Shown here: in pieces, positions 1 to 64,000 of the stretch
How positions within the stretch are numbered: the stretch's first letter is position 1
Layout: every line of letters starts with the position of its first letter
Source of the DNA: Pseudomonadota bacterium
Lineage (GTDB): Bacteria > Pseudomonadota > Gammaproteobacteria > Steroidobacterales > Steroidobacteraceae
Length of the DNA stretch: 64,000 nucleotides
Direction of reading: 5' to 3'
NCBI GenBank assembly: GCA_021792755.1
Contig: JAJYUA010000006.1
Span: 1 to 64,000, forward strand
Notes under the pieces: generated by a model
Database searches by the model: none
What the model was told of the DNA's origin: nothing
What the model saw: only the letters and a program-made list of their open reading frames with translations
Translations under genes and position numbers: made by a program

Positions 1-386
1 TAGAGGTGCCGGGGGCGCGGCGCGCCGCCCGGACCGCTCGCACCGTATTCACCCGGCCCGTAGCCTGGCGACTCCCAGCCCGGCCCATAGACCTCGGCGG
101 CATATTCCATTTCCAGTTCCGTGGGAATTTCCGCCTGCTCGTCCCCGTAGCCGTAGTATCCGCCCGTGAAGCCCGGTCCGCTCGTGTAGCCGGCGACGCC
201 GGTGCCGTAGTAGCGCGGTTGGCCCCCGTAGCTAAAGGGCGTGCGCCCGAAGAGCTCCTCGCTCGTCGCTTTTCGCGGGCGCCGAGGGGCCCATGGGCCC
301 GGATGCGCCCACGGCGCGTAACGCCCAGGAGGTCCGTCTGGGGGACGGCTGCCGCCGCGGGGGGTCGAATTTCGGTTGTGGCTCAT
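1..386 (-). CDS. Gly/Tyr/Pro-rich protein, N-terminal part (runs off the window)
   Basis: A frame on the minus strand opens at ATG 384-386 and stays open for 128 codons to the window edge, so the C-terminus is missing. A good ribosome site (AGGAGCGG) lies a few bases before the ATG. The protein begins MSHNRNSTPRGG, has a basic Pro/Arg stretch, then a region rich in Gly and Tyr (for example GGYYGYGDE) and ends at the edge in GPGEYGASGPGG. No signal peptide or membrane segment is visible. The composition resembles the N-terminal low-complexity part of small bacterial stress or BON/SWFGD-type proteins, but the diagnostic part would lie outside the window, so no function is assigned. Codon choice and the ribosome site make it likely to be translated. 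Confidence 0.6.
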   Translation of the reverse strand, partial: MSHNRNSTPRGGSRPPDGPPGRYAPWAHPGPWAPRRPRKATSEELFGRTPFSYGGQPRYYGTGVAGYTSGPGFTGGYYGYGDEQAEIPTELEMEYAAEVYGPGWESPGYGPGEYGASGPGGAPRPRHL

Positions 387-632
387 CGTCCGCTCCTGAC
401 ATACAGCTCGCCGACGCGTGCGAGGCGATGCCACTGTCGCCGACCCTGGCGGGGGGCGGCAATCGTGGCAAATGCGGACCGCCTCCGGCGGCCGTGACGG
501 CGGCGCGATCCATGCCGGCGCGAGGCAGCGCAAAGCCCTTGGGCGGGCGAGGCGAAGCGCGCATTTGCCCGCGCTCATGGACGAGCCGTCGGGACGGCAG
601 CCGCTGGCGCCGCTCCTGAGGCGCGCCGGCGG

Positions 633-1064
633 TCACGGGCCAGGCGGGAAGCGGCGGCTGTGAGTGCCGATGAAGCGCCCGAGCGCTGCGAACGTCTCGA
701 CCACTTTCACCAGGATGTCGGCGTCCGCGGGCTTGTGTGCGCAGAAAAGCGGCGCGCCGGGCAGCCAAGGCAGGCTCGCGCTGCGCAGCGCGCCGCTCAG
801 CAGGATCGTCGGCACGACGTGTCCCAGGCAGCGGCAGATCGCCTGTGCCACCTCGGCCCCGTCCATCTCCCCGGGAATGAGGATGTCAATGATCAGCACG
901 TCCGGGCCTGCCGGATGCCGGGCCACCCATGCGAGGGCGCTCGGCCCATCCGGCACCGTGAACACCTCGAAGCCGTGCGTGCGCAACAGCGTTGCCACAG
1001 CCGCGCCAAGCTGTGGGTCGTCCTCGAGGTGAAGCACGATTGGAGTTTTGATCGGCTGGGACAT
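633..1064 (-). CDS. stand-alone response-regulator receiver domain
   Basis: The protein is about 143 residues and consists of one CheY-like receiver domain with no output domain. Counting from the GTG at 1067, the key residues are present: the acidic pair D16/D17 (LEDDP), phosphoacceptor D61 (LIIDIL), S91 (LLSGA) and K112 (AHKP). Such single-domain regulators act by protein-protein contact or as phosphate relays. Start choice is between adjacent GTG (1067) and ATG (1064); ATG is preferred, with GGGAC upstream. No kinase gene is adjacent. The nearest one in the window is the hybrid kinase at 30.4-32.5 kb, whose own receiver lacks the acceptor Asp, but any pairing is speculative. Confidence 0.85.
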   Translation of the reverse strand: MSQPIKTPIVLHLEDDPQLGAAVATLLRTHGFEVFTVPDGPSALAWVARHPAGPDVLIIDILIPGEMDGAEVAQAICRCLGHVVPTILLSGALRSASLPWLPGAPLFCAHKPADADILVKVVETFAALGRFIGTHSRRFPPGP

Positions 1065-1689
1065 CACGTCCCGCGCGCCGCGCAGCGCCGGGTCACACGG
1101 TGATACAGAGCCCTCACGTTAGGGAGACCCGTCCGCTGAGTCCATACGGAAAAGGACCTAGAGCGCGGTCTTCTCGGCCCGGTGCCGCGGCGGCCGCTCG
1201 GCAGGCGCGCAGCCAGGCGGCTCCCCATGCGCCTCGCGCGGCGGGAGCGCACAGGCTGTCGCCTTGCGGCCGCAACGACCGGCGCCGGGCGCCGCCAGCC
1301 GTGCCGTTGATGAGGGGAGAAAAAAGGGGGATCCGACCGCAACGCCGCGATGCCCGGCTTGCGGGCGAAGCTGTTGAGGGCGAGCGGCTGTCGATCGCCC
1401 AGCAGATCGCCCGCGCGGGCGCGCTCCCGGCCCCAACATCCGCACCGCGGGCCTGCTCGGGGACGGCCGCGGGCGGTTTCGCATGGACAGGCGGCGTGCT
1501 TGGGCTGAAAATGAAATCGCCGATGCAGCGGAGCCCTGGTCCGAAGAATGCGCAGCGTCGTCATCGATTTCCCGGTCGCACGGGCGAAGGAATCCCGCCG
1601 GATACGTGCGCACAGCGCCGGGGAGTGCTCGATCCTGCCCTTCCCGTGCCGGCGCCGTCGCCTCTGCCCGACAGCGCGGACCGGCACGC
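1065..1689. other. 625-base stretch without a recognisable gene
   Basis: The stretch lies between two minus-strand genes. Several long open frames cross it on both strands, but their translations are Arg/Ala/Pro-rich low-complexity text without domain motifs or ribosome sites, as expected by chance at this GC content. It may hold the promoter of the receiver gene; no convincing -35/-10 pair was found. Confidence 0.5.
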
Positions 1690-2124
1690 TCAGACTGCTT
1701 TCGCTTGCATTGCGATGGCTGCGGCTCTTCCGGCGCTCGAACCGCCCGTGAGCGGGCCCTGCGGCGAAGCGACAGGCTCGGCGGGCGCTTCGGCGGCGGG
1801 CCGTGCCTCGCGCGTCCGCTGACAGTCGAGGCAGCGTTTGGCGCTCGGGTAGAGCTCGAGCCGCTGCGGATCGCTGGGCTGGCCGCAGCCGAGGCACGTT
1901 CCATAGGTGCGATTCGCGATCCGTCGCAGCGCGGCGTCGATGTCGCGAGGCTCGTGCACGTCCCTGGAGATTGGCGCCAGCTTGACATCGGTCAGCAGGT
2001 CGTCCAGGGCCTTCTCTTCGGCATCGTGCACCCGGCCGGCAAGCTCGCCGTACGTCTCGGTGTCGGCCCGCAGCAATGCGTGGGGGATCTCGGCGCGCAA
2101 CACATCGAGGCGCGTACGCAGCAA
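1690..2124 (-). CDS. DksA/TraR-family zinc-finger protein
   Basis: About 144 residues with the layout of DksA/TraR proteins: an N-terminal alpha-helical hairpin rich in Leu, Arg and Glu, then a C4 zinc finger with C77, C80, C98 and C101 (CLGCG and CLDC). Family members bind RNA polymerase through the secondary channel, often with ppGpp, to adjust transcription under stress. The C-terminal tail after the finger is Ala/Pro-rich and probably disordered. The start is uncertain. TTG at 2124 has no ribosome site, and the same frame continues upstream as plausible helix (SPLDDRRFDGL) to a stop near 2214 without ATG or GTG, so a rarer start codon is possible. It sits in a group of small stress-type regulators. 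Confidence 0.8.
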   Translation of the reverse strand: MLRTRLDVLRAEIPHALLRADTETYGELAGRVHDAEEKALDDLLTDVKLAPISRDVHEPRDIDAALRRIANRTYGTCLGCGQPSDPQRLELYPSAKRCLDCQRTREARPAAEAPAEPVASPQGPLTGGSSAGRAAAIAMQAKAV

Positions 2125-2578
2125 GCCGTCGAAGCGCCGGTCATCGAGGGGCGAGGCGGTCTCGCACAGGTGACTTTCCGGCTCAGGCTCCTGACCGCTC
2201 CCGAGGCGCGGCTATCGTGATCGGCGGCGGCAGCCGCCGCCAATGCGTACTCGCCGCGGCACGCGGCGCCCCGTCGCGGCTGGCAGGTGTGTTCTCCGGC
2301 ATCACGGATCCCGACTCGTCCCGGCAAGGGGACGGAGCCGGGCACCGGAAAGTGCGGATTTCAAAACTCGTCCCGGCGTGAGAAGGTTTGCGCCGATGTC
2401 GGCTGATCATCGGGAGTCACAGACATGGCGGGCGGTTACCTCTCGGCCCGGGCGCGTCTGCCGGCAAGCGCGTGGTTGCGGTGCTCGCGCTTGCGGCATG
2501 CGCGCGGCGGTGGAGGCGATCCTGGCGCGATTTCCACCGAAGTGATTTGCCACCCTCCGTTGCGGGAGTGAACAGACC
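2125..2578. other. intergenic region between divergent dksA-like and CBS genes
   Basis: About 450 bases separate the start regions of two divergent genes, so promoters for both are expected here. Short frames on either strand have no domain motifs. A ribosome site (GGGAG) just before 2579 serves the CBS gene. Nothing else is supported. Confidence 0.45.
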
Positions 2579-3034
2579 ATGAGAGTCGGCGATATCTGCG
2601 GGCGCAACGTCGTCACGGTCCGCGAGTTCGAGGAACTCGCCGTTGCGGCGCAACTCATGCGCGAGCACCACATCGGCTATCTGGTCGTCGTCGAGCCGAC
2701 TGTCGCCGATCGCATGCTCGCTCCGGTGGGTGTGATCACGGACCGGGACATCGTGGTCGAGGTCATCGCCCCCGGGGCGGATCCTCGCGCCCTCAGGGTC
2801 GGTGATGTCATGACGCGCGAGCCGGTCCTCGCTCAGGAGGACAGCACCGTCTCGACCGCCCTGCAGCACATGCGCCAGATCGGCGTGCGGCGCCTGCCCG
2901 TCGTCGGCTCGGTCGGACAGCTCCTCGGAGTGCTCTCGCTCGATGACGTGCTCGATGCGTTCGCGGAGCAGTTGATGGACGTGGCGAGATCGATCCGGCA
3001 CGAGCTCAAGATCGAAGGCGCGCTGCGACCGTGA
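2579..3034 (+). CDS. CBS-domain pair protein
   Basis: The 151-residue protein is made of two CBS repeats. The first ends in GVITDRDIVVEVI (around residues 50-63), the second begins at DVMTREPVLAQED and ends in GVLSLDDVLDAF. Such stand-alone CBS pairs bind adenine nucleotides and act as energy or redox sensors, usually by controlling a partner protein. The start is ATG 2579 with GGGAG upstream. The gene leads a short plus-strand pair with the SpoIIAA-like gene 70 bases downstream. The partner is unknown. Confidence 0.88.
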   Translation: MRVGDICGRNVVTVREFEELAVAAQLMREHHIGYLVVVEPTVADRMLAPVGVITDRDIVVEVIAPGADPRALRVGDVMTREPVLAQEDSTVSTALQHMRQIGVRRLPVVGSVGQLLGVLSLDDVLDAFAEQLMDVARSIRHELKIEGALRP

Positions 3035-3103
3035 GGCAAGCCGATTGCTCCGCAAGGGCGGGCGACGGTCGGGCTCGGCGGCACTCGGATGGGAGATAAC
3101 GAG

Positions 3104-3472
3104 ATGATCAAGACACTCGAGGGCTTTCCGGACTCGGTGGTCGCGCTGGCCGCCGAAGGGCACGTCAGCACCGAGGACTACGAGACGGTCCTCATACCAC
3201 GGCTGAACGAAGCCCTGGCCAGGCACGGGAAGGTGCGCCTGTACTATGAGCTCGGCGGCTCGTTCGACGGCATCGACGCCGGGGCGGCCTGGGAAGACTT
3301 GAAGATCGGGCTCGAGCACTTGCGGCGCTGGGAAAGGATTGCGGTCGTGACGGACGTGAATTGGATCCGGATGACGCTGAATGCGTTCCGGTTCGTCGTG
3401 CCGGGCAAGCTGCGCGTCTTCGACCTGAGGCACCTCGAGGAGGCGCGCGCATGGATCAAGGCCGATCGATGA
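3104..3472 (+). CDS. SpoIIAA-like (STAS/CRAL-TRIO fold) protein
   Basis: From ATG 3104 the product is 122 residues and begins MIKTLEGFPDSVVAL, followed by a GHVSTEDYETVL segment and a C-terminal helix pair ending near WIKADR. This is the pattern of the SpoIIAA-like family (PF11964), small soluble proteins of unclear role found next to stress and membrane genes. An ATG 15 bases earlier (3089) is in frame, but 3104 matches the family start and has GGGAG upstream. It is co-directional with the CBS gene and may share its transcript. Confidence 0.8.
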   Translation: MIKTLEGFPDSVVALAAEGHVSTEDYETVLIPRLNEALARHGKVRLYYELGGSFDGIDAGAAWEDLKIGLEHLRRWERIAVVTDVNWIRMTLNAFRFVVPGKLRVFDLRHLEEARAWIKADR

Positions 3473-3923
3473 GCAGAGGCCCGTGCGCGGCAGTCAAGGA
3501 ACGGCGCGGCCGCGATGCCGTGCAATGACGCCCGCTTTGCGCCCTCGATGGCGCATCCGCCGCCGGGCGTGCGCGAGAAAGCCATCGAGATCGCCAACGC
3601 GCTCACTTGCGCCGCGGTGTGAGGCAGGGCGCGCGATCCGCGTCGCCGTCGCGCAGGCCGGGCGGCGGGCCGGTGCGCACTCGAAGGATCATTCCCCTTG
3701 GCAGCGACCGCGCCGCCGAGCGCTGGCGTAAACCTTCGCAGCCATTATACTAATCGATTCCATGCTGGCCGGCGCCGGCGCTCCCGTCCCGGGAGCGCCT
3801 GGGGCGGGGTGGATGCCAGGCTCCCCCGGGGCGCATCCCGTGGCGGTCGGGGCGATCGCCGGCAATTCTCGGCACGAACAAACACCGGCGGATCATGCGC
3901 CGAAAAAGCAGGGCAAATCTACG
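3473..3923 (+). other. leader region of uppP
   Basis: About 450 bases between the SpoIIAA-like gene and the family-type start of uppP. The only supported element is the sigma-70-like promoter at 3723-3751. The uppP frame is open from an ATG at 3762, but that 54-residue extension is Gly/Pro-rich and unlike the family. Confidence 0.4.
3723..3751 (+). promoter_or_regulatory. candidate sigma-70 promoter for uppP
   Basis: A strong -10 box TATACT (3746-3751) has a weak -35 match CTGGCG (3723-3728) at exactly 17 bases. Transcription would begin near 3758, leaving a leader of about 165 bases before the ATG at 3924. Confidence 0.4.
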
Positions 3924-4784
3924 ATGACTCTCTTGCATGTCGTCATTCTGGCCATCGTTCAAGGACTCGCCGAGCTTCTTCCGGTCTCGAGCTCGGCGCA
4001 TGTGATCGTCGCGGAAGAGCTGATGGGCATGAATCCCTCCGCGCCCAAAATGACGCTCCTGCTCGTCATGCTGCATACCGGCACGATGCTGGCCGTCATC
4101 GTGTATTTCTGGCGGCGCTGGCGGCGTACGTTCTTCAACTCCATGCCGCAATTCAAGAACTTCGCGATCGCGCTGATCGCGGCCACGTTCCTCACCGCCC
4201 TGGTCGGCGGCGGCATCATCGAGTTCATCGAAAGGGTGCTGATGCGCAATCAGCCGCACGCCTGGATCGAGCAGCTCTTCAGCCACCTCGGTCTGATCGC
4301 CGTCGCGCTGGCTGTCGGCGGGGTGTTCATTCTCGTTGCGGGCCTGTTCGAGAGGCGCCGGGCGCAAACCGCCGCGGCGCACGAACTGACGGCCGTGCAA
4401 TACGGCTGGATCGGTGCGATCCAGGGGCTGTGCGTTCCTTTTCGCGGCTTTTCGCGTTCCGGGGCGACGATTTCCACCGGCCTGCTGCTGCGCACGTCGC
4501 GGGCGACCGCCGAGGATTTCAGCTTTGCGCTCGCCGTCGTGTTGACCCCACCGGCGGTCGCGCGCGAGCTGTGGCGGCTGTATCAGTCGCAGCACCATCG
4601 GCTCGCCGCGGTGGTTCCGGCGGCGATGCCGAGCATTCTCGGCATGGTGTTTGCGTTTCTTGCCGGACTCGTGGCGTTGAAGTGGCTCAGCGGCTGGCTC
4701 GAGAGGGGCCGCTGGCATTTCTTCGGCATCTACTGCCTTTTCGCCTCGGTCGTCGTCGGCTACCTCAACTACAGAGGCTTCTAG
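3924..4784 (+). CDS. uppP: undecaprenyl-diphosphatase (BacA/UppP family)
   Basis: This is an integral membrane protein of 286 residues that removes one phosphate from undecaprenyl diphosphate to recycle the lipid carrier for peptidoglycan and polysaccharide synthesis. The N-terminal motif QGLAELLPVSSSAH (residues 13-26) carries the catalytic Glu (E17). The second motif is present in a variant form, FRGFSRSGAT, where most members have PGTSRSG. Several hydrophobic segments follow. The family start is ATG 3924; an in-frame ATG at 3762 would add an untypical extension. The last 20 bases overlap the end of the convergent glycosyltransferase gene, so the two transcripts run into each other. Confidence 0.88.
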   Translation: MTLLHVVILAIVQGLAELLPVSSSAHVIVAEELMGMNPSAPKMTLLLVMLHTGTMLAVIVYFWRRWRRTFFNSMPQFKNFAIALIAATFLTALVGGGIIEFIERVLMRNQPHAWIEQLFSHLGLIAVALAVGGVFILVAGLFERRRAQTAAAHELTAVQYGWIGAIQGLCVPFRGFSRSGATISTGLLLRTSRATAEDFSFALAVVLTPPAVARELWRLYQSQHHRLAAVVPAAMPSILGMVFAFLAGLVALKWLSGWLERGRWHFFGIYCLFASVVVGYLNYRGF

Positions 4785-6054
4785 CCTCGCGTTGCGGGCG
4801 TACCGGCTCGAGGGAGCGATCCGACGGCCGCGTGAGCGCGCCCGAGGCGCCGCGGCTTCGCGGCTCCTCCTCGGTGGCGAGCATCTGCTCGAGCGCCTGC
4901 AGCACCGGCTGCATCGCGAGTGAGGCCAGAGTCCGCGCCGCCGTGGATACGATTCTGCCGGCGGTGCCGTAAGGGCCCCAGTGCGGGCTGCCGCCGCGGG
5001 CAAACATCACCACCACGGGCTTGCCCAGGGCCGAGGCGATGTGAGTCACGGAGGTGTCCGGGGTGAAGACCACATCGCAGGTGGCCACGAGAGCCATCAT
5101 CTGGCGCACGTGGGTGGTTCGGGCGACGGGCACGGCGCAGGCCTGTCCCACGCGTCGCTTGAGGAGTTCGTCCGAGGGGGCGCCGAGCAGAACCATGGGT
5201 ATGTCCGCAAGGCGTTGCCGCACCCCCCGGATCGTCGCGACGAACCGCTCTTCGGTCCAGCAGCGCCAGGGTGCTCCCGCCGAGACATTGACGAGAAGCC
5301 GGCGCCGGCTTGCGGCGCTGTGCGCCGCGAATCTCGCCTCCACGAGACGCCAGAAGCTCTCCGCTTCGGCGAGCTCGGCCGGCGTCAGAAAGAGTCTCGG
5401 GCGCCATACGCCCCATCCGACACCCCGATCGTTCACCGCCCCCTCGCAAACGCTGCGCCGGGACTCGCTTTCCACATGCGGCGCGCTGCGCGAGGGGTCG
5501 ATGCCGAAGGGGCGGAGCAGGGCCGCGCTGTGGTCCACGTAGTGCATCGCGCCCGGCACCTTGGGCACGGGCAGCGTGAGAGCGAAGTCGTTGCCGCGGT
5601 CCGCCACTCCGATCCGATGGCGCGCGCCGCTCGCCCACATGATGAGCATGGAGGTCAGGGACGCACCGGTCACCATCGGGTCGAGCACGGCATCGTAATG
5701 GACCCGCCGCACCCGAGCCAGTGCGGGCAGGAAGCTCCACGGGCGCGACTTGTTGACGCGGTAGACCGTTCCTATGTCGGGATTGCCGGATAACACGGCA
5801 GCATTGCGCGCCGACGCCAGCACATCGATGGTGACGGTCGGCTGGGCGAGCTTGATCGCGTGGAAAATGCCCGTCACCAGCACCATGTCCCCGATGTGAT
5901 CGTATCGCAGATAGAGGATGCGGTGCGGCCGCGCGCTCCAGTCCGGAGCGGGCCGTGTCGCCGCGGGACGAATGAGCCGCCCGAGCGCGGCGATTGCGAG
6001 CACCTTGAGTCGGCGCTCCAGCGCGCGGAACGGGTCGTGCCAGCGATAGCTCAC
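4765..6054 (-). CDS. glycosyltransferase family 9 (heptosyltransferase-like)
   Basis: A 429-residue GT-B enzyme related to the ADP-heptose:LPS heptosyltransferases that build the lipopolysaccharide inner core. The N-terminal half carries the family signature LRYDHIGDMVLVTGIFHA (around residues 48-65), and the C-terminal half carries TPDTSVTHIASALGKP with GGSPHWGPYG after it, the nucleotide-sugar binding side. A basic amphipathic N-terminus suggests membrane association. The C-terminus is Arg/Ser-rich and overlaps the end of uppP by 20 bases. The start is GTG 6054, and its ribosome site is poor. The acceptor sugar cannot be told from the sequence, so waaF/waaC-type symbols are not given. Confidence 0.85.
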   Translation of the reverse strand: MSYRWHDPFRALERRLKVLAIAALGRLIRPAATRPAPDWSARPHRILYLRYDHIGDMVLVTGIFHAIKLAQPTVTIDVLASARNAAVLSGNPDIGTVYRVNKSRPWSFLPALARVRRVHYDAVLDPMVTGASLTSMLIMWASGARHRIGVADRGNDFALTLPVPKVPGAMHYVDHSAALLRPFGIDPSRSAPHVESESRRSVCEGAVNDRGVGWGVWRPRLFLTPAELAEAESFWRLVEARFAAHSAASRRRLLVNVSAGAPWRCWTEERFVATIRGVRQRLADIPMVLLGAPSDELLKRRVGQACAVPVARTTHVRQMMALVATCDVVFTPDTSVTHIASALGKPVVVMFARGGSPHWGPYGTAGRIVSTAARTLASLAMQPVLQALEQMLATEEEPRSRGASGALTRPSDRSLEPVRPQREARSLCS

Positions 6055-6489
6055 AATGCGGTCTCGGGATCGGCGTTGGGACAGCGCGAACTCCGGCCGT
6101 GCCGCATCCGCACGCCGGCCTCTTCGCTCCGGTCAGCATCTTCTGTGACGTGCGGGCAATCATAAGCCAAGAGATCGAGCGCTGTCTTGCGCCTCGACAA
6201 AAGTCGGCTGACGATACCAGGCCGCTGGCGGCAGAGCGCGATCGCGCGCGCATCGAGCACCCGCCCGGCGGTGCGAGCGATGAGGGCCCGGCGCCCCCGG
6301 GAGCGGAACACCGCCCCCACGGCGAGAGCGTCAAGCGCACAGCCGGGCACGGGGGTCCCCGATCGTCTCGCCGACAGGCAGGCCCTCATCGCCGCGCGGC
6401 GCCGACGGTGAGGATGAGGCGCGCGAAAATCCGCCTTTCCGCACCCGAGTGGGTATAAATTGGTGTCGGAGGCGATCTTAAGGAGTCGG
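6055..6489. other. intergenic region upstream of the sigma-factor operon
   Basis: About 435 bases between the divergent glycosyltransferase and sigma-factor genes. Short frames here have no recognisable motifs. GGGTATAAA at 6451-6459 looks like a -10 region for the sigma operon, and the same nine bases recur at 8156-8164 before the TonB receptor. Confidence 0.35.
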
Positions 6490-6531
6490 ATGTACAGGTC
6501 TTTGCCGCCGATCGATCATGCCGCCGGATAA
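6490..6531 (+). CDS. candidate 13-residue leader peptide overlapping the sigma gene
   Basis: ATG 6490 is preceded by a strong ribosome site (AAGGAG) and opens the frame MYRSLPPIDHAAG, which stops at TAA 6529-6531. The stop lies inside the sigma-factor gene, whose ATG (6518) has no ribosome site of its own and no alternative start upstream before a stop. Translation of the leader could feed ribosomes to the sigma start. The sequence shows the layout; the coupling is inferred. Confidence 0.45.
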   Translation: MYRSLPPIDHAAG

Positions 6532-7033
6532 GCCGCCCAGCCTCGCCGCCTCGCTTGCCCACTCCCAGGGCGAGAAGCTGCGACGCTTCTTCCTGCTCAG
6601 GGTGCGAAACCCCGCGGATATCCCGGACCTCACCCAAGAGGTGTTCCTGCGCATGCTGCGGATCCCGGACCGCGATGCCATTCGCTCCCCCGAGGCCTAC
6701 CTCTTCACGGTGGCTCTGCACGTCGCCCAGCAGCACGCCATGCAGGACTCGGCCATTGCCCCGTCGGTGCAGGCCGAGGAGTTGCTGGCGCAGCTGCCCG
6801 CAGCACCCGATGCGGATCCGCTGCTGCAGGCGCATGGCGAGCAATGCCTCGAGGCCTTCACGCGCGCCCTGGAGCGGCTTTCCCCGAAGGTGCGCGCAAC
6901 TTTCCTGCTGCATCGCCAGTACGGCATGACGCTGAAGGAAATCAGCCGCGAGCTGCGCATCTCGTTCCCGATGGCGAAGAAGTACCTCGCGAAGGCGCTT
7001 CATCAGTTGCACCAGCGCCTGAACAGCGAATAG
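6518..7033 (+). CDS. ECF sigma factor, FecI type
   Basis: The 171-residue protein has sigma region 2 near residues 20-60 (RRFFLLRVRNPADIPDLTQE, then VFLRML) and a helix-turn-helix region 4 near residues 120-160 (LSPKVRATFLLHRQYGMTLK, followed by EISRELRISFPMAKKYL). FecI-type factors are released by a FecR partner when a TonB receptor binds its ligand, and they then transcribe the receptor gene. That partner and a receptor with the required N-terminal signalling domain follow directly. The likely targets are the receptor and peptidase genes downstream. Confidence 0.9.
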   Translation: MPPDKPPSLAASLAHSQGEKLRRFFLLRVRNPADIPDLTQEVFLRMLRIPDRDAIRSPEAYLFTVALHVAQQHAMQDSAIAPSVQAEELLAQLPAAPDADPLLQAHGEQCLEAFTRALERLSPKVRATFLLHRQYGMTLKEISRELRISFPMAKKYLAKALHQLHQRLNSE

Positions 7034-7044
7034 GTCGCTCGGCA

Positions 7045-8130
7045 GTGAGGGGTCAAGCGGGCAAACGGTATTCGGCGCAGGTCTACGAGCAGGCCTGCGA
7101 GTGGTTCGTCGAATTCCGCACCGCCGCGGCGGACGAGGAGCTCCGTCACGCGTTTCATTCCTGGCTGCAGCAGGCCCCGGCCCACATGGCAGCCTACCTC
7201 GATGTGGCTTCGAGCTGGAAGCGCACCGGCGCCCTCGACGTGAGCGCTCGATTCCCCAAGGAGGCGCTCATTGCCCAGGCGATGGAGTCCGACAATCTCC
7301 TGGCGTATCCGGGCGCCGCCGCGCCGGGCAAGCCCTTGTCAGCGCGCGGGGCGGTCTCGAGGCTGCTGTCGCCGCCCGGCCTGGCGGTGGCCGCCGGCGC
7401 GCTCGCCCTGATCGGCGCCGTGCTCGTCGGCGCCTGGCTGCGGGCCAGTCCGACCTATGCCACAGGCATCGGGCAGCGGCGGGTCATCAGGTTGGCGGAC
7501 GGCTCGATCGTCGATCTGAATGCAGCCTCCCGGATCATCGTGCGATACACCAAGACCCGGCGGGAAATCGATCTGGTACGGGGCCAGGCCCTGTTTGCCG
7601 ACACGTACCAGCCGCATCGCCCCTTCATCGTTCGCAGCCGCGCCGCGGTCGTGCGCGCAATGGGGACGCAATTCGACGTCAATCTGCTTCACGCCGAGAC
7701 CATCGTCACGGTCATCGAGGGCAAGGTTGCCGTCGCGCGCCAGCGCGCCCTTCAGGCCGCATCGGAGCGGCCGCAGCCGGTGTCCGGGCACGCTGCCGCC
7801 GACCTCTCCACGGTCTATCTGACCGCCGGTGAGCAATTGACGGTGTCTGCGCTGCGGCGCATGCGGCCCGTGCGGGCGAACGTCACCGACGCCATTGCCT
7901 GGGTGCACCACAGGCTCATCTTCGCCTCGACGGCGCTGCGCGATGTGGTCCAGGAGTTCAATCGCTACAACGCCGAGCAGCTCGTGATCGCATCTCCCTC
8001 GCTCGAGAGCTTCAAGATCGACGGCGTATTCTCCTCGACCAACCCGAAGTCTCTGATCGCATTCCTTCGTCAGTACCCGGGGATCCAGGTGACGGATACC
8101 GGTGAGAGTGTGGTCATCTCCCGACAGTAG
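7045..8130 (+). CDS. FecR-family anti-sigma factor
   Basis: The frame is open from well upstream, but GTG 7045, 11 bases after the sigma stop, gives a family-like N-terminus (RYSAQVYEQACEWFVEFR, the DUF4880 region). The 361-residue product then has one membrane segment (GLAVAAGALALIGAVLVGAW), the FecR domain (VIRLADGSIVDLNAAS to VRAMGTQFDVNLL) and a C-terminal domain (DVVQEFNRYNAEQLVI onward) of the kind that contacts the receptor signalling domain. It should hold the sigma factor at the inner membrane and pass on the receptor state. Gene order sigma, FecR, receptor is the classical one. Confidence 0.88.
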   Translation: MRGQAGKRYSAQVYEQACEWFVEFRTAAADEELRHAFHSWLQQAPAHMAAYLDVASSWKRTGALDVSARFPKEALIAQAMESDNLLAYPGAAAPGKPLSARGAVSRLLSPPGLAVAAGALALIGAVLVGAWLRASPTYATGIGQRRVIRLADGSIVDLNAASRIIVRYTKTRREIDLVRGQALFADTYQPHRPFIVRSRAAVVRAMGTQFDVNLLHAETIVTVIEGKVAVARQRALQAASERPQPVSGHAAADLSTVYLTAGEQLTVSALRRMRPVRANVTDAIAWVHHRLIFASTALRDVVQEFNRYNAEQLVIASPSLESFKIDGVFSSTNPKSLIAFLRQYPGIQVTDTGESVVISRQ

Positions 8131-8262
8131 CGCCGACGGATGTCTCACGGGGAGGGGGTATAAAACGGCGCGCCGGCCGCTCTTTATGCACACAAGGCCG
8201 TCGTTGCGAGCTCTCGCGCGAAGAGGCCGGCACATCGTCGATAGAACGATTGGGGAGAGGTC

Positions 8263-11200
8263 ATGCGAGCCAATGTCATCGCCGCCGCGCTGGGCGTGGC
8301 GTTGATCGGGGTCCCTGTCATCGCCGAGGCGCAATCCGCAAGTGCCCTGGTGCGCACGGATATCCCCCCGGAGGCGCTGCGCCCGGCGCTGAGGAGCCTG
8401 GCGCAACAGTTCGGATTTCAGATCGTCTATCCGTCAAAGGACGTGCTGGACCTTCGCACGCGCGGCGTCGTCGGCAGCTTCACCGTGTCGGAAGCGCTCG
8501 AGCGCGCTTTGGTCGGCACCGGCTTGACGTTCCATTACGTCGACGAGCATACGATCACCATCGTGCCGGCGAGCCGCCCGGTCGCGATGGCCGCCGACCC
8601 GGCCCCCGGCGCGCCGCGGCGCGCCGGGGGCCGGCAGGCCATGCGGCACAGGACTGACCCGGCGCGCATCGGGCCCCCATCCGGGGCCTCTGCGGCCGAT
8701 CCGCCGCCCGCTGCGAACAGCGCGAGCGGCACCGCTTTGGATTCAACCGCCGCCGGCCCCGGCGCCTCCTCGCTGCAGGAGGTCGTGGTCACCGGCACCC
8801 GCATCCGCGGAGTCGACACGCTGAACGCGCTGCCCGTGCAGATCCTGAGCAGGCGGGACATTCGGCTCTCGGGCGCCACCAGCGTGCCTCAGCTGCTGCA
8901 ACAGGTCAGCGCGACGAGCAGCGTGGGCAGTACCACGACGGCGCAGGCGACCGGCTTCACGAGCGGGGGGGTCGAAACGATCTCACTGCACGGCTTGGGC
9001 GCCGCTCGCACGCTCGTGCTCATCAACGGGCTGCGCACGCCGGTCAGCGTAGCGGGCGACTCGGTCGATGTCGGTGCCATTCCGCTCGCGGCGGTCGAGC
9101 GGGTGGAAGTGCTGGAGAACGGCGCCTCCGCGGTGTACGGCAGCGATGCCATTGCGGGGGTGGTGAATTTCATCCTGAAGTCGGATTTCCAGGGCCTTGA
9201 CGCGAGCGCAACGGTGGGCACGCCGACCGAAGCGGGAGGGGGGACTTCGCAGAACATCTCTGTCTATGCGGGGACGGGGTCTCTCGAGCAGAATCGCTAC
9301 AACATCGGCATCGGCCTCGAGTACGACCACAAGTCGCCGATCATGGGCGCGTCGCGCCCCTTTGCCACCCGCTACAGTCCCGGCTACGGCAACGATGTGA
9401 CCTCGTTTTTCGCCTTCCCGGCGAACGTGCTGATTCCGCCGAACGCCGTACTGGCGCACGGCGGCGTGTACAGCCCGCAAGTCGGCCACTGCGAGCCGAC
9501 CTCCCTCAACGACAAGAATTACCCGACGCAATGCCGCTTCGACAACTCGCCCTACGATTCGCTGCAGCCCAAGCGCTCGAGATACAGCGTCTATCTCAAC
9601 GGCGCCTACGAGTTGACGCACTCGAGCCGGCTCTACGGCAACGTGCTGTTCTCGCAGGTGAGGCAGACCACCTACACGCAACCGGTGCCGCTCGCGTTCC
9701 TCAATCCGCTGCTGCCCTCGAATCCGTACGTTGCCTACCTGGCGAACCTGCTCGCCACGCAGTATCCCGGATACAGCAATCCGGATGCGAAGCCGGGTCA
9801 GGGCGCGTTCCTGCTGCCGCCCACCAGCCCGTATTATCCCACGGCCTGGGCCGCTTCGCATGGGCTCGCCGGCCAGCCCCTCAACCTCATCTATCGGGAT
9901 TTCGCGAACGGCATCCGCCAGACGCTCGACATCACCAACACCACTCGCGTGGTGGGCGGCATCAAGGGACACGCCATCGGCTGGCATTACGACGCCTCGC
10001 TTCTCTACGGCCAGGTGGCCCTGTCCGACAATCTGGAGCACGGTTGGCCGCTTTATTCGAAGATCATGCCGCTCCTGGATTCCGGGGTGATCAATCCGTT
10101 CGGCCCCACGCAGGATCCGAGCGCGCTCGCGCAGGCGAACGCGGACCAGTTCACCGGCCAGGACTACTCGGCCAAGACCTCCCTCACGAGCCTCGATGCC
10201 AGCGCCACCCGCAGGGTCGCGCGGCTGCCGACCGGGCCTTTGCGGCTGGCGGTCGGCGCGGAGCTGCGCCGGGAAACCTACGACTACTCCCCTGCGCTCG
10301 TCCTGCAGCAGGGCAACGTCGGCGGCCTGGGCGGCAATTCGCTGCCGGAGTCTTCCTCGCGCAGCGCGCAGGCCGCCTACTTCGAGCTCAACGGCTATCT
10401 CGCCCGCTCGTTGCAGGCCGACGTGGCCGTGCGTTGGGACCACTACCAGAGCATCGGCAGCACGGTCAATCCCCAACTCTGGCTGCATTGGCGGCCGCTG
10501 CGCTGGCTGCAGCTGCGCGGCTCGGCTGGAACGGGCTTCCGCGCCCCGTCGCTGCCCGATCTGTACGCGCCCCAGACCTTCAACGTGACATCGAACGGAA
10601 CGCGCGATCCGATCCAGTGCCCGGTCTTCAATCCGAACAATCCCGCCTGCAGCGAGCAATTCACGACAGTGATCGGCGGCAACCCCCATCTGAAGCCGGA
10701 GAAGTCGGTCAACTACACCCTCGGCACGGTGCTCGAGCCGGTGCGCAACCTGCGCCTGGGTCTGGACTCGTTCTGGATCTTTCTGCGCCATGAGATCGTG
10801 CCCGGCGGCCTGCCGTACAGCGTCATTCTGCAAAATGCCCAGACGGCCACGGAATTCTCCAGCTTCGTCACGCGCGATGCGGCCGGCAACATCGTCTCGA
10901 TCAGCCAGACCAACCAGAATCTGTTCAAGACCTACCTGAGCGGCCTCGACATCACCCTGAGCTACGATTGGCGGCTGGGGCCCGGGGAGGTCTTCGTGCG
11001 GGGCAACGGCGCGTATTTCTACAAGTACGCCGTTCAGAACTTCAACGGCACCTGGACCAGCGTGATCAATCAGGGCCTGTCGCAGGTCGGCGAGACGGGC
11101 GGGGTCATCGTGCGGTGGCGTCACACCTTGACGATCGGCTACACGACCCGGTCCTGGGAGCTCTCGGTGACGCAGCAGTACCAGGAGCCCTACCTGGATA

Positions 11201-11445
11201 CTCCCTCGACGGTCACCCAGGTGCCGCGCCACGTGTCGGCATACGACACGATCAACACGCAGGCATCGTACACGGGGCTGCGCCACTTCGCCTTCACGCT
11301 CGGCGTGATCAATCTCTTCAACCAGAACCCGCCGTACGCGAACTATGCGTCGATCGCCAACAACTTCGTCGGCGGATACGATCTCACCTATGGCGATCCG
11401 CGCGGCCGCTACATCTATGCGACCATCCGCTATCACCTGCATTGA
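8263..11445 (+). CDS. TonB-dependent receptor with N-terminal signalling (STN) domain
   Basis: This 1060-residue outer-membrane receptor has a signal peptide ending near AEAQS, an STN domain (residues about 35-105, SLAQQFGFQIVYPSKD and TFHYVDEHTITIV), a Pro/Ala linker, a TonB box region (LQEVVVTGTRIRG), a plug (LINGLRTPV, ENGASAVYGSDAIAGVVNFI) and a long barrel with family motifs such as GTGFRAPSLPDLYAP and NPHLKPEKSVNYTLG. The linker between STN and plug is unusually long. ATG 8263 follows a good site (GGGGAGAGG). The STN domain and the sigma/FecR pair upstream indicate ligand-controlled expression. The M42 peptidase gene 45 bases downstream suggests a peptide or peptide-linked ligand, which is an inference. 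Confidence 0.92.
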   Translation: MRANVIAAALGVALIGVPVIAEAQSASALVRTDIPPEALRPALRSLAQQFGFQIVYPSKDVLDLRTRGVVGSFTVSEALERALVGTGLTFHYVDEHTITIVPASRPVAMAADPAPGAPRRAGGRQAMRHRTDPARIGPPSGASAADPPPAANSASGTALDSTAAGPGASSLQEVVVTGTRIRGVDTLNALPVQILSRRDIRLSGATSVPQLLQQVSATSSVGSTTTAQATGFTSGGVETISLHGLGAARTLVLINGLRTPVSVAGDSVDVGAIPLAAVERVEVLENGASAVYGSDAIAGVVNFILKSDFQGLDASATVGTPTEAGGGTSQNISVYAGTGSLEQNRYNIGIGLEYDHKSPIMGASRPFATRYSPGYGNDVTSFFAFPANVLIPPNAVLAHGGVYSPQVGHCEPTSLNDKNYPTQCRFDNSPYDSLQPKRSRYSVYLNGAYELTHSSRLYGNVLFSQVRQTTYTQPVPLAFLNPLLPSNPYVAYLANLLATQYPGYSNPDAKPGQGAFLLPPTSPYYPTAWAASHGLAGQPLNLIYRDFANGIRQTLDITNTTRVVGGIKGHAIGWHYDASLLYGQVALSDNLEHGWPLYSKIMPLLDSGVINPFGPTQDPSALAQANADQFTGQDYSAKTSLTSLDASATRRVARLPTGPLRLAVGAELRRETYDYSPALVLQQGNVGGLGGNSLPESSSRSAQAAYFELNGYLARSLQADVAVRWDHYQSIGSTVNPQLWLHWRPLRWLQLRGSAGTGFRAPSLPDLYAPQTFNVTSNGTRDPIQCPVFNPNNPACSEQFTTVIGGNPHLKPEKSVNYTLGTVLEPVRNLRLGLDSFWIFLRHEIVPGGLPYSVILQNAQTATEFSSFVTRDAAGNIVSISQTNQNLFKTYLSGLDITLSYDWRLGPGEVFVRGNGAYFYKYAVQNFNGTWTSVINQGLSQVGETGGVIVRWRHTLTIGYTTRSWELSVTQQYQEPYLDTPSTVTQVPRHVSAYDTINTQASYTGLRHFAFTLGVINLFNQNPPYANYASIANNFVGGYDLTYGDPRGRYIYATIRYHLH

Positions 11446-11490
11446 CGGCGACCCGCGCCGAGTCGCTCCTCGGGGACCGTGGAGGCTCAA

Positions 11491-13764
11491 TTGAGACGAC
11501 TTGCACCGCTTTGGGCGGCCGCGGCCGCGGCCTTGGCCGCCGCGCCGGCCTTGGCCGCCGCGCCGCCGGATTTCGCCGTGTTGAGCCGGATCGTTGCAGT
11601 GTCAGGCTATGAGCAGCAGCTCTCGGCAGCGATTGCGCATCAGCTGCAAGGGCAGGGGCTGCACCCGCGCACGGACAACATGGATGATGTGTGGGTGACG
11701 GTCGGCGGCGGCGCTCCTCACCGGCTCATCGTCGCGGCCATCGACCAGCCGGGCTACCTCGTCGGCGCCATCGATTCGCGGGGCTATCTGCGCGTGCAGC
11801 GCCTGCCGATGCGCAAGCCGAATGCAGTGTTCGATACACTGGAGTTTGCGCAGCCGGTGTACGTGGTCACGCCCAAGGGGCTGCTGAACGGCGGATTTGC
11901 CGGCCTCAGCATCCATCTGGCTCCGGGACACCTCAATCCGCCCTCGATGTCCCATGTCGGCAATCTGTACGTGGATATCGGGGCGGACTCGGCGGCCCAG
12001 GCGCGCGCCGCGGGCGCCGGTCTGCTCGATCCGGTCGAGCTCGCGCAGCCGCCGATCACCATCGGCGCGGATGATGAGGCGGGCGCCTCGGCCGGCGATC
12101 GCTTCGGCTGGGAGGCGCTGCTCGAGGCGGCGCAGGGGCTGGCGCACGCGCGGTTGCGCGGTACCACGACACTCGCGTTCGTGACACAGCAGTGGCTGGG
12201 CGGACGAGGTCTCGCGCGGGTCCTCACCGAGCTGGCGCCCGCGCAGATGATCTTTCTCGGGCGCATCGCTCCGCAATCGCCCGCAGAGGGCGCGACGAGG
12301 GCCGGCCTGCTGCCCGGCGACGGGGTGCTGATCGGGGCGAACGCGCCTTCGGGTCCGGGGAGCCTGCCCGATGAGCTCATGCGCCTGGCGCTCGCGCACC
12401 ACATTGCCGCACGGGTCGTGGCGGCCCGCGCGCCCGTCATCGGCGGCTTCGGCCCCCTGCCGAAGCTGCCGGCCCGGTTTGCAGAGCTCGGGGTACCGAC
12501 CCTGTTTCCGGTGACGCCGGCGGAGACGTTTTCCCGGGCGGATCTGCGCAAACTCACCCGGTTGATCGAGGACTACCTCGATGAGCCGCTCACACCGATG
12601 AGCGCGGCGGACGACCCGTTCGATGCGGCGCGCGAGCCCGGACCCGGCAGGGAAGAGAAGGTGCTGGATCGGGCGCGTGCGCCGAGCCGGCAGCTGCTGA
12701 AAACGCTTCAGACCCTGACCACCGCGTACGGCGCGAGCGGTCACGAGCAGGGCGCGCGCGAGGCGATCCTGAGCCGTCTGCCCGCCTGGGCCCGCAAGCT
12801 TGCGCACCTCGATCCGGCGGGCAACCTGGTGCTGCACATCGGGCACGCGGTGCCGGGCGTTCACGAGCCGACGATTCTGTTCGATGCCCACATGGATGAG
12901 ATCGGCTATCAGGTCACGCGCATCAAGCGTGACGGGGAGCTCCGCGTGCGCGAGCTCGGCGGCTTCTACGGCCGCTATTACCTCGGCCATGTCATGCTGG
13001 TTCACCTGCCCGATGGACGCAGTATCGGTGCGGCGCTGGGGTTGCCTTCGGGCTGGGAGCGGCCGCGGTTCAAGTGGCCGCCGGCGATGAGCACGCTCAA
13101 CGAGCCGGCCGACGCCTATGTCGGCACCGACTCCCGGGCGGCCACCGAGCGGCTCGGCATCCGGGTGGGGGATTTCCTCACGATGCCGAAAGTCTACCGG
13201 CCGCTGCTCGGCTCGCACTTCGAGATCCGCAGCATCGATGACCGGGCCGGCGATACGGCGTTGATCGAGACGGTGCGTGCGTTGGGAGCGGACTTTGCGC
13301 GCGAGCACCCCGGCCGGCAGCTCACCTTCCTGTGGACGAGGCGGGAGGAAATCGGGCTCGAGGGGGCGGCGGCCTATGCCGCGCGGGTGGCCAAGCTCGG
13401 CCGAGAGCCGGATGTCGTGTTTGCCGTCGATATGTTCGTGAGCAGCCAATCCCCGCTCGAGTCCGGGCGCTATGGTGATCAGCCGCTCGGGAAGGGCTTC
13501 GTGGTACGGGCGGTCGATTTTTCCCACATCGACCCGCCGGCGGATGTGGCGCGCGTGCTCGCCCTGGCTCGCGCGCATCACATTCCCGCGCAGTACGGCG
13601 CGACCGGCGGTGGCAACGACGCGGCGGTGTACACCCGCTACGGCGCCAACGCCATCGCTCTCGGATGGCCGACCAAGTACTCCCATTCCCCGGCCGAGCA
13701 GTCCGACACGAAGGATGTCTACGCGCTCAGCCGCATCTGCACCGTGCTCGCCAAGGACTGGTAG
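11491..13764 (+). CDS. secreted tandem-domain M42-family metallopeptidase, first domain degenerate
   Basis: TTG 11491 is chosen because GGAGG lies 5 bases before it and it gives a clean signal peptide (RRLAPLWAAAAAALAAAPAL); the GTG at 11479 lies before that site. The 757-residue product contains two M42 peptidase units. The second (about residues 400-757) has all expected metal and catalytic residues: H467 in DAHMDEIG, D584 in DDRAGD, E619/E620 in RREEIG, D647 in AVDMF and H732 in SHSPAE. The first (about 28-370) aligns in outline but reads AIDQPG, GDRFGW and TQQWLGG at those places, so it should be inactive. M42 enzymes are normally single-domain cytoplasmic aminopeptidases of about 350 residues, so secretion and duplication are unusual. 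It follows the TonB receptor and probably trims peptides in the periplasm. Confidence 0.87.
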   Translation: MRRLAPLWAAAAAALAAAPALAAAPPDFAVLSRIVAVSGYEQQLSAAIAHQLQGQGLHPRTDNMDDVWVTVGGGAPHRLIVAAIDQPGYLVGAIDSRGYLRVQRLPMRKPNAVFDTLEFAQPVYVVTPKGLLNGGFAGLSIHLAPGHLNPPSMSHVGNLYVDIGADSAAQARAAGAGLLDPVELAQPPITIGADDEAGASAGDRFGWEALLEAAQGLAHARLRGTTTLAFVTQQWLGGRGLARVLTELAPAQMIFLGRIAPQSPAEGATRAGLLPGDGVLIGANAPSGPGSLPDELMRLALAHHIAARVVAARAPVIGGFGPLPKLPARFAELGVPTLFPVTPAETFSRADLRKLTRLIEDYLDEPLTPMSAADDPFDAAREPGPGREEKVLDRARAPSRQLLKTLQTLTTAYGASGHEQGAREAILSRLPAWARKLAHLDPAGNLVLHIGHAVPGVHEPTILFDAHMDEIGYQVTRIKRDGELRVRELGGFYGRYYLGHVMLVHLPDGRSIGAALGLPSGWERPRFKWPPAMSTLNEPADAYVGTDSRAATERLGIRVGDFLTMPKVYRPLLGSHFEIRSIDDRAGDTALIETVRALGADFAREHPGRQLTFLWTRREEIGLEGAAAYAARVAKLGREPDVVFAVDMFVSSQSPLESGRYGDQPLGKGFVVRAVDFSHIDPPADVARVLALARAHHIPAQYGATGGGNDAAVYTRYGANAIALGWPTKYSHSPAEQSDTKDVYALSRICTVLAKDW

Positions 13765-14053
13765 GCCTTCCTCGAAGGCAGGGCGCGCGGCGCGGCGCGC
13801 GCAGCTTGCCGGCCCCGGGGAGCGCCGCAGGGCCCGGGAGCGGTGACCGGGGGGGGGGGAGGGCGCTGCGCGTCTCGAGGGGCTCGCGGCCCCGGGGCCA
13901 GCAGCGCCTCTTCGCCGGGCCCAGCGCGCCCGGGAGCCGAGCAAACCTCGGCCGAGCAGGCATAATGTCCGGCAAGCCCGGGGGCGATCGCGCGAAACTC
14001 GGGAGTCAGGAGCGGCCGATCCACTCCAGAGGACGCATTCGGGGCCTGTGGCA
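13765..14053 (+). other. intergenic region with GC palindromes and a G11 run
   Basis: About 290 bases after the peptidase gene. A short hairpin (GCCTTC, loop CTC, GAAGGC at 13765-13779) and a GCGCGC-rich palindrome near 13786-13802 may end the upstream operon, though neither has a T run. A run of 11 G lies at 13849-13859. Confidence 0.4.
13849..13859 (+). repeat. run of 11 G
   Basis: An uninterrupted G11 tract lies about 195 bases upstream of the MgtC/DUF4010 gene. Such tracts are prone to slippage. Here it is outside any gene, so an effect on expression would have to act through promoter spacing. Confidence 0.8.
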
Positions 14054-15328
14054 ATGCTCGATGGACACACTCCCTTGCAGCTGACGGGAAGGCTCGGGCT
14101 CGCGCTTGCAATGGCCATCTTCATGGGCCTCGCCTTCGAGGGGATCTACAAGCAGGAACCGCGCTCGAGCCCGGGCGGGATCCGCACGTTCCCTATGCTC
14201 ACCATCCTCGGGGCCCTGCTGTACCTGCTCGAGCCGCGCTCGCTCGTGCCGTATCTGGTCGGTCTGGGCGCGGTCGCCGCGTGGCTCTACGCGCACCTGC
14301 GGGTGGCCGGCCGGGCAGGGCTGCAGCGGCCTACCCTGATGGTCCCGACGGCGAATGTGCTGGCCTATGTCTTCGGACCCGTCGCGCTCACGCAACCGCC
14401 GTGGCTCGTCGTCTCGGCCGCGGTGGCGGCGGTGCTGCTGCTCGAGAGCCGTGAGGCCCTGCACCGGGTGGCGCAGCAGGTGGCGCGGGAGGAGATTTAC
14501 ACGCTCGGCAAGTTCCTCATCCTGGTGGGGATCGTGCTGCCGCTGGTGCCGGATCAGCCGATCGTCTCCTGGACGCCCATTACGCCGTTTGAGGTCTGGC
14601 TGGCACTGGTCGCGGTGTCGACGCTCTCTTACCTGAGCTACCTGCTGCAGCGATATCTGCCGCACCGGGGTGCCCTGGTTCCCTCGATTCTGGGCGGGGC
14701 CTACTCCTCGACGGCGACCACGGTCGCTCTCGCGCGCGAGCAGAGGGCCTCCGGGACAGCGCGTCCGGAGGTGGCGGTGGGCATCGTGATCGCCACGGCA
14801 GTCATGTATCTGCGCATCGACCTGGTCATCGCTCTGTTCAACCGCCCGTTGGCGTGGCTCTTGTTGCCGCGGGTGGCCGTGTTGTCGGCGCTCGCCGGGG
14901 CGATCGCGACCTGGCAGTGGCTGCGCCGCGACAAGGGCTCGGCGATCGCTGCGGGGAAGTTGCCGGTGATGAACCCGCTGCAACTTCCGGCGGCGGTGAC
15001 TTTTGCGGCGCTGTTCGTGGTCGTGGCGCTCGCCTCGAGCTGGGTGCGCAGCCGCTTCGGCAGCCCGGGGGTCTACGCTCTGGGCGGGATCGCAGGCGTC
15101 TCGGACATCAATCCGTTCGTCCTCAGCCTGGCGCAGGGTAGCGTAGCGGGGATGCCGGTCGCCGGCATTGCGGCGGCGATCCTGATCGCAGCCTCATCCA
15201 ACAACGTCATGAACGCGGTCTACGCGCTGACCTTCGGGGGCCTGCGAGCCTGCCTGAAGCCGGCGCTCGCGCTGCTGGCGGTCGCCGCCGCCGGCCTCGT
15301 CCTGGCGCTGCTCACCCTGCCGCGCTAG
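14054..15328 (+). CDS. MgtC/DUF4010-family membrane protein
   Basis: The product has about 424 residues and is almost entirely hydrophobic, with roughly eleven to twelve membrane segments. The first 120 residues follow the MgtC/SapB pattern (GLAFEGIYKQEP, GIRTFPMLTILGALLYLL), and the rest is the DUF4010 membrane domain with ILGGAYSSTATTVALARE and GVSDINPFVLSLAQ. The biochemical role of this family is not established. MgtC relatives affect magnesium homeostasis and membrane potential, which is only a hint. ATG 14054 is preferred; GTG 14048 is two codons earlier. It does not overlap its neighbours. Confidence 0.82.
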   Translation: MLDGHTPLQLTGRLGLALAMAIFMGLAFEGIYKQEPRSSPGGIRTFPMLTILGALLYLLEPRSLVPYLVGLGAVAAWLYAHLRVAGRAGLQRPTLMVPTANVLAYVFGPVALTQPPWLVVSAAVAAVLLLESREALHRVAQQVAREEIYTLGKFLILVGIVLPLVPDQPIVSWTPITPFEVWLALVAVSTLSYLSYLLQRYLPHRGALVPSILGGAYSSTATTVALAREQRASGTARPEVAVGIVIATAVMYLRIDLVIALFNRPLAWLLLPRVAVLSALAGAIATWQWLRRDKGSAIAAGKLPVMNPLQLPAAVTFAALFVVVALASSWVRSRFGSPGVYALGGIAGVSDINPFVLSLAQGSVAGMPVAGIAAAILIAASSNNVMNAVYALTFGGLRACLKPALALLAVAAAGLVLALLTLPR

Positions 15329-15388
15329 CGGGCAAAGCGGCGCCAGAGGCGCTTGCAATCGCGGCACGGCGATCATAACCTACCTTGG

Positions 15389-15404
15389 TACGACAGTGGT
15401 CGTA
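15389..15404 (+). promoter_or_regulatory. perfect inverted repeat upstream of the efflux operon
   Basis: TACGAC and GTCGTA are perfect 6-base arms separated by AGTG. The repeat lies about 60 bases before the outer-membrane factor gene, where a TetR- or MarR-type operator for a pump operon would be expected. No regulator gene is adjacent. Confidence 0.4.
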
Positions 15405-15467
15405 AAGCGGACCCATGGGACAGTGATGGCTCCTGCCAAGACCGAGCGACGCGGGGGCAAGGCCCCG

Positions 15468-16790
15468 ATGTACGCGCAATGCCGCCGGCTGGTGCTGTGC
15501 GGGCTGTTGTGCGTGCTGCCGGCGCGCGGCGTGCTCGTCCCGGCAAACGCCGCCGGCGCGGGCCGGCCGGCTCTGCGGCTCGCCGCCGCGATCGCCGCCG
15601 CGCTGCGCGTGGCGCCGCAGGCGCAGCAGGCCGAGGACTTGCGCAGGGCGGGGCGGTACGGGGCGCGCGCCGGCCGCGCGATGCTGCTGCCGCACTTGTC
15701 GGTGATCGCGGGCCGCTTCTGGACGGCCACGCGCGGTGGCCAGCCGCTTTACGCGCGCGCCAATGGTTCCCGAGAGACGATCGGCCTGCTGAATCTGTCG
15801 CTGCCGCTGTATTCGCCGCAGCTGCGCTCGCTCGCCCGGCTCGCCCGGGACCGGCAGGCGCTCGCCCGCAGCGAGCAGGCGCAGGCCCGCTTGAGCGTCG
15901 CTGCGCAGGTCGCCGGCGCCTGGTATCAACTTGCGCTGCTGCGCGCCCGCGTACGGATCTGGCGGAGCACGCTGCGATCGGTCGATATCCTTTATCGCGG
16001 CACGCAACAGGAATACTCCGTCGGGGCCGCCGCGGTCCTCGATCTCGCGCAGACGCGGCTGTTGCGCCACAACGCGCAAAGCGGCCTGCAGCAGGCGCTT
16101 GCACAGCGGCGCGCGGCGCGGCGCGCTCTGAACCTGCTGCTCGCCCGCGCCCCGTCGGCCCCCATCGTGATGCCGGCGCTGCATCCGGCCTCGCGCCCTC
16201 TACCGAAGGAGCCGCTGTGGATCGAGAAGGCGAGGCGGGCGCAGCCGCTGCTGCGCATCGCGGCACGGCAGATCGCCGTCGGACACGCCCAGGCGCAGAC
16301 CGTGAGCGCAACCCGTCTGCCGACGGTCACCGCGAATGTGAGCTATGGGGTCGATTCGCCCGGAACGCCCGTTTCGCACGATCTCGGCTGGGAGGTCTTT
16401 CTCGGCGCGAGCATGCCGATTTTTGATTTTGGCGCCCATCGCGATCGGCTCGCCGACGCCGAAGAGCGTGTTGCCGCGCTGCGCGCGGCCCGGCGCTCGG
16501 TGCTGTTGCAGATCCGTATGACCATTGCGCGCGATTACGGCAATGCCCAGGCGGCCGAGCAGGCGTACGGCCAAGCGGTCAAGCAACTGCGGGACGCCCG
16601 CTCGGTCTATGACATGACCCGCGACGGCTACAAGGCCGGGACACTCAACGCGCTCGATCTGGCGCAGGCCGAGAACAGCTGGCTGCAGGCGCGCCTGCAG
16701 GTGGCGACCTCGCTCGTCATGGTGCGCATGGCGCATACCCAGCTGCGGCTCGATGCGGGGGCCTACCCCGGAGAGAGAGCATCCACATGA
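15468..16790 (+). CDS. TolC-family outer-membrane efflux protein
   Basis: From ATG 15468 the product has 440 residues, begins with a signal peptide (CRRLVLCGLLCVLPARG) and contains the two OEP repeats of TolC-like proteins, long amphipathic helices rich in Ala, Gln and Arg with the SMPIFDFGAHRDRLADAE motif of the second half. It would form the trimeric channel through the outer membrane. ATG 15426 is an in-frame alternative but would place 14 polar residues before the signal peptide. Its stop overlaps the start of the adaptor gene by 4 bases (ATGA), so translation of the operon is coupled. Confidence 0.88.
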   Translation: MYAQCRRLVLCGLLCVLPARGVLVPANAAGAGRPALRLAAAIAAALRVAPQAQQAEDLRRAGRYGARAGRAMLLPHLSVIAGRFWTATRGGQPLYARANGSRETIGLLNLSLPLYSPQLRSLARLARDRQALARSEQAQARLSVAAQVAGAWYQLALLRARVRIWRSTLRSVDILYRGTQQEYSVGAAAVLDLAQTRLLRHNAQSGLQQALAQRRAARRALNLLLARAPSAPIVMPALHPASRPLPKEPLWIEKARRAQPLLRIAARQIAVGHAQAQTVSATRLPTVTANVSYGVDSPGTPVSHDLGWEVFLGASMPIFDFGAHRDRLADAEERVAALRAARRSVLLQIRMTIARDYGNAQAAEQAYGQAVKQLRDARSVYDMTRDGYKAGTLNALDLAQAENSWLQARLQVATSLVMVRMAHTQLRLDAGAYPGERAST

Positions 16791-17794
16791 ATGCAACGCG
16801 CGCGGCTGCGGCCCGATGCGGTCTGTTCCCAGCTGTCGCCTTGGCGGCGCTGCTGCCCGCGGTACCGGCAGCAGCCCGGGCGGCCGTGCCGGTGCGCACC
16901 GCGCCGGCGGAGCGCTCCCTGTGGCAGCCTCGGGTGCGCGCCATCGCCCGGGTGCGCAGCGTCAACCATGTCACCCTGAGCGCTCCCTTGAGCGGCAGGG
17001 TCTGGGAGCCGGGGCGCCCGGTGGGCGAGGTGGCCGCCGGGACGCTGCTCGCGCGCATCACGCCGCCCGGCTTGCAGGCGCGCCTGCAGGCGGCGCGCAC
17101 CCAGCTGCGCCTCGCGCAGCTCAACGTGCAGCGCGATCGCACGCTGTATCGCGACGGCGTGGTGTCACTGCAGGTGCTGCAAAGCAGCCGCGCGACGGAG
17201 AAGCAGATGCAGGCCCAGGCGCTGGCGCTTCAAGGGCAGCTGGCCAACCAGGCGATCCGCGCGCCTTTCGCCGGCATCGTGAGTTACCAGGTTCCCTCCG
17301 GAGCGGTGGTGAGCGCCGGTGCGCCCATCGTGACGCTCGACGGACGCGGCACGCCCTGGATCGAAGCACTGCTGTCCCCGATGAGCGCGATGCGCCTGAC
17401 CCGGTCAGAGCCGGTGCGGATCCGTTTCGCCGGCTGGTCGGGCACCGGGCGCCTGCGCAGCGTCGGCCACAGCGCACGGCAATCCGGACTGGTCGCCGTG
17501 TACGTGACGCCGCCGCCGCGCGCCCCGCTGCTGCCGGGTGAGTGGGTGCACCTGCGTTTCGCCGAGCGGCCCGTTGCGGCCTTTGCAGTGCCGCTGCCGG
17601 CGGTGGTGATGCAGGGCGCGGATGCGATGGTGTTCCGCGACCGGGCCGGGCGTGCCCGGGGCGTGCCGGTCACGGTGCTCGGCACACGCGCAATGCGCGC
17701 CTGGGTGAAGGGGGCGCTGCGGCCCGGAGAGCCGCTGGTGATACGCGGCGCCGGGCGACTCGTCGATGGCACACCGCTCACCCTGAAGCCATGA
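16787..17794 (+). CDS. RND efflux periplasmic adaptor (membrane fusion protein)
   Basis: A 335-residue adaptor with an N-terminal signal sequence, a lipoyl-type first half (LSAPLSGRVWEPGRPVGEVA, then AGTLLARI), a short alpha-hairpin (RLQAARTQLRLAQLNVQRDR), the second lipoyl half (AIRAPFAGIVSYQVPSGAVV) and a beta-barrel region (EALLSPMSAMRLTRSEPVRI). It bridges the RND pump and the outer-membrane channel. It starts and ends with 4-base ATGA overlaps with both neighbours. The hairpin is shorter than in AcrA-type adaptors. Confidence 0.88.
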   Translation: MNATRAAAARCGLFPAVALAALLPAVPAAARAAVPVRTAPAERSLWQPRVRAIARVRSVNHVTLSAPLSGRVWEPGRPVGEVAAGTLLARITPPGLQARLQAARTQLRLAQLNVQRDRTLYRDGVVSLQVLQSSRATEKQMQAQALALQGQLANQAIRAPFAGIVSYQVPSGAVVSAGAPIVTLDGRGTPWIEALLSPMSAMRLTRSEPVRIRFAGWSGTGRLRSVGHSARQSGLVAVYVTPPPRAPLLPGEWVHLRFAERPVAAFAVPLPAVVMQGADAMVFRDRAGRARGVPVTVLGTRAMRAWVKGALRPGEPLVIRGAGRLVDGTPLTLKP

Positions 17795-20700
17795 TCCGCC
17801 GCTACCTGCGATTCCAGTGGGAGAATCGCTACACGGTGGCGCTTCTCGCCGCGGTGCTGCTGCTGTCGGGCTGGGTCGCGTTCGAGCGGCTGCCGCAGAG
17901 CATTTTCCCGTCGGTGAATTTCCCCAAGGTCTCGGTCATCGTGCACACCGATGACCTGCCGGTGAAGTACATGCTGCTCGCGGTCACCGAGCCGATGGAG
18001 CAGGCCGCCAAGGGCGAGCCCGGAGTCACCCTGGTGCGCTCGCAGTCGGGCGTCGGACTGACCAAGCTGCACGTCTATTTCAGCTCCAAGACCAACCCCG
18101 AGACCGCCTATCTGCTGCTGCAGGCGCGGCTCGCGCACATTCCGCTGCCCCTCGGGGCGACGATCAGCGTGCGCCTGATGAGGCCCAACATCTATCCGCT
18201 CGCCGAATACGCCCTGGTCTCCAACACCGTGGGCAGCGCGGCGATGAAGCCCGTATTCGCCTTCACGCTGCGTCCGGCGATTCTCGGGGTTCGGGGCGTC
18301 TACCAGGCCGCGGACACCGGGCGGGGCTGGCCGGAAGTGCACGTGAAGCTCAGCCCCCGGCGGCTCGCCGAATATCACCTGAGCGGCGCGCAAGTCGTGG
18401 CGGCGCTGCGCGCCTACCAGGGGCCGTTTTTCTCCGGCATGTTGCACGCCTTTCACCAGCAGTTCATCGTGGCGACGACGCCCCGGCCGATCAATCCGGC
18501 GGCTTTGGCCCGGCTGCCGCTGCCGCTTGGCCCGATGAGCGCACACGGCTCGCGCACCACCCTCGCCCTCGGCGCGCTCGGCTCGGTGCGCATGGGCTCA
18601 CCGCCGCTCATCCGCGCAGCCTCGGTCGTCGGCTACCGCCACGCCTTGATCATCGACATCGCTCCGCAGCAGGGGGCGAACCAGGTGAGGGTGGCGGCAC
18701 GCCTGCGTGCGAAGCTGCGCGCCCTGGGCGCGCATCTGCCAGCGCACGTGCACCTGGTGCGCATCTACGACCTGAGCCGCCTCATCCGCTCGAGCCTCAC
18801 CGACGTCTGGACCGCCCTCGGGCTCGGCAGCCTCATCGCATTCCTGGTCGTGTACCTGTTCCTCGGGCGCGGCGACGGCGCCATGGCCACCGTGGTCGTG
18901 GTGCCTTTGTCGGTCGCCGCCACGATGCTCGTGCTCGACACGCTCGGCATGGGAATCAACATCATGACTTTGGGCGGCATCACCGCCGCCATCGGAGCGC
19001 TGATCGATCACGCCATCGTGATCGTCGAGCGCGGAGTGCACGGACTGGAGGGCGGCACTGCGCAACGGCGTGAGGCCGCGCTTCAGAAGATCGCCGACAT
19101 CCTGCCGATGATGACCCTGGCGACGCTCACCTCCTGCGTCATTTTCCTACCGCTCATCTTTCTTTCCGGGACCGTCGGGCTGCTGTTTCGCGGCATGGCC
19201 GCGGCGGTGGTCATCGCACTGGTCACCTCGCAGCTCATCGCGATCGTGATCACGCCCGCGTTCGCGATGTGGGTCGCGCAGCGGCAGCGGCCCGTGCACC
19301 GGCTCCCCGGGGAGCGCTGGGTGCGCCACGCTTACGGGCGGGCGCTGCTGCGCGGCATGCGCAAGCCCTGGCTCGCCGCGCCCATCGCCTTCGGCCTGCT
19401 CACCGTGGCGGCGATCGGCGCCTGGGAGCTGCCGACGGCGTTTCTGCCTCATTGGGATGAGGGCATTTTCGTCGTGCCGTTTCGCACGCCGGACGGCACG
19501 GGGGTGCACGAAACGCTGCAGGTGGGGCGGGATCTGATGCGCATTGCGCTCAGGAACCCCAATGTCGCGCGCGCCTCGCTGGTGGTGGGGCGCGGGTTCG
19601 GCAACCCGTACGCCACGCCCAACAAGGGCGGCATCACGATCCTGCTGAAGCGGCATCGGCCCGACAGCGCCCGGCAGGTGATGCGCGAGCTGCGCCAGCG
19701 CTTCCGCGCCGCGGTGCCGGACCTGACCACTCTCGAGACCATGCAGGTGATGATCAATCGCCTGGGGAACATGTCCGGATCGCATGCGCCGCTGGTCGTC
19801 GAGCTGTTCGGCAACAGCTCGATCGAGTTGCACGATGCCGGAGAGCGGCTGCTCGGGGTGTTGCGCGCGAGCCATGATTTCCACTCCGTGGTGTTCAAGT
19901 CCCCCTCCGCCGGACCGGAGGTGCAGGTCACGCCGAACAGCCTGTCCGCCCTGCAGGGGCTCACGCCCGCGCGCCTCGCCCATCAACTCCTCACGCGCCA
20001 CTGGGGCAGGCGGGCCGGAATTCTCCTGCGCGGCGAGCAGATCGTGCCCATCCGCGTGGAGGAAGCCGCTTCCGGGCAGCGCACGCCGGTGGACTACGCC
20101 GATACGCGCATACGGCTGCCGGACGGGCGCCTGGCCCCGCTGTCGCAGGTGGCGCATGTTCGCCTGCAGGGCGTCGTGCCGTACGTCACGCATCAGAACC
20201 TCGTGCCCTACGCCACCATCAAGCTGAACCCCGTGCACGGGGAGGGATTGTCCGTGGCGGCGCGGCGCGCCGATCGATTGATCGCCAAAGCGGGCCTGCC
20301 GCCGGGGGTGACGAGCCAGATCGGCGGCTACTACCGCGAGCAGCAGAAGAGCTTCAGCCAGATGCTGGTCATCCTCGGGGCGGCGCTCCTCATTCTGCTG
20401 GTGCTGCTCGGGTATCAGTTCGGCAGCCAGAAAGCGGCGATCGTCGCCATTGCCTGCATCGCGCTCACGGCGGCCGGGACCCTCGTTGCGCTGCTCGCCG
20501 CCGGCACGGACCTCGACAGCACGGCGTTTCTCGGCATGCTGCTGGTGTTTGCGATCGCGGTGAACAACGTGATCCTCATCTTCTCTCGCGCTCATCAGCT
20601 CGACCGCGCCGCCCCCAGGCCCGCGAGCGTGGCGCTCGCGGCGCACCAGCGGCTGCGTCCGATTCTCATGACGATGCTGGCGGACGTGCTCGGGTTCCTG

Positions 20701-20853
20701 CCGCTCGCGGTCGGCATCGGACGCGGCACCGACTTGCTGCGGCCGCTCGCGATCGCCGTCATGGGGGGGCTCGCCATCGGGACCGTGATGACATTGTGGC
20801 TGGCGCCGGTGCTCTACGCGGCGTGGTGGCGCCCGGCCGGCGCGGCTTCATGA
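17791..20853 (+). CDS. RND-family efflux transporter permease
   Basis: The frame is open earlier, but ATG 17791 overlaps the adaptor stop and gives the usual short N-terminus before the first membrane helix (VALLAAVLLLSGWVAF). The 1020-residue product has the full RND layout: TM1, a periplasmic domain, TM2-6, a second periplasmic domain and TM7-12. In the helix that holds the AcrB proton-relay pair D407/D408 it reads GALIDHAIVIVE, so one Asp is replaced by His, and where AcrB has K940 it reads AVNNVILIF. Both changes occur in non-AcrB branches. The substrate is not evident. The pump differs from the CusA system at 60-63 kb and lacks its Met motifs. Confidence 0.9.
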   Translation: MIRRYLRFQWENRYTVALLAAVLLLSGWVAFERLPQSIFPSVNFPKVSVIVHTDDLPVKYMLLAVTEPMEQAAKGEPGVTLVRSQSGVGLTKLHVYFSSKTNPETAYLLLQARLAHIPLPLGATISVRLMRPNIYPLAEYALVSNTVGSAAMKPVFAFTLRPAILGVRGVYQAADTGRGWPEVHVKLSPRRLAEYHLSGAQVVAALRAYQGPFFSGMLHAFHQQFIVATTPRPINPAALARLPLPLGPMSAHGSRTTLALGALGSVRMGSPPLIRAASVVGYRHALIIDIAPQQGANQVRVAARLRAKLRALGAHLPAHVHLVRIYDLSRLIRSSLTDVWTALGLGSLIAFLVVYLFLGRGDGAMATVVVVPLSVAATMLVLDTLGMGINIMTLGGITAAIGALIDHAIVIVERGVHGLEGGTAQRREAALQKIADILPMMTLATLTSCVIFLPLIFLSGTVGLLFRGMAAAVVIALVTSQLIAIVITPAFAMWVAQRQRPVHRLPGERWVRHAYGRALLRGMRKPWLAAPIAFGLLTVAAIGAWELPTAFLPHWDEGIFVVPFRTPDGTGVHETLQVGRDLMRIALRNPNVARASLVVGRGFGNPYATPNKGGITILLKRHRPDSARQVMRELRQRFRAAVPDLTTLETMQVMINRLGNMSGSHAPLVVELFGNSSIELHDAGERLLGVLRASHDFHSVVFKSPSAGPEVQVTPNSLSALQGLTPARLAHQLLTRHWGRRAGILLRGEQIVPIRVEEAASGQRTPVDYADTRIRLPDGRLAPLSQVAHVRLQGVVPYVTHQNLVPYATIKLNPVHGEGLSVAARRADRLIAKAGLPPGVTSQIGGYYREQQKSFSQMLVILGAALLILLVLLGYQFGSQKAAIVAIACIALTAAGTLVALLAAGTDLDSTAFLGMLLVFAIAVNNVILIFSRAHQLDRAAPRPASVALAAHQRLRPILMTMLADVLGFLPLAVGIGRGTDLLRPLAIAVMGGLAIGTVMTLWLAPVLYAAWWRPAGAAS

Positions 20854-20861
20854 TCGGCTAG

Positions 20862-21005
20862 GGCGGCTTCCATGCCGTGCGGCTGCTCCAGGCGATGAGC
20901 GTCGATCCGGTGCGCGGCATCGCGCGCATCCCATTCGTGCACTGCACGACGGCCGCCGAAGTCGAGGCTCTGATCGAGGCGCTCGAGGCATCGCTGGCGG
21001 GCTGA
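20862..21005 (+). pseudogene. C-terminal remnant of a class V aminotransferase / cysteine desulfurase-like protein
   Basis: Directly after the RND stop, 47 codons read GGFHAVRLLQAMSVDP, then VRGIARIPFVHCTTAAEVEA, then LIEALEASLAG and a stop. The segment RIPFVHCTTAAEVEALIEAL matches the last strand and helix of the cysteine desulfurase-like aminotransferase family (R-x-x-x-VHYNT-x-EEV pattern). There is no upstream catalytic part, and an in-frame TAG precedes it. It looks like the end of a gene whose body was replaced when the efflux operon was inserted or rearranged. The assignment rests on pattern recall, not on a search. Confidence 0.5.
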
Positions 21006-21044
21006 GCCGGGGCGCGGCGGGCGCGGCCCGCACTCGATTTCGCC

Positions 21045-23098
21045 TCAGGAGCATGACAGCACGGCGATGGCGCGTGCGCCGAGCCGATAGCAGGCCCCCT
21101 CGATCGGCTGCGCGCAGGGCGGCTCGGGGAAATCCTCGGGGCTCGCCAGGCCGGTATCGAGGACGCGCCGCCAGGCGCCCGGCCGCGGCACCTGCACCGC
21201 GAAGGTCTCCTCGCGCTCGGAGCCGTTGATCATGACGTACAGATCCCCATCGCGTTGCGAGCGGCCGTCGAGGTAGACAGCCAGGGTCTGCGACCCCGGC
21301 CCCATGTCGACGGCCGGCCCGGTGCCGAACCAGCGCACCTCATCGCGCCAGAAGCGGCTGCGTCCGAGGGAGGGGTGCGAGCGCCGGAACCGGATCATGC
21401 AGCGGAAGAACCGGAAGATCTCCGCGTTGCGCTCGAGAAGAGTCCAGTCGAGCCAGCTCGTGGCGTTGTCCTGATTATAGGGATTGTTGTTGCCGCCCTG
21501 GGTCTGCAGGAACTCATCGCCCGCGCGCAGCATCGGCGTGCCGTTGGCGAGAAACAGCAGCGCGCAGAAGTTCTTCGCCTGCCGATACCGCAGCCGCCGC
21601 ACCTCGGGCGGCGCGCCGGCATCTCCCTCCCACCCGCAGTTCGAGCTGAAGTTCTCGTCAGCCCCGTCCGTGTTGCCGTGGCCGTTGGCCTCATTGTGCT
21701 TGCCGTCGTAGGCGAGCAGGTCGTACAGCGTGAATCCGTCGTGCGAGGCGACATAGTTGACGCTTTGATAGGCGTGAAAGGCGCTCTCCCGATCATCGGG
21801 AAACAGATCGTCGCTGCCGTAGAGACGCTGCATGAGCGAGCCCACCATGGCGCTGTCGCCGCGCACGAACCGGCGCACGTCGTCGCGAAAGCGGCCGTTC
21901 CATTGCAGCCAGCGGGCCCCGGGAAAACCGCGACCCAGTTGATAGACTCCGGCCGCGTCCCAGGGCTCGGCGATCAGCCGCACGGCGGCGATGTCGGGAT
22001 CGGAGAGAATATCGCCGAAAATGGGCGGATCTGCCGTGTTGAGCGAGCCGTCCGCGGCGCGTGCGAAAACCGAGGCGAGATCGAAGCGGAAACCGTCCAC
22101 GTGCATCTCGCGCACCCAGTAGCGCAGGCTGTCGACGATCAATTTGCGCACGTACCGGTTGGCGCAATGCAGGGTATTGCCCGTGCCGGAGAAATCCTCG
22201 TACATCCTGTCGCCGCGTCCGGTAAGGATGTAGTACGTGCTGTTGTCGATGCCTTTGTAGCTGTAGATCGGGCCGCGCTCATCGCTTTCGGCGGTATGGT
22301 TGTAGACGACGTCGAGTATGACTTCCATGTCCGCGGCGTGCAGCGCCTTGACCATCTGCCGAAACTCATCGTGCTGGCCGCACTCCTGCGGGCGGCATCC
22401 GTAGCCGTGATGCGGGGCGAAGAAGCTCATCGGCATGTACCCCCAGTAATTGCCCTCCTGCGGGTCGAATTGGAAGATCGGCATCAGCTCGACGGCGGTG
22501 ACGCCGAGGGCCTGCAAGTAGGGAATCTTATCGATGAGTCCGCCGTAGGTGCCGCGCCTGTGCGGATCGACTGCGGAGCTCGGGTGGCGGGTGAAGCCGC
22601 GCACGTGCAGCTCGTAGATCACGGTGTCCGACTGGTGGCGCGGCCTGCGATCGTCCTGCCAGTCGAATGCGCCTTTCTCACCCGTGAGCGCTCCGAGCGG
22701 CGCCTTGCCGGCGTTCGAGCCCGGCCGGCAGGCCGCTGCGCGCTCGAAGCCGGGTGGGAAGAAGACCGCGCGAGCATATGGATCGAGGAGGATCTTGTCA
22801 GGGCAGAACTGGTGCCGGGCGAAGCCGCCGTCGGACTTCGGTCCTGTTACCGAGTAGGCGTAATAGAGCGCCCCTCGGGCGAGGCCCGCCGGGATCCGAC
22901 AGTGCCAGATCCGCCCGGTTTTGTTGCGCAGGTAGTCCATGGCGTGGCTCGCGAGCGGCTTGGCGAACTCCCCGGCGCCGTAAAGGAGCAGGGTGACCGC
23001 CTCGGCATGCTTCGAGTACAGGGCGAAATTCCAGGCCTGTGCGTGCTCGCACCAGGTGGCGCCGAGGGGCAGCGCCGTTCCCTCCACCTCGGACCAAT

Positions 23099-23102
<4 letters not shown>
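21045..23102 (-). CDS. glgX: glycogen debranching enzyme GlgX
   Basis: A 685-residue GH13 isoamylase-type enzyme that hydrolyses the alpha-1,6 branches left on glycogen limit dextrins. It has an N-terminal CBM48-like domain (residues about 8-120), then the barrel with the four conserved regions: DVVYNH (264-269), DGFRFDLAS with nucleophile D341, LIAEPWD with acid/base E379, and VASHDGF with H454/D455. The motif AEPWD and the length fit GlgX. It starts at GTG 23102, sharing GTGA with the stop of glycogen phosphorylase, so both are translated from one message and act on the same polymer. Confidence 0.94.
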
Positions 23103-25591
<2,489 letters not shown>

Positions 25592-25629
25592 GGGCACCTT
25601 CCGCGCCTCGGCCCGGCGCGCCGCTGCCG

Positions 25630-26280
25630 CTAGGGCAGCGACGCCAGGTAATCGGCGATGGCCTGCATTTCCGGCCTGTGCAGCGTCTGCGCGACGCCGT
25701 GCATGATCGCGACCTTGCGCATGTTGCTGCGGAAAGAAGCGAGCTGCTTCATGATGTACTCGGCGTGCTGGCCGGCGAGGCGCGGGTAGGACTTGCTGCC
25801 AAGCCCCTGCGGTCCGTGGCAGGCCGCGCACGCCGGCACGCCCTGGGAGGGAATGCCGTGATGGAAGATCTCGTTGCCCTTGGCGACGAGGGCGGCCGGA
25901 TGCGGCTTTCCGGGGCCGGTCTTCTGGCGCGAGAAATATTTCGCCAGCGCGACGATGGTCGCATTCGACAGGCCGCTCGCCATGCCCCACATGTAGGCGA
26001 CCGCGTACGGATCGCCGCGGGTGTGGTCGCGGAACTCCTTCAGCTGCTGCTCGAGGTACCAAGCGTGCTGGCCGGCGAGCCGCGGGAACATGGAGTTCTT
26101 GCTGTTGCCGTCGACCCCGTGGCAGGTGCCGCACACGCCGATGGCCAGATCTCTCGCCTGCGACGCGGGCGTGTACGTGCCCTCCTGCGCCGCCACCGGA
26201 GCAGCCGCCGCCGCGAGCGCCGCCGCCGAGGCGAGCAGCAGGGCACGGCGCAACCAGACCTTCAGATCATCGACTCGCAT
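25630..26280 (-). CDS. diheme cytochrome c4
   Basis: From ATG 26280 (AGGTGG upstream) the product has 216 residues: a signal peptide (LLLASAAALAAAAAPVAAQ) and two similar cytochrome c domains. Heme sites are C50-GT-CH54 and C151-AA-CH155, each followed by the c4 motif PRLAGQHA, with likely distal methionines M100 (YMWGMASGLS) and M193 (AIMHGVA). C4 cytochromes are periplasmic or membrane-attached two-electron carriers that pass electrons to terminal oxidases. The gene begins 8 bases after the stop of the cytochrome-porin gene, so the two are almost certainly co-expressed and are likely redox partners. Confidence 0.93.
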   Translation of the reverse strand: MRVDDLKVWLRRALLLASAAALAAAAAPVAAQEGTYTPASQARDLAIGVCGTCHGVDGNSKNSMFPRLAGQHAWYLEQQLKEFRDHTRGDPYAVAYMWGMASGLSNATIVALAKYFSRQKTGPGKPHPAALVAKGNEIFHHGIPSQGVPACAACHGPQGLGSKSYPRLAGQHAEYIMKQLASFRSNMRKVAIMHGVAQTLHRPEMQAIADYLASLP

Positions 26281-26288
26281 GGTCCACC

Positions 26289-27671
26289 TCAGAATGCAAA
26301 CCACAGCATGATGTTGAACACGTCATTGTCGGAGGCATTGCGGCCGAACCCGTCATAGTTGTTGCCGGCTCCGTTGAACTTGTTGTAAGCGGTGTACTGG
26401 GCGACGAGCTTGACGTTGTACCAGGGGACGTAATCGAGCTGGGCGATGAGCCCGTTGGTGTCCGGGGAGCCGTTGGCGCTCGTGACCACGCCGCAGTAGG
26501 ACTGATCGACTGCGGGAGCGCAGGTGGTGGCAGGATACTCCCCCCTGTCCGTGCTGCCCGTGGTGTCGAACCAGCCGAGCTGTGCGCCGTACTTGCGCCG
26601 GTAGTAGTAGCTGCCGGTGAGCTTGGTCACCGTCAGATCGTCGCTCGGGTTGCTGGCGATGGCGGGGTAGCTCGCGCCCCAGTGTATGGACTCGTGGATG
26701 CGGCTGCCGAGCAGGGTGAAGATGTTGCGCTCGCCGATGTACTGGTACTGGAAGTCCTCGCCGATGTCGAGGTAGGTGTTTTGGCGCCCCTCGAGCGGCG
26801 TACCGGCGCCGGGGAATATCTTGAAGTCCTCCCCGACGGTGCCGACTTCGAGGGAGTTCGCGCTCCAGTCGTACTCGTACGCCACGCGCCAGTACGGCGA
26901 GAGGCCATGAAGCACGTTGCCGTTGTTTGAATCGATCAGGCCATCGGTCCTCGTCGGACCGAGCGGCGCATAGTGGTAGCCGCCGAACTCCACATACAGC
27001 GACTGGTCGAGGAAGCCGTATACGGTGAGGCCGGCGACGTTCTGCGCCTGCTGCTCATCGAGCTGCACGTCCGCCACCGGCGCCACCGACGCATTGGCGT
27101 GCTCAAACGGAAAGCCCCAGGCCGGCGTGTCGTTCCACAGATCCTGTACGGTCGGATTGTTGTTGAGATCCACCCCATAGGTCAGGGTGTTCTTCCCCGG
27201 CAGGACGACGAGCCTGGCGAAGCGCACGTCCGTGTTGTCCATGTTGAAGTCGTTCTGAAAGCTCGTGTAGGTGATCTGGGCGAGCGTGCCGAGATGCGGG
27301 GCGATCTTGCCGGCGTAGAACAGGCTCAGCTGGCGCGGGAATTCGCTCGTGCCGGCCTGCGTGGTGCCGTTTTGTATCGGCACGCGCTTGTCGAGCTGGC
27401 TGTAGTTGATCTGCACCATGGCCGAGAGGTCCGGGATCTTCGAGAGCGACATCAGCTGCTGGCGGGCGCTGCTCACGGCCCGTACCTGACGCAGGTTGTC
27501 GAGCACGTAGCCGTTCGCCTTGAACTGGCGCCCGAAGGGCGTGAGCTCCGGAAAGACCGTGTGGCAGGCCGCGCAGGCCATGCCGGTCTGGCGCGCGAAG
27601 CTCGGCACCGCCTGCGCGAGGGGCGCAAGCAGCAGGCCGGCCAGCGCCGCGATGGCGGGCGCATATCTCAT
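26289..27671 (-). CDS. outer-membrane monoheme cytochrome-porin fusion, Cyc2-like
   Basis: The 460-residue protein has a signal peptide (AIAALAGLLLAPLAQA) and, about twelve residues into the mature chain, one heme site C33-AA-CH37 in the context SFARQTGMACAACHTVFPEL, then TPFGRQFKANGY. The remaining 400 residues are alternating polar/aromatic beta-strand sequence typical of a porin barrel and end in MLWFAF with a terminal Phe, as outer-membrane proteins do. An N-terminal CxxCH fused to a barrel is the architecture of Cyc2, the iron oxidase of Acidithiobacillus and neutrophilic iron oxidisers. The next gene is a diheme c4 cytochrome, the same type as Cyc1, which follows cyc2 in Acidithiobacillus. 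Whether it oxidises iron is an inference; related fusions of unknown role also exist. Confidence 0.75.
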   Translation of the reverse strand: MRYAPAIAALAGLLLAPLAQAVPSFARQTGMACAACHTVFPELTPFGRQFKANGYVLDNLRQVRAVSSARQQLMSLSKIPDLSAMVQINYSQLDKRVPIQNGTTQAGTSEFPRQLSLFYAGKIAPHLGTLAQITYTSFQNDFNMDNTDVRFARLVVLPGKNTLTYGVDLNNNPTVQDLWNDTPAWGFPFEHANASVAPVADVQLDEQQAQNVAGLTVYGFLDQSLYVEFGGYHYAPLGPTRTDGLIDSNNGNVLHGLSPYWRVAYEYDWSANSLEVGTVGEDFKIFPGAGTPLEGRQNTYLDIGEDFQYQYIGERNIFTLLGSRIHESIHWGASYPAIASNPSDDLTVTKLTGSYYYRRKYGAQLGWFDTTGSTDRGEYPATTCAPAVDQSYCGVVTSANGSPDTNGLIAQLDYVPWYNVKLVAQYTAYNKFNGAGNNYDGFGRNASDNDVFNIMLWFAF

Positions 27672-28203
27672 CGCGGATCGCCCGTCGGTTCCGCACCGGC
27701 ACCCGGCGCATGGCGCGATGCGGGGCCGGGATGGATTTCACGGGACATGGCTGGCGGCCTGCGCCCTTGTGCTGCTCGAGGGTGAGGGAGAATCAGGCGC
27801 GGGCGCCTTTGCCGCCCTCGGCGGCGAGGCCGGATCCCGCTCGGCGCCGCCTTCCCGCCCCCGAGGGCGCCGGGAGGGAACGCGATGGCCCCGTGGCGGA
27901 TGCTCCGCAAGCGTGCTGTGAGTCCTCATGACTTTGGCGCCGCGACGAATTGTGCAAGGAGTTCGCCCGGATTCTAGAGATCGGGGCGGCAGATGCAAGT
28001 CCGATGCAGCTGTTGATGTCCCGCCTGTCGAGCCGGCTCAAAGGGGCCTCGCCAAGCCTCTGCAAGCCGACAGCGCCGGCCGAGGGCGGGCGGTGCGTAG
28101 AGTACGTATCGCATCGCATTGCATTGCCGAACGACGGGTAGGATACTGGCTGCGCGTGAAAACCCGATACGGGCAGCCGCCTGTCTGCGCGGGCGCAGTT
28201 CCC
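27672..28203. other. divergent promoter region between cytochrome-porin and barrel genes
   Basis: About 530 bases separate two divergent starts, so promoters for both are expected. Frames crossing it, including an in-frame extension of the barrel gene back to 27928, have no motif content. No operator-like repeat was found. Confidence 0.45.
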
Positions 28204-29229
28204 ATGGCGGTCGTAGACGTGTCCACTTCGTTCGCCGCGGCCGCATTGCCTCGTACGCTCGCCGTTGTGGTTGTGCTGCTGCTGCGAGCGCTGGCAACCG
28301 GCACCGATGCGCAGATCTCATCGGCGCAGGCTGCACTGATCCGCACTGGAATCGGGGCGCGTGTGGAGGCGCTGACGATTCTGGGAGGCGACTTCGGGCT
28401 CTCCGACGGCAGTTTCCACTCCAGCGACTTGCAGGGACGCGGACCGGCCGCAGATGTGGATACGGGTGTGACCAAGTTCGGCGGCGATGGCGACGTGGGG
28501 AATCCTCAGCCGCTCGGTGACGAGAGCATCGGCTGGCAGCCTCGAGTGCAAGGCAATGTGGGCTATCTCGAGTCCACGTACCATCTGCGGGAACCGCTTT
28601 TGGCCGGCGACACCAGCGAGATCAGGACCTTCGCCGTGGAACTCGGCGGCGGCGCACGCTTGTGGACGACCCGGAGCCTCAGCTTTGCGCCCACGGTGAT
28701 GCTGCTGTACGGCCATACGGAAGAGACCTACCTGGTGCGAAGCGCGTTCAGCCGCAAGAATCTCTCGCAGCTGCGGCGGCTCGGATTGGCCGGCTGGAGC
28801 GTCCAGACCTGGTCGCTCAGGCCCGCGCTGAACGTGCAATACCGCGTCGCCGTGGATCGTGCGTTCATCACGTTCTCTTCCGATGCCGCTGGCTTTTTCA
28901 CTCAAGGGTTTGCACGGTCGAATACGCATCTGAGCGTAGGAGGCGACTCTGGTTTCGTGACGAACAAGATCGACGTGGATATTCCGCTCGGCATCCGGTT
29001 CCAGGGCCATGAGCTGCGAAGCGGCGGCTACCTGAGCCGGACGGACTTGTTCGGCGACCTGAGGACGGGGCTCGAGGTCGAGCACCTGAACGAGCTGCAC
29101 GGACGGCTGGTGTTGGATTTCCTGAACCAGCTCGCAGGGGTGCAGTGGCTCGGCTTGGGGGCCTCTTACATCTGGGGAACCAACATCAGCGGGTGGACGG
29201 TGGGGGCCGACGTCGCATTTCATTTCTAG
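28204..29229 (+). CDS. predicted outer-membrane beta-barrel protein
   Basis: ATG 28204 gives a 341-residue product with a signal peptide (RTLAVVVVLLLRALATGTDA). The rest is beta-strand-like sequence with aromatic girdles (SFAPTVMLLYGHTEETYLV, VQWLGLGASYIWGTNISGW) and it ends VGADVAFHF with a C-terminal Phe, the usual outer-membrane insertion signal. Length and the closing repeats recall the solitary autotransporter-type barrel family (PF11557), but this is a recall-based suggestion. It is divergent from the cytochrome-porin gene and converges with the DUF1499 gene 12 bases away. Confidence 0.7.
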   Translation: MAVVDVSTSFAAAALPRTLAVVVVLLLRALATGTDAQISSAQAALIRTGIGARVEALTILGGDFGLSDGSFHSSDLQGRGPAADVDTGVTKFGGDGDVGNPQPLGDESIGWQPRVQGNVGYLESTYHLREPLLAGDTSEIRTFAVELGGGARLWTTRSLSFAPTVMLLYGHTEETYLVRSAFSRKNLSQLRRLGLAGWSVQTWSLRPALNVQYRVAVDRAFITFSSDAAGFFTQGFARSNTHLSVGGDSGFVTNKIDVDIPLGIRFQGHELRSGGYLSRTDLFGDLRTGLEVEHLNELHGRLVLDFLNQLAGVQWLGLGASYIWGTNISGWTVGADVAFHF

Positions 29230-29241
29230 CGTCGCCGGCGC

Positions 29242-30045
29242 TCATCGCCCCGGTGCGGGCAGCCCGAGCTTGCGGTAGAGCATGGAGCGGAAGCGCAGGA
29301 TTCGCGCGGCATTGCGACCGAGGTCACTTTCCCCGATTCGCGATTCGGAGCGGATGTCGAGCCGGCTGCCCTCGGCCTGCGGCTCGATCCGGATCACCAC
29401 ATCATCGGTAAATCCAAACCAGAACGTCGTGCTGCTCGCTTCGATGATGCCCATGCCGGGATGCTCGGAGTCGAGCTTCCAGCCCATCGCCTTCACTGCG
29501 CGCAAAGCGCCCGCGAACACCTCGCGCGCGGGCAACTTGAAGAACATCGGGCGGATATCGGGGTATGCTTTCTTCTGAAGGGCGGCGATTCTCGGGCCGC
29601 CATAGACCGTGGAATTGCTCGCATGGGCGGCGGCCCGCAGGGCGAGCACGTCCGGCAGGAATTGCGGCGGGTTTCTGCTGTCGGTCGTGATGTCGTGAAT
29701 CGGCGGCACCGACTCGGCCTTCTTCAGCAACGCGTAGGGGACGCCCCAGGCAATCCCGCCCAACACGATCGCCAGGACCGGGACGATGAAACGCCGCTCG
29801 CCGCGACGGGCGAGCCCGATCACCGCCAGCATCACCACGCCGAGCACCGCCGCGGCGAGGCCGCCATACGCGCCATAGGTGATCGAGCGAAACGCCGCGC
29901 CCAGGCTGAACAGCCTGATGCGATACAGCGGCCCGGGCAGCAGCACCGCGAGGAACGACAGAACGGCGAGGGTCAGGACGAGGTAGAGAATCCAAGGCGC
30001 TGCCCGGGCAAGCGCCGTACGGCCGGTACGGCCTGCGTGATCCAT
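29242..30045 (-). CDS. DUF1499-domain membrane protein
   Basis: A 267-residue protein from ATG 30045 (GGAG five bases upstream). It has three N-terminal hydrophobic segments (about residues 16-40, 56-78, 88-105) and a C-terminal DUF1499 domain beginning SVPPIHDITTDSRNPPQF and including DSEHPGMGIIEASSTTFWFG. The function of DUF1499 is not known. The domain probably faces the periplasm. It lies alone between a convergent barrel gene and the hybrid kinase gene. Confidence 0.82.
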   Translation of the reverse strand: MDHAGRTGRTALARAAPWILYLVLTLAVLSFLAVLLPGPLYRIRLFSLGAAFRSITYGAYGGLAAAVLGVVMLAVIGLARRGERRFIVPVLAIVLGGIAWGVPYALLKKAESVPPIHDITTDSRNPPQFLPDVLALRAAAHASNSTVYGGPRIAALQKKAYPDIRPMFFKLPAREVFAGALRAVKAMGWKLDSEHPGMGIIEASSTTFWFGFTDDVVIRIEPQAEGSRLDIRSESRIGESDLGRNAARILRFRSMLYRKLGLPAPGR

Positions 30046-30373
30046 CCCGACTCCAGGCTTGGTCTGTTGCATAAGCCTCGCTCGCCGGCGGTCGTCGATC
30101 GGTTGTGTCCGGAGCGGGAACTTACCTGAGGTTGATCAACGGTATCCTGACTCGATGACTATGAGCCACGCCCGGCCGCATTGTCAAGGTATTTGGCCGG
30201 CCGCGGGCCGTCGGCACGGCAGGGTCCGTTTGCGTCGGAATCGTGCCCATGGGCACTTCGGGCAGTTGGGCAAGAGTGAGGAGCGAGGCCGGCCTCTCTG
30301 CGGCCCACCGGCCGTCGTGTCAGACAAGGCCGAGGCGGACGGCCATCGATCTGCGCCGCCCGCCGCCGGGTCG
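30046..30373. other. 328-base stretch without a recognisable gene
   Basis: It lies between two minus-strand genes. Short antisense frames have no motifs. It probably holds the kinase terminator and the DUF1499 promoter, but neither is clear in the sequence. Confidence 0.4.
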
Positions 30374-32542
30374 CTAGGCTCGTGCAGGCTGCGGCGCCCA
30401 AGGCGCGAGCAACTCCTTGAGCAGCCCCAGCAGCTCATTGGGATCGACGGGCTTGCTGAGAAAGCGAAGATGCTCGTCGCCATCGACTTCCCGGTCGACC
30501 TTGCAGGTGTCGGCGGCGATGAGCACCCCGTTGAAGTCGGGCCCGAGGATCTGCCGCACGGAGGCGATGACCTGCTTGCCGGTCTGCCCATCGCCCAGAC
30601 GCTGCTCGGTGATGACCAGCTTCAGATCGCGTGATTCGTGCACGCGCTCGATCGCCTGCGCGAGCGAGGTCGCCGTGGCGACGCCGTAGCCCACCGCCGT
30701 GAGGAGCAGCCTGGTTGCGTTTAGCACCGCAGGCTCATCGCCGACGACCAGAACCTGGTGCGTGCACCCGGCGCTTGCCGCGGCGGCGCAGCTCACCTGC
30801 GAGTGCCCGAGCGGAGGGAGGGTCGCGATGCCCGCAGGCACTTGCAGCGCGAATGTCGAGCCCTTGCCGGCCTGCGACTGGACATCGAGCGTGAGGTTCA
30901 GGAGCTTCACGATTCGGCTCACGATGCTCAGGCCCAGGCCGTAGCCCTCTCGGGTGGCGTTCGCCGGCACGCCGATCTGGTAGAACTCCTGGTAGATGTG
31001 GCCGAGCTCCTCCGGTGCCATGCCGATGCCGGTATCGCTGACCTCGATGCGCACCGCCTCGCCCGCGGTCCGCGCGCACAGCCGCACCCTTCCCCGGTGA
31101 GTGTATCTGACGGCGTTGGAGAGGAGGTTGCGAAGCACCTGTCCCACGAGAAAACGGTCGGAACGCACCCACAGGGAAGAGCCTTCCACCTCCATCCGCA
31201 CGCCCTTGGCCGTCGCGAGGCTCTCGAACTCCCCGCGCAGCTGCTCGAACAGCGTCGAGATCTGCCAGTCCGTGAGCGTCGGGGTCACCGCGCCGGATTC
31301 GAGCTTGCTGATGTCGAGCAGCGCGTTCAGCAACTGCGACATCACGCCGATTGCCGCGTCCTGTCGTGACAGTGCGTCGGCGGGATCGGTATCCCTGCCC
31401 ATGCGACGCAGCGCGCCGTTGAGCAGAGATATCGTCTGCAGGGGCTGGCGCAGATCATGGCTTGCCGTCGCGAGGAACGCGCTCTTTGCGCGGTCGGCTT
31501 TTTCGGCCGCGGCGCGTGCATCGCGCAGCTGCTCGAGCACGCGCTTGCGCTCCGAAATGTCGCGAATGGCGCTTGCGACCTGCAGCCCGCCGGATGTGGC
31601 GACCGGACTCAAGCTCACTTCCACGGGAATCTGCGAGCCGTCGCGGCGGCGCGCGAAGAGCTCCAGGCTCGTGCTCATGGCCCGCAGCGCCGGCTCCCGA
31701 ACGTAGGCGCTGCGGCGGGTCGCGTGGTCGCTGCGGTATCGCTCGGGTATCAGCATCTCGATCGGCTTGCCGATCAGCTCCCGCCGGTCGTAGCCGAATA
31801 ACGTCTCGGTGCGCGCATTGACCATGACGATGCTGCCATCGCCGTCAACGACGACCATGGCGTCCGGGGCGCACTCCATCAGCGCCCGAAAGCGCTCCTC
31901 CGCTCGCTGCAGCGCGAGCAGGTCGCTGCGGATGCGCAACGTGGCGACCAATCCGATGAGCACCGCGAGGGCGCTGCCGGCCAGGATCAAATCGAGCGCC
32001 CGGTTGCTGGCGCGGGAAATCTGCATCTGCCGCGCACTGAGATGCCTGTGCTCCTCGGCGATCATCTGGGCGACATTTGCATTGATCGCGTGCCGAAATT
32101 CCTGTCCGGCGCCGCTGAGCAGCAGCGCGGCCGCGGGCGCAACGCCCTGAGTGCGGCGAACGCTCAGAGTCCGGGCCGTGAACGCCTCAAGCTGACGGAC
32201 CATGCCGGTGATCACTTTCAGGCGGCGCTGTTGTGAGGGCTCGGTGCTCGTCAGCTCGTGCGCCCTGCGAAGGGTCGCGCCGGCGGCGACGACAGCCTCG
32301 TGGTACATCTTGAGGTACGCATCATCGCCCGTGAGCACGTAGCCGCGCTCAGCGGTCAACAGGTCGGTATCGACGGGAAAGATCGCACGCAGCGCGCCGG
32401 CCACTTGCTGTTGGTGCGTCGCCCACACCGCGTCATCGCGCATCCGGGACGCGCTCCAGTAGGCGAGCATTCCGATCGCCAGCGCAACGACCGCTGCCGC
32501 TATGAATGCCGTGACGAGCTTCTGCTGTGGCGCGAGCCGCAT
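30374..32542 (-). CDS. hybrid sensor histidine kinase (CHASE3-PAS-HisKA-HATPase-receiver)
   Basis: From ATG 32542 the product has 722 residues. Order of parts: a first membrane helix (VTAFIAAAVVALAIGMLAYW), a CHASE3-type periplasmic helical domain (TDLLTAERGYVLTG), a second membrane helix (LILAGSALAVLIGLVATL), a PAS domain (ALMECAPDAMVVVDGDGSIV and GYDRRELIGKP), HisKA with the phospho-His in ASHDLRQPLQ, HATPase with NAVRYTHRG, DTGIGM and YGLGLSIV, and a C-terminal receiver. The receiver reads LVITEQRLGDG where the phosphoacceptor Asp is expected, and VVGDEP instead of the usual acidic pair, while keeping the Lys (FLSKPVDP). It should not accept phosphate normally. No partner regulator is adjacent. 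Confidence 0.88.
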   Translation of the reverse strand: MRLAPQQKLVTAFIAAAVVALAIGMLAYWSASRMRDDAVWATHQQQVAGALRAIFPVDTDLLTAERGYVLTGDDAYLKMYHEAVVAAGATLRRAHELTSTEPSQQRRLKVITGMVRQLEAFTARTLSVRRTQGVAPAAALLLSGAGQEFRHAINANVAQMIAEEHRHLSARQMQISRASNRALDLILAGSALAVLIGLVATLRIRSDLLALQRAEERFRALMECAPDAMVVVDGDGSIVMVNARTETLFGYDRRELIGKPIEMLIPERYRSDHATRRSAYVREPALRAMSTSLELFARRRDGSQIPVEVSLSPVATSGGLQVASAIRDISERKRVLEQLRDARAAAEKADRAKSAFLATASHDLRQPLQTISLLNGALRRMGRDTDPADALSRQDAAIGVMSQLLNALLDISKLESGAVTPTLTDWQISTLFEQLRGEFESLATAKGVRMEVEGSSLWVRSDRFLVGQVLRNLLSNAVRYTHRGRVRLCARTAGEAVRIEVSDTGIGMAPEELGHIYQEFYQIGVPANATREGYGLGLSIVSRIVKLLNLTLDVQSQAGKGSTFALQVPAGIATLPPLGHSQVSCAAAASAGCTHQVLVVGDEPAVLNATRLLLTAVGYGVATATSLAQAIERVHESRDLKLVITEQRLGDGQTGKQVIASVRQILGPDFNGVLIAADTCKVDREVDGDEHLRFLSKPVDPNELLGLLKELLAPWAPQPARA

Positions 32543-32832
32543 GAAAATGATCGAAGGAAAACGCCCCCGAGGGCAGCCGCAGCGCGTACTGCCCAAATGA
32601 AATCGACCTTACGGATCTTGCGGCGGCGGCGAAATACGTACAAACCCGAAGCTCGGCTCGCAGCGGGCGCAGCATGGCCGGCCGCCTGCCTGCCGCCGCA
32701 GGCCGGACGCGATGGGGGTATGACCCATCGGTCCTCGCGCCTCGCACCGCGGGGGCGCGCCGCCGAGCCGCCCGGGAGTCAATCCGATCCCGGTCGAGAC
32801 AGCTTGCACCGAGTGGACGAATCAGTCCTCAC

Positions 32833-33279
32833 TCAGGCGCGACCGCGAACGAGAAGCACCGGTACGGCACTGTGGCTCACGATGTACTGCGCATCGCTAC
32901 CCATGAGCAGTCGCCTCAGCCCGCGCCGGCCGTGCGTGCCGCACACGATGAGCTGCGCGGGCCAGTCCCGTGCCTCGGCGACGATGAACTCCCCGGCCCG
33001 ATCGCCCGGAGCTTCGATCAGGCGATGGTCGACCTCGATGCCGGCGGCGCGCACGGCCGCGCCGGCTTCGTGGATGATCGTCTCGCCCGTGCGGCGCAGG
33101 TGCGTCAGGATCTGCTCGAACACCTCCGGCGTGGTGCCGGGGTACAGCCACGGCCTCTCGCTGACGACGTGTAGCAGCCGTATGCGGGAGGCCAGGCGGC
33201 GCGCAAGCCCGATCGCCTCGCGCAGCCCCAGCTCTGCGGTTTCGCTGCCGTCGATCGGGACGAGGATGTTCTGGTACAT
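32833..33279 (-). CDS. universal stress protein, UspA family
   Basis: A 148-residue single Usp domain starting MYQNILVPIDGSETAELGL and ending in the nucleotide-binding motif CGTHGRRGLRRLLMGSDAQY (G-2x-G-9x-G-S), then VPVLLVRG. Proteins with this motif bind ATP and act under starvation or oxidative stress. The ATG (33279) is the family start. The gene stands 290 bases below the kinase gene and 460 bases from pgm, and seems to be its own unit. Confidence 0.9.
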   Translation of the reverse strand: MYQNILVPIDGSETAELGLREAIGLARRLASRIRLLHVVSERPWLYPGTTPEVFEQILTHLRRTGETIIHEAGAAVRAAGIEVDHRLIEAPGDRAGEFIVAEARDWPAQLIVCGTHGRRGLRRLLMGSDAQYIVSHSAVPVLLVRGRA

Positions 33280-33739
33280 GGAAGTGCTCGGGCTTCATTG
33301 CCGGTGGGACGGCCGAACGGGACGCACGGGCCGCAGCGAGGGGGCGGGTGTCGGCTGGCACTGATCGGCGCGCCAGCTCATTGCCGCCTCCCGCGCCGCG
33401 CACAGCTGCGCGGGCCGCGCCGCTGCGATGACCCCAGGCGCCGCCATGGCGATCTGCCCCGGATCGATGATGTCCACGCTTCAGGCATCGACTTAGGATT
33501 GCACCTGCGACCTGCGCGGCAAAGCCGCACTCACCGCGTCTGAATACGCACAAGTGGCGTTGGCGCCGGGCAGGGGTGGGGCGCGCTGCGGGCGAGGCGC
33601 GGGACACGCTGTCACCCGCGTTGACCGGGCCCACCGGTAGGGAAAGGGCCTTGCCGGCGCCTGGACGGGACCGAACGGCCCCCTCGGTGCGCGGACCGCG
33701 ATCTTCTCAGGCGTGCCTCCGAAGCGCGCGGCCGCGTAT
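33280..33739. other. 460-base stretch without a supported gene
   Basis: A 60-codon minus-strand frame (33295-33477, GTG start, beginning DIIDPGQIAMAAPGVIAAAR) vaguely recalls the start of small phasin-type proteins, but it has no ribosome site and a Pro/Arg tail. The rest shows nothing. The stretch should contain the promoter of the universal stress gene. Confidence 0.35.
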
Positions 33740-35389
33740 TCAGCCTCCGCGGGCGAGGGCGCGACTCACGATCTGCCCGGCTTCCCGCACCACGCTCTCG
33801 AGGTGAGCCGGGTCACGGAAACTCTCGGCATAGATCTTGTAGAGATTCTCGGTGCCGGAGGGGCGCGCGGCGAACCAGGCGTGCTCGGTGATCACCTTCA
33901 GCCCGCCGATGGGCGCGCCGTTGCCCGGCGCCCGTGTGAGCTTGGCGAGGATCGGCTGCGCGGCGAGCTCCGTCTGCGTCACGATCTCGGGCGCGAGGCG
34001 GGCGAGCACCGCTTTCTCCCCGGGGGTGGCCGGCACGTCGATGCGCGTGTAGTAGGGGGTCCCGAGCATATCGGCGAGCCGGCGATAGTGCTCGCTCGGG
34101 TCCTCGCCCGTGACCGCGGTGATCTCGGCGGCGAGCAGGTTCATCACCGGCCCGTCCTTGTCCGTCGTCCAGGCGGCCCCGTTGCGCTGAAGCAGGGTTG
34201 CCCCGGCGCTTTCCTCGCCGCCGAAGCACAGCGACCCATCGAGCAGTCCCGGGGCGAACCATTTGAAGCCCACCGGCACCTCGTAAAGCCGGCCGCCGAG
34301 GTGCGTGACCACTCGATCGATCAGACTGCTGCTCACGACGGTCTTGCCCACCGACGTGCCGGGACGCCAGTCGGGGCGGTGGTTGAGCAGATAATCGATC
34401 GCCACCGCCAGGTAATGATTCGGATTCATGAGGCCCTGCGAGGGCGTCACGATGCCATGGCGGTCGGAATCCGGATCGTTGCCGAATGCGAGCCGGAAAC
34501 GGTCCTTCAGCTGCACCAGTCTCGCCATCGCGTAGGGACTGGAGCAGTCCATGCGGATCTTGCCGTCGTGGTCCACCGTCATGAATGCGAATCTCGGGTC
34601 CACCCGCGGGTTGACCACCTCGATGTCAAGACCGTAGCGCTCATTGATCGGCTCCCAGCAATAAAGCGCCGCGCCGCCGAGCGGATCGACCGCGAGCGAA
34701 AGGCCTGCGCGCCGGATCGCCGCCATGTCGATCACGAGCCCGAGGTCATTGACGTACGGGGTGATGAAATCGGCCCGATGCGTGGTGGCCGCCTTCAATG
34801 CCGAGGCATACGGTACGCGCTTGACGTCGCGGTTGCCGCCGACGAGCAGCTCATTCGCTCGCCGCTCGATCCAGGCGGTCACTTCGGCGCCCGCCGGCCC
34901 GGCGTGCGGCGGGTTGTACTTGAAGCCGCCGTCACGCGGAGGATTGTGCGACGGCGTCGCGATCAGGCCGTCGGCCAAATGCGAGGTTCGCCCTCGGTTG
35001 TGCGTGAGAATGGCTCGGGAGAGCACCGGCACGGGCGTAATGCCCGTGCCCTGGGCCAGTACGACCTCGCTGCCGTTCCCCGCCAGGACCTCAACCGCCG
35101 TGCGTTCCGCCGGTATCGACAGCGCGTGCGTGTCCTTGCCGACGAGCACCGGACCGTCGATGCCGAGGCTCTTGCGGTAGTCGCACACGGCCTGGGTGAT
35201 GGCCAGAATGTGCGCCTCGTTGAAGGTGCCATCGAGCGAGGAGCCGCGGTGGCCGCTGGTGCCGAATTGCACCCGTTGCGTGGGATGGGTCACATCCGGA
35301 CTGCGCTCGTAATACGCGCGCTCGAGAGAGGCGAGGTCCACCAGCATCTGCGGTGTGGCCGGCTGGCCGGCCAGGGCGTCAATCGGCAT
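33740..35389 (-). CDS. pgm: phosphoglucomutase, alpha-D-glucose specific
   Basis: From ATG 35389 (GGAG eight bases upstream) the product has 549 residues, the usual length. It interconverts glucose 1-phosphate and glucose 6-phosphate. Visible sites: the N-terminal [11 protein letters not shown], the catalytic phosphoserine loop [12 protein letters not shown], the metal loop DPDSDRHG, the sugar loop GGEESAG and the phosphate-binding [14 protein letters not shown]. Its substrate is the product of the glycogen phosphorylase encoded at 23-25.6 kb, so the two connect glycogen breakdown to glycolysis. It is co-directional with the uronate genes, 171 bases from uxaC. Confidence 0.95.
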
Positions 35390-35560
35390 CGTTTCGACTC
35401 CAGTTATCGCACGCCTCGCCGGGCTTGCGCGCACACTCGCGGTCGGCCGCCGCCTGCACCATTGCCTGCAGGGCGGGGGTTTCCCGGTTGCGGCTCGAGC
35501 GCGGGCGCATGTTGACGCTGCAGCCGCCGGCGTTGCGGTGAGACCCGGCCGGTGCGCCGC

Positions 35561-37000
35561 TCAGAGCCGGTACGCCTGCTTCGGCAGCCGGTAAGCGAGG
35601 TCGCGCGCCACCTCGAGCGCCTCGTCCTGCGGCAGGCGGTGCTCGGCGACCAGACGGGCGAGGAAGGCGCAGTCGACACGCCGCGCCACATCGTGGCGCG
35701 CCGGAATGGACAGGAACGCGCGCGTATCGTCATTGAAACCCACTGTGTTGTAGAAGCCGGCCGTCTCGGTGGTCTGCTCGCGAAAGCGCATCAACCCCTC
35801 CGGGCTATCGTGAAACCACCACGCCGGCCCGAGCCTCAGCGCCGGGTAGTGTCCGGCGAGCGGTGCGAGCTCGCGGCTGTAGCTCGATTCGTCGAGGGTG
35901 AAGACGATGACCCTGAGGGTCGGCTCGTTGCCGAAGCGGTTAAGCAGCGGGCGCAGCGCCCTGACGTAGTCGGTCGGTGTGGGCATGTCTGCGCCGATGT
36001 TCGGCCCGAAGCGGCGGAACAGCGCCGCGTTGTGATTGCGCCAGCAGCCCGGGTGAATCTGCAGCACCAGTCCGTCATCGAGACTCATGCGGGCCATTTC
36101 CGTGAGCATCTGGGCCCGGAAGGCTTCCGCGTCGGCGCTCGCGAGCGAGCCGGCGCGCACTGCGCGCAGCACGCGCTCGAAGAGCGCGGCGGCGGCGGCG
36201 GCGTCGAGGTCGGCGGTGCGCGCCGTCGGGTGACCGTGGTCGGTGGAAGTGGCGCCAAAGGAGGCGAAGAACGCGCGCCGCGCGCGGTGCGCATCGAGGT
36301 AGCCGCGCCAGGTGAACGGATCGGTGCCGGTGAGCGCCCCGAAGCGCTCCAGGTTTGCCACGAACCCCGGCGTTTGCGGGTCGATCACCGGATCGGGGCG
36401 GTAGGCCGGGATGACACGCCCTGGCCAGCCGCTCGTGCGCAGCGCGGCGTGATGCTCGAGCGTGTCGAGCGGTGATTCTGTAGTGGTCAGGACTTCGATG
36501 CCGAAGCGCTCGAACAGCGCGCGCGGGCGGAAGGCCGGTTCGGCGAGTCGTGCGTTGATCCGCCGGTACGCCTCATCGGCATTGTCCGGGGTGAGCGGCA
36601 CGTCGGCACCGAAAACCTCAGCGAGCACCCAGTCGAGCCACAGCCGGGTGGGGGTGCCGCGGAAGAGCCGGTAGTGCGCGGCGAAGGTGCGCCAGATGGC
36701 AGGCGGGTCCGGTGGACTTTGCCGCTCCTCCCCCCCGGGGGCTACGCCGAGCGCCTCGAGCGCGACGCCCTGACTGTACAGCATGCGGGTAATGTAGTGA
36801 TCCGGCGTCAGAAGCAGCGAGGCGGGATCGCTGAAGGGCTGATCGGCGGCGAACCAGCGCGGGTCGGTGTGCCCGTGCGGGCTGATGATGGGCAGCGCCC
36901 GCACCGCCGCGTACAGCCGCCGTGCGATGGCGCGCGTGCCGGGCTCTGCGGGGAACAGCCGGTCCGGGTGCAGCGCGGTGGGCTCGGAATGTGCGCTCAT
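35561..37000 (-). CDS. uxaC: uronate (glucuronate) isomerase
   Basis: A 479-residue TIM-barrel metalloenzyme that converts D-glucuronate to D-fructuronate and D-galacturonate to D-tagaturonate. Family motifs include ISPHGHTDPRWFA with the metal-binding HGH near residue 41-44, LTPDHYITRMLYSQG, TTTESPLDTLEHH, QIHPGCWRNHN, AWWFHDSPEGLMRFRE and GFNDDTRAFLSIPARHDVARR. It lies 57 bases downstream of the GH67 alpha-glucuronidase gene on the same strand and takes the glucuronate that enzyme releases. The next enzyme, fructuronate reductase, is encoded on the divergent arm. Mannonate dehydratase is not in the window. Confidence 0.95.
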   Translation of the reverse strand: MSAHSEPTALHPDRLFPAEPGTRAIARRLYAAVRALPIISPHGHTDPRWFAADQPFSDPASLLLTPDHYITRMLYSQGVALEALGVAPGGEERQSPPDPPAIWRTFAAHYRLFRGTPTRLWLDWVLAEVFGADVPLTPDNADEAYRRINARLAEPAFRPRALFERFGIEVLTTTESPLDTLEHHAALRTSGWPGRVIPAYRPDPVIDPQTPGFVANLERFGALTGTDPFTWRGYLDAHRARRAFFASFGATSTDHGHPTARTADLDAAAAAALFERVLRAVRAGSLASADAEAFRAQMLTEMARMSLDDGLVLQIHPGCWRNHNAALFRRFGPNIGADMPTPTDYVRALRPLLNRFGNEPTLRVIVFTLDESSYSRELAPLAGHYPALRLGPAWWFHDSPEGLMRFREQTTETAGFYNTVGFNDDTRAFLSIPARHDVARRVDCAFLARLVAEHRLPQDEALEVARDLAYRLPKQAYRL

Positions 37001-37057
37001 GCTGACGGCTCACTCGCCGCTGTGTGTCTCATGGGTTCGGATCGCATACGATGCGGC

Positions 37058-39304
37058 TCAGCGTGGCACCGGCGCATCGTCCGGCGGACAAGCCGGCCCG
37101 GCTCCCGGGGTGCCCTCCACGTACGGGATGCAGAACGCCTCATAAGCTTTCAACGTGTCCGGCGGTCGTGCAACCCCGGGCGGCAGCGGCAGATGCGAGA
37201 TCGACTGGAAGTACGCGATGCTCGCATCGCGCCACCACTGCGCATTGTGCACCTGCAGCGTGAGAAAGTCTGCCGTCATGTCGAAGCGGTACGGATCGAC
37301 GTAACGGGCAAGCTTCAGCCAGGTGCGGCGCATCCACTTGACCGTATCGACACCGCGCACGTAGTGCAGCACGAGCGAGTCCCAGAGCGTGCGGCCCGAA
37401 GGCATGCGGTAGGTCCAAGGCAGGTGGTGAAACCACAGCAGCAGGTCCTCGGGGCAGTGCTTGAGACTGGCGAACTTTGCCGCCACGTGCGGGGCGTATT
37501 GGGCGATGGCGTCGCTGCCGCTGGCGGTGCGGTCAAAGCCGATGCCGGTGGCGTTTGCGTGGCTGTAGTACGTGCTCGACCAGTCCGGAGGCATGTGCGG
37601 GCCTGGATGAACCCAGGGACCGGGACCGAAATGGGTGCCGGCGGCCATCTGGCTGGCAAGGCCGAGCGGGTCCATATAATCGACCACGGCCTCGCGGGAA
37701 GCCATCATCATGCCTACCACCGGACGGAGGAGCGCCGGGTTGTTGCTGAAGGTCATGCGCACCCACTGACCGGCGATGGTGCGCGCGGAGGCCTCGGGGT
37801 TCCAGGCGAGCCGCCCGAACGCGTACCAGTTGGACTGGTTGAAGATCGAGCCGCACCAGTCGCGGTCCGAGCCGATGTTGGCGACGCCGGCGATGCCGGT
37901 CTGCCGCTCGCCGTAGAGCGAGCCGTCAATCACCCGCGCCACGGTCGATCCGCGGCCGCGTGCCCAGGTGTCGGCGCGCAACGCCTCCTCGAACAGCGTG
38001 CCGAGGTACGCGAAGCTTGTCTGCTGGCCGAGGTACTCCTTGGTGATCTCGAGCTCCAGCATTTCGTTGCTCTTGGGCATGGCGCCGAACAGCGGATTGA
38101 ACGGCTCGCGCGGCTGGAAGTCGAGCGGGCCGTTCTTGTTCTGCAAGATGACGTTCTGGTCGAACTTGCCGTCGAGCGGCTTGAAGATGTCGTACGCCTG
38201 CATGACGCGATCTTCGGAATGCGGGTTCGTCGAATAGACGAACGTGCGCCACATCACGATGCCGCCGTAGGGCGCGAGCGTCCGTGCGAGCAGATTCGCG
38301 CCCTGCGCCTGGGTGCGCCCATACTGCTCCGGTCCCGGCTCGCCCTCGGAGTCGGCTTTGGTCAGGAAGCCGCCGAAGTCCGGCACATCGCGGTAGATCT
38401 CGGCGACCTTCTTGCGCCACCAAGCCTGCACGGCCGGATCGAGCGGGTCGGCGGTCTTCAGGCGCCCGACCGTGATCGGGGCGCTGAACGGCACCGACAG
38501 GTAAACCCGGATGCCATAGGGGCGCAGCACGCCGGCGAGCGCCGCGACCTTCTCCAGATAGAGCGGTGTCAGGATGTACGGGCTGGCGTTGACGTTGTTC
38601 AGCACCACGCCGTTGATCCCGATCGAGGCGCAGGCGCGCGCGAAGGCGATGTAGCGGGGCGAGAGGTACCGCGGTAGCTCGTCCCATTTCCAGATCGAGT
38701 CCCCGGCATAGCCGCGCTCGACCGTGCCGTTGAGGTTGTCCCAGAAATCGAGGATCCGATGGCGAATTTTCGGGCGCGAGACGATGGCGAGCGCGTCGAT
38801 TGGCCGGCGAGTCTGGATCTGCCGCAGGTAGCGGAAGGCCCCGTAAAGCACGCCGATGTCGCTGTTGCCCGCGATGACGGTGGTGCGGTGGCCGAGCACG
38901 GTCAGGGTGCGGATCACATAACCCTGCGAGCCGACCGCGCGCAGGCCGAGGCGCAGGGAGCGGATGAGCGGGGAGTCGTGCGGCGTGCCGAACAGTATCG
39001 CGCCGTTGGCGGTGACTGTACGCACGCTGGGCACCCGCTTGCCGAGCATGCCGGTAAGCCCGCGCTGCAGTTCGGCGCGTGCCGCGCGCAGGGTCGGTGA
39101 GAGCGGACTGCTCGCGGCGAGTTCGGTGGCCGAGCGGCGGTAGCGGCCGAGCCACACCCCATGCACCGGTACGTAGCGCAGCCACAGACGGTAGCCATCC
39201 CCGGCATGCGCCGCGGCGGCCGCAGTCAGCCCCGCCAGGCCCAGGAGCACAGCGAAGAGCACGCTCCACCCACGACGGTGCACGGAAGCCGTCGACTGCA
39301 TCAT
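37058..39304 (-). CDS. GH67 alpha-glucuronidase
   Basis: A 748-residue secreted enzyme that removes (4-O-methyl)glucuronic acid from xylo-oligosaccharides. Two ATG codons in a row (39304 and 39301) follow GGGGGA; the signal peptide is WSVLFAVLLGLAGLTAAAA. The N-terminal GH67 domain includes YGAFRYLRQIQTRRPIDALA. The catalytic barrel has RHRILDFWDNLNGTVERGY, the region TKADSEGEPGPEQYG and QNKNGPLDFQPREPFNPLFG, which hold the acidic residues used in this family, and the C-terminal domain has MWRTFVY and DWSSTYYSHANATGIGFDR. It is the first gene of the minus arm, 33 bases from the LacI-type operator, followed by uxaC. Confidence 0.95.
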   Translation of the reverse strand: MMQSTASVHRRGWSVLFAVLLGLAGLTAAAAAHAGDGYRLWLRYVPVHGVWLGRYRRSATELAASSPLSPTLRAARAELQRGLTGMLGKRVPSVRTVTANGAILFGTPHDSPLIRSLRLGLRAVGSQGYVIRTLTVLGHRTTVIAGNSDIGVLYGAFRYLRQIQTRRPIDALAIVSRPKIRHRILDFWDNLNGTVERGYAGDSIWKWDELPRYLSPRYIAFARACASIGINGVVLNNVNASPYILTPLYLEKVAALAGVLRPYGIRVYLSVPFSAPITVGRLKTADPLDPAVQAWWRKKVAEIYRDVPDFGGFLTKADSEGEPGPEQYGRTQAQGANLLARTLAPYGGIVMWRTFVYSTNPHSEDRVMQAYDIFKPLDGKFDQNVILQNKNGPLDFQPREPFNPLFGAMPKSNEMLELEITKEYLGQQTSFAYLGTLFEEALRADTWARGRGSTVARVIDGSLYGERQTGIAGVANIGSDRDWCGSIFNQSNWYAFGRLAWNPEASARTIAGQWVRMTFSNNPALLRPVVGMMMASREAVVDYMDPLGLASQMAAGTHFGPGPWVHPGPHMPPDWSSTYYSHANATGIGFDRTASGSDAIAQYAPHVAAKFASLKHCPEDLLLWFHHLPWTYRMPSGRTLWDSLVLHYVRGVDTVKWMRRTWLKLARYVDPYRFDMTADFLTLQVHNAQWWRDASIAYFQSISHLPLPPGVARPPDTLKAYEAFCIPYVEGTPGAGPACPPDDAPVPR

Positions 39305-39336
39305 AGTCCCCCGCAATGACGAAATGCGTTGCAGGA

Positions 39337-39350
39337 TGATAGCGCTACCA
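39337..39350 (+). promoter_or_regulatory. LacI-type operator between the two uronate arms
   Basis: TGATAGCGCTACCA is a near-palindrome with a perfect TAGCGCTA core, the form of LacI/GalR-family operators. It lies in the 60-base gap between the GH67 start and uxuB, so one bound repressor could control both arms. A 12-of-14 match occurs upstream of the GH3 gene at 51090-51103. Confidence 0.65.
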
Positions 39351-39364
39351 TTAGGCTGGATTCA

Positions 39365-40816
39365 ATGACTCGACACCGGCTCAGCGCAGCGACTCTGTCC
39401 GAGGCCCGGCCGCAGACGGCTCGCCCGGCCTATGCCCGCGAGGCCTGCCGCGTCGGCTGGGTGCATTTCGGTCCGGGCGCTTTCCACCGCGCGCACCAAG
39501 CCTACTACGCCGAGCGGCTGCTTTGCCGCGACCCGCGCTGGGCGATCAGCGCGGTCTCGCTGCACAGCGCGGCCGCGCGCGATGCGCTCGCGCCGCAGGA
39601 CTACCTTTACTGCCTGGCCGAGCTCGCCGAGCGCCCGCGCATCCGCGTGATCGGCGCGCTGCGCGAGATTCTGCTGGCGCCGGCGGACCGGCCGGCGGTG
39701 TTTGCCCGCCTCGTCTCGGCCGACACCCGGCTCGTCACCGTGACCGTGACGGAGAAGGGATACTGCCTTGGCGGGGCCGGACAGCTCGATGTCGAGCACC
39801 CGGACATCGCGCACGATTTGCGCGCCGGCGCTGCCCCATGCAGCGTCATCGGCTTTCTCGCCGAGGGGCTGCGCCGGCGGCGCGCGCAGGGGCTGAAGCC
39901 CTTCGCGGTGATCAGTTGCGACAACCTGCCAAACAACGGTCCGACCCTGCGTTCGGCGTTGGCGGCGTTCGCGGCGCACACGGATGACCGCTTCTCCCGG
40001 TGGATCGAGAGCGAGGTCGCCTTCCCGCGCACCATGGTCGACAGCATCACGCCCGCCACCGATGCCGAGCTCATCGCTCGTGTCGCTGCTGCGAGCGGCC
40101 TCGAGGACGCCTGGCCGGTTCAGCGCGAACCGTTCACCCAGTGGGTCATCGAGGATCTGCCTGCGGTACGCGTGGCCGATTGGGCCTCGGTCGGCGTGAC
40201 GCTGACGGCTGACGTGGCAGTCTATGACCGCGCCAAGCTGCGCATCGTCAACGGGGCGCACTCGACGCTCGCCTACATCGGCCTGCTGCGCGGTCGGGCC
40301 ACCGTGGCCGAAGCGATGGCCGATGCGCCGCTCGCCGGTTTCCTCGAGCGGCTGCTGCGTGAGGACATTGCCCCGAGTCTCGGCGGCGCCGGTGCATTCG
40401 ATGTCCACGGCTCCATCGCCGCGACGCTGCAGCGCTTTCGCAATCCGAGCGTTCGTCATCAGCTGGCGCAGATTGCCTGGGATGGCTCGAAGAAGCTGCC
40501 GGTGCGGCTGATGCCGACCGTCGCCGAGGCGCTCGCAGCCGGCCGGCCGCTCGAGCGGCTCGCCGTGCCGATTGCGGCCTGGATGCGCTTCGTCATCGCT
40601 CGGGTCCGCGCCGGCGGCGTGCTGAACGATCCGGCCGCCGAGCGGTTGCTCGCGCTCGGTCGCGACTGCGACGGGGATGCGCGGCGGGACGTCGCGCGCT
40701 TTCTGACGTTGCAGGACATCTTTGCACCACCGCTGGCCGCCGCGCCGGCGCTCGTGCGCGCACTGGTCGCAGCTTACCGGGCGCTCGGCAGCGGCGGGCA
40801 GCTCGGGTGCGAATAG
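39365..40816 (+). CDS. uxuB: fructuronate reductase (mannitol dehydrogenase family)
   Basis: From ATG 39365 the product has 483 residues and belongs to the long-chain mannitol dehydrogenase family. The N-terminal NAD-binding part begins VGWVHFGPGAFHRAHQAYYA and contains VTVTEKGYC and ISCDNLPNNG. The C-terminal catalytic helix reads KLRIVNGAHSTLAYIGLL with the usual Lys-Asn-His set. UxuB reduces D-fructuronate to D-mannonate, the step after UxaC. The context (GH67, uxaC) favours fructuronate over mannitol or tagaturonate as substrate. A TTG at 39329 is in frame, but it would place the operator inside the coding region. It heads the plus arm. Confidence 0.88.
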   Translation: MTRHRLSAATLSEARPQTARPAYAREACRVGWVHFGPGAFHRAHQAYYAERLLCRDPRWAISAVSLHSAAARDALAPQDYLYCLAELAERPRIRVIGALREILLAPADRPAVFARLVSADTRLVTVTVTEKGYCLGGAGQLDVEHPDIAHDLRAGAAPCSVIGFLAEGLRRRRAQGLKPFAVISCDNLPNNGPTLRSALAAFAAHTDDRFSRWIESEVAFPRTMVDSITPATDAELIARVAAASGLEDAWPVQREPFTQWVIEDLPAVRVADWASVGVTLTADVAVYDRAKLRIVNGAHSTLAYIGLLRGRATVAEAMADAPLAGFLERLLREDIAPSLGGAGAFDVHGSIAATLQRFRNPSVRHQLAQIAWDGSKKLPVRLMPTVAEALAAGRPLERLAVPIAAWMRFVIARVRAGGVLNDPAAERLLALGRDCDGDARRDVARFLTLQDIFAPPLAAAPALVRALVAAYRALGSGGQLGCE

Positions 40817-40866
40817 AGCGTTGCTGCCGCGGCGCGCAGTGCCTCGGCGAGCGCCCGGGAGAATTC

Positions 40867-41016
40867 ATGATCTTCAACCGGGTCTCGCAGGGAACCTATC
40901 GGCAGCGCGCGTGGAAGGTCCTGCGCATCTGGAACGGGGATCAAACCGACTGGGGCCTGAATTTCACTTCCATCCCCCAGGTGCTGCACGTGCATCCGGC
41001 CACTTATCGGGCGTGA
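40867..41016 (+). pseudogene. C-terminal remnant resembling GH35/DUF5597 beta-galactosidase
   Basis: A 49-residue frame opens at ATG 40867 with GGGAG five bases before it and contains AWKVLRIWNGDQTDWGLNFT followed by SIPQVLHVHPATY. The block WNGDQTD.GLNF and the closing V-L-x-V strand are the pattern seen at the C-terminal end of GH35 beta-galactosidases with a DUF5597 domain. No catalytic part is present, so the piece looks like the tail of a deleted gene that may still be translated. It lies between uxuB and the GH31 gene. The match is from recall and should be searched. Confidence 0.5.
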
Positions 41017-41026
41017 GGAGCGGTTC

Positions 41027-43939
41027 ATGAGGCAAAGCGATCTCATTGGCGGGCGGGTCACCTTCGCTCGCGTCACGCCGTGGCTCGGCGCGTGCGCCTG
41101 CCTGCTGGCGCACGTGGCTGCGGCGGCGCGGGTCACCGGCGCGGTCGAGCGCATCGCCGATGGCATCGTCGTGACGCCGGCCTCGGGCGCCGCCAGACGG
41201 GTGCGACTGGAGGTGGTTTCGCCGCAAATCGTGCATGTGACGGCCTTCCCGGGCACGAGCCTGCGGCTGCCGAAGAGCCTGATAGCGGTGCGCACCGGCA
41301 CGACGGGCGTGCCGTTCAAGGTGCGTCAGACCCCCACGATGGTGGCGCTTGCCACGCACGATCTGATCGTGCAGGTGCGCCTCGCCAATGGCCAGGTGAT
41401 ATTCCGCAACGCCCAGGGCGGACTGATCACCCGCGAGCTGCCGGGCGGCAGCAGCTTCCGGCCGGTGAGGGTAGACGGCCGGTCGTTCTACCAGATCCGC
41501 CAGCAGTTTGCCTCGACCCCGGGCGAGGCGTTTTACGGTCTCGGCCAGCAGCAGACCGGACGCATCGATTACAAGGACCGGAGCCTGACGCTGGCCCAGC
41601 ACAACATGAGCAGCGCGGTGCCGTTCGTGGTGTCGAGCCGCAACTATGGCATTCTGTGGGACAACGATTCCATTACGCGCTTCGGCAATCCGCGGCCATG
41701 GCAGCCGCTGTCACGCGGCCTGATTCTCTTCAATGCGCAGGGCAGGCGCGGCGGACTGACCGCGCGCTACTACGTCAACGGCAAGCTGGTCCTCACGCGC
41801 ACCGAGCGCAACATCGACTATCAATATCTCACCTGGCACGACCACTATCCGCGCTCCTTCCCCAAGGCGCTGGTCGATCTGCCGCAGGTAAAGGTTGTGT
41901 GGAGCGGCAAGATCGAGGCGCGCACCAGCGGATTGCAGACCTTTACCCTCTACGGCAGCAATTCCCAGCGACTGTGGCTCGGGGGGCACAAGGTCATCGA
42001 CACGTGGCGGCAGAGCTGGAATCCCTGGTTCGACAACTTCCGCGTGCGCATGCGCGCCGGCAAGCCGCTGGCGATCCGGCTCGTCTGGAACCGCAAGGGC
42101 GGGTATATCGCATTGCTGCAGCGTCCGCCGCGCCCCAAGGCCGTGCGCGGCCGGCTGTCCCTGTACTCCGAGTTCGGCCACGCGATCGACTACTATTTCA
42201 TTGCCGGGCGTGATCTGCATCAGGTGATCGCGGGTTACCGTGACGTCACCGGCCGCGCGGTGCTGCTGCCGCGCTGGGCGTACGGCTACTGGCAGAGTCG
42301 CAACTACTACGAGACGCAGCAGCAGCTACTGAAGGTGGTCGAGACATACCGCCGGCTCGGCCTGCCGCTCGATAACATCGTGCAGGACTGGCGGTACTGG
42401 CGGCGGGACGCCTGGGGCTCGGACCGCTTCGACCGGCGGCGCTATCCGGCGCCGCGCGCCATGATCGCCAAAGTGCACGCGCTGCACGCGCACTTCATGA
42501 TCTCCGTGTGGCCGAAGTTCTACCCGCGCACGGCCAACTTCAAGCAGCTTGCCGCGCACGGCGACATCTTTCCGCTCACTTTGAAGCTCGGCATCAAGGA
42601 TTGGGTACGTCCGGGCTTCAGGTTCGGCTTCTATGATCCGTTCTCGGCCGCGGCGCGTCACCGGTATTGGAACCAGATCGAGCGCAACCTGGGGGCGCTC
42701 GGCGTGGACGCCTGGTGGTTGGATTCCGACGAGCCGGACATGGTGTCAAATGCCTCGATCGCCGAACGGGAGGCGTTCATGACGCCGACGCCGCTCGGGC
42801 CGGGCGCCGCGGTGTTCAACGCCTATGCGCTCGAGCACGTGTGCGGGGTGTACCACGGCAACCTGCGTTTTCGGCCCGATACAAGGGTCTTCATCCTGTC
42901 GCGCTCGGGATTTGCCGGGTTGCAGCGCTGCGCAGCTGCGGTCTGGAGCGGCGACACCGCATCGAGCTGGTCGGACCTGAAGGACCAGATCGCCGCCGGC
43001 ATCGGCTACTCGCTCTCCGGGCTGCCGAACTGGACGATGGACATCGGCGGCTACGAGCCTCGGCAACGCTACGTGCGCCCCGATGCGGCCAACCTCGCCG
43101 AATGGCGCGAGCTCTATACCCGCTGGTTCGAATTCGGCGCGTTCTGTCCGATCTTCCGCTCCCACGGCATGCCGCCGTTCCGAGAGATCTACAACATCTC
43201 GCCGCCGGGCACGAAGATCTACGACATCCTGGCCTCCTACGACATGCTGCGCTACCGGCTGATGCCCTACATCTATACCCTCGCGGGCGACACATGGCTG
43301 CGCAACGGCACGATCATGCAGGCTCTCGAGATGGACTTCCCGCACGACCCGCGCGTGCGCAGCATTGCCACCGAGTACATGTTCGGCCCGGCGTTTCTGC
43401 TGAGCCCGGTGTACCGCTATCGTGCGCGGCGCTGGCCGGTGTATCTGCCCACCGGTGCGCTCTGGTACGATTTCTTCACCAACCACCTGTATCGTGGCGG
43501 GCGCTCGGTGACCGTGGCGGCGCCGCTGGCGCGCGAGCCGCTGTTCGTGCGTGCCGGCTCGATCGTGCCCGTGGGGCCGGCGATTCAATACACCGGCGAG
43601 CGACCCGGCGCGCCCATGACGCTCCTGGTCTACACGGGGGCGAGCGGCGCCTTCACGCTGTACGAGGATCAGGGCACCACGCTCGGCTATCGGCATGGCC
43701 AGTACGCGCTGATTCCGTTCACCTACGATCAGGCGAGCGGCACGCTCACCATCGGCCGGCGCACCGGGAGCTATCCGGGCATGGCGCACACGCGGCAGTT
43801 CACGGTCCGCTTCATCGGCCCGGGCTCACCGGCCGGTGATGATTACGCGGCACCGGCCGATCGCCTCGTGCAGTATTCGGGTACGCCGGTGCGGGTGCGC
43901 TGCGCGGCGTGCGCACACGAAGCGGAGGGCAACACATGA
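41027..43939 (+). CDS. GH31 alpha-xylosidase with PA14 insert
   Basis: A 970-residue secreted enzyme. After the signal peptide comes the N-terminal beta domain (to about residue 230), a PA14-like insert (about 240-370, beginning GGLTARYYVNGKL and including DNFRVRMRAGKPLAIRLVW), the catalytic barrel (PRWAYGYWQSRNYYETQQQL) with nucleophile D566 in WWLDSDEP and acid/base D643 in WSGDTASSW, and C-terminal beta domains (APLAREPLFVRAGSIVP). PA14-containing GH31 proteins such as Xyl31A of Cellvibrio remove alpha-xylose from xyloglucan oligosaccharides, which is the likely role. It overlaps the GH27 gene by 4 bases (ATGA). Confidence 0.9.
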   Translation: MRQSDLIGGRVTFARVTPWLGACACLLAHVAAAARVTGAVERIADGIVVTPASGAARRVRLEVVSPQIVHVTAFPGTSLRLPKSLIAVRTGTTGVPFKVRQTPTMVALATHDLIVQVRLANGQVIFRNAQGGLITRELPGGSSFRPVRVDGRSFYQIRQQFASTPGEAFYGLGQQQTGRIDYKDRSLTLAQHNMSSAVPFVVSSRNYGILWDNDSITRFGNPRPWQPLSRGLILFNAQGRRGGLTARYYVNGKLVLTRTERNIDYQYLTWHDHYPRSFPKALVDLPQVKVVWSGKIEARTSGLQTFTLYGSNSQRLWLGGHKVIDTWRQSWNPWFDNFRVRMRAGKPLAIRLVWNRKGGYIALLQRPPRPKAVRGRLSLYSEFGHAIDYYFIAGRDLHQVIAGYRDVTGRAVLLPRWAYGYWQSRNYYETQQQLLKVVETYRRLGLPLDNIVQDWRYWRRDAWGSDRFDRRRYPAPRAMIAKVHALHAHFMISVWPKFYPRTANFKQLAAHGDIFPLTLKLGIKDWVRPGFRFGFYDPFSAAARHRYWNQIERNLGALGVDAWWLDSDEPDMVSNASIAEREAFMTPTPLGPGAAVFNAYALEHVCGVYHGNLRFRPDTRVFILSRSGFAGLQRCAAAVWSGDTASSWSDLKDQIAAGIGYSLSGLPNWTMDIGGYEPRQRYVRPDAANLAEWRELYTRWFEFGAFCPIFRSHGMPPFREIYNISPPGTKIYDILASYDMLRYRLMPYIYTLAGDTWLRNGTIMQALEMDFPHDPRVRSIATEYMFGPAFLLSPVYRYRARRWPVYLPTGALWYDFFTNHLYRGGRSVTVAAPLAREPLFVRAGSIVPVGPAIQYTGERPGAPMTLLVYTGASGAFTLYEDQGTTLGYRHGQYALIPFTYDQASGTLTIGRRTGSYPGMAHTRQFTVRFIGPGSPAGDDYAAPADRLVQYSGTPVRVRCAACAHEAEGNT

Positions 43940-45393
43940 TGCGCGCAATTACGGCCGACCGCCGGCGTGGTCGCCGCGGCGAGCGGATTGGGTGGGTCCA
44001 TAGTGCCGGGGCCGCGAGGCGTCGTGGCTGGGGTATGCCCGGATGGGCGCTGGCCGTGGCCGCGGCGGGCCTCTTGGCCTGCGGCCCGGCGCTGGCCGGC
44101 GCCCATGTGCTCGCGCGCCGGCCACCCATGGGTTGGAACAGCTGGGACGCGTACGGCAAAACCCTCACCGAGGCGCAATTTCGCGCCAACGTGCGCTGGA
44201 TGGCGAAGCATCTGCGCCGCTACGGCTGGCGCTACGCGGTGATCGATGCGGGGTGGTCCGTGTCTGGCGGCGGTGCGCGCGCAGGGGTTCTGACGATGGA
44301 TCGCTACGGTCGCTACCTGCCGGTGCCGGACCATTTCCCCTCGGCGGCCGGCGGCCGGGGGTTCGGCCCGCTCGCGCACTACGTGCACTCGCTGGGCTTG
44401 AAGTTCGGCATTCATATCATGCGCGGCATACCCAAAGAGGCGGTGAGCGCGAACCTGCCCATTGCCGGCTCGCCCTTTCACGCGCGGCAGGCGGCTGATC
44501 TGCACGCGCCGTGCTCGTGGGACCCCCACAACGATGGGGTGGCTGACAACGCCGCCGGCCAGGCGTACTACGATTCGATTGTGCGCCTCTATGCCCGTTG
44601 GCACGTCGATTTCATCAAGGTGGACTGCATCTCCAGCCGGCCGTACGCGGCGGCCGACATTCGCATGCTTGCCCAGGCGATGCGCGCCGCCGGACGGCCG
44701 ATCGTGATCAGTCTCTCGCCCGGTCCCACGCCGCTCGACAAACTGGCGCAGCTGCGCCGCGACGCCAACATGTGGCGCATCTCGAACGACGTCTGGGACC
44801 TGTGGCGCAGCACAAGCGCCTTTCCGCAGGGTGTCGCCAACCAGTTCGCGCCCCTGGCGCGCTGGGCGCCCCTTGCCCGCCCCGGGCACTGGCCGGATGC
44901 GGACATGTTCGCCATCGGTTATCTCGGGCCGCACCCCGGTCTGGGCGAGGCGCGCTGGAGCCGCCTGACCCACGCCGAGCAACGCACGTACATGACGCTG
45001 TGGTGCATCGCGCGCTCGCCGCTGATGATCGGCGCCAATCTGACGCGCATGAATCGCTGGACCCTCTCGTTGCTCGACAACCGGGCGGTGATCGCCGTCG
45101 ATCAGGACGCGACGGACGCCCATCAGGTTCTGGCCCGCCATCGGTTCGTGGTGTGGATGTCGCGTCCGCAACGCGGCGGCGGCTGGTATCTGGCGGCGTT
45201 CAATCTGGCCGGCCGGGCGCGCACCCTGAAGCTGCCGTGGCGCGCGCTGTCGTTGCCGGGGAAACGCTACCGGCTGCGTGAGCTGTGGCAGCGGCGGTCC
45301 CTCGGCTCTGCGGGCGCGCTGCGCGTGCGGCTCGCAGCGCACGGATCGCTCCTGTATCGCCTGAGACGCGTGCCAGCGGCGGCGCGGGGATGA
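43936..45393 (+). CDS. GH27 alpha-galactosidase
   Basis: The coupled ATG 43936 (GGAGGG upstream, overlapping the GH31 stop) gives 485 residues. The hydrophobic export segment then lies about 35 residues in (GWALAVAAAGLLACGPAL), so ATG 44035 is an alternative start. The barrel begins RPPMGWNSWDAYGKTLTE, the family signature. The nucleophile is D230 in IKVDCISSR and the acid/base is D285 in RISNDVWD. Substrate residues WCIARSPLMIGANLTRM and a C-terminal beta domain follow. GH27 enzymes release alpha-galactose, for example from galacto(gluco)mannan side chains; some act on beta-L-arabinopyranosides. It is co-translated with GH31. Confidence 0.9.
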   Translation: MMRAITADRRRGRRGERIGWVHSAGAARRRGWGMPGWALAVAAAGLLACGPALAGAHVLARRPPMGWNSWDAYGKTLTEAQFRANVRWMAKHLRRYGWRYAVIDAGWSVSGGGARAGVLTMDRYGRYLPVPDHFPSAAGGRGFGPLAHYVHSLGLKFGIHIMRGIPKEAVSANLPIAGSPFHARQAADLHAPCSWDPHNDGVADNAAGQAYYDSIVRLYARWHVDFIKVDCISSRPYAAADIRMLAQAMRAAGRPIVISLSPGPTPLDKLAQLRRDANMWRISNDVWDLWRSTSAFPQGVANQFAPLARWAPLARPGHWPDADMFAIGYLGPHPGLGEARWSRLTHAEQRTYMTLWCIARSPLMIGANLTRMNRWTLSLLDNRAVIAVDQDATDAHQVLARHRFVVWMSRPQRGGGWYLAAFNLAGRARTLKLPWRALSLPGKRYRLRELWQRRSLGSAGALRVRLAAHGSLLYRLRRVPAAARG

Positions 45394-45630
45394 CACTCGC
45401 AAGGTATCCACAGCGATGCGACGACAGCTCTTCGGACGGATGGCCGGCAAGGTGGCGGCAACCTCGGCACGGACGCCGCTACGCGGCCTGGGGGCGTGTC
45501 GCAGGTGCAACCGCTGGGCGATCCCGCTGCGCGGCGCTGGCAGCAGACCGGCGCAGCTTTGCAGGTCGAGCTGCCCAGGCTTGCCTGCGGGGCAGAGTAC
45601 GCGGTGGCGCTGCGGGTGCGTCTGACATGA
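45394..45630 (+). pseudogene. C-terminal remnant resembling GH29 alpha-L-fucosidase
   Basis: Immediately after the GH27 stop, the same frame continues open to TGA 45628-45630. The last part reads VSQVQPLGDPAARRWQQTGA followed by ALQVELPRLACGAEYAVALR and VRLT. A W-x-Q-T-x-x-x-L-x-V-x-LP run followed by a final A-x-x-LR strand is typical of the C-terminal beta domain of GH29 fucosidases. There is no start codon except an internal GTG (45496) and no catalytic region. It looks like the tail of a lost enzyme gene. GH95 or another sandwich-ended hydrolase would be the alternative. Confidence 0.4.
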
Positions 45631-45671
45631 TGGACGGGGCAGGTGGGGACAATTCGCATTCGAGGTGTCAG

Positions 45672-46568
45672 ATGACAGAGTCAGCGGTCGCAGAAATCTC
45701 TATCGCGCACGGCGATTATGCGCTCGAGATCTTGCCGGGGCTGGGCGGAGCGCTCGCCGGCCTGCGTTTTCGGGGAGGGGAAGTGCTGCGGCGCACCCCG
45801 CCGGGCGCCACCGAGCCGCTGGACAGCGCCGGCTTCCCGCTCATGCCGTTTGCCAACCGGATCGCACATGGCCGCTTCCGTTTCGGGGCCCGGCAGCTGC
45901 AGCTGGCGCGCAACGCACCCGGTCAGGCCCATCCGTTGCATGGCCAGAGCTGGCGCGCGCCCTGGACGGTGGAGTCTCACGATACGCACCAGGCGGTACT
46001 GGCGTTCGAGTATGCCCCGGGCGATTGGCCGTGGCCGTACCGGGCGCAACAGATGTTTACGCTGCAGAAGTGGGGTCTTGAGGTGCGGCTGACGCTCGAG
46101 AACCGCGCGAGCGAGCCGATGCCGGCCGGAATCGGCTGGCATCCCTACTTTCGCCGCACGCCCTTGACGCGCCTGCGTGCCGAAGTCGCCGGTGTGTGGC
46201 TCGCCGATGAGCAGTGCCTGCCGACCTCGCCTGCGCCGGCGCATCGGATTTTGGACTGGAGCCGAGGCGAGCGGCTGCCCGAGAAACTCATCGATCACTG
46301 TTATACGGGCTGGAGCGGCCGGGCTGACCTCGTGATACCGGAGGAGCAGCTGTGCGTACGGCTCGAGGCCGACGAGCCGCTTCGCTGGTTGCATCTCTAC
46401 GTTCCGCCCGGGGAGTCCTTCCTGTGCCTCGAGCCCGTCAGCCACATGCCCGATGCGCTCAACCGGGCGGAGGCGCCGGGGGTGAGCGGCCTGCGCGAAC
46501 TGCGGCCCGGTGAGTCGCTGACGGGTGCGATCAGGCTCGCGGTGAGTCCTCAGCCGTGCCCCGCCTGA
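45672..46568 (+). CDS. aldose 1-epimerase family protein
   Basis: From ATG 45672 (GAGGTG upstream) the product has 298 residues without a signal peptide. It shows the galactose mutarotase pattern: GGALAGLRFRG, PLMPFANRIAHGRFRF, HPLHGQSWRAPW with the catalytic His, LENRASEPMPAGIGWHPYFR with the second His, and FLCLEPVSHMPDALNR with the catalytic Glu. It interconverts the anomers of aldoses, here probably the sugars freed by the neighbouring glycosidases. It ends the plus arm and converges with the potassium-channel gene. Confidence 0.88.
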   Translation: MTESAVAEISIAHGDYALEILPGLGGALAGLRFRGGEVLRRTPPGATEPLDSAGFPLMPFANRIAHGRFRFGARQLQLARNAPGQAHPLHGQSWRAPWTVESHDTHQAVLAFEYAPGDWPWPYRAQQMFTLQKWGLEVRLTLENRASEPMPAGIGWHPYFRRTPLTRLRAEVAGVWLADEQCLPTSPAPAHRILDWSRGERLPEKLIDHCYTGWSGRADLVIPEEQLCVRLEADEPLRWLHLYVPPGESFLCLEPVSHMPDALNRAEAPGVSGLRELRPGESLTGAIRLAVSPQPCPA

Positions 46569-46616
46569 CTGGCCTGACGCGGCGGCCGCGCCGCGCGGGT
46601 CGTGAGCGCGGGGCGC

Positions 46617-47489
46617 TCAGTTGAGCGGTTCGATATCGTGGAACCGGCGGTAATCGATCTGGTCGATGCCGTCCTCGCCGCGGCTGAGGATGTCGGCAAA
46701 CGTGTGCTGCCAGCGCAGCAACTCCGGCGGGTACTCCTGGCGTGCGATCAGCGTCTGGCCGGTCGTCTCGTCTATGCCCCCGATGGTCAGGATCAGGAAC
46801 GTATTGTCGGTGCGCAGCGTCTCACTCGTCGCCCCGGCGAGCGGACTGTCGGGGGTCAGGGTGTGCATCAGCGTCCACCCGTAGAGGAACGCAGGCTGCT
46901 CGCTGCGGCGCAGCGGCAGATCGTGAATGCGGCGGATCGAGTAGCCCTCGACGGTGCGCTCGTCGCGCACCAGGCGCAATCTCGCCTGCGCCTCCATGAT
47001 CACGTTGTGCCGTTCGTTCGCCGCGCGCAGCATCAGCGTCGGCTCGCCATCGAGCGGGCGGATGACGGCGTAGCGGGCGAAGAGGATGCGGGCCGTCGGA
47101 CGGGAGAAGCGCGCAAACATCATGCCGGCGATGACCGCGAGGCTCATTACGCCGGTGAAGATCTCGACCGAGGCGACGATGTGCGCGAACATGGTCTGCG
47201 GATGCATGTCGCCGTAGCCGACGGTGGCGAGCGTCTCGACGCTGAAGAAGAAGCAGCCCCAGAACCCCGGCGGGTTGAGCTGGGCGATGCCCCCCTCGCG
47301 CAGCCAGTAAACAGCGGCAAACAGCAGATTGAACACCGTGAGGAAGGCGGCGAAGCTGGCGAACAGCCGTGGCCAGCTGATGGTCATGTAGACGTGATAC
47401 AGGTCCTGCCAGCGGCGCCGCGGCAGGCCGTGGCGCACGAAGCGGCGGCCCGTGTTGAGCGTATGAACGACCGGAGCGCTACGGGGCAC
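46617..47489 (-). CDS. inward-rectifier potassium channel, KirBac type
   Basis: GTG 47489 has AGGAG five bases upstream and gives 290 residues. An amphipathic slide helix (RRWQDLYHVYMTISWPRLFA) leads into the outer membrane helix, a pore helix and the selectivity filter ETLATVGYGDMHP, the inner helix (IVASVEIFTGVMSLAVIAGM), and the cytoplasmic immunoglobulin-like Kir domain (NVIMEAQARLRLVRDERTVE; WTLMHTLTPDSPLAG; DNTFLILTIGG). KirBac channels let potassium cross the inner membrane. There is no link to the sugar genes on either side. A long inverted repeat lies about 240 bases upstream. Confidence 0.92.
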   Translation of the reverse strand: MPRSAPVVHTLNTGRRFVRHGLPRRRWQDLYHVYMTISWPRLFASFAAFLTVFNLLFAAVYWLREGGIAQLNPPGFWGCFFFSVETLATVGYGDMHPQTMFAHIVASVEIFTGVMSLAVIAGMMFARFSRPTARILFARYAVIRPLDGEPTLMLRAANERHNVIMEAQARLRLVRDERTVEGYSIRRIHDLPLRRSEQPAFLYGWTLMHTLTPDSPLAGATSETLRTDNTFLILTIGGIDETTGQTLIARQEYPPELLRWQHTFADILSRGEDGIDQIDYRRFHDIEPLN

Positions 47490-47726
47490 GGGGGCTCCTG
47501 CACGGCGGATGACTGTCGGCCCGCGAAGGGTAGTCAAGCCGCTGCGGCCGTTCAAGCGCCGGCGGCGGTTTCGGTGCGTGTCGCTCGAGTGACAGCCCGG
47601 CGGGACGGCGGGGGAGGCCGCGGCTTCGCCCGCCGATGGCCGGCCGTCATCCTCAGCGGGGTGGCTGGCAGGGGCACGGCGCCGCGCTCGTCCCCGGCGC
47701 GGCTTCCGCTAGGGAAGGGGTTGCCG

Positions 47727-47753
47727 CTGGTTACCCTATCATGGGATAACCAG
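47727..47753. repeat. 27-base near-perfect inverted repeat
   Basis: Perfect 7-base arms CTGGTTA and TAACCAG enclose an inner part that pairs almost completely (CC with GG, AT with AT), with one C:A mismatch, one G:T pair and a single central base. No T run follows on either strand, so a protein-binding site is more likely than a terminator. It lies upstream of the channel gene. Confidence 0.6.
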
Positions 47754-48007
47754 CCGGCGACATCGAGGCCGGCGGCTTCGACGACCGTCGCCCCAGCGAC
47801 GTCGACTGCCGGTCGTGCGTGTTCCGGGCCTCCCCGCAGGGCCCCTCCATAGCCCGCCGGAAAGCCGCACGGCAACCGCTTGCACCCGCTAGGACATCTC
47901 GCCTCGGTCTGCAGTGTCACCGAGAAATCCTACCGGCACTGTTGGCACCAAAATCAGCGGGACCGCCGTTCTGCGCTGATTCGTCCAAAAAAGGGGGACG
48001 TGACAAA

Positions 48008-48024
48008 GCCCCGCTGATCGGGGC
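48008..48024 (-). terminator. candidate terminator of the GH3 gene
   Basis: On the minus strand GCCCCG, loop ATCAG, CGGGGC is followed by TTTGTC and shortly after by a run of six T. It stands about 140 bases after the GH3 stop. The U tract is weak. Confidence 0.4.
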
Positions 48025-48163
48025 GTCGCGCCCGCGCGGCGGGTCACGAGCGCTGCCGGATGACCGAGCGAACCGGCCGCGCCGCGAATCGAGCCCTGCC
48101 GCAGAACTCCGCCGGGGGCTTGGCCACGAGTGCCGCTCGTCGTGTGGACCGAAGCGACGGCTG

Positions 48164-51004
48164 TCAGCGCAGCAGCACGGTTAGGCCGCCGTGGCGTGCG
48201 ACGCCACAGTGCGCACCGGCGCCAGGACGGGAACCAACACCGGCACACGTGCCGTGCGCGAGCGCCGCGGTGCCGTAGAGAGTCGCGTATTGCCGGACCC
48301 CCCAGGACGGCGGCGTGACAGCGAAGATCGCCGTGGCGGCCTGATCAGGCGCGACACTGTGGTGCACGTCATCGAGCGGCGCCACGCGCCAGCCGCCGGG
48401 GGCCTCGAGGCTGAAGGTGACGTTGTGCAGCGTCTCGCTGCCGCCGGCGCCGAGCGACACGCGAACCACGGAGCCGGACCCCGGTGCAAAGGCGCTCGGC
48501 GCAGAGACCGTCACCCGCCGGCCACCGACTGCGTCCTTCATCGTGTAGCGAGCGGTGAGCGGCAGATCCGCGCGAGCCGAGGAATCTCCGACGTAGACGC
48601 GATAGATGCCCGCAGTCTCGGTCCAGCCCTTGTGATGCCACCACCATTCCTCACGCGGCGTGATCGTGAAGCGCAGCCGCTTCGATTGGCCGGGCGACAA
48701 CGTGACGCGCTGAAAGCCCACGAGTTCGCGCGGCGGCTCCCCGCTCGCGGTCGGCTTGCCGAGGTAGAGCTGGGCGACGTCGGTGCCTGTCACCCGCCCG
48801 ACATTGATCACGCGCGCGCTGACTTCGACCGGGGTGACGCCGTTGACGGAGCTGCGGCTCAGACGCAGGTCGCTGTATCGGAAGCGTGCATAGGACAGCC
48901 CGAAGCCGAACGGGAACAATGGCTTGATGTGCTTCGCCTCGTACCAGCGATAGCCGACCAGAACCCCTTCCGAGTAATGAACCTTGCCATTGACGCCGGG
49001 GAAACGGGCGCGGCTCGCAGCCGGCACGTTGGCCAGACGCTGCGGGAAGGTTACCGGGAGGTGGCCGCCCGGATCGACCTTGCCGAAAAGCAGGTTGGCG
49101 AGCGCCGTACCGTTGGTCTGTCCGGGGTACCACGTGTCGAGGACGGCGGGTACCTGCTGCAACCACGGCATGACAATCGGCGCGCCGGCCTGCACGACGA
49201 CCACAGTGTGCGCATTGGCTTTCGCGACTGCGCTGATCAATGCGTTCTGCGCCGAGGGCAGGCGCAGATCGGGCCGGTCGGCGCCCTCGGACTCGGTATT
49301 ATCGGCCACCACGACGACGGCGATCTGCGCCGATTGTGCCGCCTTCACGGCCCGCGCGATCGCGGCACTCACGATCGAGGGTGTCGCCCAGGTAAGTGTG
49401 TCGCCCGGGGCGTAGCCGCTCACCGTGAGCGCATAGGTGCGGCCCTTGGTGAGCTGCGCGGCGGCCGAGTAGGTCGCCACCGGAGGCGTGCCGGGATTGT
49501 TGATCAGGGTTGTGCCGTCAAGGGCGAGGCTCGCGAGGCGGTAGCAGCCGCAGCCGTTCGTGAGGCCGATGATGTAGGTGCCGGATTGAGGCGCTGTCAA
49601 GGTCTCGGCATACACTGCGCCCGCATTCTTGCCGGCGTGCGCAGCTGACAGATCCGTGGCGGGAATCGGCGTCAGCTGTGCGTTGCTCGGCAGACCCTGG
49701 GCATAGCGGATACGGCTCTTGCCGGCAATCGCCTCGATGCCCGCAAGGGGCGTCACCGTCGCAGAGGGTATGACGTGGGCGCTGCCGCCACCGGCGTACG
49801 TCGGTTCCGCGGCCGCTGCCGGACCGATCAGCACGAGCCGCTGCGCGGTCGACAGGGGCAGCAGATGGGCACTGTTCTTGAGCAGCACGGCGCCGGCTTC
49901 GGCCACCTGGGTGGAGATCGCCCGGTGTGCGGCCGTCGTCGCGAGCGCGCGCGTCGTGGCCGGTCGCGGATGATCGAAGAAATCGAACCGGAACATCTGG
50001 TAGAGAATGGGCTCGACCATCGTGTTCAGCCGCGCCGCGGAGACGACGCCCTTGCGCAGCGCTTGCCGCAGCGCAGCACCAAAGAAGCGGTTGCCGGGCT
50101 CTTCGATATTGGCGCCGGCCTTGGCCGCCGAGACGTCGTGAATGCCAGTCCAATCCGAGGTGACGAAGCCGTTGAAATTCCACTCCTCCCGCAGCACGTC
50201 GGTGAGCAGATACTGATCCTGGCAGCTGTAGTGGCCGTTCACCGTCGCATAGGAGCACATGATCGAGCCGACGGCCGCCCTGCGCACGGCAGCGCGGAAT
50301 GCCGGCATATAGATCTCGTGCAGCGCGCGCTCGGAGACGAGGACGTCGTCCTGCGGCGTATTGCGGTTCGTTTCCTGGTTGTAGGCGTCGAAGTGCTTGA
50401 CCTGTGCAATGGTTCCACGGCTTTGAATGCCGCGTATCTCAGGGACAACGAGCTGTGCCGCCAGGTAGGGATCTTCCGAGAGACTCTCGAACTCACGGCC
50501 CCAGCGCGGATCGCGGTCGATGTTGACGGTGGGGCCAAGATCGACCGCAGAGCCCTTCGCGGCCTGCTCAGCGCCGATCACCCGTCCGTACCGATAAGCC
50601 AGCCGGCGCGAGAACGTCGCCGCCAGTGCCGCGCCGGAGGGCAGAGCCGTTACGCCAGTCATTCCGTCGCCGACGCCGTTCGGCCCGTCCTCCAGGCCGA
50701 GCGAGGGCATGCACAGTGCCGTGTTCTGCGGGACGTCGCCCACATAGGGATGCGTGCCATGACCTTCAACCACGGCGATCTCATCGCCTGGGGTCATCTT
50801 GCGCATGATCATCGCCACGCGCCGCGCGATCGACACGTGCGAATCGATCCACGGACAGTTCGCGACATGGCCGGCACGCCCCCCGGGCGGGCGGCTCGGT
50901 GCGGCGCTCTTCGAGCCGCCGGCGCTCAGCCCAAGCGCCGCAACGCCGATGCAGGCGACCAGGGCGGAAGGGGCTGCGCGGGACATTTTTCCGCTGACGG
51001 GCAA
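48164..51004 (-). CDS. GH3 beta-glucosidase-type glycoside hydrolase
   Basis: About 946 residues from TTG 51004 (AGGTG upstream) or 940 from ATG 50986; both give an export signal (SALVACIGVAALGLSAGG). The GH3 barrel comes first (VVEGHGTHPYVGDVPQ, LGLEDGPNGVG, IDRDPRWGREFESLSEDPYL, QVKHFDAYNQE), with nucleophile Asp in GFVTSDWTG. The C-terminal domain has AEAGAVLLKNSAHLLPL, and a PA14-like insert (AVYAETLTAPQSGTYIIGL) interrupts it. An Fn3-like domain (VINVGRVTGTDVAQLYLGKP) follows, and last an NPCBM-associated type domain (NVTFSLEAPGGWRV). The likely role is beta-glucosidase or beta-xylosidase action on oligosaccharides. A LacI-type operator upstream links it to the uronate locus. Confidence 0.9.
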   Translation of the reverse strand: MPVSGKMSRAAPSALVACIGVAALGLSAGGSKSAAPSRPPGGRAGHVANCPWIDSHVSIARRVAMIMRKMTPGDEIAVVEGHGTHPYVGDVPQNTALCMPSLGLEDGPNGVGDGMTGVTALPSGAALAATFSRRLAYRYGRVIGAEQAAKGSAVDLGPTVNIDRDPRWGREFESLSEDPYLAAQLVVPEIRGIQSRGTIAQVKHFDAYNQETNRNTPQDDVLVSERALHEIYMPAFRAAVRRAAVGSIMCSYATVNGHYSCQDQYLLTDVLREEWNFNGFVTSDWTGIHDVSAAKAGANIEEPGNRFFGAALRQALRKGVVSAARLNTMVEPILYQMFRFDFFDHPRPATTRALATTAAHRAISTQVAEAGAVLLKNSAHLLPLSTAQRLVLIGPAAAAEPTYAGGGSAHVIPSATVTPLAGIEAIAGKSRIRYAQGLPSNAQLTPIPATDLSAAHAGKNAGAVYAETLTAPQSGTYIIGLTNGCGCYRLASLALDGTTLINNPGTPPVATYSAAAQLTKGRTYALTVSGYAPGDTLTWATPSIVSAAIARAVKAAQSAQIAVVVVADNTESEGADRPDLRLPSAQNALISAVAKANAHTVVVVQAGAPIVMPWLQQVPAVLDTWYPGQTNGTALANLLFGKVDPGGHLPVTFPQRLANVPAASRARFPGVNGKVHYSEGVLVGYRWYEAKHIKPLFPFGFGLSYARFRYSDLRLSRSSVNGVTPVEVSARVINVGRVTGTDVAQLYLGKPTASGEPPRELVGFQRVTLSPGQSKRLRFTITPREEWWWHHKGWTETAGIYRVYVGDSSARADLPLTARYTMKDAVGGRRVTVSAPSAFAPGSGSVVRVSLGAGGSETLHNVTFSLEAPGGWRVAPLDDVHHSVAPDQAATAIFAVTPPSWGVRQYATLYGTAALAHGTCAGVGSRPGAGAHCGVARHGGLTVLLR

Positions 51005-51370
51005 CTGAGCACCTTTGGCGGCAAGATCCCCAGGAGCCGTGCGGCCCGCGTGAGTGCCGTCGGTGGAACGGGTTCCGGAGGATGGCCGATGAGAGCGCTA
51101 TCATAGCCGATAAATCAGGGCACGGCACTCGAGAGCCCGGCCCGGATGGATCTGCGCCTCAACCGGCGATGTCCTCATCCGGGCCGACCCGATCGCAACC
51201 CCTGGAGCCGGGCGGCACCGCCTCGGCGGCCGGGTGCCTGCGGCTTGCGCGGCCGGGACCAGCCGTCCGTGCTCTGGGCCATCCAAGATATGAATACGTT
51301 CGCCGTGCATTGTCGTGTCGGTAGCGCCCTCACGGCAGGATCATCATATCAATCAGGGGAAACGAGGAAG
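51005..51370. other. regulatory region between GH3 and the metal island
   Basis: About 365 bases containing the LacI-type operator at 51090-51103 and, by position, the GH3 promoter. Frames here have no motif content apart from the regulator fragment that begins at 51371. Confidence 0.45.
51090..51103 (-). promoter_or_regulatory. LacI-type operator upstream of the GH3 gene
   Basis: TGAGAGCGCTATCA; read on the minus strand it is TGATAGCGCTCTCA and matches the site at 39337-39350 in 12 of 14 positions. It lies about 90 bases before the GH3 start, a usual operator position. Confidence 0.6.
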
Positions 51371-51490
51371 ATGAGCGAAAAAACCGCCGCCTGTCTGAAG
51401 CGTGGATTGGAACAGAACGGAGTCGTTGCCGATCTGGCGGACAGCGGGGAAGATGGCTATCACCTGGCCGAGGCGAGAGGTCCTGGCTGA
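51371..51490 (+). pseudogene. fragment of a CusR/CopR-type response regulator
   Basis: The 39-codon frame reads MSEKTAACLKRGLEQNGVVA then DLADSGEDGYHLAEARGPG and stops. The pattern EDE-x-KT-x-x-YL-x-x-GL, then GFVVDLA-x-x-GEDG-x-HLA is the start of copper-responsive OmpR-type regulators; here the first part has become RKMSEKT. The phosphoacceptor and output domain are missing. GAGGA lies just upstream. It borders the copper ATPase gene, so it is probably the remains of its regulator. Confidence 0.6.
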
Positions 51491-51540
51491 TTCAAAAAAG
51501 GTCAGGCGCGACGAGGAACTCGCCGGTCACCGAGCCCCGG

Positions 51541-53994
51541 TTACAGGCGAACGAGTCGCAGCCGCAGCGCATTGCCGATCACCGACACCGAGCTCAGGCT
51601 CATGGCGGCGGCGGCGATCATCGGGCTCAAAAGCAGTCCGAAAACCGGATACAGCGCGCCGGCGGCGATCGGGATGCCGATCACGTTGTAGAGGAAGGCG
51701 AGGAGGAGATTCTGGCGGATGTTGCGCATGGTGGCGCGGCTGAGCGCGAGGGCCCGCACGATGCCTGTAAGGTCGCCCTTGACGAGGGTGACGCCGGCGC
51801 TCTGCATGGCCACATCGGTTCCCGTCCCCATCGCAATGCCGACCTCGGCTGCGGCGAGGGCCGGTGCGTCGTTCACGCCGTCGCCCGCCATCGCGACCGC
51901 TCGTCCCTCGGCGCGCAGCCGCTGCACGATGGCATTCTTGTGATCCGGCAGCACCTGCGCCTCGATGTCAGTGATCCCGAGCCGGCGCGCGACGGCTTCA
52001 GCCGTGGCGCGATGATCACCCGTGACCATCACGATCCGGATGCCCTCGTGCCTGAGCGCCTCGAGCGCACCGGGCGTGCTCGGCTTCACCGGATCGGCGA
52101 CGGCGACGACGCCCGCGGCTCGCCCGTCGATCGCCACGAACATCACGGTCGCCCCGTCGCTTCGCAGACGTTCCGCCTGGGCTTCGAGACCCGCGTGGGG
52201 AATTGCGAGAGAATCGAGCAGCTCGGCGTTGCCCACGGCGACTGCGCGTCCGTTTACGGTCCCGATGACGCCCTTGCCGGTTTGCGAGCGAAAATCGCTC
52301 ACGCTTTGCACTGCAAGGCCGCGTTCGCTCGCCGATGCGGCAACGGCGGCGGCCAGGGGATGCTCGCTCGAGCGCTCGAGGCTCGCCGCGTAGCCGAGCA
52401 CCGCTGCCTCATCGTAGCCTTCCCCCGCCACGACGGCGACCACGCGCGGCTTGCCCTCGGTCAAGGTGCCGGTCTTGTCGACGACGAGCGTGTCGATCTT
52501 CTCGAATCGCTCGAGAGCCTCGGCGTTCTTGATCAGCACGCCCGCCGTGGCGCCCTTGCCGATACCGACCATCACGGACATGGGAGTGGCGAGCCCAAGC
52601 GCGCAGGGGCAGGCAATGATGAGCACGGACACCGCCGCAACCAGCGCGTAGGCGATCTGAGGCGGCGGGCCAAGCAGCATCCACACGAGGAATGCGGCAA
52701 GGGCAACCGCGATGACGGCCGGCACAAACCAGGACGAGGCGAGATCGGCGAGTCGCTGGATGGGAGCACGGCTGCGCTGCGCTTGCGCTACCATCTGCAC
52801 GATTCGAGCGAGCATCGTGTCCGAGCCGACGCGCTCGGCGCGCATGATCAGCGCGCCGGTGGCGTTGATCGTGCCGCCGATGACCTTGGCCGCCGCGACT
52901 TTGGCCACCGGGATGGACTCCCCGGTGACCATCGATTCATCGACGGCGCTCGAGCCCTCGAGCACCACTCCGTCCACCGGAACGGCTTCGCCGGGCCGTA
53001 CCCGCAATCGGTCTCCGACGCGCACCGCCTCGAGGGGAATCTCCTCATCGATGCCTGCATCTTGGATGCGGCGGGCGAATTTCGGCGCGAGATTCAGCAG
53101 CGCGCGAATGGCGCCGCCGGTCGCCTCGCGCGCGCGCAGCTCGAGCACCTGTCCCAGAAGCACGAGCACCGTGATGACCGCGGCGGCTTCGAAGTACACG
53201 GGAATGAGACCGTCGGCGCCGCGTAGCTCTCGCGGGAAAAGACCCGGTGCGAGCAGCGCCACGAGGCTGTAGAGATACGCGGCGCTCACCCCGAGAGCGA
53301 TGAGGCTGAACATGTTGAGCGAGCGGCGGCGCACGGAGTCCCACCCGCGCCGAAGCAGCGGCCATCCGCACCAGATGACGACGGGGGTCCCGAGCGCAAA
53401 CTGAATCCACAGGGAAAGCACCGGTGCAACCACCCGATGCACCGCGAGCGCGTGGATCTCGGTGGTCATGTCGAGCAAGACCACCGGAGCGGCGAGTGCC
53501 GCACCGACCCAGAACCGCCGCGTCATGTCGCGCAGCTCAAGGCTTTGACCCGCCTCACGAGCCGGCTGCACTCGCTCCAGCGTCATCCCGCAGAGCGGGC
53601 AGTGCCCCGGCTCGCCTCGACGAATCTGCGGATGCATCGGACAGGTGTAGATCGCTGCGATCGGCGGTTCGGCGGCAAGGGCCGGCGAGCTCGCCGGTGC
53701 AGGGCCGCCGTCCTCGTGCCTCGGCTCATGCACGGGCTCGGCTCCCGTCTTGGGGTGATCGGTTACATACCGCTCGGGCGTGGCGCGGAATTTGTCAAGA
53801 CAGCCGCTCGAGCAGAAGAAATAGGACCGTCCCCCATGCGCCCAGTGGTGACGGGAGTGCGGCGAGACTCGCATCCCGCATACCGGATCCGTCGTATCGC
53901 GCTGAGGTGTCTCCGCGAGGAGTTTACCGGAGTCCGTCTGGCTTGCCGTCGAAGGCGTTTTTTCGCCTCGTCCGTGGGTGTGATTCGAATTCAT
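51541..53994 (-). CDS. Cu(I)-translocating P1B-type ATPase with YHS domain
   Basis: An 817-residue pump that exports Cu(I), possibly Ag(I), across the inner membrane. The N-terminus has a His-rich start, a YHS domain (DPVCGMRVSP and FFCSSGCLDKFRATPERY, residues 36-77) and a heavy-metal-binding domain (YTCPMHPQIRRGEPGHCPLC, then GMTLE). The ATPase core has TGES in the actuator domain, the CPC metal motif (IIACPCALG), the phosphorylated Asp in DKTGTLTEGK, HP in SEHPLA and GDGVNDAPAL. Helix 7 carries YN and helix 8 MSLSS, the Cu(I) type signature. It starts at ATG 53994 with AGGTAGGA upstream. An uncharacterised frame ends in the overlapping TGA. Confidence 0.93.
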   Translation of the reverse strand: MNSNHTHGRGEKTPSTASQTDSGKLLAETPQRDTTDPVCGMRVSPHSRHHWAHGGRSYFFCSSGCLDKFRATPERYVTDHPKTGAEPVHEPRHEDGGPAPASSPALAAEPPIAAIYTCPMHPQIRRGEPGHCPLCGMTLERVQPAREAGQSLELRDMTRRFWVGAALAAPVVLLDMTTEIHALAVHRVVAPVLSLWIQFALGTPVVIWCGWPLLRRGWDSVRRRSLNMFSLIALGVSAAYLYSLVALLAPGLFPRELRGADGLIPVYFEAAAVITVLVLLGQVLELRAREATGGAIRALLNLAPKFARRIQDAGIDEEIPLEAVRVGDRLRVRPGEAVPVDGVVLEGSSAVDESMVTGESIPVAKVAAAKVIGGTINATGALIMRAERVGSDTMLARIVQMVAQAQRSRAPIQRLADLASSWFVPAVIAVALAAFLVWMLLGPPPQIAYALVAAVSVLIIACPCALGLATPMSVMVGIGKGATAGVLIKNAEALERFEKIDTLVVDKTGTLTEGKPRVVAVVAGEGYDEAAVLGYAASLERSSEHPLAAAVAASASERGLAVQSVSDFRSQTGKGVIGTVNGRAVAVGNAELLDSLAIPHAGLEAQAERLRSDGATVMFVAIDGRAAGVVAVADPVKPSTPGALEALRHEGIRIVMVTGDHRATAEAVARRLGITDIEAQVLPDHKNAIVQRLRAEGRAVAMAGDGVNDAPALAAAEVGIAMGTGTDVAMQSAGVTLVKGDLTGIVRALALSRATMRNIRQNLLLAFLYNVIGIPIAAGALYPVFGLLLSPMIAAAAMSLSSVSVIGNALRLRLVRL

Positions 53995-54581
53995 GGGTCG
54001 TTCCTACCTCTCAAGGTCCGCGAGTCGCAGCGCTCAGTCGGGCGATCGTCCTCGAAACGCTCTGCGCTCATCGCCGTGCAGCCCTGGTCCATCCGCCTCA
54101 TGCACGCGACAGCGGCTGCTGGCATCCGCAAGCTTGCGCCCGGCAGGGGCGAAGATTGCCGCGCTGTCGCCAATGCTTGCAACGGGAAGGGCTCGCGAGC
54201 GTCATTCGCCGTTGCCTCGAGCCGCTGCTGCACTCCCTGATTCGACCTCGGCGGCCGCATTCCCCATGCCGCATCCATCATCGACCGTGACCCGGAGTCA
54301 AGATTCGCCATGCTCGCCAGCGTCGCAACGGTGCCGTGAGCGTCCATCTGCGCAATTGTCCGGCCGCGTGCGCTGACTGGCGAGTCACCGGGCATGTTGA
54401 CCATTTCTGCAAGCGCTGCTCGTGCCAACTCGGTCCGAGGAGGTCAGAACGCAGTCTATCGGCCCGCCGCCGAATCGTATTGCCTTCGCAGAAAATGAGT
54501 CATGAGGACTTCTACGTAATGGATCCGAAGCGCTGCCGGAGCATACTTTTCGCCAACGGCCGGGGCTGGCGGGTGTCGCGC
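53995..54581. other. unresolved region between divergent metal genes
   Basis: The copper ATPase and the YHS gene diverge from here. A 145-codon minus-strand frame (53991-54428, TTG start or ATG 54404) ends in a TGA that overlaps the ATPase ATG by 4 bases, as coupled genes do, but its product (beginning MVNMPGDSPVSARG) matches no family recognised here. No operator of the CueR type was identified. Confidence 0.4.
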
Positions 54582-54932
54582 ATGAGTGGTCTGGTTTCGT
54601 TTTTGCTTTTTGGCGCACTGTTTTTTGTCATGATGCGCTTCGGCTGCGGAGCGCATGTCGGGCACGGCGGTCACGGTGGCAACTCCGCCCGGCACGGCGA
54701 CAAGAGCGATCAGGCGGCCGCCGCGTCCGCTCAGCACGCTCTCGATGCCGGCGTCGATCCCGTGTGCGGTATGAACGTGGAGCCGGGCACCGGCTACGCG
54801 AGCGTGTATCAAAATAGGACGATGCGCTTCTGCTCGCGGGACTGTCTCGATAAATTCGAAGCGCAGCCGCAGCGGTATCTCGGTGCCGCAGCGATGGGCG
54901 AGGGCATGCCGGGGTCGTCGAGCAAGAGGTGA
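54582..54932 (+). CDS. YHS-domain membrane protein
   Basis: From ATG 54582 the product has 116 residues: a membrane helix (SGLVSFLLFGALFFVMMRFG), a Gly/His stretch (CGAHVGHGGHGG), a linker and a C-terminal YHS domain (VDPVCGMNVEPGTGYASVY, FCSRDCLDKFEAQPQRYL) with the metal-binding cysteines. Earlier in-frame ATGs exist at 54495 and 54519, but the start chosen matches the family. Such proteins accompany copper and silver resistance genes and may hand metal to the ATPase, whose own YHS domain is similar. It is followed closely by the DUF5676 gene. Confidence 0.78.
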   Translation: MSGLVSFLLFGALFFVMMRFGCGAHVGHGGHGGNSARHGDKSDQAAAASAQHALDAGVDPVCGMNVEPGTGYASVYQNRTMRFCSRDCLDKFEAQPQRYLGAAAMGEGMPGSSSKR

Positions 54933-54937
54933 GCATC

Positions 54938-55204
54938 ATGAGGACGGGTATCTCTCTGAGAGCGGCCGGGATGGCAACGGGACTGTTTCTCGCCATCGCT
55001 TTCTCGCTGTGCGTGGCATTCGACCTTCTCCTACCGCGCCACGCGATGTATCACGCTTGGCTCGGGCTGGTGCCCGGATTCCATTGGCTGACTTGGCAGT
55101 CATTCTTCGTGGGTTTGATGGAGAGCTACGCCTACGGCTGGTTCATTGCGCTCATCTGGGTGCCGCTTTACAATGTGTTTTTGCTGGGCGGCCGCCAATC
55201 GTGA
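54938..55204 (+). CDS. DUF5676-family membrane protein
   Basis: An 88-residue protein from ATG 54938 (AGGTGAGC upstream) with two hydrophobic segments, MATGLFLAIAFSLCVAFDLL near the start and YGWFIALIWVPLYNVFLLGG at the end, joined by HAMYHAWLGLVPGFHWLTWQ. DUF5676 proteins are found in heavy-metal clusters, and their function is unknown. It overlaps the methyltransferase gene by 4 bases (GTGA). Confidence 0.78.
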   Translation: MRTGISLRAAGMATGLFLAIAFSLCVAFDLLLPRHAMYHAWLGLVPGFHWLTWQSFFVGLMESYAYGWFIALIWVPLYNVFLLGGRQS

Positions 55205-55848
55205 GCGTGCACATCGCACATTCGGGCGCGTGGGGCCTCGCGATCGTGATGATCGTGATCGCCTCCTGGGTCTTCTATCGATATTTCGCTCCCAAAGGGT
55301 GGCGCGAGTGGGCCGGCGCAGGCCTGGTTCAGGCGTTCATCATCGCCCTGTATGCGGAAATGTATGGCTTCCCGCTGACGATCTATCTTCTCGTGCGGTT
55401 CTTCCATCTCGACCGCAGCGGCTTGAACGCGAACTTGTGGTCGACGCTGCTCGGCATGGGCGATACGGGAATGATGATCTCCATGCTGATCGGGTATGTG
55501 CTGCTTTTTTTCGGCATTGGATTGTTCATCGGGGGATGGCGAGAGCTCTACCGGGCGCACCGGGAGGGCAGGCTCGCTACCGAGGGTCTGTACGGTCTGG
55601 TGCGCCACCCGCAGTACACCGGGCTTTTCGTGGCGCTCTTCGGGGAGGGCGTCGTTCATTGGCCGACCGTCTTTTCCGTGACACTCTTTCCGATCATCGT
55701 GCTCGCCTACATCCGGCTCGCACACCGGGAGGAGCGGGATATGATCGGGAAATTCGGCGACCGATACGAGCAATATCGGCGGCGCGTGCCCATGTTCTTC
55801 CCGGGACGTGGCGGTTGGCACCGGCTCATCGAGCAGAGCAGGCCTTGA
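55201..55848 (+). CDS. isoprenylcysteine carboxyl methyltransferase (ICMT)-family membrane protein
   Basis: GTG 55201 overlaps the previous stop and gives 215 residues with four to five membrane helices. The C-terminal part has the ICMT/PEMT signature, GLYGLVRHPQYTGLFVALFG, then a helix, then ERDMIGKFGDRYEQYRRRVP (the RHPxYxG and EE/ERxL-Y-x-Y-x-x-x-VP pattern). Bacterial members are SAM-dependent methyltransferases of mostly unknown substrate and often occur in metal-resistance cassettes. The frame extends upstream but without support. Confidence 0.83.
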   Translation: MSVHIAHSGAWGLAIVMIVIASWVFYRYFAPKGWREWAGAGLVQAFIIALYAEMYGFPLTIYLLVRFFHLDRSGLNANLWSTLLGMGDTGMMISMLIGYVLLFFGIGLFIGGWRELYRAHREGRLATEGLYGLVRHPQYTGLFVALFGEGVVHWPTVFSVTLFPIIVLAYIRLAHREERDMIGKFGDRYEQYRRRVPMFFPGRGGWHRLIEQSRP

Positions 55849-55891
55849 CCGGCCGATGGTATCCAGACATCACTCAAGCGAGGAGACTCAA

Positions 55892-56410
55892 GTGAAATCC
55901 AGACTCTCAATTGCATGGCCGGGCATCGTCATGGCGCTGGCGGCGATCGCGGCTGCGCACGCCGCGCCCCCGCCGCCCCGACCGGCGCCGGCTCGAGCAA
56001 GCCAATCGGCGCCGATGAGCGCAAGGCACCTCGGCGCGATGGAAGCTCGGATGAAGCTCATGCAGGAGCAGATGCGGCGTATCCGCGAGGCGAGCAGTCC
56101 GGCGCAGAGAGCGCAGCTGCTGCGCGAGCACATGCACACCATGATGGAGCAGATGCAGGCCATGCGCGCCATGGGCGGGCGGATGATGTCTGCAATGATG
56201 CGCCGGGGAAAGATGGGCGGTCCTGCAATGGGGCGCGCGATGATGGGCCGGCGCATGATGGGTGGCGGCAAGCGTGGCGCATCTGCTGCCGAGCAGCATC
56301 AGTGGATGCAGGAGCGTCTGGACATGATGCAAATGATGATGGAGCAGATGATGGACCAGATGCAGGCGATGCAGGGAACGAGCCTGGCAGGGAAGGCACC
56401 GCACCGGTAG
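55892..56410 (+). CDS. methionine-rich secreted protein, putative copper binder
   Basis: GTG 55892 follows GAGGAGA and starts a 172-residue product with a signal peptide (SIAWPGIVMALAAIAAAHAA). The mature part is a long helix-forming chain with more than thirty methionines in patterns such as MEARMKLMQEQM, MHTMMEQMQAMRAMGGRMM and MMQMMMEQMMDQMQAMQG, with a basic GGPAMGRAMMGRRMMGGGK middle. Met clusters in periplasmic proteins bind Cu(I) or Ag(I), as in CusF, CopC or PcoE-like proteins, though no homology to those is visible. Position between the YHS cassette and CusCBA supports a copper-buffer role, which is inferred. Confidence 0.75.
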   Translation: MKSRLSIAWPGIVMALAAIAAAHAAPPPPRPAPARASQSAPMSARHLGAMEARMKLMQEQMRRIREASSPAQRAQLLREHMHTMMEQMQAMRAMGGRMMSAMMRRGKMGGPAMGRAMMGRRMMGGGKRGASAAEQHQWMQERLDMMQMMMEQMMDQMQAMQGTSLAGKAPHR

Positions 56411-56657
56411 ACCATCCTCAGGAGAGCGGTGATCCACGGTGCGCCCTTGCCCGCGACAATGACCCTCGGCGGTAACAGGCGTGAGGTCCCACGGCAGAAC
56501 CACATCGCGTACACCTCGGTTCAGGGCCCGAGGTGGATGCACCCGTGGGACGTCCGTCGTTGCCGTCTTGTCGCGAGTCGTGTGGGCCACCTGCGCGCAA
56601 TCCCCGGACATTTCCGCGGTGGCGTTGCAGTCCGAAAGGCGTTAGCATGCTAGGCGC

Positions 56658-57077
56658 ATGATGGGTCGAGGACTTCATTCGCGTTCCCTCACGCTCCTGC
56701 TGCTGGCTCTCGTGAGCCTCGGCTACGGCCAGCAGGTCTGGGCGTGCCCCATGATGCTGTCCCCAACTCCGGCACCGATGCGCTGCCCCATGACGGGTCA
56801 CCGGGCGCCGATGCCCTGTGGCGGCGCGTCGTTGTCCTGCTCAGTCTCGTGCGGGATGACCCGCGCCTGCGGGTGGGTGCCCGCCGGGCCGACGGCTCGA
56901 GTCGCCGGGATTGAAGTCCGGACTGCGCATGCCGTGGCTCCGTCCGCGCCGGCAGGGCCTGCCACCTCTTTTGTGGCGGCGCATCGAAGGCCGCCACCAC
57001 AGGGCCCCCCGCGGGTCGCCATCGTGTCCTCGACCGGGCGCGACCTCTATCTTTCGACCCTCCGTCTGAGACTCTAA
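56658..57077 (+). CDS. small secreted Cys/Met-rich protein preceding the Cus pump
   Basis: The 139-residue product has a signal peptide (SLTLLLLALVSLGYGQQVWA) and then a short Cys/Met-rich head (CPMMLSPTPAPMRCPMTGHR, CGGASLSCSVSCGMTRACG), a Pro/Ala linker and a hydrophobic end DLYLSTLRLRL. Small proteins of this form, with a CPM-rich head and an unstructured tail, are common just before CusC/CusB/CusA genes in proteobacteria. Their function is unknown, but the Cys and Met clusters suggest metal binding. Two ATGs start it; the ribosome site is weak. Confidence 0.6.
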   Translation: MMGRGLHSRSLTLLLLALVSLGYGQQVWACPMMLSPTPAPMRCPMTGHRAPMPCGGASLSCSVSCGMTRACGWVPAGPTARVAGIEVRTAHAVAPSAPAGPATSFVAAHRRPPPQGPPRVAIVSSTGRDLYLSTLRLRL

Positions 57078-57158
57078 CACTCCACGTTGCGGATCGGTGC
57101 TCGCACGCCAAGCGTGTGCGGGCGCGCCATCGTTTGGGATCTGCAAGTGGAGTGTCTC

Positions 57159-58460
57159 GTGCGTCACTACTCGAAAAGTCTCGCCGGCGTGGTCGGCTTG
57201 GCATTGTTCATCGTCGTGAGCGCAACTCATGCCGCGGGGCTCGCGCGCCGGCACCGCGAGCTGGCGCTTTCCGCGCCCCTCACCGCCGAGTCGTTCACGG
57301 CCGCGGTGCTGGCCCGAAACGCAAGTCTGCGCGCCATGCGGCAGGCGCTGGTCGCGGCGGTCTCCGACATCCGCCCGGCCGGTGCGTTGCCCGATCCGAT
57401 GCTGAGCGTGTCGGCGGCACCGCGCACTTTGGGCAGCGCGATGGGAACGGGCGAGGACATCGAAGTCAGTCAAGCCCTGCCCTGGTGGGGTACGCTCGAG
57501 GTGCGCAAGCAGATCGCCCGAGCGGATGCGGAAGCGGCGCGTCACGATCTCGAGGCGCTGCGGCTGCGCCTCGAGGCGACGGCTCGAGGGCTTTTTGCGG
57601 ACTGGGTATTCGTTCACCGCGCGCTTCGCATCAACGCCTCTAACCAGTCCGTCATCGGTGAGCTGCGGCGCATCGCCTCGGTGCGCTATGCAACGGGCAA
57701 GGCGCCGCAATCCGATGTGCTGCAAGCCGACGTCGCGCGCACCCTGCTCGCGCAGCAGCGGCTCAAGTGGCGGCGCAAAATCGCCGTCGTCGCAGCGCGC
57801 ATGAACGCACTGCTCGATCGGCCGCCGACCGCGTCGATTCCCCGGCCGGCGGCCTTACCGGCGCCGAGGCAACTGCCGTCGGAAGCGGCGCTCCTGCAGC
57901 GCGCGCTGACCCACCCGCAGCTGAAGGCGCTCGAAGCCGAAGCGCACGCCGCACAGGCGAAAGAGCGGCTTGCGGCCAAGCAACGCTATCCCAAATTTCA
58001 GGTCAGCGCCGCCTATGACAGCATGTGGCCGGATCCAGCCATGCGGCCGATGGTGGGGCTGTCTTTCACGGTGCCGCTCGATCAAGGCAAGTACAGCGCT
58101 GAGATTGACGCCGCTCAGGCGCAGGCTCGGCGGGCCGAATACGCGCTCGACAACCAGCGCACCGCGCTGCTCGCCGATCTCTCGGCCACCTACGCCTCGA
58201 CGCGTGAGGCGGCGAAGTCGCTCGCGCTCTATCGAGACGATCTCGTACCGCTTTCGCGCGATGCGCTCGATGTGGCCTTGAGCGAATACGGCAGCGGCCG
58301 GGCCGGCTTTCTCGAGGTGCTCACTGCCGAGCAGCACCAGCTCGATACCGCGCTCGGGCTTGCTCGGGCGCAATCGGAGTACTTCGCTCGGTGGGCTGAG
58401 CTCGAGCGACTGAGCGGCAGCGGGCTTGCGGGAGCGCACGAGTCGGGGACCTCGCCATGA
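57159..58460 (+). CDS. cusC: CusC-like outer-membrane factor
   Basis: GTG 57159 with GGAG seven bases upstream gives 433 residues and a signal peptide (SLAGVVGLALFIVVSATHAA). The rest has the two TolC-type repeats, with PAGALPDPMLSVSAAPRTLG, EVSQALPWWGTLEVRKQIAR, SVRYATGKAPQSDVLQADVA and GLSFTVPLDQGKYSAEIDAA, typical of metal-efflux outer-membrane factors. It would form the outer-membrane channel of the copper pump. Its stop overlaps the adaptor start by 4 bases. Confidence 0.87.
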   Translation: MRHYSKSLAGVVGLALFIVVSATHAAGLARRHRELALSAPLTAESFTAAVLARNASLRAMRQALVAAVSDIRPAGALPDPMLSVSAAPRTLGSAMGTGEDIEVSQALPWWGTLEVRKQIARADAEAARHDLEALRLRLEATARGLFADWVFVHRALRINASNQSVIGELRRIASVRYATGKAPQSDVLQADVARTLLAQQRLKWRRKIAVVAARMNALLDRPPTASIPRPAALPAPRQLPSEAALLQRALTHPQLKALEAEAHAAQAKERLAAKQRYPKFQVSAAYDSMWPDPAMRPMVGLSFTVPLDQGKYSAEIDAAQAQARRAEYALDNQRTALLADLSATYASTREAAKSLALYRDDLVPLSRDALDVALSEYGSGRAGFLEVLTAEQHQLDTALGLARAQSEYFARWAELERLSGSGLAGAHESGTSP

Positions 58461-60007
58461 AGACGAATTACCGTATCGGATTTTTCACTGCGCTCGCCGT
58501 CAATCTGCTGCTTCTCGGCGCTGCGGGGCTGCTCTGGTGGCGGTCGCATCCGGCTGCGGTGGCTACAGTTGTCTCGCGGGCGCCGGCGGTTGGCGCGTCT
58601 CGAGCGAGCGCGAATGCCGGCAGCGGCGGGACTGCGCGCGGCTCGCCACTCGCGCCGGTGCCCGTCTCCGCCCGGCAATTGCAGCGCATCGGGGTGAAGA
58701 TCGGTGCGGTCCGGCGCAAATCCGTCAGCGATGTGATCCGCACGATGGGCACTGTCGCGGTCGACGAACGGGGGCTCGCATACGTGCAGGTGCGCTTCGC
58801 GGGCTACATCCAGAAGGTGTTCGTCGACTCGACCTACCAGTACGTGCGCAGGGGACAGCCGTTATTCACCATCTATAGTCCCGGGATCTTGGCCACCGAG
58901 CGGGAGTATCTGCTGGCAAGGGAGAGTCAACGGCGGCTCGCACGCAGCCCCGATCCGGCCGTGGCTCGCGATGCGGCCGCGCTGGTGGACGCCGCGGCCG
59001 AGCGGCTGGCGCTCTGGGGTATCCCGCATCGGGAAATTGCGCAGCTGCGAGCGACGGGGCGGATCCGGCGCGATTTGGTCATCGACTCTGCGGTGAGTGG
59101 CTACGTCATCCAGCGCCAAGCGTTGCCCAATGCGTATGTCAAGCCCGGAACCCGACTCTACACGGTGGCCAATCTGACGCCGATCTGGGTGTTTGCCCAC
59201 GTATTCCAGAATGATCTCGGGCGACTGAAGGTCGGCGACCGGGCACGCCTCACCGTCGACACGTACCCCGGGCGGCACTTTACCGGCCGGGTGGATTTCA
59301 TCTACCCCGAGATTGACGCCTCGACGCGCACGGCGCGGGTGCGCCTGCGATTTGCGAACCCCACGTTGAAGCTCGTGCCCGGCATGTTCGTCAACGTCTC
59401 GCTCGAGATCCCGATGGGTGAGCGGGTGGTGATCCCGGCCTCCGGGGTGCTACAGACCGGTACACGCGCAATCGTGTTCGTGGATCAGGGTGAGGGATAT
59501 CTTGCGCCGCGCACCGTGCGGCTCGGCGCCGAGGTCGGCAATGAATACATCGTTCTCGAGGGTCTGAAGCCGGGCGAGCGCATCGTCACCTCGGCGAACT
59601 TCCTCATCGATTCCCAAAGCGAGCTGCAGGCCGCGTTGGCCGGCTTTGCGCCACCCTCGGCGAGGCCCCCGGCCGCCGGCGCTGCGCAAGCGCGGCTTGC
59701 CGTATCGCTGCAACCGAATCCCCCGCGCGCGGGGCGCAATCTGATCCGCGCGAGGCTCACCGACCTCAAAGGCGAGCCGCTCATCGGTGCGCAAGTGAGC
59801 GCGACCTTCCTGCTGCCGGCAATGCCTGCCATGGGAATGGCGGGCAGGCAAGTTGCGGTGCGACTGAGCGCAACCGGCAACGGCGTCTACCAGGGCTCGG
59901 TGACGCTCCCGGCAAGCGGCATCTGGCAAGTCGCTGTCGTTGCCCGAAAGGCGGGGCAGGTCCTCGCCACCCATCAGCTTTCCGTCGCTGCGGGGGGAGG
60001 GATGTAG
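58457..60007 (+). CDS. cusB: CusB-like efflux adaptor with C-terminal FixH-like domain
   Basis: The 516-residue adaptor is anchored by an N-terminal helix (GFFTALAVNLLLLGAAGLLW). The core follows CusB: a barrel/lipoyl region (YVQVRFAGYIQKVFVDSTYQ, LFTIYSPGILATEREYLLA), a helical hairpin, SAVSGYVIQRQALPNAYVKP, LTPIWVFAHVFQNDLGRLKV and VIPASGVLQTGTRAIVFVDQ. After about residue 415 there is an extra Ig-like domain of the FixH/YtkA type (IRARLTDLKGEPLIGAQVSA, MPAMGMAG), which is not part of the E. coli protein. Its Met residues could bind copper. It overlaps cusC and lies directly before cusA. Confidence 0.9.
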   Translation: MKTNYRIGFFTALAVNLLLLGAAGLLWWRSHPAAVATVVSRAPAVGASRASANAGSGGTARGSPLAPVPVSARQLQRIGVKIGAVRRKSVSDVIRTMGTVAVDERGLAYVQVRFAGYIQKVFVDSTYQYVRRGQPLFTIYSPGILATEREYLLARESQRRLARSPDPAVARDAAALVDAAAERLALWGIPHREIAQLRATGRIRRDLVIDSAVSGYVIQRQALPNAYVKPGTRLYTVANLTPIWVFAHVFQNDLGRLKVGDRARLTVDTYPGRHFTGRVDFIYPEIDASTRTARVRLRFANPTLKLVPGMFVNVSLEIPMGERVVIPASGVLQTGTRAIVFVDQGEGYLAPRTVRLGAEVGNEYIVLEGLKPGERIVTSANFLIDSQSELQAALAGFAPPSARPPAAGAAQARLAVSLQPNPPRAGRNLIRARLTDLKGEPLIGAQVSATFLLPAMPAMGMAGRQVAVRLSATGNGVYQGSVTLPASGIWQVAVVARKAGQVLATHQLSVAAGGGM

Positions 60008-63000
60008 ATGATCGCGCGAATCCTGCGCTGGTGCGCGGCGAACCGTTTTCTCGTCTTCACCGGGACGCTCCTCGCGATTGCCGCGGGAATCTGGTCGATG
60101 ATGCATATCCCGATCGATGCATTGCCCGACATCTCCGACGTCGAAGTCGTCATCCACACCCGCTGGGCGGGCCAGCCGCCGACTCTCATCGAAGATCAGG
60201 TGACCTATCCCATTGTGACGACGCTGCTCGCCGCGCCACGAGTGAAGGCCGTGCGTGCCCAGACGATGTTCGGCGACTCATACGTGTTCGTCGTGTTCAA
60301 GGACGGAACGAACCTCTACTGGGCCCGCTCGCGCGTGCTCGAGTACCTGCAGCAGCTCGAAGGCCGCCTCCCGCCGGGCGTTCACCCCGAGATGGGCCCG
60401 GATGCCACCGCCGCCGGATGGGTTTACGAATATGCGCTCGTCGACCGCACCCATCGCTATAGCCTGGCGGACCTGCGCACCCTTCAGGACTGGTACCTGC
60501 GCTACCCGCTCGAGACCGTGCCGGGGGTGGCCGAAGTCGCCTCGATCGGCGGCTTCGTCCGCCAGTACCAGGTGAACCTCGATCCCAACAAGCTGCGCGC
60601 TTTCCACATCCCGCTCTCGAGAGTGATCGAACGCATCCGCGCGAGCACCAACGAGGTCGGTGGCGGGGTGCTCGAGCTCTCAGGCGCCGACTACATGGTG
60701 CGCGGCCTCGGGTACATCCATTCGCTGCAGGATCTCGCCGACATCCCGGTGGCCGTCAACAACGGCACAGCGGTGTTGGTCAAGGATCTCGGCACGGTGA
60801 ATTTCGGTCCCGCGCCTCGGCGCGGCGTCGCCGATTGGCAGGGTGAGGGCCAGACCGTCGGCGGCATCGTCGTGATGCGCTATGGCGAGAACGCCCTCAA
60901 GGTCATCCAGGCGGTGAAGGCAAAGCTTGCCGAGATTGCCCCGTCGCTTCCGCCCGGCATCGCCATCCGTACCGCCTACGACCGCTCAGGTCTCATCGAG
61001 GCCTCGGTCCACACTCTCGAGCGCGATCTGATCGAAGAGGCGCTGGTGGTGAGCCTGGTGATCGTGCTGTTCCTGTGGCATTTCCGCTCGGCGCTGATCC
61101 CCATTCTCTCCATCCCGATCGCGGTTATCGCCTCGTTCATCCCCATGTACTTCCTGCACGTCTCGAGCAACATCATGTCCCTCGGTGGTTTGGCGCTCGC
61201 GATCGGGGTGCTGGTCGATGCCGCCATGGTCATGGTCGAAAACGGCTACCGGCGGCTCGCCGAAGCGGCTGGCGGCGGCGAGGGGATGGCGGCCAATGGC
61301 TCCCCGGGCGGGGTCGGGGAAGCGGCGCTGGGCGAGGGCGGCGCCGCTGCCACAGCCCCCGCGTCGCAGGACCGCCGCGCGCTCCTGCTCGGCGCCGCTG
61401 AACAGGTGGCTCCGGCGCTTTTCTTCTCGCTCATCATCATCATCGTCTCATTCCTGCCGGTATTCCTGCTCGAGGGGCCGGAGGGGCGGCTGTTCACGCC
61501 GCTCGCCTGGACGAAGACGCTCGCGATCGCCTGCTCGTCGATTCTCGCGATCACGCTGGTGCCGATCCTGATGCCGCTGTTCATCCGCGGCCGGTTGCGA
61601 CCCGAATCGCACAATCCCATCTCCCGCCTCACCCGCGCGCTGTATCTGCCGGTGCTCAAGCTCTGCTTGCGCTATCGCCGCACTGCGCTCGCCGTGGCCG
61701 TGATTCTCCTCGCACTGACGGTGCCACTCGCCCGGCGCATCGGCAGCGAGTTCATGCCGGCGCTCTACGAGGGCTCGATGCTCTATATGCCCACCGCGCT
61801 GCCCGGCATCTCGATCACGCAGGTCACCCGGCTCCTGCAGGAACAGGATCGTATCATTCGCGCATTTCCGGAGGTCAAGTCGGTGTTCGGTACGGCGGGG
61901 CGCTCCGATAGCGCGACCGATAACGCCCCGCTCGACATGTTCGATACCACCATCATGCTCAAGCCCCGCCGGAAATGGCCGAGAGGAATGACCTACGAGA
62001 AGTTGGTCGCGCAGATGAACGCGAAGCTGCAATTTCCGGGCCTCACCAACACCTGGACCATGCCGGCCGCGGGCCGTCTCAACATGGAGCTCACGGGCAT
62101 CAAGACGCCCGTGGGCCTGAAGATCCAGGGGCCGACTCTCGCGGGGATCGCTCGGGTGGGCCGTCGCATCAGCGATCTGCTCTCCCGCCTGCCCGAGGTC
62201 GAGTCGGTGTTCGCCGAGCGGGTCGCGCAGGGCCTTTACATCAATATCGCGGTCCACCGGCTCGCGGCGGCCCGCTACGGCCTCACGGTAGGGGATGTCC
62301 AAAGCGCCATCGAGTCGGGGATCGGCGGCAAGGACATCGCCGAGACGGTTCAGGGCCGTGAGCGCTTTCCGATCGATGTGCGCTACGCCTACGATTTCCG
62401 CAACCACATCGCGCAGCTCGAGCGCGTCGTCATCGCTACTCCCACGGGAGCCCAGATCCCGCTCGATGAGGTGGCGACGATCACGTTCTCCCGAGGACCT
62501 TCCATGATCCGGGATGAAGGCGGACAGCTCACCGGCTATGTGTATCTGAACCTCGGCACTTCGAACTACGGCGGCTTCGTGGCGCGCGCCAACCGGATCC
62601 TTCACGAGAGGCTCGCGCTGCCTCGCGGGTACACCTATAAGTGGTCCGGGCAGTACCAGTTCGAGATGCAGGCGAAGCAGCGCCTCGAGCTCATCCTGCC
62701 GCTCGTCTTCGTGGTGATCTTCCTGCTGCTGTATCTGCTGTTTCACTCCGTGGCCGAGGCGGCCCTGCTGTTCTTCCCGGCTTTGTTCGCGCTCATCGGT
62801 GGGCTGCTGCTGCAATGGCTGCTCGGCTACGAATTCAGCGTCGCGGTGGCCATCGGCTATATCGCGCTCTTTGGCATCGCCGTGGAGACTGCGGTGGTCA
62901 TGGTCGTGTACCTGCGCGCCGCGCTCGAGGCGCGCCTGAAATCGCACCATACCCTGACGCGCGAGGGGCTCGCGGCCGCCGCCATAGACGGGGCCGTGCT

Positions 63001-63253
63001 GCGGTTGCGCCCCGTGCTCATGACCGTGTGTGCCGTCATCGGCAGCCTCACGCCCATCCTCTGGGAGACGGGGATCGGCTCGGACGTGATGAAGCCGATC
63101 GCCGCACCGATCGTCGGCGGCATGGTGACCGCGACGATCGCCGTGATGATTCTGGTACCGATCCTGTTCGTCATGCTCAAGGAGCATGCGCTGAATCGCG
63201 GGACACTCGGGCATGGGGAAGCGGGAACTTCTTTCGGGGGCAGACAGCGATGA
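60008..63253 (+). CDS. cusA: Cu(I)/Ag(I) RND efflux pump CusA
   Basis: A 1081-residue HME-type RND pump. Its N-terminus has DALPDISDVEVVIHTRWAGQ. The proton-relay helix reads GVLVDAAMVMVENGYRRL. The three-methionine metal site of E. coli CusA (M573, M623, M672) is conserved with the same spacing: M594 in LYMPTALPG, M644 in APLDMFDTT and M693 in RLNMELTG. That supports monovalent copper or silver rather than zinc or cobalt. The cytoplasmic loop after the relay helix is about 20 residues longer than in E. coli and consists of Gly/Ala (GGGEGMAANGSPGGVGEAAL). It is the last pump gene of the cusCBA operon. Confidence 0.94.
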   Translation: MIARILRWCAANRFLVFTGTLLAIAAGIWSMMHIPIDALPDISDVEVVIHTRWAGQPPTLIEDQVTYPIVTTLLAAPRVKAVRAQTMFGDSYVFVVFKDGTNLYWARSRVLEYLQQLEGRLPPGVHPEMGPDATAAGWVYEYALVDRTHRYSLADLRTLQDWYLRYPLETVPGVAEVASIGGFVRQYQVNLDPNKLRAFHIPLSRVIERIRASTNEVGGGVLELSGADYMVRGLGYIHSLQDLADIPVAVNNGTAVLVKDLGTVNFGPAPRRGVADWQGEGQTVGGIVVMRYGENALKVIQAVKAKLAEIAPSLPPGIAIRTAYDRSGLIEASVHTLERDLIEEALVVSLVIVLFLWHFRSALIPILSIPIAVIASFIPMYFLHVSSNIMSLGGLALAIGVLVDAAMVMVENGYRRLAEAAGGGEGMAANGSPGGVGEAALGEGGAAATAPASQDRRALLLGAAEQVAPALFFSLIIIIVSFLPVFLLEGPEGRLFTPLAWTKTLAIACSSILAITLVPILMPLFIRGRLRPESHNPISRLTRALYLPVLKLCLRYRRTALAVAVILLALTVPLARRIGSEFMPALYEGSMLYMPTALPGISITQVTRLLQEQDRIIRAFPEVKSVFGTAGRSDSATDNAPLDMFDTTIMLKPRRKWPRGMTYEKLVAQMNAKLQFPGLTNTWTMPAAGRLNMELTGIKTPVGLKIQGPTLAGIARVGRRISDLLSRLPEVESVFAERVAQGLYINIAVHRLAAARYGLTVGDVQSAIESGIGGKDIAETVQGRERFPIDVRYAYDFRNHIAQLERVVIATPTGAQIPLDEVATITFSRGPSMIRDEGGQLTGYVYLNLGTSNYGGFVARANRILHERLALPRGYTYKWSGQYQFEMQAKQRLELILPLVFVVIFLLLYLLFHSVAEAALLFFPALFALIGGLLLQWLLGYEFSVAVAIGYIALFGIAVETAVVMVVYLRAALEARLKSHHTLTREGLAAAAIDGAVLRLRPVLMTVCAVIGSLTPILWETGIGSDVMKPIAAPIVGGMVTATIAVMILVPILFVMLKEHALNRGTLGHGEAGTSFGGRQR

Positions 63254-63433
63254 GGCGCAGCTCGCCTGGTGCTGCCAAGCGCGCGCACACCGTGTCGCAT
63301 CGAGCGCCACCGCCTTTGCCGTGCGGGCTGGCCTGTGCAATGCGGCGGCCCGCGGACTGTTTATGCGGATTCACGGCCGATGTTCTCGGGACGCGAGCCT
63401 TCGGCTATCGCCAATTCGACGGAGGTGACTATC

Positions 63434-63625
63434 ATGAGCAAGCGAATCTTGATCCCCCTGAGCCTTGCAGGCATCATGCTGGTATCAGGCGCGGCGTTCG
63501 CCGTGACGACTGCCGAGCTTCAGGCATGCTTCAAGGCGCATAGCCAGCTGCTGGAGAAGCCCGCGCTGCGCAACCTGTATACCTGTTGGCGAGTGCACGG
63601 GTATCTGATGAGGCGGCTGCGGTAG
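63434..63625 (+). CDS. small secreted protein downstream of cusA
   Basis: ATG 63434 with a strong site (GGAGGTG) gives 63 residues: a signal peptide (RILIPLSLAGIMLVSGAAFA) and a mature part of about 40 residues (TTAELQACFKAHSQLL, then LRNLYTCWRVHGYLMRRLR) with two cysteines. It is not recognised. The cysteines and the basic end could serve metal or lipid contacts. It lies 180 bases after cusA and before a strong hairpin, so it is the probable last gene of the unit. Confidence 0.7.
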   Translation: MSKRILIPLSLAGIMLVSGAAFAVTTAELQACFKAHSQLLEKPALRNLYTCWRVHGYLMRRLR

Positions 63626-63639
63626 ACGAGGCGCACTGG

Positions 63640-63668
63640 CGAACGCCGGCGCCTGCCGCCGGCGTTCG
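63640..63668 (+). terminator. strong hairpin ending the cus operon
   Basis: A perfect 12-base stem (CGAACGCCGGCG paired with CGCCGGCGTTCG) has the 5-base loop CCTGC. No T run follows, so it may stabilise the 3' end or stop transcription with help from Rho. Confidence 0.5.
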
Positions 63669-63715
63669 CGACTTGCGGGTCCGGGCGTGTTCGGCGGGTC
63701 CCATGCTCTTTCGTG

Positions 63716-63910
63716 CACTCTGACTGCCAGCCGCCGGCCGGCTCTCACGAGTCTCGCTCGCGTCACCTCGGCGCTGCCGCAACGGCGGATGTCGCCGTGC
63801 CGCTGCGGCGTCGACGACAGGCTGTTGCGCTGGCAGGATCGGATCGCCTGCACATTGACGGCAGCCGCCCGAGCGAAGGTGCCGATGGTGAAGCTCTCAA
63901 GATCGCTCGT
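63716..63910 (-). pseudogene. merR: decayed merR (mercury regulator) remnant
   Basis: On the minus strand the frame from 63910 reads SDLESFTIGTFARAAAVNVQ, AIRSCQRNSLSSTPQRHGDI, RRCGSAEVTRARLVRAGRRL. This follows the MerR DNA-binding domain ([29 protein letters not shown].IRRYG...VTRVRFV), but key residues of the helix-turn-helix (FYQRKGL) are changed, the start position reads ACG instead of ATG, and the homology ends after about 65 codons. The metal-binding part is absent. It cannot be a working MerR. It is divergent from the mer-type promoter, its normal place. Confidence 0.7.
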
Positions 63911-63915
63911 GGAGG

Positions 63916-63946
63916 TTGACTCCGTACTCGAGTACGGGAGTATACC
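63916..63946 (+). promoter_or_regulatory. mer-type promoter/operator pointing out of the window
   Basis: TTGACT (-35, 63916-63921) and TATACC (-10, 63941-63946) are separated by 19 bases, the long spacer characteristic of MerR-controlled promoters. The spacer holds the perfect dyad CCGTACTCGAGTACGG (63922-63937), nearly identical to the classical mer operator. It drives transcription to the right, so mer structural genes probably begin just beyond the edge. An ATG at 63984 could be the first start. Confidence 0.8.
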
Positions 63947-64000
63947 GGCGTCCACGGTTCGGCAGACGATCGGCAGGCCAGGCATGTCGAGCGCGCGGCA

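Follow-up and report, generated by a model that had tools for sequence, protein, structure and literature searches.

The GH67–uxuB locus and its palindromic sites

The window considered here, the whole 64-kb stretch of Steroidobacteraceae DNA that was analysed, contains a divergent set of genes for the catabolism of glucuronate side chains. On the minus strand lies a GH67 α-glucuronidase (37058–39316; Pfam PF03648, PF07488 and PF07477), for which the likely ATG start is at 39304. Downstream on the same strand, and probably co-transcribed with it, is the glucuronate isomerase gene uxaC (35561–37000; PF02614). The plus-strand arm begins with a UxuB-type fructuronate reductase of the mannitol dehydrogenase family (39365–40816; PF01232 and PF08125), the match of which to NCBIfam NF011611 falls below the model cut-off. 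Downstream of uxuB on this strand are Pfam-assigned genes for a GH31 enzyme of the α-xylosidase/α-glucosidase type (41027–43939) and a GH27-like α-galactosidase (Melibiase_2; 43909–45393), as well as an aldose 1-epimerase (45285–46568; PF01263), the true start of which is probably nearer 45600. An inward-rectifier-type K+ channel assigned by Pfam (Kch; 46617–47555) and a GH3 glycoside hydrolase (48164–51004; PF00933, PF01915 and PF14310) follow on the minus strand.

Two similar 14-base sequences are situated before these genes. The first, TGATAGCGCTACCA / TGGTAGCGCTATCA, occupies positions 39337–39350 between GH67 and uxuB, and the second, TGATAGCGCTCTCA, occupies 51090–51103 on the minus strand upstream of GH3. 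The original prediction had placed them here and reported agreement at 12 of 14 positions, and the sequence confirms both points. This similarity is weak evidence on its own, since a loose motif drawn from the pair (TGATAGCGCTNNCA, allowing up to two mismatches) is matched eight times in the window against 4.8 ± 2.4 expected, and pattern searches across the genome likewise place it near background. Matches at two mismatches were consequently discarded as evidence. The refined motif TGRTANCGNTAYCA (TGRTA-NCGN-TAYCA) is far rarer; in first-order Markov simulations approximately zero exact matches are expected in the window, where one is found (39337), and 0.06 matches with a single mismatch, where again one is found (51090). 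The claim that the motif exceeds background therefore holds for the exact form, which occurs seven times in the 3.76-Mb genome against once for the reversed pattern, and fails for the loose one.

The exact site at 39337 is conserved. Upstream of congeneric GH67 orthologues of at least 70% identity, it is present with no more than one mismatch in 18 of 20, in 17 of them exactly, and was not found in the remaining two. A predicted σ70-like GH67 promoter, TTGAAT-18-TATCAT (39336–39365, minus strand), places its −10 element over the site, and TATCAT recurs directly at the operator edge upstream of GH67 in most relatives. This arrangement would fit repression by covering of the promoter.

A probable xylose repressor encoded on another contig

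Genes with a LacI-type helix-turn-helix domain number five in this genome and are located on contigs C41, C51, C3, C31 and C45. None lies in the window, in keeping with the prediction that the repressor would be encoded elsewhere. The C41 protein exceeds the Pfam cut-offs for both the helix-turn-helix (PF00356) and the sugar-binding (PF13377) domains. NCBIfam and PDB searches with it returned only generic LacI-family matches, and no NCBIfam model naming XylR. Its gene, xylR, lies within approximately 10 kb of xylA, xylB and an adjoining gene for a XylE-type transporter. Four of the seven exact genomic sites are on C41, at 79593, 94998, 99206 and 100468. The site at 99206, TGGTAACGATATCA, is 150 bp upstream of xylR, such that a LacI-family gene bearing the motif in its own promoter, as had been anticipated, is indeed present. 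That at 100468, TGGTAGCGATACCA, precedes xylE, and that at 94998, TGGTAGCGGTATCA, separates xylB–xylA (xylulokinase–xylose isomerase) from a DUF634–GDSL pair, where "DUF634" is an ad hoc label for a 634-aa protein without a family match. Further sites precede a GH3 gene on C51 (exact), a GH115 gene on C18 (one mismatch) and a gene for an IlvD/Edd dehydratase on C37, where the site departs from the search pattern at two positions and from the refined motif at one. The small regulon of two promoters originally proposed is thus replaced by a genome-wide xylose and xylan set with a known regulator and operator. The 14-base palindrome is very probably the operator of the LacI-family xylose repressor XylR encoded on C41, and its sites would delimit this wider regulon.

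Comparison within the genus bears on the same assignment. Among 58 same-genus genomes, the 25 with an xylR orthologue contain 2–11 exact sites (mean 7.0) and the 33 without one contain a mean of 0.64 (Mann-Whitney p = 4e-11, a value that overstates independence because the genomes share ancestry, although the contrast is still near complete). Counts for the reversed pattern are 0.84 and 0.27, respectively. Three genomes are exceptions. Two of these (G098 and G103) are 80 and 84% complete, and xylR may therefore be missing from the assembly. The third (G106) is 96% complete and has three exact sites and no xylR orthologue of at least 60% identity.

Additional LacI-type features were observed in the genome. 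An exact site on C8, TGATATCGATATCA, lies between genes for a trehalase and a TonB-dependent receptor (L034, G000 C8:6000–20000, 7243) and could be the target of a different LacI protein. The genome also contains a second LacI-type palindrome, TGACAGCGCTGTCA, which as TGACAGCGCTGACA precedes the C3 LacI gene by approximately 33 bp (L031, G000 C3:30000–46000, 8396) and is found again on C51 before a gene whose product is of unknown family (L027, 10115); it probably represents a separate regulon. The 634-aa protein (L023:1421–3325) and one of 650 aa (L027:10260–12212) are alike at their start and match no Pfam or NCBIfam family. Both are encoded behind LacI-type operators and adjoin GDSL esterase and GH3 genes, and they possibly constitute an undescribed family of xylan-related enzymes.

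Relation to known XylR regulons

The reading of the palindrome as a LacI-type operator is borne out by its correspondence to the xyl-box, TGGTAGCGCTAACA, which is the published operator of the LacI-family XylR in Xanthomonas and Caulobacter (PMC10380989, PMC7748154). A xylose motif common to the two genera has been described (PMC1790865), and in both, xylose frees XylR from the xyl-box (PMC10380989). Sites of the present genome are identical to the published xyl-box at 11–13 of 14 positions in the best orientation, and such sites stand at xylB–xylA, xylE, xylR, GH67 and GH3, with a one-mismatch form at GH115. The C41 repressor belongs to a 21-row clade (99/94) with proteins of Pseudoxanthomonas, Lysobacter, Dyella, Luteimonas, Povalibacter and Steroidobacter. 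It is approximately 50–57% identical to the named relatives, drawn from the orders of both C. crescentus and X. campestris, with which it was compared. Related repressors are encoded in 80 further loci, from named organisms or MAGs, many of which contain GH67, GH3, IlvD or sugar-transporter genes; exact sites are found in 30 of these loci (39 sites) against a mean of 0.5 for permuted half-sites, where permutations that merely swap degenerate positions match the same sites.

As in the regulon of X. campestris pv. campestris, a LacI-family repressor is here associated with a near-identical 14-bp palindrome, with xylose isomerase and with xylan genes. A Xanthomonadales locus, that of Dyella, has the same gene set in the order GH67-xylR-xylE-xylA-xylB, and contains the published xyl-box exactly, just upstream of xylB. 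The present system departs from that of X. campestris pv. campestris in its half-site, which is usually TGRTA on both sides (TAYCA, not TAACA), in the inclusion of a uxuB divergent from GH67 among the targets, and in the separation of xylR from GH67. With Caulobacter crescentus it shares a LacI-family XylR, there released by xylose, and nearby IlvD/Edd dehydratase genes; in Caulobacterales loci the related palindrome TGTTAGCGCTAACA or TGGTAGCGCTAACA adjoins related repressors. What sets this genome apart from C. crescentus is that it has the isomerase pathway as well, with xylA and xylB under a site of the XylR type. A literature search found no paper joining XylR with the Steroidobacteraceae.

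Separation of xylR from its ancestral neighbours

Same-genus relatives have xylR in the locus from which it is missing in the window. In one same-genus genome (G018) a single locus with three sites has the order UxaC-GH67-[site]-UxuB-epimerase-Kch-[site]-xylR-[site]-xylE, and Povalibacter and other genera have xylR and GH67 in divergent orientation. No site was found between the two genes in several distant family members where they are adjacent. In same-genus relatives xylR neighbours Kch; in the window it is the GH3 gene that follows Kch. Positions 47555–47776 of the window nevertheless align at 82% DNA identity with the Kch–xylR intergenic region of a second relative (G118), and contain a decayed xylR operator, TGGTTACCCTATCA (47728–47741, plus strand), the G118 equivalent of which is TGGTTACGTTATCA. 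Judged by this alignment and synteny, the window locus is one that has lost its xylR, and the remnant intergenic region marks the former place of the gene.

The two blocks also differ in affinity, as they are most similar to different relatives. The C41 xylR block is 88–92% like that of G038, and the GH67-uxuB-Kch block of the window is 84–86% like those of G018 and G118; Kch itself is 86% like its G018/G118 counterparts and 77% like that of G038. Horizontal exchange or recombination may lie behind this pattern. A fuller scenario can be offered only tentatively, namely that the regulon was rewired by break-up of the locus. The GH67-uxuB-Kch block would have lost its resident xylR and come to be governed in trans by a G038-like xylR on another contig, and GH3, relatives of which elsewhere have another LacI palindrome, would have taken the place of xylR and gained a XylR-type operator.

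The candidate site upstream of GH3

Of the two sites in the window, that at the GH67/uxuB promoter is the one well-supported candidate XylR operator. The GH3 site is approximately 86 bp upstream of its gene, is palindromic at six of seven positions, and is overlapped at its edge by a −10-like TATGAT (51105–51100, minus strand). It is likely, with less assurance than for the first site, to be a real XylR site, and the window GH3 gene is probably, but not surely, a member of the regulon.

Less likely, although still to be taken seriously, is that the GH3 site resembles the motif by chance or serves a different LacI protein, either the C3 LacI, whose operator is close to TGACAGCGCTGTCA, or one that has escaped notice. 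The GH67/uxuB site would then be the sole XylR operator. The GH3 site differs from the XylR motif at one position and from TGACAGCGCTGTCA at two, and TGACAGCGCTGTCA was rejected as its motif for this poorer fit. In a scan of the upstream region no σ70 promoter passes, and the site was not found upstream of ten GH3 relatives. The conservation originally expected of both sites in relatives hence applies to the GH67/uxuB site and not to this one, which may have been recruited recently or may match the motif by coincidence. Five of the ten have TGAAACCGGTTGCA in its place. This conserved palindrome is located approximately 335–362 bp upstream of the GH3 homologue (L112, L113, L116, L117 and L118), and another LacI gene lies near several of these relatives. 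The relatives are, however, only 64–73% identical and too distant for a fair test of conservation, and the geometry of the site, together with its standing as the sole one-mismatch match in 64 kb, argues for XylR.

Proposed regulation of the glucuronate genes

From the distribution, conservation and synteny described above, regulation by XylR may be inferred to proceed as follows. Without xylose, XylR would occupy the GH67–uxuB site, covering the −10 element of GH67 and sitting just before uxuB, and both arms would consequently be silent through a steric block. Xylose derived from glucuronoxylan would bind XylR and free the operator. GH67, UxaC and UxuB would then be co-produced with xylB–xylA, the XylE-type transporter and the DUF634–GDSL pair, and with GH115, a GH3 and the IlvD/Edd dehydratase. 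Of the inducers suggested originally, xylose is the most likely, and glucuronate and isoprimeverose are not favored.

It is very improbable that the uronate genes of the window instead answer, through the same motif, to the LacI protein of C51 with glucuronate or galacturonate as inducer. The C51 gene does adjoin a second uxaC-like gene, and the GH67, UxaC and UxuB of the window are glucuronate genes. The LacI-family uronate regulators UxuR, UxaR, ExuR and KdgR control glucuronate and galacturonate genes. The repressor here is a different one, however, as the sites track the C41 protein across the genus, most are followed by xylose or xylan genes, and the surroundings of the C51 LacI gene contain no TGRTANCGNTAYCA site; the recognition helices also differ (SKKTVSRV vs SPMTVSRV). 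That the motif is mere background, as the near-chance counts of its loose form might suggest, has a negligible probability given the enrichment of exact sites in xylan and xylose promoters, and is refuted for the GH67/uxuB site by its conservation in orthologues and the covariation of sites with the repressor in congeners.

As a further case of the known xylose and xylan regulon, this is not a new kind of system. Control by XylR would add an uncultured Steroidobacteraceae genus to the known range of the xyl-box regulon and tie the catabolism of glucuronate side chains by GH67, UxaC and UxuB to the xylose repressor. Additionally, the locus would provide a clean case in which a repressor has parted from its ancestral target and the operator has been kept.
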